A DNA stretch of 54,542 bases, from contig JAUSOK010000034.1 in NCBI GenBank assembly GCA_030656035.1, positions 1 through 54,542 on the forward strand. The letters are read 5' to 3'. Position 1 is the stretch's first letter. Each line of letters begins with the position of its first letter. The translations under genes and the position numbers were made by a program. The notes below the pieces were generated by a model. That model was given only the letters and a program-made list of their open reading frames with translations. It ran no database searches and was not told where the DNA came from. Source of the DNA: Syntrophales bacterium. Lineage in GTDB: Bacteria; Desulfobacterota; Syntrophia; Syntrophales; Fen-1087. Below are positions 1 through 54,542 of this stretch, piece after piece.

Positions 1-1
1 G

Positions 2-541
2 ATGTCTGCTGCGCGCTTTTCCGCGAATGGCGGGGATGACGCAGTAGGTGCAGCGGTTGGAGCATCCTTCGGCGATCTTCAGATAGGCTGTCGCTGTGGA
101 CGGGGGCAGCAGGCGGGGATGTGTTGCGTTCATGAGAAAATCGGGTTTGTTGACAACCATGCGGCAACGCGCCGGCGAGATGGATACTAAGTTATTGATA
201 TGATAAAGAATATTTGGAACTTCGGCCATGCCGAGGAAAAGGTCCGCTTCGGGGATATCTTTTTCCAGGTCTTTGCCGTAACGCTGGGGAAGGCAGCCCG
301 TCACCACCAGATGCTTAAGAGCGCCTGTTTTTTTATACCGGGCCATGCGCAGAATTTCGCCGATGGATTCTTCTTTAGCCGGGAGAATAAAGGCGCAGGT
401 GTTGACCAGGATCAGCTCGGCGGCCTGCGGCTCCGTGGTGATTTGAAAATTCCGGCCGGCCAGGATGGCGGCCATGACCTCGGCATCCACCTGATTTTTC
501 GGACAGCCGAGACTGACGATGTGCACCGTGAGATTTTTCAC
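2..541 (-). CDS. rimO: Ribosomal protein S12 methylthiotransferase RimO, N-terminal part (truncated by window edge)
   Basis: Reverse-strand reading from GTG at 541 gives MKNLTVHIVSLGCPKNQVDAEVMAAIL...NTCAF...YLKIAEGCSNRCTYCVIPAIRGKARSRH. It has the MTTase N-terminal SLGCPKN motif and the radical SAM CxxxCxxC motif. GTG start overlaps the ftsK stop (GTGA). Not in the ORF track because it is open at the window edge. Confidence 0.92.
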   Translation of the reverse strand, partial: MKNLTVHIVSLGCPKNQVDAEVMAAILAGRNFQITTEPQAAELILVNTCAFILPAKEESIGEILRMARYKKTGALKHLVVTGCLPQRYGKDLEKDIPEADLFLGMAEVPNILYHINNLVSISPARCRMVVNKPDFLMNATHPRLLPPSTATAYLKIAEGCSNRCTYCVIPAIRGKARSRH

Positions 542-2799
542 TTGGAATGTTTTCTGATCAGGACTTTCCGGGGTTTTACACCGTCGGACGGTCCCACAAT
601 TCCCTCCGATTCCATGCGTTCGATCATGCGCGCCGCCCGGTTATAACCTATCTTCATATAGCGCTGCACGAGGGAAATGGAAGCCTGCCCGAGGTCTGCG
701 ACCAGCTCCACGGCGGCGTCGTATTTTTCATCAAAATCGGATTCCGCCTTTTCTCCCTCCGGAGATTCCTGTTCATATTCGGCGATGGATGGATCATGGG
801 CCGGTGTGGCCTGATTGCAAATGAAGGCGACAATGCGGTCAATCTCCTTGTCTGAGACGAAAGCCCCATGGATGCGCACCAGATTGGATGTGCCGGGGGG
901 GATAAAGAGCATGTCCCCCGCCCCCAGCAGTTTTTCGGCGCCGTGCTGGTCGATGATCGTCCGGGAATCCACCTTGGACGAGACCTGAAAGGAAATACGA
1001 GTGGGGAAGTTAGCTTTGATTATCCCTGTGATCACATCCACGGAGGGACGCTGGGTGGCCAGGATCAGGTGGATTCCCGCCGCCCTGGCCATCTGTGCAA
1101 GGCGGGCCAGGGATTCTTCCACGTTCCGCTGGGCCACCATCATCAGATCGGCCAGCTCATCGATCACGATAACGATGTAGGGTAGTTTTTGCCGGTTGGC
1201 GATATCGACAGGAAGTTTGGCAGCGGCGGTCCTGAATCCCTCGCCGGCATGTCCCTGATCGTCCGCAGTCTTTTCCCTCGCCGACAGTGCGCCCTTTGCT
1301 TTTCCTCTGCGCGTCTTATCGATGAGGCGGTTGTATGCATCGATGCCTTTGACTCCGAGCTCGCTGATGGCTTCGTATCGACGTTCCATTTCCTCCACGG
1401 CCCATCGAAGCACCAGGGATGCTTTCTTGGGATTCACCACTACGGGATGGAGGAGATGGGGAATCCTCTCATAGGCGGACAGTTCCAGTCTCTTCGGATC
1501 AATCAGGAGAAATTTGACATCGTCCGGCGGCGCCTTGAAAAGAATGCTGCAAATCATGGCATTGAGGCAGACGCTTTTACCGGATCCTGTTGTGCCGGCA
1601 ATCAGCAGGTGGGGCATCCGGATGAGATCGGCAATCACCGGGCTGCCGACGATGTCCACGCCCAGGGCGATGGGAAGCTTGAGCGACGATTGAAGAAAGG
1701 CTTCGTGGTCAAGAACATCCAACAGTTGCACCGGTTCACGTACGTTGTTGGGTATCTCTATGCCGACGGCCGCCTTTCCCGGAATCGGGGCAATGATCCG
1801 GACACTCGGCGCCCGCAAGGCCAGGGCCAGATCATCAGATAAATTAGTAATTTTATTTATTTTTACGCCAGGCGCCGGTTCGAGCTCATACATGGTAATC
1901 ACGGGTCCCGGCTTGACTTCCACAACCTTTCCCTCGACGCCGTAGTCCGCCAGCTTTGTTTCCAGAATCCGGGCGATGGCTATCAGGCTGTCACGTTTCA
2001 TCCTCATGTCCTTGCGAGGGACCTGGTCAAGCAGGGTCAGGGGCGGCAGGCTGAACTTGACGCCCCTGTTATCGACAAAATCGAAATGCGTCTGTGACGC
2101 TTTCACGGGACGCAGGATCTCTGTCTTAACCGGCGCCTCGCCGATGACCGGTTCGGTTGCTTTCTTCCTTGTCATGGAGGGGATTATTTTTCTTTCCCGC
2201 AACTTTTCCACCAGCCTCGTCAACAGGCCTGTGCCACTGAACCACAGGGCCAGCACACGTCTTTTTAATTGGGTGATGAAGGATACGATGGATAAATCGA
2301 TCAGGATCATCAGAGCAATGATCAGAACAACGACCAGGACGATGTAGGCGCCGATATGGCTGAGGAAGGCGCCTAAAAGTCTGTCCAGGAGATCCCCCAG
2401 GAGTCCGCCGGGGCGGAGCTTGATGCCATGAATCGGTATGTTCGCCAGCGCCACGGCGGCAAGGCCGGATGTGGCTATCAGTAGTCCTAAAAAGGCGTTG
2501 ATGCCCGTGACGCCGAGGCGAAAGTTTGCGTCGAGGAAGTATTTAAAGGCGATCACTGCAAAGAATACCGGAAACCACAGAGCGCCGAGGCCGAATAATC
2601 TTAATAAGGAGTCGGCGCCGTAGGATCCGAATGACCCGATCAGGTTATGGGTTTTGGCTGTTCCTGCAACAAAATGGGTAAAAGAAGGGTCCGAAGGATG
2701 GTAGGAGGACAGGGAAAGCAGTAGAAATATGGCAATGGCAAGGTTGATGACCCCGGCGATTTCTCTTGACCTTTTGATAGTTGATGGCATGAGCGTCAT
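538..2799 (-). CDS. ftsK: DNA translocase FtsK/SpoIIIE
   Basis: N-terminal TM segments, Walker A AGTTGSGKSVCLN, Walker B IVIDELADLMM, C-terminal winged-helix gamma domain. Confidence 0.95.
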   Translation of the reverse strand: MTLMPSTIKRSREIAGVINLAIAIFLLLSLSSYHPSDPSFTHFVAGTAKTHNLIGSFGSYGADSLLRLFGLGALWFPVFFAVIAFKYFLDANFRLGVTGINAFLGLLIATSGLAAVALANIPIHGIKLRPGGLLGDLLDRLLGAFLSHIGAYIVLVVVLIIALMILIDLSIVSFITQLKRRVLALWFSGTGLLTRLVEKLRERKIIPSMTRKKATEPVIGEAPVKTEILRPVKASQTHFDFVDNRGVKFSLPPLTLLDQVPRKDMRMKRDSLIAIARILETKLADYGVEGKVVEVKPGPVITMYELEPAPGVKINKITNLSDDLALALRAPSVRIIAPIPGKAAVGIEIPNNVREPVQLLDVLDHEAFLQSSLKLPIALGVDIVGSPVIADLIRMPHLLIAGTTGSGKSVCLNAMICSILFKAPPDDVKFLLIDPKRLELSAYERIPHLLHPVVVNPKKASLVLRWAVEEMERRYEAISELGVKGIDAYNRLIDKTRRGKAKGALSAREKTADDQGHAGEGFRTAAAKLPVDIANRQKLPYIVIVIDELADLMMVAQRNVEESLARLAQMARAAGIHLILATQRPSVDVITGIIKANFPTRISFQVSSKVDSRTIIDQHGAEKLLGAGDMLFIPPGTSNLVRIHGAFVSDKEIDRIVAFICNQATPAHDPSIAEYEQESPEGEKAESDFDEKYDAAVELVADLGQASISLVQRYMKIGYNRAARMIERMESEGIVGPSDGVKPRKVLIRKHSK

Positions 2800-2823
2800 G
2801 TTCCTTATTGCCTGGATGGCGGG

Positions 2824-3711
2824 CTATATCTCCCGGTGTGCTGCGGGGTCCTTTACCGCCGGTGATCGCTTGGCCGTTTCGGATTGTGTTCCCCTGTTGT
2901 AATTGTTCACGATCACGTCCCACACCCGTTCAATTAACTGTGCACGGTTTTCAACCGTATAACCGGTTACGTCGACGGGCTTGTCGATCATGATGGTGAC
3001 TTTGCCCGGATTGATCCGCAAAGAACGCTTGGGCATGATCGCACCCGCACCGATAATAGAGACGGGGACGATCGGAACCCCGGCCTTGATGGCCAGGTGA
3101 AACATGCCCTGCTTGAAGGGCTTCATGACGCCGTCCTTGCTTCGTGTCCCCTCGGGAAAGGTCATGACGGATTTTCCCTCTCTGATTTTCTGTGCTGCGA
3201 TATCGAGACTCTTCAGGGCTTTTTCATGGTTCTGCCGGTCAATTTCGATATATCCGGCGTTTCTCATTGCACCGCCAAAGATGGGGATCTTAAAGATCTC
3301 TTTTTTGGCAATCCAGCGGAATTGTCCGGGAATGAAACCGAGAACGATTAAAATATCAAAATCGCTCTGGTGGTTGGACATGAAGATTTGCGGTTTTCCT
3401 ATCAGTACGTTTTCTGCCCCGACCACCTCCACACGGGTACTCGACAGCAACAACAGAATTTTTGCCCAGATCCTTGCAATATGGTGTATTTTGTTTTCGC
3501 CGGGTGAGATCAGGCCGAAGATAATGCAGCATGCCGACAGATAGCCCGTGACCGACACACAGAGCACCAACATAATCATTGAACGCAGCATAATCATCCT
3601 CAGTCGTGAAGGGATATGGAATACCCGATTCAACAATAATCTTCTAACCCATGCTGTGGTTGAAGTCAATAAAGATTGTAGGCGGATGCCGGTTTTCTTG
3701 TTCAGAGACAA
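2824..3711 (-). CDS. plsC: 1-acyl-sn-glycerol-3-phosphate acyltransferase (PlsC family)
   Basis: NHQSDFD acyltransferase motif and FPEGTRSKDG motif. Confidence 0.88.
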   Translation of the reverse strand: MSLNKKTGIRLQSLLTSTTAWVRRLLLNRVFHIPSRLRMIMLRSMIMLVLCVSVTGYLSACCIIFGLISPGENKIHHIARIWAKILLLLSSTRVEVVGAENVLIGKPQIFMSNHQSDFDILIVLGFIPGQFRWIAKKEIFKIPIFGGAMRNAGYIEIDRQNHEKALKSLDIAAQKIREGKSVMTFPEGTRSKDGVMKPFKQGMFHLAIKAGVPIVPVSIIGAGAIMPKRSLRINPGKVTIMIDKPVDVTGYTVENRAQLIERVWDVIVNNYNRGTQSETAKRSPAVKDPAAHREI

Positions 3712-3811
3712 TCATTTGATATAGAAAAGCATTGACAAAAAAATCGTAATAGGAATAAAGTTATCAATTCAAACCTGAAACCGGCGGTCAGCCGCTCAAG
3801 GTATCAACATC

Positions 3812-4819
3812 ATGGCGGAGTGGGAAGACATGAAGAAGATCCTGAATCAGAAAAGGGCTCTTGAAATTATTGACAGGTTTTCCCGGGCAAAAGTCCTGGT
3901 TGTGGGCGATCTGATGATCGACCACTTTATCTGGGGGAAAGTTTCACGGATTTCTCCGGAGGCGCCCGTGCCCGTGGTGGAGGTTGACGCGGATCATCTG
4001 CTGTTGGGCGGCTCGGCCAACGTTTTGCATAATATCCATGCCATAGGCGGCAGGGCGTATGTATCGGGTGTCGTTGGCGCGGATAAGATGGGGAAAAAGC
4101 TGGTCAGTGAATTTCGCAAACGGGAGATTGACGCACGTGGTGTTGTCGTGGAAGCCAATCGTCCGACCACGCTGAAAACAAGGATCGTGGCTCACAGCCA
4201 GCAAGTGGTGCGGTTTGACCGTGAAAGCCGCCAACCCGTGACCGCAGACAGCATTGAGCGCATGATCACCTATATCCGCGCCTTGCGGGATGAGCTGGGC
4301 GCGATTGTAATTTCCGATTACGGCAAGGGCGTGATCACGAAGGCCTTGCTCGACGGCATCCGGGATCTGGTGCAAGACCGAAAAATTATCGTCTGCGTCG
4401 ATCCGAAGAAAAGTGATTTCTCGCTTTATGAAGGGTGTGATATTATTACGCCCAATCATCACGAGGCAGGCCGGGCTGTCGGCGTGGAACGGGTGAGCCG
4501 CGAGAACATGATCGAGGTGGGGACGACCCTGCTGAGCCGCTATCGTTATCAGGCGCTCCTCATTACGCGGGGTGAAGAAGGAATGTCCCTGTTTGAAAAA
4601 AATGACCACATCCAGCACACCTTATTTCCGACCCAAGCGCGGGAAGTTTTCGATGTCACCGGAGCGGGAGACACGGCGATCGGGGTATTTGCCCTCTGTA
4701 TGGCTTCCGGGGCAACCTTCAAAGAAGCCGCTTTTCTGGCCAACCATGCCGCAGGGATTGTCGTCGGCAAGGTCGGTACGTCAACAGTCTCGCAGGCGGA
4801 ACTCAAAAGGGTGCTATGA
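3812..4819 (+). CDS. hldE: D-glycero-beta-D-manno-heptose-7-phosphate kinase (PfkB family, RfaE domain I)
   Basis: VVGDLMIDHFIWGKVSRISPEAPVPVVEV; GGSANV; DVTGAGDTAIGVFAL. Only the kinase domain is present (335 aa). Confidence 0.85.
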   Translation: MAEWEDMKKILNQKRALEIIDRFSRAKVLVVGDLMIDHFIWGKVSRISPEAPVPVVEVDADHLLLGGSANVLHNIHAIGGRAYVSGVVGADKMGKKLVSEFRKREIDARGVVVEANRPTTLKTRIVAHSQQVVRFDRESRQPVTADSIERMITYIRALRDELGAIVISDYGKGVITKALLDGIRDLVQDRKIIVCVDPKKSDFSLYEGCDIITPNHHEAGRAVGVERVSRENMIEVGTTLLSRYRYQALLITRGEEGMSLFEKNDHIQHTLFPTQAREVFDVTGAGDTAIGVFALCMASGATFKEAAFLANHAAGIVVGKVGTSTVSQAELKRVL

Positions 4820-5355
4820 GCAGACCCAGACAGGCAGAGGCAGTCAAGCTCGTGATGAGCGTCATTTTTACACAGGGGGCTGTCGTGCTTGATGCGATGC
4901 AAATTCTGGCGGCGCATTTCGGCAGACCCGATTTCATCAGCGCGCAGATGCCCTTTGACTATACGAGCTATTATGAAAAAGAGATGGAACGATCCTTGAC
5001 CCGGCGCATGGTCAGTTTTGATAAACTCATCCCGCCCGAATCTCTTCCTGATGTCAAGCTGCTGACCAACCTCGTTGAAGAGCAGTTTTCCAGCGAGGGG
5101 CGAAGAAAAGTCAATATCGATCCGGGCTATCTCTCTTTGGCGCACTTGATTCTGGCGACGGGAAAGGGGTATACGCATCGCCCCTATCTCAGGGACGGCA
5201 TTTACGCCGACCTGACGCTGATTTTTACCGGCGGGGCGTTCCGCACACTCTCCTGGACCTATCCTGATTATGCGGGGCAGGTGGTGATGGCCGCATTGAA
5301 TAAAATTCGCGATAAGTATATCATATCATTAAAAATTGCTCGGAGGGATGATTGA
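4816..5355 (+). CDS. DUF4416 family protein
   Basis: Resembles DUF4416 (F.RPDFISAQMPFDYTSYYEKEM, RKVNIDPGYLSLAHLILATGKGYTHRPYL). ATGA overlap with the upstream kinase gene. Confidence 0.7.
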   Translation: MSRPRQAEAVKLVMSVIFTQGAVVLDAMQILAAHFGRPDFISAQMPFDYTSYYEKEMERSLTRRMVSFDKLIPPESLPDVKLLTNLVEEQFSSEGRRKVNIDPGYLSLAHLILATGKGYTHRPYLRDGIYADLTLIFTGGAFRTLSWTYPDYAGQVVMAALNKIRDKYIISLKIARRDD

Positions 5356-5356
5356 A

Positions 5357-6241
5357 ATGGTTCGTAGTATGACTGGTTACGGCCGCGCCGAGGCCATTTT
5401 GGACGGTCAGAAAATGGTCGTGGAAATCAAATCCCTGAACCATCGCTTTCTGGAAATCTCTCTGAGGATTCCAGCCTCTCTGTCTGCGCTTGAAATGGAA
5501 ATTAAAAAAAAGATCGCGGAACCGTTGCTGCGCGGAAAAATCGAGGCGACCATCCGCAGGGATGCTCAGGGCAGCACGGAAAATGGCCACTTCCTGGCGT
5601 TAAATTTGCCCTTGGCCCAGAATTACTATAATCTGCTGACGCAGCTAAAACAATCCCTGAATCTTAAGGATGATATCCGTCTGGAGATGATTGCGGCCCA
5701 GAAAGATGTATTCCTGCCGGTGGAGCCGTCTCAGGACATGACGGCGCTCTGGCAGAGATTGGCAATGGTTCTGGATGAAGCGCTGGCCGGTTTGATGGAC
5801 ATGAGGCGACGGGAAGGGGAAATCCTTGTACGGGACCTGTCGGCCCGTCTCGATCTGATGGCGCTGCTGTTAAACGGGATTGAAGCAAAGACGCCCCGTG
5901 TCGTTTTGGAATATCAAAGACGACTGACGGACCGCGTTCGGGAGATGACCAGCGGTTTGATGATCGATGAGGCCCGTTTAAGTCAGGAAGTTGCAATTTT
6001 TGCTGAAAAAAGTGATATTACAGAGGAGATTGTCCGTTTTCGGAGTCACCTTGGGCAGTTTCAGGAAATGCTCAACAGTGAAGATGCGATTGGCAGAAAA
6101 GTCGACTTCCTGATCCAGGAAATGAATAGAGAAGTCAATACCCTCGGTTCGAAAAGCAGTGACGCGGACATATCAAGGCAAGTGATTGAAATAAAAAGTG
6201 AACTGGCAAAGCTGAGGGAACAGGTGCAGAATCTTGAATGA
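5357..6241 (+). CDS. yicC: YicC family endoribonuclease-like protein
   Basis: MVRSMTGYGRAE start; C-terminal DFLIQEMNREVNTLGSKSSDADIS..VIEIKSELAKLREQVQNLE. ORF track starts at 5336; ATG at 5357 is the better start. Confidence 0.9.
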   Translation: MVRSMTGYGRAEAILDGQKMVVEIKSLNHRFLEISLRIPASLSALEMEIKKKIAEPLLRGKIEATIRRDAQGSTENGHFLALNLPLAQNYYNLLTQLKQSLNLKDDIRLEMIAAQKDVFLPVEPSQDMTALWQRLAMVLDEALAGLMDMRRREGEILVRDLSARLDLMALLLNGIEAKTPRVVLEYQRRLTDRVREMTSGLMIDEARLSQEVAIFAEKSDITEEIVRFRSHLGQFQEMLNSEDAIGRKVDFLIQEMNREVNTLGSKSSDADISRQVIEIKSELAKLREQVQNLE

Positions 6242-6878
6242 ATCTGAAAAACAGGGCGCCGCGGGATCAGCCCATCCTGCAGGGGCTTCTCTGTTCATGG
6301 TGGTCTCAGCGCCGTCGGGGACGGGAAAGACATCCATTTGCCGTGAATTCCTCAAGCTTTGCCCGGATATCCGGTTTTCGGTCTCCTCCACGACCAGACC
6401 GCCGCGCCCGGGTGAAAAAAATGGTGTGGATTATTATTTTATCTCTGAGGCAGCCTTTCGGGAACAAATTAAAGCGGGGGCCTTTGCCGAATGGGCGGAA
6501 AATTATGGATACTATTATGGGACGGCCAAAGAAATCATGCAGAATATTCTTGGCGCCGGCTGCGACCTGCTCCTGGACATCGAACCTGTGGGGGCAACGG
6601 CCCTGAGAAAGAATTATCCGGGCGGTGTCTTCGTCTTTGTCCTTCCTCCATCCCTGGAAGCTTTGAAATCCAGATTGAACAGACGGGGCGAGATCCCGGA
6701 AGTGATGCAAGTACGGCTTGGCAAAGCCATGGATGAAATCAAAGAGATTGTGTGGTATGATTATATCATTATCAATCAGGATCTCCAGGATGCCGTCGAT
6801 TGCCTGAGGTCCATCTACATTGCGGAAAAATGCCGACGGGAACGGTTGGCGGAAAAGATAAGACCTTTTTTAGGATAA
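6234..6878 (+). CDS. gmk: Guanylate kinase (TTG start, overlaps yicC)
   Basis: MVVSAPSGTGKTSICREF P-loop; SSTTRPPRPGEKNGVDYYFIS; EWAENYGYYYGT. Confidence 0.93.
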   Translation: MNESEKQGAAGSAHPAGASLFMVVSAPSGTGKTSICREFLKLCPDIRFSVSSTTRPPRPGEKNGVDYYFISEAAFREQIKAGAFAEWAENYGYYYGTAKEIMQNILGAGCDLLLDIEPVGATALRKNYPGGVFVFVLPPSLEALKSRLNRRGEIPEVMQVRLGKAMDEIKEIVWYDYIIINQDLQDAVDCLRSIYIAEKCRRERLAEKIRPFLG

Positions 6879-6955
6879 AGGCTGTCCGTTCTTTCAGGTA
6901 TCATTTGTCTTAATAACCGAAAATATTTGTAATCTGATGGAGGTATGAAATCAAT

Positions 6956-7228
6956 ATGGCAAGAATTACGGTTGAAGATGCTTTGCGGCATTCAGCGAAT
7001 CGCTTTGCGCTCGTGATGTTGACGGCAAGGCGCGCCAAACACCTTTTGAAAGGTGTACAGCCCCTGACCGATATCAAGAATAACCGTGAGGTCGTCGCTG
7101 CGCTCAGAGAAATTGCCGCTGGAAAGGTAACACACGCCCATCCGGAATACCTGGTGGGGGTCCGGGACACCTATCGTCCGATCGGGGATGAAACAGAATA
7201 TGTTGGCGATGAGGAATATTCCGAGTAA
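6956..7228 (+). CDS. rpoZ: DNA-directed RNA polymerase omega subunit
   Basis: [33 protein letters not shown]...[17 protein letters not shown]. Confidence 0.93.
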
Positions 7229-7979
7229 TGCTTTGAGACAACGGGCGGTCGAGCGACTGATTTTTGCCCTTGATATCGGAGCGGACCTCCCGGAGACGCT
7301 TTCCTGGGTTGACCGCCTGCAGGATCATGTCGGGCTGTTCAAGGTTGGCAAGGAGTCGTTTACCCTTCACGGGCCTGAGATTATCCGGCAGATCATTCAT
7401 CGGGGCGGCAGGGTATTTCTGGACCTGAAGTTTCATGACATTCCCAATACCGTTGCCAGGGCTGCGGAAGGCGCCGTCAAGCTGAATGTTTCCATGTTCA
7501 ACATCCATGCCCTGGGTGGGAAAAAAATGATGCAAGAGACCGTTGCGGCTGTCCGGAGATCGTCGGAGACGATGCAGAAGCCCATGCCTGTTATTCTGGC
7601 TGTAACGGTGCTGACCAGCTTGAATGACGAGGATCTCCGGGGGCAGGGGTTTCGCTGTGCTGCAGATGCGCTGGCACTGACCCTTTCCAAGATGGCACAG
7701 GATGCCGGCGTGACGGGTGTTGTGGCGTCGGCGCAGGACATCGTCGCCATCCGGGAGGGCTGCGGCCGGGATTTTCTTATTGTTACACCCGGCATTAGAG
7801 ACGCCGACGCTGTTCGGGACGACGACCAGAAAAGGACGTTGACGGCAGAAGAGGCCATTCGCAGCGGAGCTGACTATCTCGTGGTTGGCCGGCCCATCCG
7901 CATGGCCGACGATCCGATTGCTGCCGCGGAACAGATCATTGAAAAGATTTCAGCAGGCCTCCAGGTGCGGGAGCACTGA
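7209..7979 (+). CDS. pyrF: Orotidine 5'-phosphate decarboxylase
   Basis: [22 protein letters not shown] active-site motif; [16 protein letters not shown]. Start uncertain (7188, 7209 or TTG 7233). Confidence 0.92.
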
Positions 7980-8006
7980 AAGGGGCGATTTAACCGGAAT
8001 CATGAC

Positions 8007-8756
8007 ATGGAGATCATTTACGGGATCAATCCGCTTGCGGAGGCGCTGAGGCTGGAGCCTTGCCGGCTTGTGAGCCTTGCTGTTGCCGGCGGGAAGATGA
8101 AAGAAGCGCTGCATGCCATCCTGAATCTGGCTGCAGCAAAGAGAATTCCGGTCGAGTTCAAGGAAAAGAGAGAGATTGACAAGCTGACCGGTTACGGGGT
8201 GCATCAGGGCGTCGTCGGATTTTATCGGTCTTTTGACTATGCGGATCTGGATCAGATCATGGAACGTCGCCATCCGGGGTTTTTATACCATCTGGTTCTT
8301 CTGCTTGACGGGATTACCGATCCCCAAAATCTGGGGGCCTTGATCAGGACGGCCCACTGTCATGGCGCAAACGGGGTGATTATTCCCGAACACCGGTCCG
8401 CCGGGGTTACGGCGGCCGTGATTAAGGCGTCTGCGGGAGCGGCCTTGCTGACGCCGGTTGCCCGCGTCGCCAACCTCTCCAGGGTGATGGAAGATTTGAA
8501 GAAACAGGGGTTCTGGATCTATGGCGCCGATACCCATGCCGGTCAGAATATTCATGGCATGACTTGCCAGGGACATATCGGTCTGGTGATGGGCTCCGAA
8601 GGCCGTGGCATGAGACCGCTGATTCGGAAGCAATGTGATTTCCTCGTGTCCGTTCCTATGTTTGGAAAGGTCGATTCCCTGAATGTCGCTGTGGCTGCAG
8701 GGATCATCCTCAATGACATCGTCCGTAAATGGGCCAATGCGGAAGGAGTTGAATGA
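8007..8756 (+). CDS. rlmB: 23S rRNA (guanosine-2'-O)-methyltransferase RlmB / TrmH family
   Basis: IYGINPLAEAL; DGITDPQNLGALIRTAHCHGANGVI; GSEGRGMRPLIRKQCDFLVSVPMFGKVDSLNVAVAAGI. Confidence 0.93.
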   Translation: MEIIYGINPLAEALRLEPCRLVSLAVAGGKMKEALHAILNLAAAKRIPVEFKEKREIDKLTGYGVHQGVVGFYRSFDYADLDQIMERRHPGFLYHLVLLLDGITDPQNLGALIRTAHCHGANGVIIPEHRSAGVTAAVIKASAGAALLTPVARVANLSRVMEDLKKQGFWIYGADTHAGQNIHGMTCQGHIGLVMGSEGRGMRPLIRKQCDFLVSVPMFGKVDSLNVAVAAGIILNDIVRKWANAEGVE

Positions 8757-9967
8757 TGCCGGTATTTGTATGGGAAGCGCAGACCCGGAAAGGCGAAATC
8801 AAAAAGGGAGAAGTGGAAGCCGCCAATGATGCGGCGCTGCGAGGCATTCTGCGCAGGCAGGGATTCAAGTCAATCAAAATCAAGACGAAACCCAAGGACT
8901 TGTCGGAATATCTTCCGTTCCTTAAACCGGGCGTGAAGGAAAAAGACGTGGTCATCTTTGCCCGGATTTTCGCCACCATGATTAATGCGGGACTCCCGCT
9001 GATTCAGTGCCTTGACCTGCTGGCGCAACAGGAACAGAACAAAACCTTTGCCCAAATAATCAGGTCCATCAAGGAAGATATCGAGGGGGGAGCCACCCTC
9101 TTCGACTCCCTGAAAAAGTACCCCAAAGTTTTCGATGATCTTTTTGTCAATCTGGTGGCCGCGGGTGAGAGCGGGGGTATTCTTGACGTTATTCTTCAGC
9201 GCCTTTCCAGTTATATGGAAAAGGCCATGAAGCTCAAAAGCAAGGTCAAGGGGGCGATGACCTACCCGGCCAGCGTGCTCGTGATTTCGGTGGGCGTTGT
9301 CGCCCTTCTGCTCCTGAAGGTCATTCCTGTCTTTCAGAAGATGTTTGAAGGTATGGGCGGGGAGCTGCCCGCCCCCACGCAGTTTCTGGTCAATTTAAGC
9401 GCCGCCGCTCAGAGCTACTGGTACTACGCTGCTGGGGGTCTGGTTGCCGCCTATATAGCCTTTAACCGGTTCAGAAGCACCGAAAAAGGAGCCCTGATCA
9501 TAGATCAGCTGATTTTGAAATCTCCCGTGTTTGGTCCGCTGTTGAAGAAGGTTGCCGTGTCAAAGTTTACCCGCACCATGGCGACCATGATGTCCAGCGG
9601 CGTTCCCATTCTGGAAGGCCTGGCCATTGTCAGTAAAACGTCCGGAAACAAGATCATTGAAAACGCGCTGATGAAGGTCAGAAAGGGCATCAGCGAGGGA
9701 AAAACCATTGCCGAGCCGTTGCTCGAGACGGGCATTTTCCCGCCCATGGTGGTACAGATGATTGCCGTGGGCGAGGCGACCGGCGCCCTGGACACAATGC
9801 TGGCGAAGATTGCTGATTTTTATGATGATGAAGTGGATGCCGCCGTGGATGCGATGACGGCTTTGCTGGAGCCGATCATGATGGTTTTTCTGGGAGGAGT
9901 TGTGGGCGGCATGATTATCGCCATGTATCTGCCCATCTTTAAGATGGCATCAGTCGTGGGCGGTTGA
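8753..9967 (+). CDS. pilC: Type II secretion/type IV pilus inner-membrane platform protein (PilC/GspF family)
   Basis: PVFVWEAQTRKGEIKKGEVEA; VFARIFATMINAGLPLIQCLDLLAQQ; C-terminal LEPIMMVFLGGVVGGMIIAMYLPIFKM. Confidence 0.9.
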   Translation: MMPVFVWEAQTRKGEIKKGEVEAANDAALRGILRRQGFKSIKIKTKPKDLSEYLPFLKPGVKEKDVVIFARIFATMINAGLPLIQCLDLLAQQEQNKTFAQIIRSIKEDIEGGATLFDSLKKYPKVFDDLFVNLVAAGESGGILDVILQRLSSYMEKAMKLKSKVKGAMTYPASVLVISVGVVALLLLKVIPVFQKMFEGMGGELPAPTQFLVNLSAAAQSYWYYAAGGLVAAYIAFNRFRSTEKGALIIDQLILKSPVFGPLLKKVAVSKFTRTMATMMSSGVPILEGLAIVSKTSGNKIIENALMKVRKGISEGKTIAEPLLETGIFPPMVVQMIAVGEATGALDTMLAKIADFYDDEVDAAVDAMTALLEPIMMVFLGGVVGGMIIAMYLPIFKMASVVGG

Positions 9968-9987
9968 CCGTCAGCCAAAGTGAAGAA

Positions 9988-10064
9988 TGGTCGGGATGGC
10001 GCGATTTGAACGCGCGACTCCTGCGTCCCGAACGCAGTGCCCTACCAGGCTGGGCCACATCCCG
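9988..10064 (-). tRNA. tRNA-Pro (anticodon CGG), CCA encoded
   Basis: Reverse complement CGGGATGTGGCCCAGCCTGGTAGGGCACTGCGTTCGGGACGCAGGAGTCGCGCGTTCAAATCGCGCCATCCCGACCA; acceptor CGGGATG/CATCCCG; loop TTCGGGA. Confidence 0.95.
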
Positions 10065-10150
10065 ACATTTGTTATGATATAAAATTTGTGATTAATTGTC
10101 CATCTTTATTTTAGGGCCGGATAAAGAAAAAATCGGAGGCGCAAACACCG

Positions 10151-10567
10151 GTGATCATTTACGATCTTAAATGTAAGAAAAATCACGAATTTGAGGGCTG
10201 GTTCAAAGACAGCGCGGCTTTTGAACAACAGAAAGACCTGAACCTGATCACCTGTCCCGTCTGCGGGGAGGCGGGTGCGGAAATGGTACCATCAACCCTG
10301 GCTATTCTGGGTCGCGATCTGAAAGCATCGGAGAAAAAACAAAATGGGGCACTGACCCCCATGAAGGCTGTGCAACGGTTGAATGAGTTTCTTGAAAAGA
10401 ATTTCGATGATGTGGGCGACGCATTCAGTGAAGTGGCGATGAAAATCCATGACGGCGAAGAAGAGGCCAGAAATATCAAGGGAACCACGACCCGCCAGGA
10501 AGAAGAACTGCTCCGCGAGAAAGGGGTCCCGTTTTTCAAAATTCCTGTCATGAAACTTGATAGCTGA
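10151..10567 (+). CDS. DUF1178 family protein
   Basis: MIIYDLKCKKNHEFEGWFKDSAAFEQQ...CPVCG. Confidence 0.85.
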   Translation: MIIYDLKCKKNHEFEGWFKDSAAFEQQKDLNLITCPVCGEAGAEMVPSTLAILGRDLKASEKKQNGALTPMKAVQRLNEFLEKNFDDVGDAFSEVAMKIHDGEEEARNIKGTTTRQEEELLREKGVPFFKIPVMKLDS

Positions 10568-10681
10568 GTCCTGTAGATTTTTTCATGCTGCAACGGATTT
10601 GCGTCAGCTGTCCGCAAACGGCGATCCATTTTGCGAAGCGCTTGTTGGATTGAATCATGTTTTTAAGATAGGGAATAACGA

Positions 10682-12991
10682 TTGAAAACGCTACCTCACA
10701 ACATCTTGAATACCATCGGCCATACCCCCCTTATTGAGATTTCAAAATTGAATCCTAATCCTAAAGCAAAAGTTTTTGCAAAGATGGAGAGTTTCAATCC
10801 CGGCGGCTCCATCAAGGACAGGGTGGCGCTTTTCATGATCGAAGGGGCGGAGAGGCGGGGTGAGCTCACGAAGGAAAAGATCATTCTCGAAGCCACGAGC
10901 GGGAATACCGGCATTGGCTTGGCCATTGTCGCCGCGGCCAAGGACTACCGGCTGTGTCTGACCATGTCGGAAGCCGCCAGCGAGGAACGGAAAAAAATAC
11001 TCAAAGCCCTGGGCGCCGAATTATTTTTTACGCCGGCCGCCCAGGGGACCGATGGCGCAATCGAAATGGCCTATGGCCTCATGCGCGAGCATCCGGGCAA
11101 GTATTTTGGCGCCGACCAGTTTAATAATGAGGACAACGTCGCTGCCCATTACCATGGAACGGCTGAAGAAATCTGGCGTCAAACCGATGGGATGGTGACG
11201 ATGGTGGTGGCGGCGCTGGGGACGACGGGAACGGCGATGGGGATTTCCAAACGCCTGAAAGAATTGAACCCGCAGATCATGATTGTCGGGGTGGAACCCT
11301 ATCTTCAGCATAAGATTCAAGGCCTCAAGAACATGAAAGAATCTTACCAGCCCGGTATTTACGATCGGAGCCGTCTCGACGAAAAAATAAATATTCTCGA
11401 TGAAGATGCTTTTGAGATGTCCCGGCGCATGGCCCGGGAAGAGGGCATCCTGGTGGGAATGAGTTCGGGCGCGGCCATGCATGTTGCCTTGCAGAAAGCC
11501 ATGGAACTGCAAGAAGGCCTGATCGTCGTCATCTGCCCGGACAGCGGTGAGCGATATCTAAGCACGGAGCTTTTTACCGATAAGGCCCAAACAACCCTGC
11601 GCCTCTTCAATACACTGACGCGGGAAAAAACCTTCTTTAAACCCATCAATGCCGAGGAGGTTCGCATTCATTCGTGCGGGCCGACGGTGCATGGGGTGCC
11701 GCACATCGGCAGCTACCGTCGCTTCGTCGTCTCCGATATGATCCGCCGGTATCTTGAATTTAAGGGATATAACGTGCGGCATGTCATGAACATCGTCGAT
11801 CTGGCAGACCGTTCCATCAAAGGGGCTGAGCTCGCCGGTTTGGATCTCCATGTCTTCACCGAACGCAGCATGACCGCATTTCTTGGAGATATCGATAAGT
11901 TAAATATTAAGAAGGACAAGGATTATCCAAAGGCCAGTGAGCATGTCGAGGATATGCTCAATTATGTCGAAAAGTTGATGGAACGGGGTTATGCCTATGA
12001 AAAATTACGGTCTGTCTATTTTGATATCTCCAAGCTCAATGACTATGGCTGTCTGTCCCACATCGATCTCGGCAAAGTGAAGCAGGGCAGAACCGTCGAA
12101 CAGGATGATTATGAAAAAGACAGCCCTGTGGATTTTACCCTCCTGAAAAGATCGACTCTTAACGAATTAAAACGGGGCATCTATTTTAAAACCCGATGGG
12201 GGAATGTCCGGCCCAGCTGGCATCTGGAATGCGCCGCCATATCCCTGAAGTATCTGGGTGAAACATTTGATATTCATGCCAGCGGGGCGGATATTGTTTT
12301 CCCCCACTGTGAAAACGTCATGGCCATCGGGAAGGCCGTAACGGGCAAAAGGATGGCGAATTACTGGCTGAATACGGAACTGCTCATGATCGACGGCAAA
12401 AAAATGTCCCGTTCCCTCAATAACGTGCTTACGATAGAAGATTTGGAAAGGCAGGGATATCACGGTCCGGAGATCCGTTTTTTTCTGTTGAGCGCGCATT
12501 ATCGCAAGCCGCTGAACTTTACCTTCGGTGCGCTGGACACCGCAAAGAATACCGTACGAAAGCTGAATGGATTTGTTCAGAGGCTGATCCGCTATCGCCC
12601 CGGAACAGGCTTTTCCGACACAGATCAATGCATTTATGATGTCAACCAGTCCTTCACGAACGCCATGGATGATGATCTGAATGTTTCAGCAGCACTGGCT
12701 TGTCTTTTTGAATTTGTGAAAAAAATCAGTATTCCGCTTTCCCATGCCCACCTGAATGAGAAGGAGAGGGATCGTATCCTTGCGATGATAAAAAAAATGG
12801 ATGGTGTCCTCGGTGTGATGAACTTCGAGGAGGAGGTCATCAGCGAAGAAGTCTGGAAGCTTTTGCAGGAAAGAGAAGCCCTGAGGCGGGCCGGCCACTG
12901 GAAGGCATCGGATGATATCCGGGACAGACTCTTGACCATGGGCATTGAAGTTTCCGATATGCCCGAGGGAATGGTGTGGCGTTTGAAATAA
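10682..12991 (+). CDS. Fusion: cysteine synthase (PLP, CysK/CBS family) + cysteinyl-tRNA synthetase-like protein
   Basis: N-terminus has NTIGHTPLIEISKL, FNPGGSIKDR (PLP Lys), TSGNTGIGLA, PDSGERYLST. From about residue 305: SCGPTVHGVPHIGSYR, SWHLECAAISL, DIHASGADIVFPHCENVMA, KKMSRSLNN, ending ASDDIRDRLLTMGIEVSDMPEGMVWRLK. One uninterrupted 769-aa ORF with TTG start. Confidence 0.92.
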   Translation: MKTLPHNILNTIGHTPLIEISKLNPNPKAKVFAKMESFNPGGSIKDRVALFMIEGAERRGELTKEKIILEATSGNTGIGLAIVAAAKDYRLCLTMSEAASEERKKILKALGAELFFTPAAQGTDGAIEMAYGLMREHPGKYFGADQFNNEDNVAAHYHGTAEEIWRQTDGMVTMVVAALGTTGTAMGISKRLKELNPQIMIVGVEPYLQHKIQGLKNMKESYQPGIYDRSRLDEKINILDEDAFEMSRRMAREEGILVGMSSGAAMHVALQKAMELQEGLIVVICPDSGERYLSTELFTDKAQTTLRLFNTLTREKTFFKPINAEEVRIHSCGPTVHGVPHIGSYRRFVVSDMIRRYLEFKGYNVRHVMNIVDLADRSIKGAELAGLDLHVFTERSMTAFLGDIDKLNIKKDKDYPKASEHVEDMLNYVEKLMERGYAYEKLRSVYFDISKLNDYGCLSHIDLGKVKQGRTVEQDDYEKDSPVDFTLLKRSTLNELKRGIYFKTRWGNVRPSWHLECAAISLKYLGETFDIHASGADIVFPHCENVMAIGKAVTGKRMANYWLNTELLMIDGKKMSRSLNNVLTIEDLERQGYHGPEIRFFLLSAHYRKPLNFTFGALDTAKNTVRKLNGFVQRLIRYRPGTGFSDTDQCIYDVNQSFTNAMDDDLNVSAALACLFEFVKKISIPLSHAHLNEKERDRILAMIKKMDGVLGVMNFEEEVISEEVWKLLQEREALRRAGHWKASDDIRDRLLTMGIEVSDMPEGMVWRLK

Positions 12992-13006
12992 ATTTAAAAA
13001 TAAATC

Positions 13007-13035
13007 TTGACAAACAGCCGCATAGAATTTAATGT
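13007..13035 (+). promoter_or_regulatory. Predicted sigma70-type promoter upstream of the tRNA/rpmG/secE cluster
   Basis: TTGACA (13007-13012), 17-nt spacer, TAATGT (13030-13035). Confidence 0.6.
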
Positions 13036-13134
13036 CCCCAATTCGCACGAATCATGCGAGCGGGTGTGTTATTGCTTTTTTCGGGCGATGTCATTTTATT
13101 TGTAATGAAATTGGGAGCTAAGCGCCTGTTTTTG

Positions 13135-13210
13135 GCTGGCGTAGCTCAACAGGTAGAGCAGCTGATTTGTAATCAGCAGGTTGCGGGTTCGAGTCCCATC
13201 GCCAGCTCCA
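13135..13210 (+). tRNA. tRNA-Thr (anticodon TGT)
   Basis: GCTGGCGTAGCTCAAC...CTGATTTGTAATCAG...GGTTCGAGTCCCATCGCCAGCTCCA; acceptor stem pairs, CCA encoded. Confidence 0.97.
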
Positions 13211-13228
13211 GATATTTGTTTGGCTTTT

Positions 13229-13313
<85 letters not shown>

Positions 13314-13374
13314 GTTTTCATCAGAAGACCCATGGTCGGGGTGGCCGGCAAGGGGCAATCGGCTGTTTGTTAAG

Positions 13375-13450
13375 GCGGGAGTAGCTCAGTGGCTAGAGCG
13401 TCAGCCTTCCAAGCTGAGGGTCGCGGGTTCGAATCCCGTTTCCCGCTCCA
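13375..13450 (+). tRNA. tRNA-Gly (anticodon TCC)
   Basis: GCGGGAGTAGCTCAGTGG...TCAGCCTTCCAAGCTGA...GGTTCGAATCCCGTTTCCCGCTCCA. Confidence 0.97.
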
Positions 13451-13479
13451 TAGATTATATAGAGAGGGATCTATCATCA

Positions 13480-13555
13480 GCCCACGTAGCTCAGTCGGTA
13501 GAGCACATCCTTGGTAAGGATGAGGTCACCAGTTCAATCCTGGTCGTGGGCTCCA
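13480..13555 (+). tRNA. tRNA-Thr (anticodon GGT)
   Basis: GCCCACGTAGCTCAGTCGG...CATCCTTGGTAAGGATG...AGTTCAATCCTGGTCGTGGGCTCCA. Confidence 0.97.
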
Positions 13556-13574
13556 TGTCATTTGAGGGGTGATC

Positions 13575-13724
13575 ATGCGCAATATTATTACTTTGGCTTG
13601 TACGGAGTGCAAACAGAGAAATTATACGACCACAAAGAATAAACGGACCATGCAGAGTCGTCTGGAGTTAAAAAAATTCTGCAAATTCTGCCGGGGACAC
13701 AAAGTTCACAGGGAGACCAAATAG
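13575..13724 (+). CDS. rpmG: 50S ribosomal protein L33 (zinc-binding C+ form, 49 aa)
   Basis: [49 protein letters not shown]. Below the ORF-track length cutoff, so not listed there. Confidence 0.95.
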
Positions 13725-13757
13725 TTCGCCCTTGCTTAAGGACAAACCGTTTGGAAC

Positions 13758-13834
13758 AGGCCAGTAGCTCTAATGGATAGAGCGCCGGACTCCAAATCCG
13801 GATGCTGGGGGTTCGAGTCCCTCCTGGCCTGCCA
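13758..13834 (+). tRNA. tRNA-Trp (anticodon CCA)
   Basis: AGGCCAGTAGCTCTAATGG...CCGGACTCCAAATCCGG...GGTTCGAGTCCCTCCTGGCCTGCCA. Confidence 0.97.
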
Positions 13835-13869
13835 TTTTTTCTTTTGCGGTTCTGGATAAGGATTTCCAA

Positions 13870-14073
13870 ATGGATAAAATTAAACTGATATTTGCGAAGG
13901 TCAAGCAGTTCTTGAAAGAGGCAAAGATTGAGCTTAAGAAAGTCACATGGCCGACGCCGAAACAGACGTTGGCGTCAACGTCCGTTGTGATCGTTGTCGT
14001 CGTGATTATCTCTGTCTTTTTGGGGATTGTTGATTTTGGACTGAGTAAAATTATCAGACTGGCGCTGGGATAA
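13870..14073 (+). CDS. secE: Preprotein translocase subunit SecE
   Basis: FLKEAKIELKKVTWPTPKQTLASTSVVIVVVVIISVFLGIVDFGLSKI. Confidence 0.93.
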   Translation: MDKIKLIFAKVKQFLKEAKIELKKVTWPTPKQTLASTSVVIVVVVIISVFLGIVDFGLSKIIRLALG

Positions 14074-14078
14074 AGCAA

Positions 14079-14609
14079 ATGGCTTTCAAGTGGTACGTCG
14101 TTCACACATATTCCGGTTTTGAGAACAAGGTCAAGGTTTCCCTCCAGGAGAGAATCTCGGCGGCGGGTATGCAGGATTATTTTTCAGATGTTCTGATTCC
14201 TGAAGAGGATGTTGTAGAACTGGTTTCCGGTGAAAAGAAGACTTCCAAACGCAAGTTTTTCCCCGGGTACATCCTTGTCCACATGGAGATGAGCGATGAG
14301 GCCTGGCATATCGTCAATGATACGCCGAAAGTCACAGGTTTTATTGGAGGCAAGGACAAGCCAACGCCCATTCCTGACAGGGATGTGGAAAATCTGAAAA
14401 CCAGGATTGACGAGGGGACGTTGAAGCCCAAACCGAAATTCAAATTCGAAGAGGGTGATCATGTGCGGATTATCGACGGTCCTTTCACCAATTTTGATGG
14501 TGTGATTGATGAAGTGAAGCCCGAAAAAGGCAAGTTAAGGGTGATTGTCAGTATATTCGGCCGTTCCACGCCGGTAGAGCTGGACTTTATTCAAGTTGTA
14601 CAAAATTGA
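14079..14609 (+). CDS. nusG: Transcription termination/antitermination protein NusG
   Basis: [17 protein letters not shown]-terminal [24 protein letters not shown]. Confidence 0.96.
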
Positions 14610-14683
14610 GGTTGCGCACCGGGTTTGGGGATTCAATAAGCCTGTGTCTTGAGCCAGGTTATTCATGGAAATAGGTGGTCATT

Positions 14684-15109
14684 ATGGCAAAAAAAGTAAT
14701 CGCGAACATAAAGTTGCAAATCAAGGCCGGGAAAGCGACGCCCTCGCCGCCAATCGGACCGGCCCTGGGGCAGCATGGCGTTAATATCATGGAATTCTGC
14801 AAGGCCTACAATGCCATGACGCAAAATCAGGAAGGGACGGTGATTCCTGTTGTGATTACAGTTTATGCGGACCGATCCTTTACCTTTGTGACGAAGACCC
14901 CTCCGGCCTCTGTTCTGCTGAAGCAGGTCGCCAAGATTGCCAAAGGTTCGGGAAATCCGAAAAAGGATAAGGTCGGGGCGGTCAGCACGAAACAGATTCG
15001 GGAAATTGCCGAGCTGAAATATCAGGATTTGAATGCCGTGGACATGGACGGTGCAATCCGGATTATTGAAGGAACGGCCAAATCCATGGGGATCGAAATA
15101 ACGGCATAG
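14684..15109 (+). CDS. rplK: 50S ribosomal protein L11
   Basis: [39 protein letters not shown]. Confidence 0.97.
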
Positions 15110-15231
15110 GCGTGAATCAGGGGAAATCCCGGAATGTTCCAAAATAGACATCCGGTGCGCATTATTAAGGTGTCCTCCGCATGAGGACGTCCCGTCCTGA
15201 AGGAGGATCGCTTCATTATTGAGGTTTGATT

Positions 15232-15930
15232 ATGTCTAGAAAAGGTAAAAGGATTTTAGAAGCCAAGCAGAAAGTTGAATCAGGGAAGCGCTATTCCCTG
15301 AAAGAAGCCATTGAGCTCGTGGTGACGACATCAAAGGCAAAATTTGACGAGACGGTTGACGGGGCGATCCGCCTGGGCGTTAACCCTGCACATGCGGATC
15401 AAATGGTCCGGGGCAGTGTGGTGCTGCCTAATGGCCTGGGAAAAACGGTTCGGATCCTCGTTTTTGCCAAAGGCGAAAAAGAGAAGGAAGCATTGGCCGC
15501 CGGCGCCGATTTTGTCGGATCCGATGAAATGATTGAGAAAATCAAGGGAGGCTGGCTCGATTTTGACAGGGTTGTCGCTACTCCGGATATGATGGGCGGT
15601 GTCGGAAAGTTGGGTAAAATTCTGGGCCCGCGGGGGTTGATGCCAAACCCTAAAGTCGGAACGGTGACCTTTGATGTGGCGAAAGCCGTCCAAGAGCTTA
15701 AGGCGGGTAAAGTGGAGTTCCGCGTTGAGAAGGCCGGCATCGTCCACAGTCCACTGGGGAAAGTTTCCTTCGGCGCTGAGAAGCTTCAGGAAAACACGCT
15801 TGCCTTCATCGAAACCATCGTTAAATTGAAACCGGCCTCCAGCAAGGGGACCTACTTGAAAAGCATTTCTGTTTCCACAACCATGGGGCCCGGTGTTAAA
15901 ATCGACCCCCTGGACGTGAGGAACGTTTAG
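15232..15930 (+). CDS. rplA: 50S ribosomal protein L1
   Basis: [42 protein letters not shown]-type motif ([22 protein letters not shown]). Confidence 0.97.
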
Positions 15931-15957
15931 GGGAATAAGCGGGATATTAAATGATTG

Positions 15958-16091
15958 AAGAGTCTGAGACAGCAGGTACGCCGGTTTAAACGATATGCAT
16001 CGGCCTGCCGAGATCATCTTTATTTCCTTTGGGTATAACCATGGACATAATGTCGTTTCCTTCAGGCCGGCCTGTTCTCTGACTTTTTTTT
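15958..16091 (+). promoter_or_regulatory. Putative ribosomal protein L10 leader with attenuator-like end
   Basis: Located between rplA and rplJ. GACAGCAGGTACGCC...CGGCCTGCCGAGATCATC resembles the conserved L10-leader core; followed by palindrome CAGGCCGGCCTG (16063-16074) and a T8 tract (16084-16091). Confidence 0.6.
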
Positions 16092-16143
16092 AGGATGATG
16101 ACATCAAGCAATAGGACGTAAATAAAAGAGAGGAGGTTTGAGA

Positions 16144-16665
16144 TTGGATCGGAAGACGAAGGAGCTAGTCGCACAGGAGCTTCACGAGAAGTTAAAGAAT
16201 TTCGACTTGGCTGTCCTGGCACATTACAGCGGGTTGAATGTAGGAAAATTAACGGCCCTCCGGATTGCGTTGCGCAAGGCAGATACCGAATTGAGGGTGG
16301 TGAAGAACACGTTGCTGAGGATCGCTTCAAAAGATACCGACATGAGTCTGTTGCAGGATCATTTCAAGGGTCCCATCGCGATCGCGCTGAATCGCAGTGA
16401 CGTGGTGGAATCCGCCAAAGTCCTGGTTGACTTTGCCAGGAGAAATGCCGATCTCGTAATTGAAGCAGGCATGCTGAAAGGCAAAGTCATCAGTCGGGAT
16501 CAGCTCAGCGCCTTGGCCGCATTGCCGTCCCGGGAGATTCTGCTGGGCAAACTCCTGTCCGTATTCGTCGGGGCGCAGACAGGGCTGGTAAACGTTCTGA
16601 GCGCCATTCCCAGAAGTTTTGTTCAGGTTCTCGATGCCTATCGAGCAAAAAAGGAAGCAGCGTAA
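16144..16665 (+). CDS. rplJ: 50S ribosomal protein L10 (TTG start)
   Basis: DRKTKELVAQELHEKLKNFDLAVLAHYSGLNVGKLTALRIALRKADTELRVVKNTLLRIA; AGGAGG upstream. Confidence 0.96.
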   Translation: MDRKTKELVAQELHEKLKNFDLAVLAHYSGLNVGKLTALRIALRKADTELRVVKNTLLRIASKDTDMSLLQDHFKGPIAIALNRSDVVESAKVLVDFARRNADLVIEAGMLKGKVISRDQLSALAALPSREILLGKLLSVFVGAQTGLVNVLSAIPRSFVQVLDAYRAKKEAA

Positions 16666-16695
16666 ATATAAAGCATACAGGAAGGAATGAAAGAT

Positions 16696-17085
16696 ATGTC
16701 AAAGCAGATTACGAAAGAAGACGTGGTAAAATTTATCGAAGAAATGACGGTCCTTGAATTGTCTGAACTGGTCAAGGAACTGGAAGGGAAATTTGGCGTG
16801 TCGGCGGCAGCGCCGGTTGCCATGGCTGCCGCCGCCCCTGCGGGCGCCGATGCCACGGCCGCGGTCGAGGAAAAAACGGAATTTGATGTGATTCTCACCG
16901 GCTTTGGCGAACAGAAGATTCAGGTGATCAAAGTCGTGCGGGCGATTACCGCTTTAGGGCTGAAAGAAGCCAAGGATCTCGTGGAGGGTATTCCCAAGCC
17001 GATCAAGGAGGCGGTCTCGAAAGACGAGGCTGCCGACATCAAGAAGAAAATTGAAGAGGTCGGTGGGACAGTCGACGTGAAATAG
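16696..17085 (+). CDS. rplL: 50S ribosomal protein L7/L12
   Basis: [54 protein letters not shown]. Confidence 0.97.
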
Positions 17086-17220
17086 TCCCTATTTCAAGAA
17101 AGTCCTAGGGCGGCAAGTCGGTCGTGAAATAGAAGTCAAAATGGAGCGATCAATGCCTGAGGAAAAGGACGTCCTGATGACTTGGGACGGGCGGTCAGAC
17201 GAAATCATTATAAGGATATT

Positions 17221-20200
17221 ATGGGCGAGCTGAGAAAAAATTTTGGCCGGATAAAAAAGATCGTGGATATTCCCAATCTGATTGATATCCAGACCAGGTC
17301 CTACGAGAAATTCCTACAAAGGGAGACATCTCAGGAAAAACGCAGGAATTTTGGCCTGCAAGGTGCGTTCAAGGGCGTCTTTCCGATTTCTGATTACAGC
17401 CGCAAGTGTTCGCTTGAATTCGTAAGCTACAAGATCGGGGATGTCCGTTATGATATCAAGGAATGCGTGCAGAAGGGGATGACCTATGCCGCTCCCCTGA
17501 AGATTGTCGTCCGGCTCGTGGTTTTTGAGACCGAGTCGGGTTCCGATCAGCGTCAAATCCGCGATATCAAGGAGCAGGAGATATACTTCGGCGAGGTCCC
17601 TTTAATGACCGAAAACGGGACGTTCGTTGTCAACGGGACCGAACGGGTCATCGTCAGTCAGCTCCACCGATCGCCGGGTATCTTTTTTGATCACGACAAA
17701 GGAAAAACCCTGACCAGTAGCAAATTAATCTACTCGGCTCGTATCATTCCCATCCGGGGCTCCTGGCTGGATCTCGAGTTTGATTCGAAGGATGTTCTTC
17801 ATGTCCGCATTGACCGAAGACGAAAAATGCCGGTCACCATTCTGCTCAAGGCGATGGGCTATAACACGGAGCAACTCCTGAGTTACTTTTACAAAGTGGA
17901 GGCCATCACACTGGACGGGGATAAACTCTATATGGCGCTCGACGATTCCGTCATCGGTGGAAAAGCGCCGGAAGATATCGTCGTATCGAAGACGGGCGAG
18001 ATCATTATTAAGAAGGGAAAAAAAATTTCCAAGCAGCTGTTGAAGCGCATGACAGATATCAATATCAAGCGTGTCGCAGTAAGCGACATGGATATGCTTG
18101 GGAAAATCGTAGCAACCGACGTGCGTGATCCCCAAACGGGTGAAGCGTTGTTGAAATGTAATGAAGCCTTGACTTTTGAAGGTCTTGAGAAAATTCGTGA
18201 GCGGGGCATCAGGCAGATTCACTTCATTCGTATCGATGAGGACCGGGCCGATGCGTCCATCCGGGATACGCTGCTGATGGACCGGCTCGAAACGAAGGGA
18301 GAGGCGATTATTGAAATATACCGAAGACTCCGGCCCAGTAACCCGCCGACGCCGGAAACGGCGAACACCTTTTTTCGCAGCCTCTTCTTTGAATCGGAAA
18401 CATATGACCTGTCCGATGTAGGCCGTGCGAAGATGAATTACAAACTTCGCATGACCGTGCCGACGGATGTAACCGTTCTGACACATGAGGATATCCTGAC
18501 GGCGGTCAAGTACCTTATTGATCTAAAGAATGGCGTGGCGGAATGTAATGTGGACGACATTGATCACCTGGGCAACCGGCGCGTCCGGTCTGTGGGAGAA
18601 CTCATCGAAAATCAGTACCGGATCGGGCTGGTCAGGATGGAACGGGCCATCAAGGAAAAGATGAGTCTTCAGGACTTGGAAACCATGATGCCCCATGATC
18701 TGATCAATGCGAAACCGGTCTCTGCGGTTGTCAACGAATTCTTCGGGTCCTCCCAGCTGTCCCAGTTCATGGATCAGACGAATCCTCTTTCTGAAATTAC
18801 GCATAAACGCCGTCTTTCGGCGCTGGGGCCGGGTGGTCTGACCCGGGAGCGGGCGGGCTTTGAGGTCCGGGACGTCCACCCCACCCATTACGGACGGATC
18901 TGTCCGGTGGAAACGCCGGAAGGACCGAATATCGGCTTAATTGTCTCCCTGAGCACTTATGCACGGGTCAATGAGTTTGGCTTTATTGAAACGCCTTACC
19001 GATTGGTTAGAGATGGACAAGTCCAGGATGAAGTCCGTTATCTGACGGCTATCGAAGAGGAAAACTTCATCATTGCCCAGGCCGATCGCCCGCTGGATCA
19101 GGATGGACGGTTTATCGGCGAACTAATCTCGGCCAGGAAGGGCGGCGACTTTCTGACGGTATTACCACAAGATATCAACATGATGGACGTATCGCCCAAT
19201 CAGCTGGTCAGCGTTGCAGCCACCCTGATTCCCTTTCTGGAGCATGATGACGCCAACCGGGCGCTGATGGGATCCAATATGCAGCGTCAGGCCGTACCCC
19301 TGATGAAACCCGCCGTTCCCCTCGTGGGTACGGGGATGGAATCCATTGTGGCGAGAGATTCCGGAGCTGTTGTCGTCAGCAAGCGATCGGGCGTGGTGGA
19401 AAGCGTCGATGCATCCCGTATTGTTATTAAATCTGATGGCGCCGAACAGGACGGACTTGATATAGGCGTTGATATTTACAACCTCATCAAGTACCAACGT
19501 TCCAACCAGGATACCTGCTTTAACCAAAAACCGATTGTGGGCAAAGGGGATCGGATCAATAAGGGCGACATCATCGCAGATGGGCCGGCCACGGACAATG
19601 GCGAGTTGGCTCTGGGAAGCAATGTGATGGTGGCCTTCATGTCATGGGGGGGATACAACTACGAAGATTCCATCCTGGTCAGCGAAAGGATTGTCAAGGA
19701 TGATGTTTACACCTCCATTCACATTGAGGAATTTGAAACAATGGCCCGGGACACCAAGCTCGGGAAAGAAGAAATCACCAGGGATATCCCTAATGTGGGC
19801 GAAGAAGCCCTTCGGAATCTCGATGAGAGCGGGATCGTCCGCATGGGGGTAGCCGTAAAACCCGGCGATATCCTCGTTGGAAAGATCACCCCCAAGGGGG
19901 AGACCCAGTTGTCCTCTGAGGAGAAGCTGTTACGGGCAATTTTTGGTGAAAAGGCCAGTGACGTCCGGGATACCTCCCTGCGTGTGCCGCCCGGCGTTGA
20001 AGGGACGGTGATCGATGCCAAGATTTTTATCCGGAAGGGGGCCGAAAAAGACCATCGCTCACAAATTATCGAAGAGGAAGCTTTCGCATTGCTTTGCAAG
20101 GATCGTGACGATGAAATCCGAATCATCACAGAGGCGGTCAAAGACATGGTTTCCGGAATGCTCATCGGCAAAACCGCCGCTGCCAAACTGGTTGATCCAA

Positions 20201-21309
20201 AAAAGAAAAAGATCGTTTTGAAGAAAGGCGATCTCATTACCAAAGACTTTTTGGAGATGATTCCGTTCCACCTCTGGAAAGACATTTGTTGCCTTCAGGA
20301 GGAAGCCCTTGAAGAAAAAATCAGGTCCCTGCTGGAGAATCTATCCCGAAAAATTGATTTTGTGAATGCCTTCTTTGAAGAGAAGCAGGAAAAACTGAAA
20401 TCCGGCGATGAGCTTCCACCGGGCGTGATCAAGCTTGTGAAGGTTTATGTTGCCATCAAGCGGAAGCTTTCCGTTGGCGATAAAATGGCCGGTCGCCATG
20501 GGAATAAAGGCGTTCTGTCCCGCATTCTGCCCGATGAAGATATGCCCTATTTTATTGACGGGACGCCGGTGGATATTATCTTGAACCCGCTGGGAGTTCC
20601 ATCCCGCATGAATGTCGGGCAGATTCTTGAGACTCATCTTGGCTGGGCGGCCAAGGGACTGGGCGAAAAGATCAATGCGCTGCTGCAAAAATACAGCAAC
20701 GATCAACTGAAAAAAGAACTGAAGAAGCTTTATGCATCCCCGGAGGCGGATCGCTTTGTAGACGGGGCGACGGAAGAAGAAATTAAAAGGTTTATCAGAC
20801 GCTTAAAGGCGGGTCTGTTGGTGGCGACCCCCGTTTTCGACGGGGCCGATGAAACTGAAATTCGGGACATGCTCAAGCTGGCGAATCTTCCGGAAACAGG
20901 TCAAACGGTCCTGTTTGACGGGAAAACCGGTGAGCCTTTTGATCAGCAGGTGACGGTGGGAATTATTTACATGTTAAAGCTCCATCATCTGGTTGATAAC
21001 AAGATTCACGCGAGGTCCATCGGGCCTTATTCGCTCGTGACCCAGCAGCCGCTGGGCGGAAAGGCGCAGTTTGGGGGCCAGCGCCTGGGAGAGATGGAAG
21101 TATGGGCGATGGAGGCCTACGGGGCCGCCTATTCGCTCCAGGAATTTCTCACGGTAAAGTCCGATGATGTGGCGGGCCGGACGCGTATATATGAAGCCAT
21201 CGTCAAGGGCGAACATACGCTGGAGCCCGGACTGCCGGAAAGTTTTAATGTTCTGGTCAAGGAACTGCAAAGTCTTTGTCTGGACGTTGAACTCATTGAA
21301 GATGAATGA
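17221..21309 (+). CDS. rpoB: DNA-directed RNA polymerase subunit beta
   Basis: [68 protein letters not shown]-terminal [33 protein letters not shown]. Confidence 0.98.
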
Positions 21310-21400
21310 TCAGGAAAATTCAAAATGGAAAGAGCGGGATTCGGTCTTTATGGAATCCTGCGGATTGACATTTTCAATTTTTCAAAGGAGATAATGATCC

Positions 21401-24400
21401 ATGGAAGATGTTTTCAGCTATTTTGAAAAGCCGAAAGATCCCATTCGGTTCAATGCCATTAAGATGGCCATTGCTTCGCCGGAGAAGATTCTTTCCTGGT
21501 CCCATGGAGAGGTAAAAAAGCCTGAAACCATCAATTACAGGACCTTCAAGCCGGAACGGGACGGCCTTTTCTGTGCAAAGATATTCGGTCCCGTCAAGGA
21601 TTATGAGTGTCTTTGCGGCCGTTACAAAAGGATGAAGCACCGTGGCGTTGTCTGTGAGAAATGCGGGGTGGAAGTCATCCAGTCCAGGGTGCGCCGGGAG
21701 CGGATGGGGCATATTGTTCTTGCAACACCTGTCGCCCATATCTGGTTTCTCAAGAGCCTGCCGAGCCGCATCGGGAATATCCTGGACTTGACCCTAAAGG
21801 AACTGGAGAAGGTCCTTTATTTCGAGGCATGGATTGTCCTGGACCCGAAGAACACGCCCTTGCGGAAAAAGCAACTGCTGTTAGAGGAAGAGCTGATTGA
21901 CCTGAAGGAACAGTACGGCGCCGACGCCTTTAAGGTCGGAATCGGGGCGGAAGCCATCCGGACGATCATGGGTGAGATTGATCTGGTCAAGCTCGATGAT
22001 GAGCTGCGGGAAGAGTTGAAAATCGCCGTCTCGGACACCAAACGCAAGAAACTGATCAAACGACTCAAGGTAGTGGAGGCGCTCCGAAAGTCCAGCAATA
22101 AAGCCGAGTGGATGATTCTGACGATTCTTCCGGTCATCCCTCCCGACCTGAGACCCCTGGTTCCGCTGGATGGCGGCCGTTTCGCCACCTCGGATCTGAA
22201 TGATCTATACCGGCGCGTGATCAACCGGAACAACCGTCTCAAGCGTCTGCAGGAACTCAATGCGCCGGAGATCATTATCCGCAATGAAAAACGGATGCTT
22301 CAGGAAGCCGTTGACGTCCTTTTTGACAACGGCAGGCGCGGACGCGCGATTACCGGGTCCAACAAGCGACCCCTTCGATCGCTGTCGGACATGTTGAAGG
22401 GCAAGCAGGGGAGGTTCAGGCAGAATCTGCTCGGCAAACGAGTCGATTACTCAGGCCGATCCGTGATTACCGTGGGTCCGGACCTGAGATTGCATCAGTG
22501 CGGCCTTCCGAAAAAGATGGCTTTGGAGCTTTTCAAGCCTTTTGTTTATAACCGGCTCCAGGATAAGGGATATGTCAATACGGTGAAAAGCGCCAAGAAA
22601 ATGGTCGAGAAGGAAACGGCCGAAGTATGGGATGCCCTGGATGAAGTGGTCCGCGAATATCCCGTCATGCTGAACCGGGCCCCGACCCTCCATCGGCTGG
22701 GCATTCAGGCCTTCGAACCCGTCCTGATCGAGGGCAAGGCGATTCAACTCCATCCGCTGGTCTGCACGGCGTTTAATGCTGATTTTGACGGCGATCAGAT
22801 GGCGGTCCATATTCCGTTGTCCATTGAAGCCCAGGCCGAAGCCAGGGTCTTGATGATGTCCACCAACAACATTCTTTCTCCCGCAAACGGAAAACCCATT
22901 ATTATCCCGGGACAGGACATAGTCCTCGGCATCTATTATATGACCCGGTTCAGACCGGGTGTTATGGGCGAGGGCATGGTCTTTGCCGACCCGGCCGAAG
23001 TCCGCAGCGCCCTGGATGCCGGAATGGTGGATCTCCAGGCAAGGATCAAGGTCCGGATCCGCGGTGAAATGAAGGAAACCACCGTCGGGCGCGTCATTTT
23101 GTACGAAATTATCCCGGAACAGATCCCCTTCGATCTGGTCAATAAAATAATGAATAAGAAGGAGTTGTCCAATCTTATTGATCATTGTTACCGGTCCTGC
23201 GGAGATAAAACGACGGTTTTGCTGGCCGACCGCCTCAAGGACATGGGATTCAAGTATGCCACGATGTCCGGCGCATCCATTGCCATCCACAATATGGTTG
23301 TTCCCGCCAACAAGAAGGACATCGTCGCCCGGGCGGACAAGGACGTCCTGAAAATTCAGAAGCAGTACATGGACGGACTCATTACTGATGGGGAACGTTA
23401 TAACAAGGTGATCGACATCTGGTCCCAGGCGACCGAGAAGATTGCCGCCGAAATGCTTACCGGCATCAGTATGGAAGAACTGGATGAAGTGGACGGCGTG
23501 AAAAGGAAAGTGGAGAGCTTCAACCCCATCTTTATGATGGCAGATTCCGGAGCCAGGGGCAGTGCGGTGCAGATCAGGCAATTGGCCGGCATGAGAGGTT
23601 TGATGGCCAAACCGTCCGGCGAGATCATTGAAACCCCCATAACGGCCAACTTCAGAGAAGGATTGACCGTTCTGCAGTATTTTATTTCAACGCACGGGGC
23701 GCGGAAAGGGTTGGCCGATACGGCGCTGAAAACGGCAAATTCCGGTTACCTGACCCGTCGGCTGGTGGATGTCGCCCAGGATTGCATCATCAACGAGGAT
23801 GATTGCGCGACCCTTGACGGCCTCGATGTTTTCGCCTTGATGGAAGGGGGGGAAATTATTGAAACGGCCGGCGAGCGGGTTCTCGGACGGGTTGTCCTCG
23901 AAGACATCAAGGATCCCTTTACCGGCGAAGTGCTGGTTGAAGCAAACCAGGAGATTGATGAGTTGCTTGCTGATAAAATCGATCGGCTCGGCATTGAAAA
24001 GGTGAAAATCCGGTCCGTTCTGACCTGCAAATCCCGACACGGGGTCTGCGCCCGCTGCTACGGCCGGGACCTGTCCCATGGACACCTCGTGAATATCGGC
24101 GAGGCCGTCGGGATCATCGCCGCCCAATCCATCGGCGAGCCGGGGACGCAGTTGACCATGAGAACCTTTCATATTGGCGGAACAGCAAAATTTGAAGAAC
24201 ATTCAACGCTTCAGTCCCGTCATGACGGAACGGTCAGATTTGTGAACATCAATACGGTCAAAAGCAAGATTGATGCATCGTCTTCGTCTAAAGTCGGAGA
24301 TCTTGTAGTCATGAACCGCCACGGTGAATTGCATGTCCTCGATGAGCAGCAGCGAAGCCGCGGCAAATACACCGTTCTCTACGGCGCCCATTTGAAGGTT

Positions 24401-25573
24401 GTTGACGGAAGCATTGTCCGCAAAGGGGATCTGCTGGCGGAATGGGATCCCTTCTCAATCCCGATTCTGGCCGAAGTCGACGGGGCGGTCAAGTTCGGCG
24501 ATATCGTTGAAGGCCGGACCATGCAGGAGCAACTCGATGAAGTCACCGGTCTTTCGCGGAAAGTCATTGTGGAATTCCGAGGGGCCGACATGCGTCCGCG
24601 TGTGTCCCTCAAGGACAAAAAGGGGAAAACGGCCAAAGTGCCGGGCAGCAACGCGGTCGCCCGTCATCTCTTGCCGGTTGGCTCCAATCTCGTCGTCTCT
24701 GAAGGCGACGTGGTCGGCGCCGGCAGCATCCTGGCAAAAATTCCGCGGGAGACGACCAAAACCAAGGATATCACCGGGGGGCTTCCCCGGGTGGCTGAGC
24801 TTTTTGAAGCCCGTAAACCGAAGGATTTTGCGGTAATCAGCGAAATCGACGGCATCGTATCCTACGGAAAGGATGCCAAGGGCAAGCGGAAGATCGTCAT
24901 CAGCCCGGAAAGCGGAGAGGAAAAGGAATATCTGATTCCCAAGGGTAAGCATGTCCGCGTCCAGGAGGGAGACAGGATTTCGGCGGGCGAAGCGCTGATG
25001 GATGGAGTCAATAACCCCCATGATCTGCTGACCATCAAAGGTGAAAAAGAGCTGGCCCGCTATCTCGTGGATGAGGTCCAGGAAGTCTACCGGCTGCAAG
25101 GCGTCAAAATCAATGACAAGCACATGGAGGTCATTGTTCGACAGATGCTGCGCCGCGTGAAGGTGCTGGATCCGGGCGATTCATCCTTCATCACCGACGA
25201 ACAGGTGGAACGTTACCGTTTTCAGGAGGAGAATGAGCGGGTCGTGGCCAGCGGCGGCCAGCCGGCGATCGCGAAGCCGATCCTGCTGGGCATTACAAAG
25301 GCTTCTCTGAGCACCCAGAGCTTTATTTCCGCAGCGTCTTTTCAGGAGACGACGCGGGTGCTGACGGAGGCTTCGATGGCGGGCAAGACGGACTATTTGC
25401 GGGGTCTCAAGGAAAATGTGATCATGGGGCGCCTGATTCCGGCGGGGACGGGTCTTCCGATATACCGGAAACTGGGCGTTAAAACAGTCGATGACCAGAG
25501 CACTAATGCGGAAGAACTGGTCGGGGACGAAAATAATGATGAGAAAATACTTGACACACAGGCGGCAAATTGA
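21401..25573 (+). CDS. rpoC: DNA-directed RNA polymerase subunit beta'
   Basis: [23 protein letters not shown] zinc site; [12 protein letters not shown] catalytic motif. Confidence 0.98.
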
Positions 25574-25579
25574 TAGTTA
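25551..25579 (+). promoter_or_regulatory. Predicted sigma70-type promoter overlapping the rpoC 3' end, ahead of rpsL
   Basis: TTGACA (25551-25556), 17-nt spacer, TAGTTA (25574-25579). Confidence 0.5.
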
Positions 25580-25636
25580 AGCAATCTTTTGCTACACCAG
25601 TAAAGCTTGTCTGAAGGGAACATTTCGGGAGGAAGC

Positions 25637-26008
25637 ATGCCGACAATAAATCAGCTGGTTCGTAAGGGTCGAGCCAATATCCAGAAAAAGGCGACCACGC
25701 CGGCTCTGGCCGGCTCACCACAACGGCGGGGGGTTTGCGTCAGAGTCTACACGACGACGCCGAAGAAGCCGAACTCCGCCCTGAGGAAGGTCGCCAGGGT
25801 TCGTCTGACCAGTGGTTATGAGGTGACATCCTATATCCCCGGGATGGGGCACAATCTGCAGGAACATTCCGTGGTTCTGGTTCGGGGCGGAAGAGTTAAA
25901 GATCTTCCCGGTGTGCGTTATCATATCGTCAGGGGAACGCTGGATTCTGTGGGCGTTCAGGATAGGAAGCAGAGTCGATCAAAATACGGGGCGAAGAAGC
26001 CGAGTTAA
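25637..26008 (+). CDS. rpsL: 30S ribosomal protein S12
   Basis: [12 protein letters not shown]...[49 protein letters not shown]. Confidence 0.98.
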
Positions 26009-26022
26009 CGGGAGAAGGGCGC

Positions 26023-26493
26023 ATGCCGAGAAGAAGGGAAATTACAAAGCGGGAAGTCTTGCCGGATCCCAAGTATAACAACAAACTGGTGGCCAAGTTT
26101 ATCAACAGCTTATTAAAACGTGGCAAGAAAAGCGTTGCTGAATCGATGCTTTATGGATCTTTCGAGATTATTGAAAAAAGAACGAAAGAATCGCCTGTCG
26201 ATATCTTTGAAAAGGCGATCAACAATGTCAAACCCGTCATCGAGGTCAAATCGCGTCGGGTCGGCGGCTCCACCTACCAGGTTCCTACGGAAGTCTTGCC
26301 CTCAAGAAGACTGGCTTTGGGTATTCGCTGGTTGATTCTTCATGCGAAAGACCGGACCGAAAAAACAATGAGGGAGAAGCTGGCAGGAGAAATCCTCGAT
26401 GCTGCGAACAACCGGGGCGGCGCCATCAAGAAGAGAGAGAGCGTTCATAAGATGGCGGAAGCGAACAAGGCCTTTGCGCACTATCGATTTTAA
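26023..26493 (+). CDS. rpsG: 30S ribosomal protein S7
   Basis: [40 protein letters not shown]. Confidence 0.98.
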
Positions 26494-26629
26494 TGGTTCT
26501 CCGGGGGATCCGTTTATCCGGTTTGATGAGAAACGCAAACGCCACTGAAGAAAGGTTTTTAAAAAAACCAAAGGGCGAAAGAGAATAGACAGAAGATGAA
26601 CCATTCAAAGTTTAAGGAGGTACGAAGAG

Positions 26630-27823
26630 ATGGCTAAGAAAAAATTTGAGAGGACGAAGCCGCATCTCAATATTGGCACCATTGGGCATGTGGATCATGG
26701 TAAAACCACATTGACGGCCGCGATCACGAAGCACTTGGCCAGAAAGGGGTTGGCCGAATTCAGGCCCTTTGATTCGATTGATAACGCCCCCGAAGAAAAA
26801 GAAAGAGGCGTGACCATTAATATCTGCCACGTGGAGTATCAGACGGTGAAAAGGCATTATGCCCATGTTGACTGTCCCGGCCATGCGGACTATATCAAAA
26901 ACATGATTTCCGGAGCGGCGCACATGGATGGTACGATCCTGGTGGTCGCGGCCTCCGACGGTCCCATGCCCCAGACCCGGGAGCATATCCTCCTTGCCCG
27001 GCAGGTCCAGGTGCCTTACATCGTTATCTATATGAACAAGGTCGACCTGGTTGATGATCCGGAACTCTTGGATCTGGTAGAGCTTGAATTAAGAGAGCTG
27101 CTGACGGCCTATGAATTTCCTGGGGATGATATTCCGATCATTCGTGGGTCGGCGTTGAAGGCGTTGGAAAGCGATGACGATAACGACCCGAATGTGCAGT
27201 CCATGTACAAGCTGATGGATGCGGTCGATACCTATATTCCGGAGCCGGTTCGTATTCTTGACAAACCGTTCCTGATGCCCGTCGGGGATGTTTTTTCCAT
27301 TGCCGGCCGTGGGACCGTTGTCACCGGCAGAGTAGATCGGGGCATCATCAAAACGGGCGAAGAAGTGGAGATCATCGGTATCCGGCCGACGTTCAAAACG
27401 GTTTGCACGGGCGTCGAAATGTTCCGTAAAACCCTTGATGAAGGACGCGCAGGCGACGATATTGGCGTGCTGCTCAGGGGGACCAAGCGTGAAGAAGTTG
27501 AGCGTGGGCAGGTTTTGGCAAAGCCGGGATCCATTACCCCGCATACCAAGTTTAATGCAGTCGTCTACATCCTGACCAAGGAGGAAGGCGGCCGTCATAC
27601 CCCATTTTTTGCAGGCTATCGTCCCCAGTTCTATTTCCGAACGACGGACGTGACAGGCGTCTGTACCTTGCCCGAAGGCGTGGAGATGGTCATGCCTGGC
27701 GATAATGTCAATCTTGAGATTCAACTCATCACCCCGATTGCCATGGAGGATCAGCTCCGTTTTGCTATTCGCGAAGGCGGAAGGACCGTTGGCTCAGGCG
27801 TGGTCAGCAAGATTATTGAATAA
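26630..27823 (+). CDS. tuf: Elongation factor Tu
   Basis: [62 protein letters not shown]. Confidence 0.98.
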
Positions 27824-27853
27824 ATATAAAATACGGACGTGACGACAACAACC

Positions 27854-28162
27854 ATGAAAGAACAAAAAATTAGAATCCGGCTCAAGGCATACGACCATAA
27901 GCTGCTCGATCGCTCTGTTGAGGACATCGTTGAGACGGCCAAGCGAACAGGCGCCCGCGTTGCCGGTCCTGTTCCGCTGCCGACGGAAATCAATAAATAT
28001 TGTGTCAATCGATCTCCCCATGTGGACAAGAAATCGAGGGAGCAGTTCGAGATCAGAACGCATAAGCGATTGATTGATATCATTGAGCCGACCCAGTCAA
28101 CGGTGGATGCGCTGATGAAGCTGGATCTTTCGGCCGGTGTGGATGTTGAGATAAAATTATAA
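27854..28162 (+). CDS. rpsJ: 30S ribosomal protein S10
   Basis: [40 protein letters not shown]. Confidence 0.97.
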
Positions 28163-28173
28163 GTCGACCGATT

Positions 28174-28210
28174 ACGGGAGATTAACAGCGGTTTATCTCC
28201 CGTCTTTTTT
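28174..28210 (+). terminator. Rho-independent-terminator-like hairpin between rpsJ and rplC
   Basis: ACGGGAGAT (28174-28182) / ATCTCCCGT (28195-28203) followed by CTTTTTT. Confidence 0.75.
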
Positions 28211-28247
28211 AAAAGAGGCGCGTCTGGTTGCAGACGGTGTGAAGACA

Positions 28248-28883
28248 ATGGAAATGGGTATCATAGGTAGAAAGCTGGGCATGACCCAGATTTTTTCTGA
28301 CGACGGCGAAGCCGTAGCCGTGACGGTTGTGGAGACAGAGCCATCTGTCGTGATTCAGAAAAAGACCGGTGAGACGGATGGGTACGAGGCCATTCAACTG
28401 GGGTATGGACGGATCAAACGGAAGAATGTCACCAAGCCCCTGCAGGGACACTTTAAAAAAGCCGATAAGGGAAATTTCAGAATCTTGCGTGAGATTAAAG
28501 CTGCTGCAGATGATTACAGCATAGGCCAGGAGCTGAAGGCCGATCTTTTCCAGGCCGGCGATTATGTGGATGTCATCGGAACCTCGAAAGGAAAGGGATT
28601 TGCCGGGGTTATCAAAAGACACGGATTCAGCGGGGGGCGCGCGACTCACGGTTCCATGTTTCATCGGGCGCCCGGATCCATTGGCGCCAGTGCCGATCCA
28701 TCCCGGGTATTCAAGGGAAAGAAAATGCCGGGTCACATGGGCAGCGAGCGGAAGACCATACAGAACATGCTGGTCTGGCAGGTCAGGTCCGATCAGAATC
28801 TGATCCTGATAAAGGGCGCCATCCCAGGCGGTAAAAGTGGGATCGTTCTGATTAAGAAGGCGAAGAAAAAGGGACGCGGTTAG
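28248..28883 (+). CDS. rplC: 50S ribosomal protein L3
   Basis: [59 protein letters not shown]. Confidence 0.97.
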
Positions 28884-28890
28884 GGCAGGT

Positions 28891-29520
28891 GTGATTATGG
28901 CGTTTTTGGATGTATATGATATCGATAACAATAAAGTTTCGCAACTGGAAGTGAGCGATGCCGTATTTGGCGTCGAGGCGAATGCGGCGGCTGTTTATGA
29001 AACGGTCCGAATGCAGATGCTTGCACGACGCCTGGGAACGGCCTCGACCAAAGAGAGAGGCGAGATAAGAGGCGGTGGAAAAAAGCCGTGGCGTCAAAAA
29101 GGGACAGGTCGCGCCCGGGCGGGGACCAGCCGTTCGCCGCTTTGGCGCGGCGGTGGCACCGTCTTTGGGCCGCATCTTAGGGACTATAGCATCAGGGTGC
29201 CGAAGAAGGTAAGGAAATTGGCCCTGATTTCTGCTCTAAGCGTGAAAATGAAGGAGCAGAGGATCCTTGTGCTGAGGGATTTCCCCCTGACAGAGATCAA
29301 GACGAAGAAATTCAAGGAGGTGTTTGACCGTTTCGGATTAAGGAAAGCCCTGTTTGTTATCGATCGGTCGAATCCTGTTCTGGAAAAATCGTCCCGGAAT
29401 ATCCAGGGCGTCAAATTGATTAGAGCAGAGGGGATCAATGTCTATGATCTGTTGGATCATGACCATGTGATCTTTCTGGAGCCCTCTGTAAAAATGATTG
29501 AAGGGGCACTGATGTCATAA
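28891..29520 (+). CDS. rplD: 50S ribosomal protein L4
   Basis: GEIRGGGKKPWRQKGTGRARAGTSRSPLWRGGGTVFGP. Confidence 0.97.
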   Translation: MIMAFLDVYDIDNNKVSQLEVSDAVFGVEANAAAVYETVRMQMLARRLGTASTKERGEIRGGGKKPWRQKGTGRARAGTSRSPLWRGGGTVFGPHLRDYSIRVPKKVRKLALISALSVKMKEQRILVLRDFPLTEIKTKKFKEVFDRFGLRKALFVIDRSNPVLEKSSRNIQGVKLIRAEGINVYDLLDHDHVIFLEPSVKMIEGALMS

Positions 29521-29807
29521 TGGAATTGTATCATGTCATAAAGAGAGCGCTCCTTACGGAGAAGAGCACGATCGCAAGGGATGAAGCCAATAAATATACA
29601 CTTGAGGTCGATCCGAGGGCAAATAAGATCGAGGTTGCCAATGCCGTAGAAAAGCTTTTTAAAGTCAAGGTTCTAAATGTGCAGGTGATGAACGTGACGG
29701 GCAAGAAAAAGCGGATGGGAAAAATTGTCGGCCGGAAGCGCTCATGGAAAAAGGCCATTGTCACCCTGTTGCCGGGCAGTCGTATTGAAATATATGAAGG
29801 CGCATAG
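29520..29807 (+). CDS. rplW: 50S ribosomal protein L23
   Basis: LLTEKSTIARDEANKYTLEVDPRANKIEVANAVEKLFKVKVLNVQVMNV. Confidence 0.96.
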   Translation: MELYHVIKRALLTEKSTIARDEANKYTLEVDPRANKIEVANAVEKLFKVKVLNVQVMNVTGKKKRMGKIVGRKRSWKKAIVTLLPGSRIEIYEGA

Positions 29808-29825
29808 AAGAGAAGGATTGTAGGA

Positions 29826-30647
29826 ATGGCGATCAGAAAATACAAGCCCACATCACCGGGACGGCGGTTTCAGACCTGTTCTGATTTTAAGGAAATCACT
29901 AAGTCCGATCCCGAAAAGAGTCTTTTACGGCCCCTGAAGAAATCGGGCGGACGCAACTGTTATGGAAGAATGACCAGCCGGCATATCGGCGGCGGCCATA
30001 AACAGAGATACAGATTGATTGATTTTCGTCGCGATAAGGCAGACGTGCCGGGGAAAGTGGTATCCATAGAATATGACCCGAACAGAACATCCAGGATTGC
30101 CCTGATTCAGTACCGTGACGGCGACAAACGATATATTATTGCTCCGAACAAGGTCGGTGTCGGGGATGTGGTGATCAGCGGCGAAACGGCAGATATTAAG
30201 CCCGGGAATACCGTTCCCCTGAAAAATATGCCATTGGGTTCTCTGATTCATAACCTGGAGCTCAAGATCGGGCGCGGCGCGCAGATGATCAGGAGCGCCG
30301 GAACCTATGGACAGTTGATGGCCAAAGAAGAGGGATATGCGCAGGTCAGGTTGCCCTCCGGAGAAGTGAGAAAAGTGCTGCTGGCCTGCAAGGCGACCAT
30401 TGGTCAGGTCGGGAATATTGATCACGAGAATGTCAGTATCGGCAAGGCCGGAAGAACAAGATGGCATGGCAGACGCCCAAAAGTACGCGGGGTCGCCATG
30501 AACCCGGTCGATCACCCGATGGGCGGTGGAGAAGGCAAATCTTCCGGCGGACGCCACCCTTGTACGCCTTGGGGGGTGCCGACGAAAGGTCATAAAACAA
30601 GAATCAACAAAAGTACCGATAAATACATTGTGAAAAGAAGAGGATAA
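29826..30647 (+). CDS. rplB: 50S ribosomal protein L2
   Basis: [51 protein letters not shown]. Confidence 0.98.
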
Positions 30648-30648
30648 C

Positions 30649-30930
30649 GTGGCGCGTTCAGTCAAGAAGGGTGCATATATTGAGGAAAAGCTTCTTGAGA
30701 AGGTCAGGAAAGCGGAGGCTTCAGGAAGCAAAGGAGTCATTAAGACTTGGTCACGGCGCTCAACGGTCGTTCCTGAATTAATCGGACAGACATTTGCCGT
30801 CCACAACGGCAAGAAATTTGTTCCGGTTTTCGTAACGGAAAACATGGTGGGACATAAGCTCGGTGAATTTTCGCCCACAAGAACATTCTACAGTCACGCC
30901 GGCGATCGTAAGTCAAAAGTACGCAAATGA
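30649..30930 (+). CDS. rpsS: 30S ribosomal protein S19 (GTG start)
   Basis: [52 protein letters not shown]. Confidence 0.97.
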
Positions 30931-30970
30931 TCTTTTGGCATTAAGATCATGATTTGGAGTTTACAGAGAT

Positions 30971-31303
30971 ATGGAAGCGAAAGCGGTTGCTAAGTATATC
31001 AGGATGTCTCCGCAGAAGGCAAAGCTTGTAGCGGATTTGGTCCGGGGAAAGAAAGCTCAGGAGGCAGAGAAAATCCTGATTTTTACACGGAAATATGCGG
31101 CGGGCGTGATCGGGAAAGTATTGAAGTCCGCTGTCGCCAATGCCAAGCAGAATCCGAATATCGATGATACGATTCTTTACATAAAAAGCATTTCTGTGGA
31201 TCAGGGGCCGTCCTTGAAGCGATGGCGGGCCCGGGCGCAGGGAAGGGCCGCTGCGATTAAGAAGCGAATGAGCCATATCACAATCATCCTGGATGAACAG
31301 TAA
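30971..31303 (+). CDS. rplV: 50S ribosomal protein L22
   Basis: AKYIRMSPQKAKLVADLVRGKKAQEAEKIL. Confidence 0.97.
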   Translation: MEAKAVAKYIRMSPQKAKLVADLVRGKKAQEAEKILIFTRKYAAGVIGKVLKSAVANAKQNPNIDDTILYIKSISVDQGPSLKRWRARAQGRAAAIKKRMSHITIILDEQ

Positions 31304-31323
31304 GCGTTTGAGGAGGTGACAGT

Positions 31324-31974
31324 TTGGGGCAGAAGGTTAACCCGATCGGGTTAAGATTAGGCGGCATTAAGACTTGGCAGTCGCTCTGGTTTGCAGACAA
31401 ACATTATAAAGAACTGCTTCATGAGGATATCAAGATCAGAAAATACCTCAAGAAGAAATTATTTCATGCCGGTATTTCGCACATCGATATCGAGCGGGCG
31501 GCAAACAAGGCCAAAGTGAATATCTACACGGCCCGTCCGGGCATCATTATCGGCAAAAAAGGGTCAGAAATTGATAAACTCAAGAAGGACCTTGAAAAGG
31601 ACGTCACCAAAAGTGATATCATCATCAATATCCTCGAAGTGCGGAAGCCGGAAATTGATGCGCAGCTGGTTGCAGAAAACATTGCCATGCAATTGGAGAG
31701 ACGCGTCGCCTTTCGCCGGGCCATGAAAAAGTGCGTCACATCGGCGCTCAAGTTCGGCGCCAAAGGGATCAGGGTCGGTTGCGCCGGCAGGCTGGGAGGG
31801 GCTGAAATGGCCCGCTCGGAGTGGTACCGTGAAGGCAGGGTGCCCCTGCATACGCTCAGGGCCGATATTGATTGCGGCTTTACTGAGGCCCACACGGCTT
31901 ACGGACTGATCGGTGTAAAAGTGCTGATCTTTCATGGAGAAGTTCTGCCTGTAAGGAAAGAGAAAGAGAAATAA
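31324..31974 (+). CDS. rpsC: 30S ribosomal protein S3 (TTG start)
   Basis: [24 protein letters not shown]-type KH motif; [31 protein letters not shown]. Confidence 0.98.
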
Positions 31975-32025
31975 GAAATAGTTTTTTAGAAAGAAATTTG
32001 GAACAAATGCTGAGGCTCTCAAATT

Positions 32026-32448
32026 ATGCTATCACCGAAGCGAGTTAAATATAGAAAGTTGCAGCGAGGACGTATGGGCGGGAAGGCGATCCGGGGCAGC
32101 CAGATCACCTTTGGTGCATTTGGTCTGCAGGCAACAGAATGCGGCTGGGTTACAGCGCGGCAGATTGAAGCGGCGCGGATTGCCATGACACGCCATGTTA
32201 AGCGAGGCGGTAAAATATGGATCAGGGTTTTCCCCCACAAGTCCATTACCCGAAAACCGGCGGAAACCCGTATGGGGAAGGGAAAGGGCGCCCCGGAAGA
32301 ATGGGTGGCGGTGGTGCGGCCCGGATTTGTTTTATATGAGATGGAAGGTGTGTCCAGGGAAGAAGCCCGTGAAGCGTTCCGATTGGCATCCCATAAGCTA
32401 TCCATATCCACAAAGTTTCTGACACGGGAGTTGTCTGATGAAAATTAA
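32026..32448 (+). CDS. rplP: 50S ribosomal protein L16
   Basis: [73 protein letters not shown]. Confidence 0.98.
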
Positions 32449-32632
32449 GGAAATCAGAGATTTGAATATGGATGAATTAACCCAGAAAGAAAGGGAAGCA
32501 GTGGAGGAGATGTTTCGCCTGCGCCTGCGTCATTCTACGGGTCAATTGGACTCGTCGGCCGCATTGAATCGTGTTCGCCGAGATATCGCCCGCATAAAAA
32601 CGGTCCGGAGGGAAAAGGAGGTTCGCACGTAA
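32438..32632 (+). CDS. rpmC: 50S ribosomal protein L29
   Basis: [56 protein letters not shown]. Confidence 0.94.
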
Positions 32633-32635
32633 TCC

Positions 32636-32893
32636 ATGGATAATCGGGGGAATAAAAGGACCATCAAGGGAGTCGTCGTGAGCAATAAAATGGACAAGAC
32701 CATTGTTGTCCGGGCGGTGAGACTGGTCAAACATGCGGTTTTTCGCAAATATGTCAGAAGTTATGAGAAATACAAGGCCCATGATGAACTCAATCGTTGT
32801 AGTGTCGGCGATAAAGTGATTATTGTTGAGTCACGCCCGTTGAGCCGCGATAAGCGCTGGCGGATGCGTGAGATTCTCGAAAAGGCAAAATAG
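32636..32893 (+). CDS. rpsQ: 30S ribosomal protein S17
   Basis: GVVVSNKMDKTIVVRAVRLVKHAVFRKYVRSYEKYKAHDE..CSVGDKVIIVESRPLSRDKRWRM. Confidence 0.96.
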   Translation: MDNRGNKRTIKGVVVSNKMDKTIVVRAVRLVKHAVFRKYVRSYEKYKAHDELNRCSVGDKVIIVESRPLSRDKRWRMREILEKAK

Positions 32894-32930
32894 CAGTAGT
32901 ACAGAGGCAGTCAGATAGGCGGGGTTATTT

Positions 32931-33299
32931 ATGATTCAGATGCAGACTGTTTTGAATGTAGCGGATAATTCCGGTGCAAAAAAGGTTGCATGTATAAAGG
33001 TTCTGGGCGGCTCGAAAAGAAGGTATGCCGGTGTGGGGGATGTCATCGTGGTATCCGTGAAAGAAGCAATACCGAATTCGAAAGTCAAGAAAGGGGATGT
33101 CATGAAGGCCGTCATCGTGCGGACCGCCAAGGAAACGCGCCGCCCGGATGGATCTTTTTTGAAATTCGATGATAATTCGGCGGTGCTGATTAATAATCAG
33201 ATGGAGCCGGTCGGCACGCGTATCTTCGGACCCGTCGCTCGCGAGCTCAGAGCGAAGCAGTTTATGAAAATCATCTCTTTGGCCCCGGAGGTTTTATAG
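32931..33299 (+). CDS. rplN: 50S ribosomal protein L14
   Basis: [57 protein letters not shown]. Confidence 0.98.
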
Positions 33300-33353
33300 A
33301 GATCTGCGGGCCGCTTTTTGAGAACATCCGCAGGATAGCGCAAAGGACTGAAG

Positions 33354-33674
33354 ATGCAGAAAATAAAACTGAAAAAAGGCGACGCCGTAAAGGTTCTTAC
33401 CGGCAAGGACGCAGGAAAGACCGGCAAGATCCTGAAGGTGATCGGCAAAGAAAATAAGATTGTGGTTGAAAAACTCAATCTGATCAAGAAACATCAGCGG
33501 CCTGACGCTCGCGGGAAAGGGGGAATTGTTGAGAAAGAAGCGCCCCTGGAAACATCGAATGTCATGTTTGTGTGCAATAAATGCAATGTCGGTGTCCGGA
33601 TTGGCTATAAAATTCTGGATGATGGGAAAAAAGTCCGCCTCTGTAAAAAATGCGGCGAAATCTTGGATGCATAG
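33354..33674 (+). CDS. rplX: 50S ribosomal protein L24 with C-terminal CxxC..CxxC zinc-ribbon-like segment
   Basis: [64 protein letters not shown]. Confidence 0.96.
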
Positions 33675-33682
33675 GTTATAAA

Positions 33683-34222
33683 ATGGCAAGATTAAAAACA
33701 TATTACGAGAAAAAAGTCGTCCCCGCCTTAATTGAGGTCTTTCAGTACAAGAATCGTATGGAAGTGCCGAAAATTGAAAAAATTGTTGTGAATATGGGGC
33801 TGGGCGAGGCGAGCCAGAATATCAAGATACTCGATGGCGCCGTTCAGGAGCTCGCGACGATCACGGGACAGAAGCCGGTTATTACAAAGGCCAGGAAATC
33901 CATCGCGACGTTCAAGCTTCGCCAGGGGATGTCAATCGGGTGTTGTGTCACCCTCAGGAGCGAGCGGATGTATGAGTTCTTTGATCGGCTGGTAAATGTG
34001 AATCTTCCCAGAGTCAGGGATTTCAGGGGCATCTCTGCAAAATCTTTCGATGGAAGAGGCAATTTTGCCATGGGGCTGAAGGAGCAAATTATCTTTCCTG
34101 AAATCGACTATGACAAAATCGATAAAGTCAAAGGGATGAATATAGTGATTACCACCTCGGCGAAGACCGACGAGGAAGCCAGGCAGTTGTTAAAGCTTAT
34201 GGGTGTGCCCTTTAAAAATTAA
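33683..34222 (+). CDS. rplE: 50S ribosomal protein L5
   Basis: [43 protein letters not shown]. Confidence 0.97.
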
Positions 34223-34237
34223 AGTTTGCGGAAAATG

Positions 34238-34283
34238 GGGACAGCGCCCCTATTTTACCGCAGGAAAATAGGGGCGCTGTCCC
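34238..34283. repeat. Perfect 19-bp inverted repeat between rplE and rpsN (REP/RAYT-like palindrome)
   Basis: GGGACAGCGCCCCTATTTT (34238-34256), 8-nt loop ACCGCAGG, AAAATAGGGGCGCTGTCCC (34265-34283). Confidence 0.95.
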
Positions 34284-34306
34284 AAAATTCCCGTGGAGGC
34301 ATTGGT

Positions 34307-34492
34307 TTGGCAAAAAAATCTTTAATCGCGAAGGCAAAAAGGTCGGCAAAATATCCAGTTCGAGACTATAATCGTTGCCCGTTGTGCGGTCGGCCTCGGG
34401 CCTATTATCGGAAGTTTGATATGTGTAGAATATGCCTCAGGAATCTTGCTCTCAAGGGCGAGATCCCGGGTGTCATAAAATCCAGTTGGTAA
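34307..34492 (+). CDS. rpsN: 30S ribosomal protein S14, zinc-binding type (TTG start)
   Basis: [66 protein letters not shown] at 34295-34299 supports the TTG at 34307 rather than the longer track ORF. Confidence 0.95.
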
Positions 34493-34514
34493 GAGAATTT
34501 TCAAGGAGCTTTTT

Positions 34515-34916
34515 ATGGGAATGACCGATCCGATTGCAGACATGCTCACAAGGATCAGAAATGCGAATAGCGTCCGTTTCAAGAGCGTTGATGTCTTGTT
34601 GTCACGCATGAATCTTCATCTGGCGGAAGTGCTGAAGAAAAATGGTTATATAAGCGGTTATGACACCAAAAAGCCGGACGGCGATTTCGGGATGCTGCGG
34701 ATCTATCTCAAATATGCGGATGCCAAACGTGCCGTCATCACCGATATCCAGAGGGTCAGCAGACCCGGGCGGCGCGTCTATGTAAAAAGTGAAAAAATAC
34801 CAAAGGTATTGAATGGATATGGAATTGCCATCCTTTCCACGTCCCGGGGCATCATAACGGACAATGATGCCAGACAATTGAATGTCGGTGGCGAGGTCCT
34901 TTGTAATGTCTGGTAG
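34515..34916 (+). CDS. rpsH: 30S ribosomal protein S8
   Basis: MGMTDPIADMLTRIRNAN; C-terminal GIAILSTSRGIITDNDARQLNVGGEVLCNVW. Confidence 0.97.
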   Translation: MGMTDPIADMLTRIRNANSVRFKSVDVLLSRMNLHLAEVLKKNGYISGYDTKKPDGDFGMLRIYLKYADAKRAVITDIQRVSRPGRRVYVKSEKIPKVLNGYGIAILSTSRGIITDNDARQLNVGGEVLCNVW

Positions 34917-34957
34917 ATGGCGCCATCAGAACGTGCAAGACAAATGGAGATTCTTTC

Positions 34958-35497
34958 ATGTCAAGAATAGGTAAAAAGCCCATCTTGTTACCTGCGGGCG
35001 TCAAGGTCATTCTGAATCAGGCGAATCTCAGCGTGCAGGGGCCGAAGGGGATGCTGTCGATGGAGGTTCCGCAAGGCGTCGAGGTGGCACTGGAGGATAA
35101 TGTTGTCATAGTCAAAAAAACGTCCGACGACCGGAAAGCCAGGTGCTACCATGGGCTCACGAGAACATTGGTGGATAATATGGTCACGGGGGTGAGTGCG
35201 GGGTTTGAAAAGAAACTAGAAATTTCCGGGGTCGGCTACCGTGCGGAGGCCAGTCATGACAGGCTCAAGCTGGTGATCGGATATTCCAGCCCGTCTGAGT
35301 ATGTCATCCCTGAAGGGATTGCCGTCAAGGTCGATAAGCTGGTAAATATCGTCGTATCCGGCATCGATAAACAGGTGGTGGGACGCGTTGCCGCTGAGAT
35401 CAGGGCATTGAGGAAGCCGGAGCCGTACAAAGGTAAAGGGATTCGGTATGCCGGTGAGCAGATCAGACGGAAAGTGGGCAAATCCGTCGGAAGTTGA
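34958..35497 (+). CDS. rplF: 50S ribosomal protein L6
   Basis: MSRIGKKPILLPAGVKV; EPYKGKGIRYAGEQIRRKVGKS. Confidence 0.97.
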   Translation: MSRIGKKPILLPAGVKVILNQANLSVQGPKGMLSMEVPQGVEVALEDNVVIVKKTSDDRKARCYHGLTRTLVDNMVTGVSAGFEKKLEISGVGYRAEASHDRLKLVIGYSSPSEYVIPEGIAVKVDKLVNIVVSGIDKQVVGRVAAEIRALRKPEPYKGKGIRYAGEQIRRKVGKSVGS

Positions 35498-35575
35498 TCA
35501 TTAAAAAAACACCAGGGGAGAAGGACCACGCGTGTGATCCGCAGGGTGGTGTTATCGAATGAACGGGGTAGAACA

Positions 35576-35941
35576 TTGGCTTCGAAAAAAATTGAAAAGA
35601 TCAGAGCGAAACGGACAAAAAGGGTAAGGGCCAGGATGTTTGGGACAGACGGGAAACCTCGTCTTTCTCTGTTCAGAAGCGCTAATCATATTTATGTGCA
35701 GGCCATAGATGATGATTTGAAAAAAACACTGGCAGAGGCTTCAACCCTGAGCAAGGATTTGCGTGAAAAACTGTCCGGCATGAAAAAAGTGGATCAGGCG
35801 AGGGAAGTCGGCAAATTCGTTTCGAAACGATTACAGGCGATCGGCATCGAACGCGTGGTATTCGATCGGGGACGTTATCTTTACCATGGTCGTGTCAAGG
35901 CGCTTGCGGAGGCGGCCAGAGAAGCGGGACTAAAATTTTAA
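35576..35941 (+). CDS. rplR: 50S ribosomal protein L18 (start uncertain: TTG 35576 or GTG 35534)
   Basis: [72 protein letters not shown]. Confidence 0.92.
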
Positions 35942-35976
35942 ACACGGCATTATCTCATAAATGTGCGAAATAAAAG

Positions 35977-36489
35977 ATGGCTGGAAAAGAAAAAATGGAA
36001 GAATTTGATCTGCTCGACAGGGTAATCGCGATTAACAGAACCGCTAAGGTGGTCAAGGGGGGGCGCCGATTCAGATTCAGCGCCGTTGTGGTTGTCGGTG
36101 ACGGTAACGGCGCCGTCGGCGCCGGGCTTGGTAAAGCCCACGAAGTGCCGGAGGCAATCAGAAAAGGAACGGAACAGGCCAAAAAGAATATGACCAAGGT
36201 GGCTGTTCTGAACAGGACCATTCCCTATGAAATCATCGGTCAATACGGAGCCGGCAAAGTCCTGCTGAAGCCGGCCTCTGAGGGGACGGGGCTGATTGCG
36301 GGCGGGGCTGTCCGGGCGGTACTCGAGGTTGCCGGTGTGCATAATGTGTTGACCAAGTGTCTCGGATCCCATAATCCGCACAATCTGGTCAAGGCAACCA
36401 TTGATGGTCTTCGACGTCTCCGGGATCCGAATGATATTGCTATGCTGAGGGGCATACGCCCTGCGGAAATGAACGCACTGAATAAATGA
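35977..36489 (+). CDS. rpsE: 30S ribosomal protein S5
   Basis: [53 protein letters not shown]. Confidence 0.97.
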
Positions 36490-36695
36490 GGTGGTTTGTG
36501 CGAAATAAGCTCAAAATAACACTGGTTAAAAGTTACATCGGCCGCCCCGCGCAGCAAAGAAAGGTCTTGGCGGGAATGGGGCTTGGCAAACTGAACCGAT
36601 CTGTTTTCCTGGAGGATACCCCGGAGATCAGGGGGATGGTCAAAAAGGTCTGTCATCTGGTTTCCATGGAAGAAGTAAAGGGGAATGACATATGA
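36486..36695 (+). CDS. rpmD: 50S ribosomal protein L30
   Basis: [52 protein letters not shown]. Confidence 0.94.
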
Positions 36696-37135
36696 ATTTG
36701 AGTTCGTTGCAGCCACCGGCAGGTTCCCGGAAAAAGCGAAAAAGGGTTGGACGCGGGGACGGTTCCGGACATGGCGGGACGTCCTGCAGGGGCGCCAAAG
36801 GCCAGAATGCGCGTTCCGGAGGCGGAACGAGGCCAGGCTTTGAGGGGGGGCAAATGCCTCTGGCAAGAAGACTGCCGAAGAGGGGGTTTCGCAATATCTT
36901 CCGAAAAATTATTGTTGCTATTAATATCGAGCAGTTAAATAAATTCCCGGCAGGGTCCGTCATTGACGCGGAGAGTCTCATCCGGGCCGGTCTCGTGAAT
37001 AGAAAATACGACGGTATCAAGCTACTGGGCAAGGGGATGATTGATTATCCCCTTTCGGTGAAAGTGGACATGGTCAGCCAGGGGGCCAGAACCAAAATTG
37101 AAGCTGCCGGCGGGTCGATTATAGAGGTCAACTGA
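36692..37135 (+). CDS. rplO: 50S ribosomal protein L15
   Basis: [55 protein letters not shown]. Confidence 0.97.
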
Positions 37136-37136
37136 T

Positions 37137-38447
37137 TTGTTAGGTGGTTTAAAAAATATTTCCAAGATACCGGAGCTGCAGAAGCGGATACTTTTTACCT
37201 TTCTGATGCTCATCGTTTATCGGATCGGCGCCCATGTGACGACGCCGGGGATAGACACGGCAGCGCTGGCCGCTTTTTTTGCGCAAGCAAAGGGATCATT
37301 GCTGGGGCTCTTTGACATGTTTGCCGGTGGCGCCTTGAGCAATCTGTCCGTCTTTGCCCTAGGGATCATGCCATATATCAGCGCATCCATTATTCTCCAG
37401 CTGTTGACGGTAGCCATTCCCCATCTGGAAAAATTATCCAAGGAAGGCGATGCCGGCAGAAGAAAGATTACCCAGTACACGCGCTATGGGACGGTAATTC
37501 TTAGTGTCATTCAGGGATTCGGCATTGCCATCGGTCTGGAAAACATGGCCGGTCCGACGGGGGTGTCGATCGTCATTGAACCTGGATGGGCCTTTAGAAT
37601 GATGACGGTGATTACCCTGACAGCCGGTACGGCCTTTATCATGTGGATCGGTGAACAGATCACGGAAAAGGGGATCGGCAACGGAATTTCTCTGATCATT
37701 TTTGCCGGGATCGTATGCGGGGCCCCGACGGCGATTTTCAGCACCTTCAGCCTGATGTCTGCAGGGGAGATGGGTATCTTTGCCATCATTTTTTTAATCG
37801 TCATGATGGTCGCAGTGGTGGGCGTCATCGTCTTTGTGGAAAGCGGCCAGCGGCGGATCCCGGTTCAATATGCAAAGCGGATTGTAGGAAGAAAGATGTA
37901 CGGCGGTCAAACGACTCACCTGCCTTTAAAGGTCAATACGGCAGGCGTGATTCCGCCCATTTTTGCGTCTTCCATTATCATGTTTCCCGCAACCATAGCG
38001 AATTTTATTCCCCATCCGTGGATGAAGTCCATCGCCGACGCCCTGGTGCCGGGACGCGTCGGGTATGAGCTGCTCTACGTCGCCTTTATTGTTTTTTTCT
38101 GTTACTTTTATACGGCAGTGACCTTTAATCCTGTGGATGTGGCCGACAATATGAAAAAGTACGGCGGTTATGTGCCGGGAATCCGGCCGGGAAAGAAAAC
38201 GGCGGATTACATTGATGACGTGCTGACCCGGTTGACCTTCAGCGGTGCGATTTACGTTTCGGCGGTTTGCGTCCTTCCCAGTATTCTGATCAGTTACTTC
38301 AACGTACCCTTTTATTTTGGGGGAACGGCGCTTTTGATCGTTGTCGGGGTTGCCCTCGATACGGCGGGCCAGATTGAAACGCATCTGCTGACGAGGCAGT
38401 ATGAAGGTTTTATGAAGAAAGGGCGGATTGCCGCCAGGAGGCGGTGA
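37137..38447 (+). CDS. secY: Preprotein translocase subunit SecY (TTG start)
   Basis: [25 protein letters not shown]; multiple TM segments; [35 protein letters not shown]. Confidence 0.98.
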
Positions 38448-38478
38448 GCGGCGCAATCTGTGGGAAGGTTTTAATAAG

Positions 38479-39231
38479 ATGATTATCCTCAAGCAACCTG
38501 AGGAAATCGAAAAAATAAGGACGAGTAACATCATTGTTGCGGAGATCCTGAAAGAACTGAAAGAAAAAATAAGGCCCGGCATAACGACGTTGGAACTCAA
38601 TCGCTATTCCGAGGAGCTGGCTAAAAAAAGAGGAGCCACGCCCGCGTTTAAAGGGTATCGCGGCTATCCTTTTGCTCTGTGTACATCCGTTAACTCAGAA
38701 GTCGTGCATGGGATGCCGTCCAACCGGGTTCTTAAACACGGAGATATTGTCAGTCTGGATTTCGGCGCCCGCTACCAGGGATATTACGGGGATGCCGCGA
38801 TCACCCTACCCGTCGGTGATATCGCCGAGGAGGCCAGGCTGTTGCTGCAGACGACGGAGCAGAGCCTTTATGATGGAATCCACCAGGCCCGGGCGGGGAA
38901 CAGACTGGGCGATATTTCCGCGGCAGTGCAGAGCCGGGTCGAGGCAGCAGGGTTCTCCGTCGTCAGGGACTTTGTCGGTCATGGCATCGGCAAAAACCTG
39001 CATGAAGAACCGCAAGTTCCAAATTACGGGGTGAGCGGCAGAGGGGTTGAATTAAAAAGCGGAATGGTACTTGCCATTGAACCCATGGTGAATGCGGGGA
39101 CGTACAAAGTCAGGCTTCTTTCCGATGGTTGGACGGTTGTCACCGAAGACGGTCAGTTATCGGCGCATTTTGAGCATACGGTGGCCGTTACAGACGAAGG
39201 CCCGGTCATCCTGAGCTTAATAAGGAACTAA
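38479..39231 (+). CDS. map: Type I methionine aminopeptidase
   Basis: [63 protein letters not shown]. Confidence 0.97.
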
Positions 39232-39247
39232 AAAACAGGAACACTTG

Positions 39248-39466
39248 ATGGCGAAAGAAGAACCCATAGAGGTTGAAGGGCGTGTTGTGGAGCCATTGCC
39301 CAATGCCATGTTTCGCGTGGAGCTGGATAATGGACATCGCGTTCTTGCCCATATTTCGGGGAAAATGCGCATGCACTTCATAAAAATACTGCCCGGAGAT
39401 AAGGTAACGGTTGAGTTGTCGCCCTATGACTTAACCCGGGGCAGAATCGTCTACAGGACGAAATAA
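39248..39466 (+). CDS. infA: Translation initiation factor IF-1
   Basis: [70 protein letters not shown]. Confidence 0.97.
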
Positions 39467-39552
39467 ACGGGCCGCGGGTATGCGGGGCGGGTATGGCAGG
39501 CGACGAGTCTCTGGCCCAGGGCGGTTCACAATCGGTTTGAGGAGCATGCATT

Positions 39553-39666
39553 ATGAAGGTACGGTCTTCCGTTAAAAAGATATGTGTCAAATGTAAAATT
39601 ATCAAGCGCCGCGGCGTTTTGAGAATCATTTGTGAAAATCCCAAGCACAAGCAGAGACAGGGGTAG
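39553..39666 (+). CDS. rpmJ: 50S ribosomal protein L36 (37 aa, zinc-binding C+ form)
   Basis: [37 protein letters not shown]. Below the ORF-track length cutoff. Confidence 0.96.
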
Positions 39667-39696
39667 GAGCGGTTTATTTAATCAGGAGGATGGCAG

Positions 39697-40065
39697 GTGG
39701 CAAGAATTGCAGGGGTGGACTTACCCAAAAACAAAAGAATGGAGATCGCACTGACCTATATCTATGGCATAGGGCGTTCAAGGTCTAAAGATATTCTTCA
39801 AAAGGCAGGCGTCAGTGCGGATACAAAAACGGATCATCTTGCCGATGGGGAAATTACCGCGATCAGAAATGTTATCGACAGGGACCATAAGGTTGAGGGT
39901 GATTTACGTCGAGAGATTTCCATGTCTTTGAAACGGCTCATGGATATCGGCGCCTATCGGGGGTTGCGGCACCGCAAGGGCCTGCCCGTGAGAGGCCAGC
40001 GGACCAGCACCAACGCCCGGACGCGAAAAGGACCCCGGCGGTCCATCGCAGGGAAAAAGAAATAA
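39697..40065 (+). CDS. rpsM: 30S ribosomal protein S13 (GTG start)
   Basis: [54 protein letters not shown]. Confidence 0.98.
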
Positions 40066-40087
40066 ATCGCAGTGATCGGGAGGATCA

Positions 40088-40480
40088 ATGGCTAAGCCAG
40101 TCAGGAAGACAGGGAAAAGGAAAGAAAAGAAGAATATTACTGAAGGGGTTGCCCATATTCAATCGACTTTCAACAACACGATTATCACCATCACGGACCT
40201 GAGCGGCAATGTGATCGCCTGGGCATCCGCCGGGATGCAGGGATTCAAGGGGTCGCGAAAGAGCACGCCCTTTGCCGCACAGATGGCGGCGGAAGATGCG
40301 GTTAGAAAAGCGAAAGAGCATGGGATGCGAAGCGTCCAGGTGTACGTGAAAGGTCCTGGCTCAGGGCGTGAGTCTGCCCTGCGGTCTCTGCAATTGGCTG
40401 GCTTGAATATCAGCCTGATACGGGACGTCACCCCCATTCCCCATAACGGTTGTCGTCCTCCGAAACGACGAAGGGTGTGA
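40088..40480 (+). CDS. rpsK: 30S ribosomal protein S11
   Basis: [51 protein letters not shown]. Confidence 0.98.
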
Positions 40481-40550
40481 GGCAGGAATGCGTTGATGAA
40501 AAAATTGGTAGAAAGTGGTGAAGAAATAACGTTAAATCAGGGAGGCGTCT

Positions 40551-41177
40551 TTGGCAAGATATAGAGAATCCGCGTGTAGGTTGTGCCGTAGAGAGGGTCT
40601 GAAGCTGTTTCTTAAGGGAGATCGCTGTTACAGTGAGAAATGTGCCTTTGAGCGGCGGAGTTATGCTCCGGGTGAACACGGACAGATCAGGAAAAAGCAT
40701 TCAGATTACGGTGTTCAGTTAAGGGCCAAGCAGAAGCTCAAAAGAATGTATGGTCTGCTGGAGAAGCAGTTCCGGGGTTACTTTGAAAAGGCGGACCGGC
40801 AAAAAGGAATCACAGGGACAAACCTGCTGTTGTTCCTGGAGCGGCGGCTTGACAATACGGTGTTTCGGATGGGATTTGCCAACTCAAGAAACGAGGCGCG
40901 GCAGCTTGTCAGGCATAATCACTTTCTGGTGAGCGGCAAGCCGGTGAACATCCCCTCTTTCCTGGTCAGGGTGGGCGATGACATTCAGGTCAGGGAAGGC
41001 AGCAGGAAAGTGGAGCGGATTCAGGAGGCTCTGGAAACCGTTGCGAGGCGCGGTGTGCCCCCGTGGCTCGAACTGGACAAGGAAAACTTTAAAGGCAAGG
41101 TAAAGGTATTCCCGGTGCGGGACGAATTGACCATGCCGGTTCAAGAACAATTGGTTGTCGAACTATATTCGAAATAA
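40551..41177 (+). CDS. rpsD: 30S ribosomal protein S4 (TTG start, zinc-binding C+ form)
   Basis: [73 protein letters not shown]. Confidence 0.98.
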
Positions 41178-41232
41178 AGTCAACCACTGAGATAAATCTG
41201 CAACAGGACCCGAAGGGTAGGGAATAATCATT

Positions 41233-42252
41233 ATGCAAAGAAATTGGCGCAGTATCATAAGGCCGAAGCGGATCGAGATTGATGAGGCGACCCATACGCG
41301 TTTTTACGGAGAGTTCATTTGTCAGCCTCTGGAGAGAGGCTTCGGCATTACATTCGGGAACGCGCTCAGAAGGGTTCTTCTGTCGTCCATCCAGGGTGCA
41401 TCAATCGTTTCGGTCCGGATCGATGGGGTTGTCCATGAATTTTCAACGGTTCCGGGTGTGAAGGAAGACGTTGCCGACATCATTCTCAATCTGAAAGGCG
41501 TACGTTTGAAGCTCCACCAGGATGGCCCCCGCGTCGTTCAACTGGACACGTCCAAGGAAGGACCGTTAACGGCAGGCGACCTGATCTGCGATGCGACGGT
41601 GGAGGTTCTGAATCCGGAACATCATGTTGCCACCCTGTCCGGGGAGTCTCCTCTCAGGGCGCAGATGGTTGCAAAGATGGGCAAGGGTTATGTTCCGGCA
41701 AAGAAGGAGAGAGACGACGATCAGCCCGAAGGGACGATTAATATCGACGCGGTGTTTTCTCCCATAAAGAAGGTCAATTATACTGTGACCCATGCCCGCG
41801 TCGGTCAGATCGCTGACTATGACAGGCTGGTTTTGGAGATCTGGACAGACGGCAGTGTCTGGCCCGAAGACGCCCTCGCCTTTGCGGCTAAAATATTGAA
41901 GGACCAACTGGACATCTTTATAAATTTCAACGAAGCGGAAGAGCAGGGGGAGCAGCCCGGCCTGAAAGAAGAGGATAGTATCAATGACCATCTGCTGAGG
42001 CATGTGGATGATCTCGAACTGTCTGTCAGATCGGCCAATTGCCTGAAAAACGCCGGGATTAATCTTATCGGCGAACTTGTTCAAAAGACTGAAGCGGAAA
42101 TGTTGAAAACAAAAAATTTCGGCAGGAAGTCCTTGAACGAGATTAAGGATATCCTGCAGGAGATGGGTTTGAGTTTCGGCTTAAAGTTGGATTTCCCTCC
42201 CTGGAGCAAGGATGAAGCAAAGGAAGACCCGGAGAAAACAGCAGGGGAATGA
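41233..42252 (+). CDS. rpoA: DNA-directed RNA polymerase subunit alpha
   Basis: [53 protein letters not shown]; alpha[51 protein letters not shown]. Confidence 0.98.
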
Positions 42253-42287
42253 CAGAAAGAACCGCCAACAGGAAAGGAAGATGATCA

Positions 42288-42689
42288 ATGCGTCACGGGA
42301 AAGCAGGAAGTAAGCTCGGCAGGACATCAAGCCATAGGAAAGCCATGCTGAGGAATATGGTTACTTCCTTTTTAAAATATGAAAAGGTCAAGACAACGGA
42401 TGTCAAAGCCAAGGAACTCAAGAAAGTTGCTGAAAAAATGATCACCTTGGGCAAACGGGGTGACCTCCATGCCCGGAGACAGGCTCTGGCCTTTGTCAGA
42501 GATCCGGAAGTGGTGGGGAAGCTATTCAGTGAACTGTCAGAGCGCTATCGTCAGCGTACAGGGGGATATACAAGAATCATCAAGATGGGTTATCGGACGG
42601 GTGACAATGCGCCCCTGTCCAGCATTGAATTTATTGACACCGTACAAAAGAAGAAACCCAAGAAGAAGGCTGTCCCCGCCGCATCATGA
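42288..42689 (+). CDS. rplQ: 50S ribosomal protein L17
   Basis: [58 protein letters not shown]. Confidence 0.97.
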
Positions 42690-42750
42690 TATCCTGGAGA
42701 GAACCGGGGATCGCGGAATGATTACCCGCGACAGGACAGGGGTCGATTGT

Positions 42751-42784
42751 AAAGGCAGGATTTTTCGAGATCCTGCCTTTTTTT
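42751..42784 (+). terminator. Rho-independent terminator after rplQ
   Basis: AAAGGCAGGAT TTTTCGAG ATCCTGCCTTTTTTT. Confidence 0.9.
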
Positions 42785-42896
42785 GTTGGTTTTTCATTTC
42801 TTCTTGTGTTTTTCCATAAAAAGATATATTTTCGGCCCGCAGTGGTTTCCGGCACATCTTGTCTTTCTAATGATAATCATCGGTAAGGAGGTCATT

Positions 42897-43154
42897 ATGG
42901 CGGAAGAAAAGATTGGCGAAGTGGTAAAGTTTTTTGCTAAACCGTCTGTCGCCGCAGTCAAGATCACGGAGGGCGTGTTGCATATCCTGGATACGATTAA
43001 AATCTTCGGTCATACAACGGATGTGACACATGTCGTTGATTCGATGGAAGTGAATAATCAGAAGGTTGACCAGGCCGTGGCCGGCGATTATATCGGGATC
43101 AAGGTCGCCGATCGTGTTCGTCCGGGCGATGAGGTTTTCAAGGTCGTTCCCTGA
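42897..43154 (+). CDS. Stand-alone EF-Tu domain II-like ('translation elongation factor-like') protein, 85 aa
   Basis: MAEEKIGEVVKFFAKPSVAAVKITEGVLHILDTIKIFGHTTDVTHVVDSMEVNNQKVDQAVAGDYIGIKVADRVRPGDEVFKVVP; beta-barrel signature of translational GTPase domain II; GGAGG upstream. Confidence 0.75.
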   Translation: MAEEKIGEVVKFFAKPSVAAVKITEGVLHILDTIKIFGHTTDVTHVVDSMEVNNQKVDQAVAGDYIGIKVADRVRPGDEVFKVVP

Positions 43155-43180
43155 TCGGTTTTTTTGGTATCAAAGTCGAT

Positions 43181-43223
43181 GCCATGGGTTGAATGGCATT
43201 TCAGCCAGCCCATGGCTTTTTTT
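43181..43223 (+). terminator. Rho-independent terminator after the EF-Tu-domain-like gene
   Basis: GCCATGGG (43181-43188) / CCCATGGC (43209-43216) followed by T7. Confidence 0.75.
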
Positions 43224-43245
43224 AGTCTCAGGCAGGCAGGATTGA

Positions 43246-44526
43246 ATGGACGGGGCCGTGGCATCGATGGATCCGCTTGCATACCTGGATGGTTTAAGCA
43301 GTCGGCCCATCCGGTTGGGGCTTGCGCCCCTGCGCCGCCTTCTGGTCAGGATGAAGCATCCTGAACGAAAATATACATGCATGGTCATCGGCGGGACCAA
43401 CGGTAAAGGTTCCATTGCGGCGATGTCGGCTGCGATGCTCACCGCCGGCGGTTTCCGCACAGGTCTTTATACCTCACCGCATCTTCTGGATGTCCGGGAA
43501 CGTATCCGGATTGATGGACACATGATTGCCACGGAAGACCTGCGGGCGTGTGCGGATGCGATCATTCGGCAGTTGCGCGAGGACCTCACCTATTTTGAAT
43601 TTCTCACTGCCATGGCCTTTCATTTTTTTGAGCAAGAGCGGGTGGATGTCGCCGTCCTCGAGGTGGGGATGGGAGGAAGGCTGGACGCGACGAACGTTGT
43701 CGAACCGGCCGTTTCAGTGATTTCGAATATTTCCCTGGATCACGGCCATTACCTGGGGAAGACGCTTGAACGGATTGCCCGGGAAAAGAGCGGGATCATC
43801 AGAAAAAACGGTTGCTGTCTCACCGCCTCCAGGCAAAAACGGATTGTTGGAATGATTAAGGAGGCGTGCCGGAAGAAGCAGTCCCGTTTTTTCAGACTGG
43901 GGCATGAAATCAAAGTCAGGAAACAGAAAGAGGGGGGATTTTCATTCCGGGGTCTGAACAGAAGGTATGACCATCTTTGCTGTCCGCTCAAGGGAAGGCA
44001 TCAGATGGACAATGCGGCTTTAGCGGTAGGCGCGGTAGCGCTTCTGGCCGAGCATGGTCTTGCCGTGCAGGAAGAGGCTATTCGCCAGGGGCTAAGTGAA
44101 ACTCGATGGGAGGGGCGCCTGGAAATCCTTCAAAAGCGACCGACAGTGCTCATTGACGGTGCCCATAATCCGGCAGGCATTTCCAGTCTCTGCGCCGCCT
44201 TGAAAGAAGAATTCCGCTATCGCCGTCTGACCGTTATTTTCGGCGCTCTTGATGATAAGGATTGCAGGACCATGTTGAGAAGGCTGTCGCCGCTGGCGGA
44301 CAAAGTCATTCTGGCCCGACCGGAAAACGAGAGGTCTCTGGCTCCGGCGGCACTCCTGCCAATAGCGATGCGGTATCACCGCCGTGTCGAGATCATTGAA
44401 AAGCCGGAGGAAGCGCTGCTCAAGTCTCTGGCCTCCGCTACTGCAGAAGATCTGATCTGCGTGACCGGGTCTCTTTATCTGATTGGCGCCGCCAAACGTT
44501 TCTTTAGCGAACGATGTGGAACGTGA
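43246..44526 (+). CDS. folC: Bifunctional folylpolyglutamate synthase/dihydrofolate synthase
   Basis: GGTNGKGSIAAMSAAMLTAGGFRTGLYTSPHLLDVRERIRIDG; VGMGGRLDATNVV; LIDGAHNPAGISSL. Confidence 0.95.
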   Translation: MDGAVASMDPLAYLDGLSSRPIRLGLAPLRRLLVRMKHPERKYTCMVIGGTNGKGSIAAMSAAMLTAGGFRTGLYTSPHLLDVRERIRIDGHMIATEDLRACADAIIRQLREDLTYFEFLTAMAFHFFEQERVDVAVLEVGMGGRLDATNVVEPAVSVISNISLDHGHYLGKTLERIAREKSGIIRKNGCCLTASRQKRIVGMIKEACRKKQSRFFRLGHEIKVRKQKEGGFSFRGLNRRYDHLCCPLKGRHQMDNAALAVGAVALLAEHGLAVQEEAIRQGLSETRWEGRLEILQKRPTVLIDGAHNPAGISSLCAALKEEFRYRRLTVIFGALDDKDCRTMLRRLSPLADKVILARPENERSLAPAALLPIAMRYHRRVEIIEKPEEALLKSLASATAEDLICVTGSLYLIGAAKRFFSERCGT

Positions 44527-46748
44527 TGCGTAAGGGAATAGGGCTATCGATCATCATCCTGTTGCTTCTTGCTCTGCAGGCGTCGCCGGGCATATGCCAG
44601 AGGAGTCAGACATCAGGCGGTACATCCGGTGATCCGGTAACGATTGAAGCGGACAGCATCTCCTATGATCAGGAACAAAACACCTATCACGCCACGGGAA
44701 ATGTCGTCATCACCTATGTCAAGGGCATTTTAACCGCAGATGATGTCTTTCTGGAAAAAAGCCGTGACCAGGCCCGGGCAGAGGGGAACGTAAAGCTCAA
44801 GAGTGGTCAGGATACCCTGGAAGGGGACCGGATAGACTTTGACATCAGGGACAAGACCGGTGTTGCCTACAGGGGGCGGGCATTCATGGCTCAGAATCAT
44901 TTCTATTTGGCAGGAGACCGGATTATCAAAACAGGGGAGTTCAGCTATGTGGTAGACGGCGGTGCCAAAGCGACAACCTGTGACGGGCCGTCTCCGGCCT
45001 GGCAGTTAGCTGGTGACAAACTCGACGTTACGCTAGAAGGATATGGCACGCTGAAGCATGCAAGGTTAATGGCAAAGGGTATTCCGGTCCTGTATATCCC
45101 CTATCTCATCTTTCCGGCTAAAACCAAGCGTCAATCGGGGCTGCTCTCCCCTTACTTTGCCTTTTCCGACACCAAACTCGGCACGGACGTGGAGATTCCG
45201 TTTTTCTGGGCCATATCCGATGACATGGATGCAACGCTCTATCAGCGTTATATGGATAAGAGGGGATACAAACAGGGCGTCGAGTTCCGCTACTTTACCA
45301 GCCCCAATAACTTTGGCACGTTTTATGGCGATTTCATGAATGACACCGGTCGTGTGAAAGAGACGGCGGGCGGCATCAGCCGGGACTGGCAGTCGGATCA
45401 GCAGCGATGGTCCCTGTATCTGAACCACCAAACCAATTTCGATCCCAGTTTTTATTTCCGGACAGATATCCGGAAAGTATCCGACAGCTGGTATTTCAAG
45501 GATTTCTCCTCCAACAACTATTACTTGAGCAACTACGCCACGACCGAGGATCAACGGTTTCGGAAAGTACCTTTTATGGGCAATGAGACCCTGGGCTCTC
45601 TGGAATCAACCGCGCGGCTGGTGAAAAACTGGTCTTTATACAACTTCACGGTTTCAGGCAGCTCTACAGACAATTTTGCCGCCGTTTCCAATGAAGCCAC
45701 CCTGCAGAAATATCCGGAGGTAACCCTGACGGGGGTCAAACACGCGCTTTTCAAGTCGCCGGTTAACTTTGAATTTACATCAATTTATGATTATTTCTAC
45801 CGGGGTGTTGGACAAAAGGGACATTTCTACGAGCTCAAACCCACCCTGTCGCTCCCCATCAACCTTGGCGGATATGGAATGATGACACCGGCTTTGGCCC
45901 TATCGGAGGTTATGTGGCGGAGGGAGGATCAGGAGCCGGTTCCGTCGGGCAAGCAGGGTAACCGGAATTTGTATATTGCCTCATTGTATGCGAATACAGA
46001 AGTAAGCCGGGTTTTCAATATCGGCGGCCAGACGCTGGAGAAAATCCGGCACAGCATCGTACCGGAGCTGACCTATACCTATGTTCCCTATGTGAATCAG
46101 GCGGACCTGCCTAATTTTATTGCACCCGTCGGCGAACAGCAGACCCTCACCTACGCCTTGACCAACAGCTTCATGGCCAGATTGAAGGACAAGGACGGCA
46201 AAAAGAATTACCGGGAGTTTCTCCGCTTTAAATTGGCGCAGACTTTTGACATCATAGAATCGCACCGGGATGTCGCCGCGACCGGCGGCGACCGCAAGCC
46301 TTTCGGATCTGTGGCGATGGAAGTTGATTTCATACCCTTTCAATATCTTTCCTTCATGGCCAGAAATACGTACGATGTCAACAAGACGACCTGGAGCCAG
46401 GCCAATTACGATTTGGCCCTCAGCGATACGCGGGGCGATGTGGCCGTTCTGGGTTATCGTTATACACAGTATTCCATCGAAGAGATCAATCTCTATCTGA
46501 AGGCAGTGGTCACGAAATCCTTCGACCTGACCTATAATCATCGGCGGAATCAATTGCTACAGAAAGACTTCGAAAAAACGATAGGCATCCGTTACCAGAA
46601 ACAATGCTGGAGTGTGGTATTAAGCTATGCCGAGAAATTAAACACCACCATCAATCAATCCGGCGTTTCCACGGATGGCGATAAATTAGACCGGACATAT
46701 ATGTTGACCCTGAACCTGTACGGACTCGGAACGTTCGGCAGTCAATAA
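44514..46748 (+). CDS. lptD: LPS-assembly protein LptD (OstA)
   Basis: N-terminal signal peptide, OstA repeats (VTIEADSISYDQEQNTYHATGNVVITY), LptD C-terminal beta-barrel: YIPYLIFPAKTKRQSGLLSPYFAFSDTKLGTDVEIPFFWAIS. Confidence 0.92.
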   Translation: MWNVMRKGIGLSIIILLLLALQASPGICQRSQTSGGTSGDPVTIEADSISYDQEQNTYHATGNVVITYVKGILTADDVFLEKSRDQARAEGNVKLKSGQDTLEGDRIDFDIRDKTGVAYRGRAFMAQNHFYLAGDRIIKTGEFSYVVDGGAKATTCDGPSPAWQLAGDKLDVTLEGYGTLKHARLMAKGIPVLYIPYLIFPAKTKRQSGLLSPYFAFSDTKLGTDVEIPFFWAISDDMDATLYQRYMDKRGYKQGVEFRYFTSPNNFGTFYGDFMNDTGRVKETAGGISRDWQSDQQRWSLYLNHQTNFDPSFYFRTDIRKVSDSWYFKDFSSNNYYLSNYATTEDQRFRKVPFMGNETLGSLESTARLVKNWSLYNFTVSGSSTDNFAAVSNEATLQKYPEVTLTGVKHALFKSPVNFEFTSIYDYFYRGVGQKGHFYELKPTLSLPINLGGYGMMTPALALSEVMWRREDQEPVPSGKQGNRNLYIASLYANTEVSRVFNIGGQTLEKIRHSIVPELTYTYVPYVNQADLPNFIAPVGEQQTLTYALTNSFMARLKDKDGKKNYREFLRFKLAQTFDIIESHRDVAATGGDRKPFGSVAMEVDFIPFQYLSFMARNTYDVNKTTWSQANYDLALSDTRGDVAVLGYRYTQYSIEEINLYLKAVVTKSFDLTYNHRRNQLLQKDFEKTIGIRYQKQCWSVVLSYAEKLNTTINQSGVSTDGDKLDRTYMLTLNLYGLGTFGSQ

Positions 46749-46825
46749 AACAATGCGGATATCCCCGTATTTAAGCGACGGTTTCCGCGCCACGATAAAA
46801 AATAGTTATACCTAAAGGTTTTTTC

Positions 46826-46854
46826 TTGACAAAGTATCGAAAATTGCGTATCTT
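46826..46854 (+). promoter_or_regulatory. Predicted sigma70-type promoter for rplM-rpsI
   Basis: TTGACA (46826-46831), 17-nt spacer, TATCTT (46849-46854). Confidence 0.65.
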
Positions 46855-46884
46855 GCACAGCTTAATTCAGGAGTTTGGTGGTCT

Positions 46885-47313
46885 ATGAAAACATTTCAGG
46901 CAAAGAAGGAAAATGTCGAAAGAAACTGGCTTGTTATCGACGCCGAGGGCAAAGTCTTGGGCAGGTTGGCCAGTGAAATTGCAAAGCGGCTGCGCGGCAA
47001 GGATAAACCCGTTTATACGCCTTACGTGGATACCGGGGATTTTGTGATTGTGGTAAATGCCGGCAAGGTCCAGTTATCCGGCAAGAAGTTGACGGATAAG
47101 ATATATTACCGTCATTCCGGGTATCCGGGGGGGATTAAGCAAATCACCGCGGGGAAAATGCTTTCGGAAAAACCGACGGAGGCACTGCGTATTGCCGTCA
47201 AAGGGATGCTTCCGAAAAATTCCCTGGGCCGGGCGATGTTAAAGAAACTCAAAATCTACGCCGGAAGTGATCATGGCCACGCGGCGCAATGCCCGCAAAC
47301 ACTGGAATTATAA
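46885..47313 (+). CDS. rplM: 50S ribosomal protein L13
   Basis: [59 protein letters not shown]. Confidence 0.98.
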
Positions 47314-47374
47314 TCAGGAAGCCTAAAAGGCAGATAGATCAGGAGCAGGGCATCCTGCTGATGGGGAGAATAAG

Positions 47375-47767
47375 ATGACGGATAAACGCTTTTATGCCAC
47401 AGGGAAGAGAAAAAGCGCGATTGCGAGAGTGTATATGAAGGAAGGCAGCGGCCTTCTGACCATCAATAAAAGGAATTTTGATGATTATTTTACACGGGAC
47501 AGCTTGAAGATGCTGATCCAGCAACCACTTGAGATGACAGGTAAAAAGGATAAATTCGATTTTTTCATAAATGTGTGCGGTGGCGGCGTCGCCGGACAGG
47601 CTGGCGCCATCAAACACGGCATCTCCAAAGTTCTCGTGGAATATGATCTGGCATTGCGTTCGACCCTGAAAAGAGCGGGATTTCTCACACGGGATTCCCG
47701 GATCAAGGAAAGAAAAAAGTATGGCCAGCCAGGAGCGAGGAAAAGGTTCCAGTTTTCAAAACGATAA
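47375..47767 (+). CDS. rpsI: 30S ribosomal protein S9
   Basis: [68 protein letters not shown]. Confidence 0.98.
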
Positions 47768-47775
47768 CACGAATC

Positions 47776-47802
47776 AGGGGGGCTGCGGCCTCCCTTTTTT
47801 TT
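47776..47802 (+). terminator. Probable terminator after rpsI (imperfect stem)
   Basis: AGGGGGGCTGCGGCCTCCC followed by T8. Confidence 0.5.
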
Positions 47803-47868
47803 ACAGATTTACAGGGTTGCTTTTTCTTAAGAGGTTCAGGGACAAGGACGTGACGAGGAGATGATGCG

Positions 47869-48909
47869 ATGATCAAAGTCGGCGTTTACGGGGCCAGCGG
47901 GTACACGGGTCTGGAGCTTTTAAAGCATCTGCTCTTTCATCCGGCGGTGGCGGTTACGGCTATCACGTCGCGCCGGTACGCGGGGGTTCCACTTACGGAT
48001 GTCTATCCTGTTTTTCAGGGGTTGACGGATCTCACTTTCATGAACGCATCGCCCGCTGAGGTCGCCCGTCTCGCCGATGTTGTATTCTTAGCGCTTCCCC
48101 ACGGGGTTTCCATGACCGTGGCCCCGGCGTTTCTGGCAGCCGGGAAAAAGGTGATCGATCTGAGTGCGGATTTTCGTTTGCGGGAGGTGGCCGAGTATGA
48201 GCGCTGGTATGGAAAGCATGCGGCGCCGGTGTTGCTGGCCCAGGCGGCTTACGGCATTCCTGAACTTTATCGTGAGACGATCCGGAAAGCCAGCCTGGTT
48301 GCCAATCCCGGATGCTACCCCACCAGCGTGATCCTGGGGCTCGCCCCTCTGCTCAAGGCCGGCTGGATCGACACGGCTTCCATCATTGTCGATGCTAAAT
48401 CCGGCGTCAGCGGGGCCGGGCGGGAACCGCAGGTTGCCTCTCTGTTCTGCGAAGTCAATGAAGGATTCAAGGCCTATAATGTTGGCGGCCAGCATCGCCA
48501 TATCCCCGAAATGGAGCAGGAACTCGCCACGCTGGCCGGGTGCGAGATCAGGATTTCTTTCACCCCCCATCTGCTTCCTGTCAACCGGGGCATTCTGAGT
48601 ACGATTTATGGATCCCTGCGACCAGATACGACGCCGGATGAATTGACGGATCTCTATCGGCGGCATTATCAGGATGAACCATTTGTCAGAATCTGTAAGC
48701 CCGGCGCATTTCCGAATATTTCTTCGGTCTGCGGCTCAAACTTTTGTGACATCGGGGTAACCATAGATAAAAGAACGAAACGGGTGATTATCCTGTCGGC
48801 AATCGATAATTTGATCAAGGGGGCGGCCGGTCAGGCCATTCAGAATATGAACTTGATTTGTGGATGCAGCGAAGAGACGGGACTGACCGGGATCTCCCGT
48901 TTTCCATAG
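47869..48909 (+). CDS. argC: N-acetyl-gamma-glutamyl-phosphate reductase
   Basis: KVGVYGASGYTGLELLKHLLFHPAV; NPGCYPTSVILGLAPLL; GQHRHIPEMEQEL; FTPHLLPVNRGILSTIYG. Confidence 0.96.
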   Translation: MIKVGVYGASGYTGLELLKHLLFHPAVAVTAITSRRYAGVPLTDVYPVFQGLTDLTFMNASPAEVARLADVVFLALPHGVSMTVAPAFLAAGKKVIDLSADFRLREVAEYERWYGKHAAPVLLAQAAYGIPELYRETIRKASLVANPGCYPTSVILGLAPLLKAGWIDTASIIVDAKSGVSGAGREPQVASLFCEVNEGFKAYNVGGQHRHIPEMEQELATLAGCEIRISFTPHLLPVNRGILSTIYGSLRPDTTPDELTDLYRRHYQDEPFVRICKPGAFPNISSVCGSNFCDIGVTIDKRTKRVIILSAIDNLIKGAAGQAIQNMNLICGCSEETGLTGISRFP

Positions 48910-48969
48910 CGGCCATTGCCCCCGGCGTTTTCCATCGTGGCTATAAATGTAAAGAAAGAGAGAGGTTCC

Positions 48970-50451
48970 ATGTCGATTACCCTCTACAACACGCTCACCC
49001 GGAAAAAAGAGGCATTTCAACCTATCCGGGACGGGAAAGTCGGCATCTATGCCTGCGGCATTACCGTCTATGATGTCTGTCATGTCGGTCATGCCCGTTC
49101 CGCAGTTGTATTCGACACGATCACAAGATACCTGCGGCGCCGGGGTTACGACGTAACCTTCGTAAAAAATTTTACCGATGTGGATGACAAGATTATCCAG
49201 AAAAGCCATGAAGCAGGGGGCGGCATTGCGGACATCTCCGAGCGCTATATCCGCGAACATGACGAGGATATGGACCGGCTTGGCGTGGCCCGTCCCTCCT
49301 TTGCTCCCAGGGCCACAACGTACATTCGGGAAATGATCAGCCTGATCGGGAAACTCGCGGAGAAGGGGCTTGCCTACGAGGTGGACGGGGATGTTTATTA
49401 TGCTGTAAAAAACTTTCCGGGTTACGGAAAGCTGTCTGGCCGGAATCTGGACGAGATGATGGCAGGCGCCCGCGTGGACGTGAATGATAAAAAAAGGAAT
49501 CCCCTCGATTTTGCTCTCTGGAAAGCGAGCAAGGAAGGAGAGCCCTGGTGGGAAAGTCCCTGGGGACGGGGACGCCCGGGATGGCACATCGAATGCTCCG
49601 TCATGAGTCAGATCTTTCTGGGGGATACCTTTGACATCCACGGCGGCGGAGAAGACCTGATTTTTCCCCATCACGAAAATGAGATCGCCCAATCCGAGGG
49701 GGCGACAGGCAAACCCCTTGCCCACTACTGGGTACACAACGGCTTCGTCCGGATCAACAGTGAGAAGATGTCGAAATCGCTCGATAATTTCTTTACGATC
49801 CGGGACATGCTGGCGGCTTACCACCCAGATGTTTTGAGACTGTTTCTGCTGCAGAGCCATTACCGGAGCCCGGTGGATTTTTCGGAGGAGGCCCTGGCCG
49901 AGGCGAGGACGGGCATGGACCGCTTTTACAGCGCACTCAAACGGATCAAGGCGTTGTTGGCCCTGCCTTCCGCCGGCGCCGAGGCGAATCCATCCGGATT
50001 GTCAGGGAAGGACAGGGAAATGTATGAAAAGCTGTCATCTCTGCCTGTTCATTTTATCGAGGCCATGGATGACGATTTCAATACGGCCAGGGCGCTGGGG
50101 CATATGTTTGAGGCCGTCCGGTTAATGAACGGGTTTATGGCCGACAGGACATTTGTCCGCTCGCCCGAGACCGTTTTACTTCTTAAAACGGCACAGGATA
50201 TCCTGATCGACCTCGGAGGCGTGCTTGGCTTTTTTCGCACAGATCCCCATGTCTATTTTGAGCAGGACCGGGACCGGGAAGCGGCCAAGAGAGGCCTTGA
50301 CACGGCGGAGATTGAAACCCTCATTACTGCGAGGCAGGCCGCCCGGTCGGCCAGAAACTGGCAGAAGGCCGATGAGATCCGGGACATCCTGGCCGCAAAA
50401 AAAATCACGATCGAGGACTCCCCTGTCGGAACGACCTGGAAGTTCGAATAG
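48970..50451 (+). CDS. cysS: Cysteinyl-tRNA synthetase (canonical)
   Basis: IYACGITVYDVCHVGHARSAVVF; GWHIECSVMSQIFLGDTFDIHGGGEDLIFPHHENEIAQSEG; EKMSKSLDN. Confidence 0.96.
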   Translation: MSITLYNTLTRKKEAFQPIRDGKVGIYACGITVYDVCHVGHARSAVVFDTITRYLRRRGYDVTFVKNFTDVDDKIIQKSHEAGGGIADISERYIREHDEDMDRLGVARPSFAPRATTYIREMISLIGKLAEKGLAYEVDGDVYYAVKNFPGYGKLSGRNLDEMMAGARVDVNDKKRNPLDFALWKASKEGEPWWESPWGRGRPGWHIECSVMSQIFLGDTFDIHGGGEDLIFPHHENEIAQSEGATGKPLAHYWVHNGFVRINSEKMSKSLDNFFTIRDMLAAYHPDVLRLFLLQSHYRSPVDFSEEALAEARTGMDRFYSALKRIKALLALPSAGAEANPSGLSGKDREMYEKLSSLPVHFIEAMDDDFNTARALGHMFEAVRLMNGFMADRTFVRSPETVLLLKTAQDILIDLGGVLGFFRTDPHVYFEQDRDREAAKRGLDTAEIETLITARQAARSARNWQKADEIRDILAAKKITIEDSPVGTTWKFE

Positions 50452-50510
50452 GGACGAAGCCTGCCCCAAATTTTTCAATTCCTTTGCGGATCCATTCTTC
50501 CCGGGGGTTA

Positions 50511-52304
50511 TCACGGTTGAGGATTCAGAGCCGCTTTCAGGTCATCAATCGTGTATGGCCGGATGACGCCGCCGCTGAACCCTTGCGACCGGAACTCTGC
50601 CAATAGCGGATGATGATGGATATCTTCACCGGCGATGATGGCTTTTACATGTGGATTTATCTGCCGCAGCGACTGCAGAATGTTTTCCACACCCTCAGGG
50701 GTGGTTGAATCCAGAATAACGGCGGTGTAGGGCCGGTTTGCTTCCAATGCCGTCCGGTAATACCGGAGGGCATTCTCCGGGTTGCGGGCAAAGTCGCAGT
50801 CATAGCCCAGGAAATGGAGCATAATTTCTGCCGCATTCCGCATGACCGCATCATGATCCATGACCAGAATCTTCTCTCTGCCGACTGCTGACACATCTGT
50901 GTTATTGTTTTCTGAATAACTGTTCGTCTTCGCCTCAGGAAGATAGACATCCACAATCGTCCCCACCTGGGGTTCCGATTGCACGGTGATAAAACCGTCG
51001 TGCTTCTTGATGATGGCGTAACACATAGCCAGCCCAAGACCGATCCCGGTAGAATCGCTTTTCTGTTTTGTGGTAAAATAAGGCTCAAACAGTTTTTCCA
51101 GGTGTTCCATGGGAATGCCGACTCCATGATCTTCCACGGACCATTTGACATATTTTCCTTCTCTGAGAGGCAGGCTATCGCCTGACGAGACGACGATATT
51201 TTTAGCGCGAATATGAACGATCCCCCCATTTGGCATGGCTTCCCGGGCATTGATCAACAGATTCCGGATGACCTGCCTGATATGGCTGTCGTCAATATCA
51301 ACGTTCCAGAGATCATCGGGCAGATCGAATTGACAGGAGATGTTCGTATCGTTAATGGTCGTCGCTGCCGTTTCCTGCAAGAGCGGGACAAGCGGGGTCG
51401 ATTTCCGGATCGGATTTCCGCCCTTGGAAAAGGTAATGAGCCGGTTGGTCAATTCCTTTGCCTGGAGGCTTGCTTTTTCGGCGATTTCCAGGCCCTGTTC
51501 CAGGATATTGTCTTCATCGGCGACAGAAATTTTTGCCAGGAAGATGTTGCGCAGGATGGCGGATAAAAGGCTGCCGAAATCATTGGCAATCCCGCCTGCA
51601 AGAATGCCGAGGGATTCCAGCTTCTTGATTTTGATCAATTCTTCTTCCGCTTGTTTCTGCTCCGTGATGTCTTCCAGCGCTTCCACGGCGCCGATCAGAT
51701 AGCCGGAAGAATCCCGGATCACTGCGGCCGTAAAGCGCAGCCATTTTCCTTTTTCCCCCAGGACCGGAAAGAAGTCTATCCCCTCATAGGCCTCGTCGAT
51801 GAGCTTGGATTTGGTGCAGAGGCCGGAATACCATTGGGGAATGGCATCGAGGGTTTCATCCACCAGCAGATCGGCCATGCAGGGCCTCTGTGTGTTGTAA
51901 AAGGCCTTCCAGTGGTCAGTTGTTTTGATCACGTCTTCGGCTTTTATTTTGCTGAGGACTTCAATAGCCCTGTTCCAGTAGATCACGCGGTGATCCTTTC
52001 CCAGGACGAAGGTCGCAATCGGAGAGCCCTGAAGGATGCTGTAGAGGCGCTGCTCACTCTCCCGCAATTCCTGATCTGCCCACTTGCGCCAGACGATCTG
52101 ATAAAATTTCCCGATGCAGATCGCGACCGCCAACAGGAAAAAGCCGATCATGAGGAACGGTTCTGTATTGTAGGTTTGATCGATCCGGTAACCCAGGTAG
52201 AGAAATACAAACGAACTGATGACCAGGGCAAAGCCCCAGATAATCAAATAGATGAATTCACGGTTGCGGGAAGATCCATGATGATTCCGATTTCTTGAAA
52301 TCAC
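50511..52304 (-). CDS. Membrane PAS sensor histidine-kinase-like protein with C-terminal receiver-like domain; H-box His replaced by Asn
   Basis: Two N-terminal TM segments, PAS (SILQGSPIATFVLGKDHRVIYWNRAIE), H-box-like LGILAGGIANDFGSLLSAIL, N-box NLLINAREAMPNGG, G1 VEDHGVGIP, F EPYFTTK, G2 GIGLGLAM, C-terminal REC-like KILVMDHDAVMRNAAEIML...AVILDSTTPEG...VIRPYTIDDL. Confidence 0.9.
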   Translation of the reverse strand: MISRNRNHHGSSRNREFIYLIIWGFALVISSFVFLYLGYRIDQTYNTEPFLMIGFFLLAVAICIGKFYQIVWRKWADQELRESEQRLYSILQGSPIATFVLGKDHRVIYWNRAIEVLSKIKAEDVIKTTDHWKAFYNTQRPCMADLLVDETLDAIPQWYSGLCTKSKLIDEAYEGIDFFPVLGEKGKWLRFTAAVIRDSSGYLIGAVEALEDITEQKQAEEELIKIKKLESLGILAGGIANDFGSLLSAILRNIFLAKISVADEDNILEQGLEIAEKASLQAKELTNRLITFSKGGNPIRKSTPLVPLLQETAATTINDTNISCQFDLPDDLWNVDIDDSHIRQVIRNLLINAREAMPNGGIVHIRAKNIVVSSGDSLPLREGKYVKWSVEDHGVGIPMEHLEKLFEPYFTTKQKSDSTGIGLGLAMCYAIIKKHDGFITVQSEPQVGTIVDVYLPEAKTNSYSENNNTDVSAVGREKILVMDHDAVMRNAAEIMLHFLGYDCDFARNPENALRYYRTALEANRPYTAVILDSTTPEGVENILQSLRQINPHVKAIIAGEDIHHHPLLAEFRSQGFSGGVIRPYTIDDLKAALNPQP

Positions 52305-52469
52305 GGCACAAGCCCCTTTGAGCTCCGCTGATTCTTCGAATCCAAAGTCAGCCTTTCATGCGATCCCATTTGCTGATCGCCGATGTTCAGATAGGATGCA
52401 ACCATTTCCGAAAATTCTAATTCCTTTGTCTTTCCGCTGCTGTCATTCTATTGATAATAGACAAGAACG

Positions 52470-54344
52470 TCATTCTTTGAAAGTCATCCTGAGTTCATAG
52501 ATTCCGTCGGCGATCTTCTTTTCAAGGTCAAAACCGCCCTGCTCAAATGTATGCAGCATGGGTTTGTTTTCCGCGAGAACTTCTGCGGTAAAGCCCAGCA
52601 GACCTTCCCGTCTGGCCAGGTAGGTCAGGTAGGACAGCAGTTCCGTTCCGATGCCGCGTTGATGATAATCATCGCGCACGGCAAAGGCCACTTCGGCCGT
52701 ATGCAACTGATCGTCAATATAATATCGTCCCACGCCCAGAATGTGCTCCTTGCCCTCCTGGGATATGACAGCCAATACGGCCATTTCCTTGCTGTAATCA
52801 ATGACGACCAGCTTCTGCAGGCGTTCGTGCGGCATGTCTTTACGCACCGACATGAAGCGGCGGTACATGCTCTGATCAGAAAGGGAGTAAACAAAGGTTT
52901 TCAGCAGGGGCTCGTCGCTCATTTTGATGGGCCTGAACAGAAGACTCACCCCCTCCCTTGTGGTCCGCCAGGTCTCCAGATGTTCCGGATACTCGCCGCT
53001 TTTACCGGGCAGGAAGGCCTGGTCGCGATAAATCAGATCAATCTTTTTGGCTTCCTCGATCAGCCAGTTTCTGAATTTGGGATGGGCGATGCCGATCAGT
53101 TCCATGGCCCGTTCGCGCATATTCTTACCGTGCAGATAGGCGATCCCGTATTCGGTGACCACGTAGCGGACATCCCCCCGGATCAGGGTGGCTCCGGCGC
53201 CCTGCCTCAGGCATGGAACAATCCGGGAAGCCACGTCGGAGGCAGCGGTGGATTGCAGGGTCAGGATGGCCTTGCCCCCTTTGGCCAGAACCGCCCCGCG
53301 CATGAAATCCGCCTGTCCCCCAACACCGCTGTGGGACATCGTCCCGATGGATTCCGCCGTGGCCTGTCCGGTCAGGTCAATTTCCAGGGCGCTGTTGATG
53401 GCGACCATGTTTTCCTGACTGGCGATAACCAGAGGGTCGTTGGTATAATCAACCGTTCTGAACTCGATGGAGGGATTATCGTTGAGATAATCATAGGTAT
53501 CCTTGTGTCCCATGCAGAAGGTGGCCACTGTTTTCCCGCGATTAACGGTTTTTCGGGAATTATCGATGACCCCTTTTTGCATCAGCGCGATGATGCCGTC
53601 GGTAACCAGTTCGCTGTGGACGCCCAGGTGTTTTTTGTCGGAAAGGTGAGACAGGACGGCGTTGGGGATCCGGCCATAACCGACCTGGATCGTGTCGCCG
53701 TCCTCGATCAGCCGGGAAACATATTTACCGATTTGCCGGGCGATGTCCGTATCCGCTTCCGGCTGGTATTCCAGAAGCAGCTCGTCATAGGGGACCAGAT
53801 AGTCCACATCATTGACATGAATAAACGTATCGCCGTGAACGCGCGGCATGTGGGTATTGACCTGCGCCACGACGAGCCTTGCCTTTTCCGCCGCCGCTTT
53901 CACGATGTCCACGCTGATGCCGAGACTCATATAGCCATGATTGTCGGGCGGCGACGTCTGAATCAGGGCGATGTCCACACGCACCAGGCCGCGATGAAAC
54001 AGATCCGGGACCCGGGACAGGAAAATCGGGGTATAATCCGCCAGGCCCTTGTTGACGGCATCCCGGGTACTGTCGCCGATAAAAAAGGAGTTGTGGCGGA
54101 AATTCTGCTTGAATTTTTCCGTGGCATAGGGCGCCACCCCCAGGCTCCGCACATGCAGGACTTCCGCGTCAAAAAAGGCCTTGGGATTGGATTTGACATA
54201 GCGGATCATCTCTTGAACCAGATGCTGGGGTTCGGCGCAGGCGGAACCGATAAAGATACTGTTGCCCCGGCGGATATGACCGAATATCGTTGTTAACGGT
54301 TCAAATTTGCCTGGATATTTAATTTTCCAGTCATTCGGCGACAT
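52470..54344 (-). CDS. Acetyl-CoA hydrolase/transferase (4-hydroxybutyrate CoA-transferase-like) fused to a C-terminal GNAT acetyltransferase domain
   Basis: N-terminal CoA-transferase family features (GSACAEPQHLVQEMI, VTDGIIALMQKGVID, GGQADFMRGA, VVTEYGIAYLHGKNMRERAMELIGIAHP), then GNAT features (LLFRPIKMSDEPLLKTF, AEVAFAVRDDYHQRGIGTELLSYLTYLARREGL). Confidence 0.88.
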   Translation of the reverse strand: MSPNDWKIKYPGKFEPLTTIFGHIRRGNSIFIGSACAEPQHLVQEMIRYVKSNPKAFFDAEVLHVRSLGVAPYATEKFKQNFRHNSFFIGDSTRDAVNKGLADYTPIFLSRVPDLFHRGLVRVDIALIQTSPPDNHGYMSLGISVDIVKAAAEKARLVVAQVNTHMPRVHGDTFIHVNDVDYLVPYDELLLEYQPEADTDIARQIGKYVSRLIEDGDTIQVGYGRIPNAVLSHLSDKKHLGVHSELVTDGIIALMQKGVIDNSRKTVNRGKTVATFCMGHKDTYDYLNDNPSIEFRTVDYTNDPLVIASQENMVAINSALEIDLTGQATAESIGTMSHSGVGGQADFMRGAVLAKGGKAILTLQSTAASDVASRIVPCLRQGAGATLIRGDVRYVVTEYGIAYLHGKNMRERAMELIGIAHPKFRNWLIEEAKKIDLIYRDQAFLPGKSGEYPEHLETWRTTREGVSLLFRPIKMSDEPLLKTFVYSLSDQSMYRRFMSVRKDMPHERLQKLVVIDYSKEMAVLAVISQEGKEHILGVGRYYIDDQLHTAEVAFAVRDDYHQRGIGTELLSYLTYLARREGLLGFTAEVLAENKPMLHTFEQGGFDLEKKIADGIYELRMTFKE

Positions 54345-54392
54345 TTGCGGCTTTGCCTCTCATTTTCCACCGCAATTTTTCAGAAAATAGAG

Positions 54393-54454
54393 GACCTGTC
54401 AAGGTGAAAGACAGAAAATTCTATTTTGTGATAGTCTTTCAAACTTGACAGTCC
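54393..54454. repeat. Imperfect interrupted palindrome upstream of the CoA-transferase/GNAT gene
   Basis: GACCTGTCAAGGTGAAAGAC (54393-54412) versus GTCTTTCAAACTTGACAGTCC (from 54434); inner AAAAT-TCT-ATTTT. Confidence 0.6.
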
Positions 54455-54542
54455 GCGCTCTTTCAAGGTAAGCAAGTCCAATGAATTTGACCGGATTGAT
54501 TCCAAGATGCTTTTTCATCTCTATGTGAGGTTGGATTATGAA

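Follow-up and report, generated by a model that had tools for sequence, protein, structure and literature searches.

A cysteine synthase joined to a CysRS-derived module in Syntrophales and their relatives: a putative tRNA-Cys-regulated enzyme

The 54,542-nucleotide stretch of Syntrophales DNA analysed here (the window, meaning that stretch at its full length) carries a gene in which a PLP-dependent cysteine synthase of the PALP family continues directly into a module derived from cysteinyl-tRNA synthetase (CysRS). The parts of this gene, together with a second synthetase gene encoded further along, are as follows.

10682..12991, + strand: fusion gene, PALP cysteine synthase plus CysRS-like module, 769 aa, TTG start (Pfam and NCBIfam)
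10706..11542, + strand: PALP module, aa 9-287 (PF00291), with catalytic Lys45 in GGSIKDR, TSGNTG at 72-77 and PDSGERYLST at 286-295, at the module end
11300..11353, + strand: substrate loop, aa 207-224, QGLKNMKES, basic (from alignment; low pLDDT)
11561..11596, + strand: short inter-module linker, aa 294-305 (pLDDT below 50 at 294-303; short in nearly all lineages)
11636..12547, + strand: CysRS-like catalytic domain, aa 319-622 (tRNA-synt_1e, PF01406, 1.5e-86), in a single clade with other fusion modules
11702..11713, + strand: HIGH motif, here HIGS, aa 341-344 (from alignment), lost in several other fusion lineages
12071..12196, + strand: YEKxxPxDFTLLKRSxLxELKxGIY, a stretch specific to the fusions, about aa 464-505; four residues are inserted here compared with CysRS
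12230..12319, + strand: zinc/cysteine pocket, C517, H542, C543 (E. coli H235) and V546 (E. coli E238), to which C332 (11675-11677) also belongs
12401..12415, + strand: KMSKS motif, here KMSRS, aa 574-578 (from alignment)
12653..12820, + strand: DALR_2 helical domain, aa 658-713 (PF09190)
12839..12982, + strand: anticodon-binding domain, aa 720-767 (CysS_C, PF23493)
48916..50451, + strand: separate canonical cysS, outside the fusion (TIGR00435, 556 bits), canonical motifs present

The reading frame runs uninterrupted through 769 codons. Two codons 5' of the TTG stands an in-frame TAA, and AGGGAA precedes the start. With all four Pfam domains above their cut-offs, the sequence-only reading of this locus, which described a single in-frame fusion of a cysteine synthase to a nearly complete CysRS-like module, is borne out, as are its statements that the three PALP motifs are intact and that the window holds a separate canonical cysS. 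Among NCBIfam models, the protein reaches 362 bits for cysKM (cut-off 344) and 391 bits for cysS (cut-off 340), and it does not reach the equivalog cut-offs of the individual cysK and cysM models. An AlphaFold2 model built on 51 orthologues has a mean pLDDT of 85.5 and is confident for each module; confidence is poor at residues 294-303 (the linker) and 207-224 (the substrate loop), and the pTM of 0.62 leaves the relative placement of the PALP and CysRS modules uncertain. Foldseek searches with this model matched CysRS (8qhp/1u0b) and, separately, OASS/CysM. The stretch carrying the four-residue insertion is common to the fusions compared and absent from the canonical CysRS proteins compared, and it may form an interface with PALP. 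Our search of the open full-text literature returned no functional description of a PALP-CysRS fusion; the available parts of a review of duplicated synthetases (PMC9437257) name CysRS* and MshC as CysRS paralogues and do not mention the fusion, nor do the available parts of papers on tRNA-dependent cysteine synthesis.

The fusion is carried by a large group of bacteria from sulfide-rich habitats. A manual count of full-length rows, which includes the window's genome and is a lower bound, places a near-full-length fusion in at least 147 of the 395 genomes that were sampled from the phylum. Among the matches listed it occurs in 80 contigs, which belong to Syntrophales and to other groups formerly placed in the deltaproteobacteria; it is present in most of 60 relatives, and more diverged full-length copies are found in family f60. 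That a frameshift or stop might part the two halves in other assemblies had been raised in the sequence-only reading, and an assembly or frameshift artefact as the origin of the fusion is ruled out by its conservation in about 150 homologues. Two copies look frameshifted: one from a single-contig genome (G073, copy L194), inside the CysRS catalytic domain at about 3267-3303 and either an error or a pseudogene, and one from genome G045, close to the domain junction. No single-ORF fusion was found in plasmid and phage records, the lone long match in the plasmid collection being in two pieces. A phylogeny, one of the checks proposed in that reading for the CysRS module, united the modules of 38 representative fusions in one clade separate from 19 canonical CysRS sequences (SH-aLRT 99), a result consistent with one fusion event.

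In the window, the gene sits between a DUF1178 gene and a tRNA/nusG/ribosomal-protein/rpo region. This neighbourhood is conserved in Syntrophales and is not found in loci L070-L084; being shared in Syntrophales only, it reflects inherited synteny, and a functional gene cluster around the fusion is thereby ruled out. The DUF1178 gene (10151-10567 in the window) is next to the fusion at almost every Syntrophales locus and was found in 60 of the 80 loci. Elsewhere in the window, a gene on the reverse strand (52470-54344) joins acetyl-CoA hydrolase/transferase domains to a GNAT acetyltransferase domain.

The cysteine synthase half is strongly conserved. Its motif residues are retained in at least 98% of the 97 fusions used for all motif counts and are invariant in alignment A1 (n = 51); K45, SGNTG, GTxGT and YLST are all conserved and, except among the closest relatives of the window, almost every lineage conserves PALP better than any other module. 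The fusion is predicted to combine an activated serine with sulfide to form cysteine. The substrate loop of the fusion is basic, with K216 and N217 in all 97 proteins and Lys or Arg at 219 in 96, and free CysK of related genomes has a neutral QGIGAGF at this position. The loop of the fusion (ALRNMDEGFVPELYD) resembles that of Mycobacterium tuberculosis CysM (GLKNMKESYQPGIYD), which uses O-phosphoserine (PMC12910592), a likeness that does not prove the substrate. Such an invariantly basic loop, like that of M. tuberculosis CysM and unlike that of the relatives' free CysK, suggests O-phosphoserine as the best guess, and the first substrate is probably this compound rather than O-acetylserine. 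The likeness is suggestive only, as E. coli CysM has arginines in this loop too. Campylobacter CysM was rejected as an O-phosphoserine precedent because it does not use that substrate.

The gene content of the carriers is informative about what this half might do. In 11 of 21 fusion genomes, one of them the window's, no cysKM-family match other than the fused PALP was found. A CysE match below 1e-40 is found in none of the 11 fusion-only genomes versus nine of the ten that have an extra cysteine synthase, in a comparison that ignores shared ancestry. At a threshold of 1e-10, TIGR01172 detected CysE neither in the window's genome, which is 91% complete, nor in eight further fusion-only genomes, and it gave only weak matches in the fusion-only genomes G025 and G267; a divergent, unrecognised serine acyltransferase may be present in genomes of this kind. 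Given fusion-only genomes without a recognisable CysE, the fused PALP probably makes cysteine from a source other than CysE-derived O-acetylserine. Enzymes of PF01053 are absent from 13 of the 21 genomes, the window's among them, so that a transsulfuration role for PALP there, as a cystathionine beta-synthase, is unlikely. The window's genome (G000) and several complete relatives lack CysE and often also PF01053 (transsulfuration/MetY) enzymes, and in such bacteria both cysteine and homocysteine seem to arise through unconventional pathways.

A more radical proposal is that cysteine formation by the fusion is itself tRNA-dependent, the CysRS-derived module presenting an aminoacyl-tRNA-Cys whose attached precursor would be converted by PALP, giving Cys-tRNA-Cys, or cysteine, without free O-acetylserine. 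Such a bacterial counterpart of the SepRS/SepCysS route would account for tRNA-reading residues and a cysteine synthase on one chain, for the lack of CysE in fusion-dependent genomes and for the basic substrate loop. We nevertheless regard it as highly improbable: the synthetase motifs are lost in several lineages, which leaves nothing obvious to load a precursor onto tRNA, and we know of no PALP-fold enzyme that acts on aminoacyl-tRNA. Neither SepRS nor SepCysS scored above cut-off in the 21 fusion genomes, although each family passes in two of 14 control genomes; a partnership of these enzymes with the fusion was rejected on the same result.

We number the residues of the synthetase half by E. 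coli CysRS, whose zinc ligands we take to be C28, C209, H234 and E238. The window's module keeps HIGS, KMSRS, C28, C209 and H234, has Ser at the fourth HIGH position, and replaces T68 by Val, H235 by Cys and E238 by Val, so that with V546 at this last position it lacks the complete canonical zinc site. Among the 97 fusions, H37 and G39 of HIGH are held in 78, K266 and S268 of KMSKS in 87 and the C28/C209/H234 triad in 78, while the ligand E238 is replaced in 75 and kept in 22, T68 is replaced in 73, and all four zinc ligands survive in only 14. On a 60-row tree HIGH changes state six times, one of these changes belonging to an incomplete canonical row, which puts its loss at about five places within the fusion clade; it has gone together with C28, C209 or both in L076-L084 (except L081), L154, L158 and L166-L168. 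With these catalytic and zinc residues altered, its anticodon residues kept and a clade of its own, the module can fairly be called a divergent CysRS paralogue, as it had been from sequence at first sight.

Pairwise omega lies mostly between 0.04 and 0.23 across all modules and, in the L078-L084 lineage, where HIGH is lost, the remnant of the catalytic domain still gives 0.09-0.22, which indicates that the CysRS module is not decaying freely. In the window's order, constraint on the synthetase domain matches that on PALP (omega about 0.06-0.1); this constraint, with H37, G39, KMSRS and three zinc ligands kept, makes residual adenylation by the Syntrophales form possible. HIGH is retained in 10 of 11 fusion-only genomes versus five of nine others (p = 0.13, phylogeny ignored), which is very weakly suggestive of catalysis.

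These observations bear on the idea, put forward when the locus was first read, that the fusion channels its product into Cys-AMP. As a general function this is not supported, given the repeated loss of HIGH, KMSKS and zinc motifs beside PALP and anticodon residues that stay fixed. A form of it in which the module still activates PALP-made cysteine and charges tRNA-Cys, as an auxiliary CysRS, is unlikely in our view, even with a cysS equivalog score above cut-off, an intact anticodon set and, in Syntrophales, strong purifying selection on a domain that mostly keeps H37/G39, KMSRS and C28/C209/H234. The frequent replacement of E238 and T68, the Ser in the window's HIGH motif, the multiple losses of HIGH (in some lineages with C28) and the constant presence of a canonical enzyme all weigh against it. 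A separate canonical CysRS is encoded in all 20 near-complete fusion genomes tested and in the window's genome, in agreement with the earlier suggestion that the fusion is dispensable for bulk Cys-tRNA synthesis.

What the module has kept throughout is the set of residues associated with the anticodon. R423, R427 (or Lys), an aromatic residue at 432, D436, R439 and D451, which correspond to R731, R735, W740, D744, R747 and D759 of the window's fusion, are intact in 96 of the 97 proteins; on the 60-row tree its single change falls on the short CysRS paralogues, and none occurs among the 38 fusions. In the E. coli CysRS-tRNA complex (1u0b), G34 is contacted by R427, D436 and W432, and by R423 through water (PMC12684709), four of the six members of the set. 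The domain that holds them is the fastest-evolving module, with an identity to the window's sequence of 0.19-0.81 among other fusions and an omega of 0.08-0.23; PALP identity stays at or above 0.58 while that of the anticodon domain drops to 0.19. The same residues are invariant in canonical CysRS, so their conservation may be partly structural. A special tRNA-Cys as the target was rejected: the search of the window's genome yielded one tRNA-Cys, of the ordinary kind with a GCA anticodon.

Structural conservation is the basis of a further alternative, in which the CysRS part is a mere structural or oligomerisation appendage whose tRNA residues are kept for fold stability. A best-conserved PALP, a short linker and dispensable catalysis would all be expected of such an appendage, which we consider unlikely: G34-contacting residues are fixed inside a fast-changing domain, and short CysRS paralogues of the same order persist without any anticodon domain. 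These short paralogues (L185, L186 and L187; also G420:C1:2100834-2101742) are 418-437 aa long and retain an intact KMSKS; in L185-L187 the zinc ligand C209 is replaced by Asp, and L185 falls below both the cysS and MshC cut-offs. By missing the anticodon domain they resemble CysRS*.

The anticodon domain also bears on the small-molecule acceptor that the sequence-only reading had entertained. MshC itself lacks an anticodon-binding domain, and an MshC-like acceptor fits badly with a fusion in which that domain (CysS_C) is kept and conserved. Transfer of cysteine to a small amine acceptor, yielding a low-molecular-weight thiol, would have a precedent in MshC, which is paralogous to CysRS and needs no tRNA for its reaction (PMC2922099). 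It is hardly probable here: the fusion reaches 190 bits with TIGR03447 against a cut-off of 485 (MshC being compared by profile score only), catalytic motifs are lost in several lineages, and the gene has no conserved biosynthetic neighbours.

Across the fusions, then, PALP is conserved, synthetase motifs are lost and the anticodon set is retained. As CysRS catalysis appears dispensable in several lineages and the anticodon residues do not, the function common to all is most simply tRNA-Cys binding, and its union with the cell's cysteine maker suggests tRNA-dependent control of cysteine synthesis. In the explanation we prefer, to which we give about an even chance, the protein is a CysM-like PLP-dependent cysteine synthase with a repurposed CysRS domain that probably still binds tRNA-Cys and would regulate the synthase. 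The CysRS-derived module would dock tRNA-Cys through its anticodon domain, the old active-site cleft would read whether the 3' end of the tRNA is free or charged, and this signal would be relayed to the adjoining synthase, so that cysteine would be made when Cys-tRNA is low. That tRNA-Cys is bound, which way the control runs and what the first substrate is are all inferred. If tRNA-Cys is indeed sensed, a biosynthetic enzyme would be controlled directly, within one polypeptide, by how far the tRNA for its own product is charged, and such control would span a large part of the phylum. It would also be a clear example from nature of tRNA recognition outlasting catalysis in a synthetase, and help to explain the supply of cysteine in several bacteria without CysE and transsulfuration enzymes.

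Among known systems, the fusion shares with CysK and CysM (PLP fold-type II; OASS/OPSS) a full PALP module, a cysKM score above cut-off, the catalytic motifs and a Foldseek match, and differs from them in its CysRS-like module, in a loop that reads GLKNMKES rather than the GIGAGF of CysK and in the many carriers without CysE to supply O-acetylserine. M. tuberculosis CysM, similar in its substrate loop, is a free enzyme that works with the sulfur carrier CysO. With CysRS the fusion has in common the catalytic, DALR and anticodon domains and the G34-reading residues; unlike CysRS, it has altered zinc/cysteine-pocket residues, eroding HIGH and KMSKS motifs, an N-terminal PALP and a clade of its own, and each of the 20 genomes tested has a CysRS besides it. 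MshC and CysRS* are likewise CysRS-derived, and neither is described as joined to PALP. In the available parts of PMC9437257, CysRS*, of an opal tRNA system, is described as having no anticodon-binding domain, whereas that domain is present and conserved in the fusion. SepRS-SepCysS would similarly couple tRNA-Cys to cysteine formation, through enzymes unrelated to the fusion. The closest working analogue of the CysRS half may be HisZ, described in the same parts of that review as a HisRS paralogue without adenylation that mediates feedback on histidine synthesis (PMC9437257). Both are synthetase paralogues attached to the biosynthesis of their own amino acid; HisZ is a separate, class II-derived subunit, whereas the fusion is class I, a single polypeptide with its anticodon domain kept, and the two are not homologous. 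The motif decay seen in the fusion is consistent with a loss of adenylation like that of HisZ, and by analogy its CysRS half may regulate the synthase to which it is joined.
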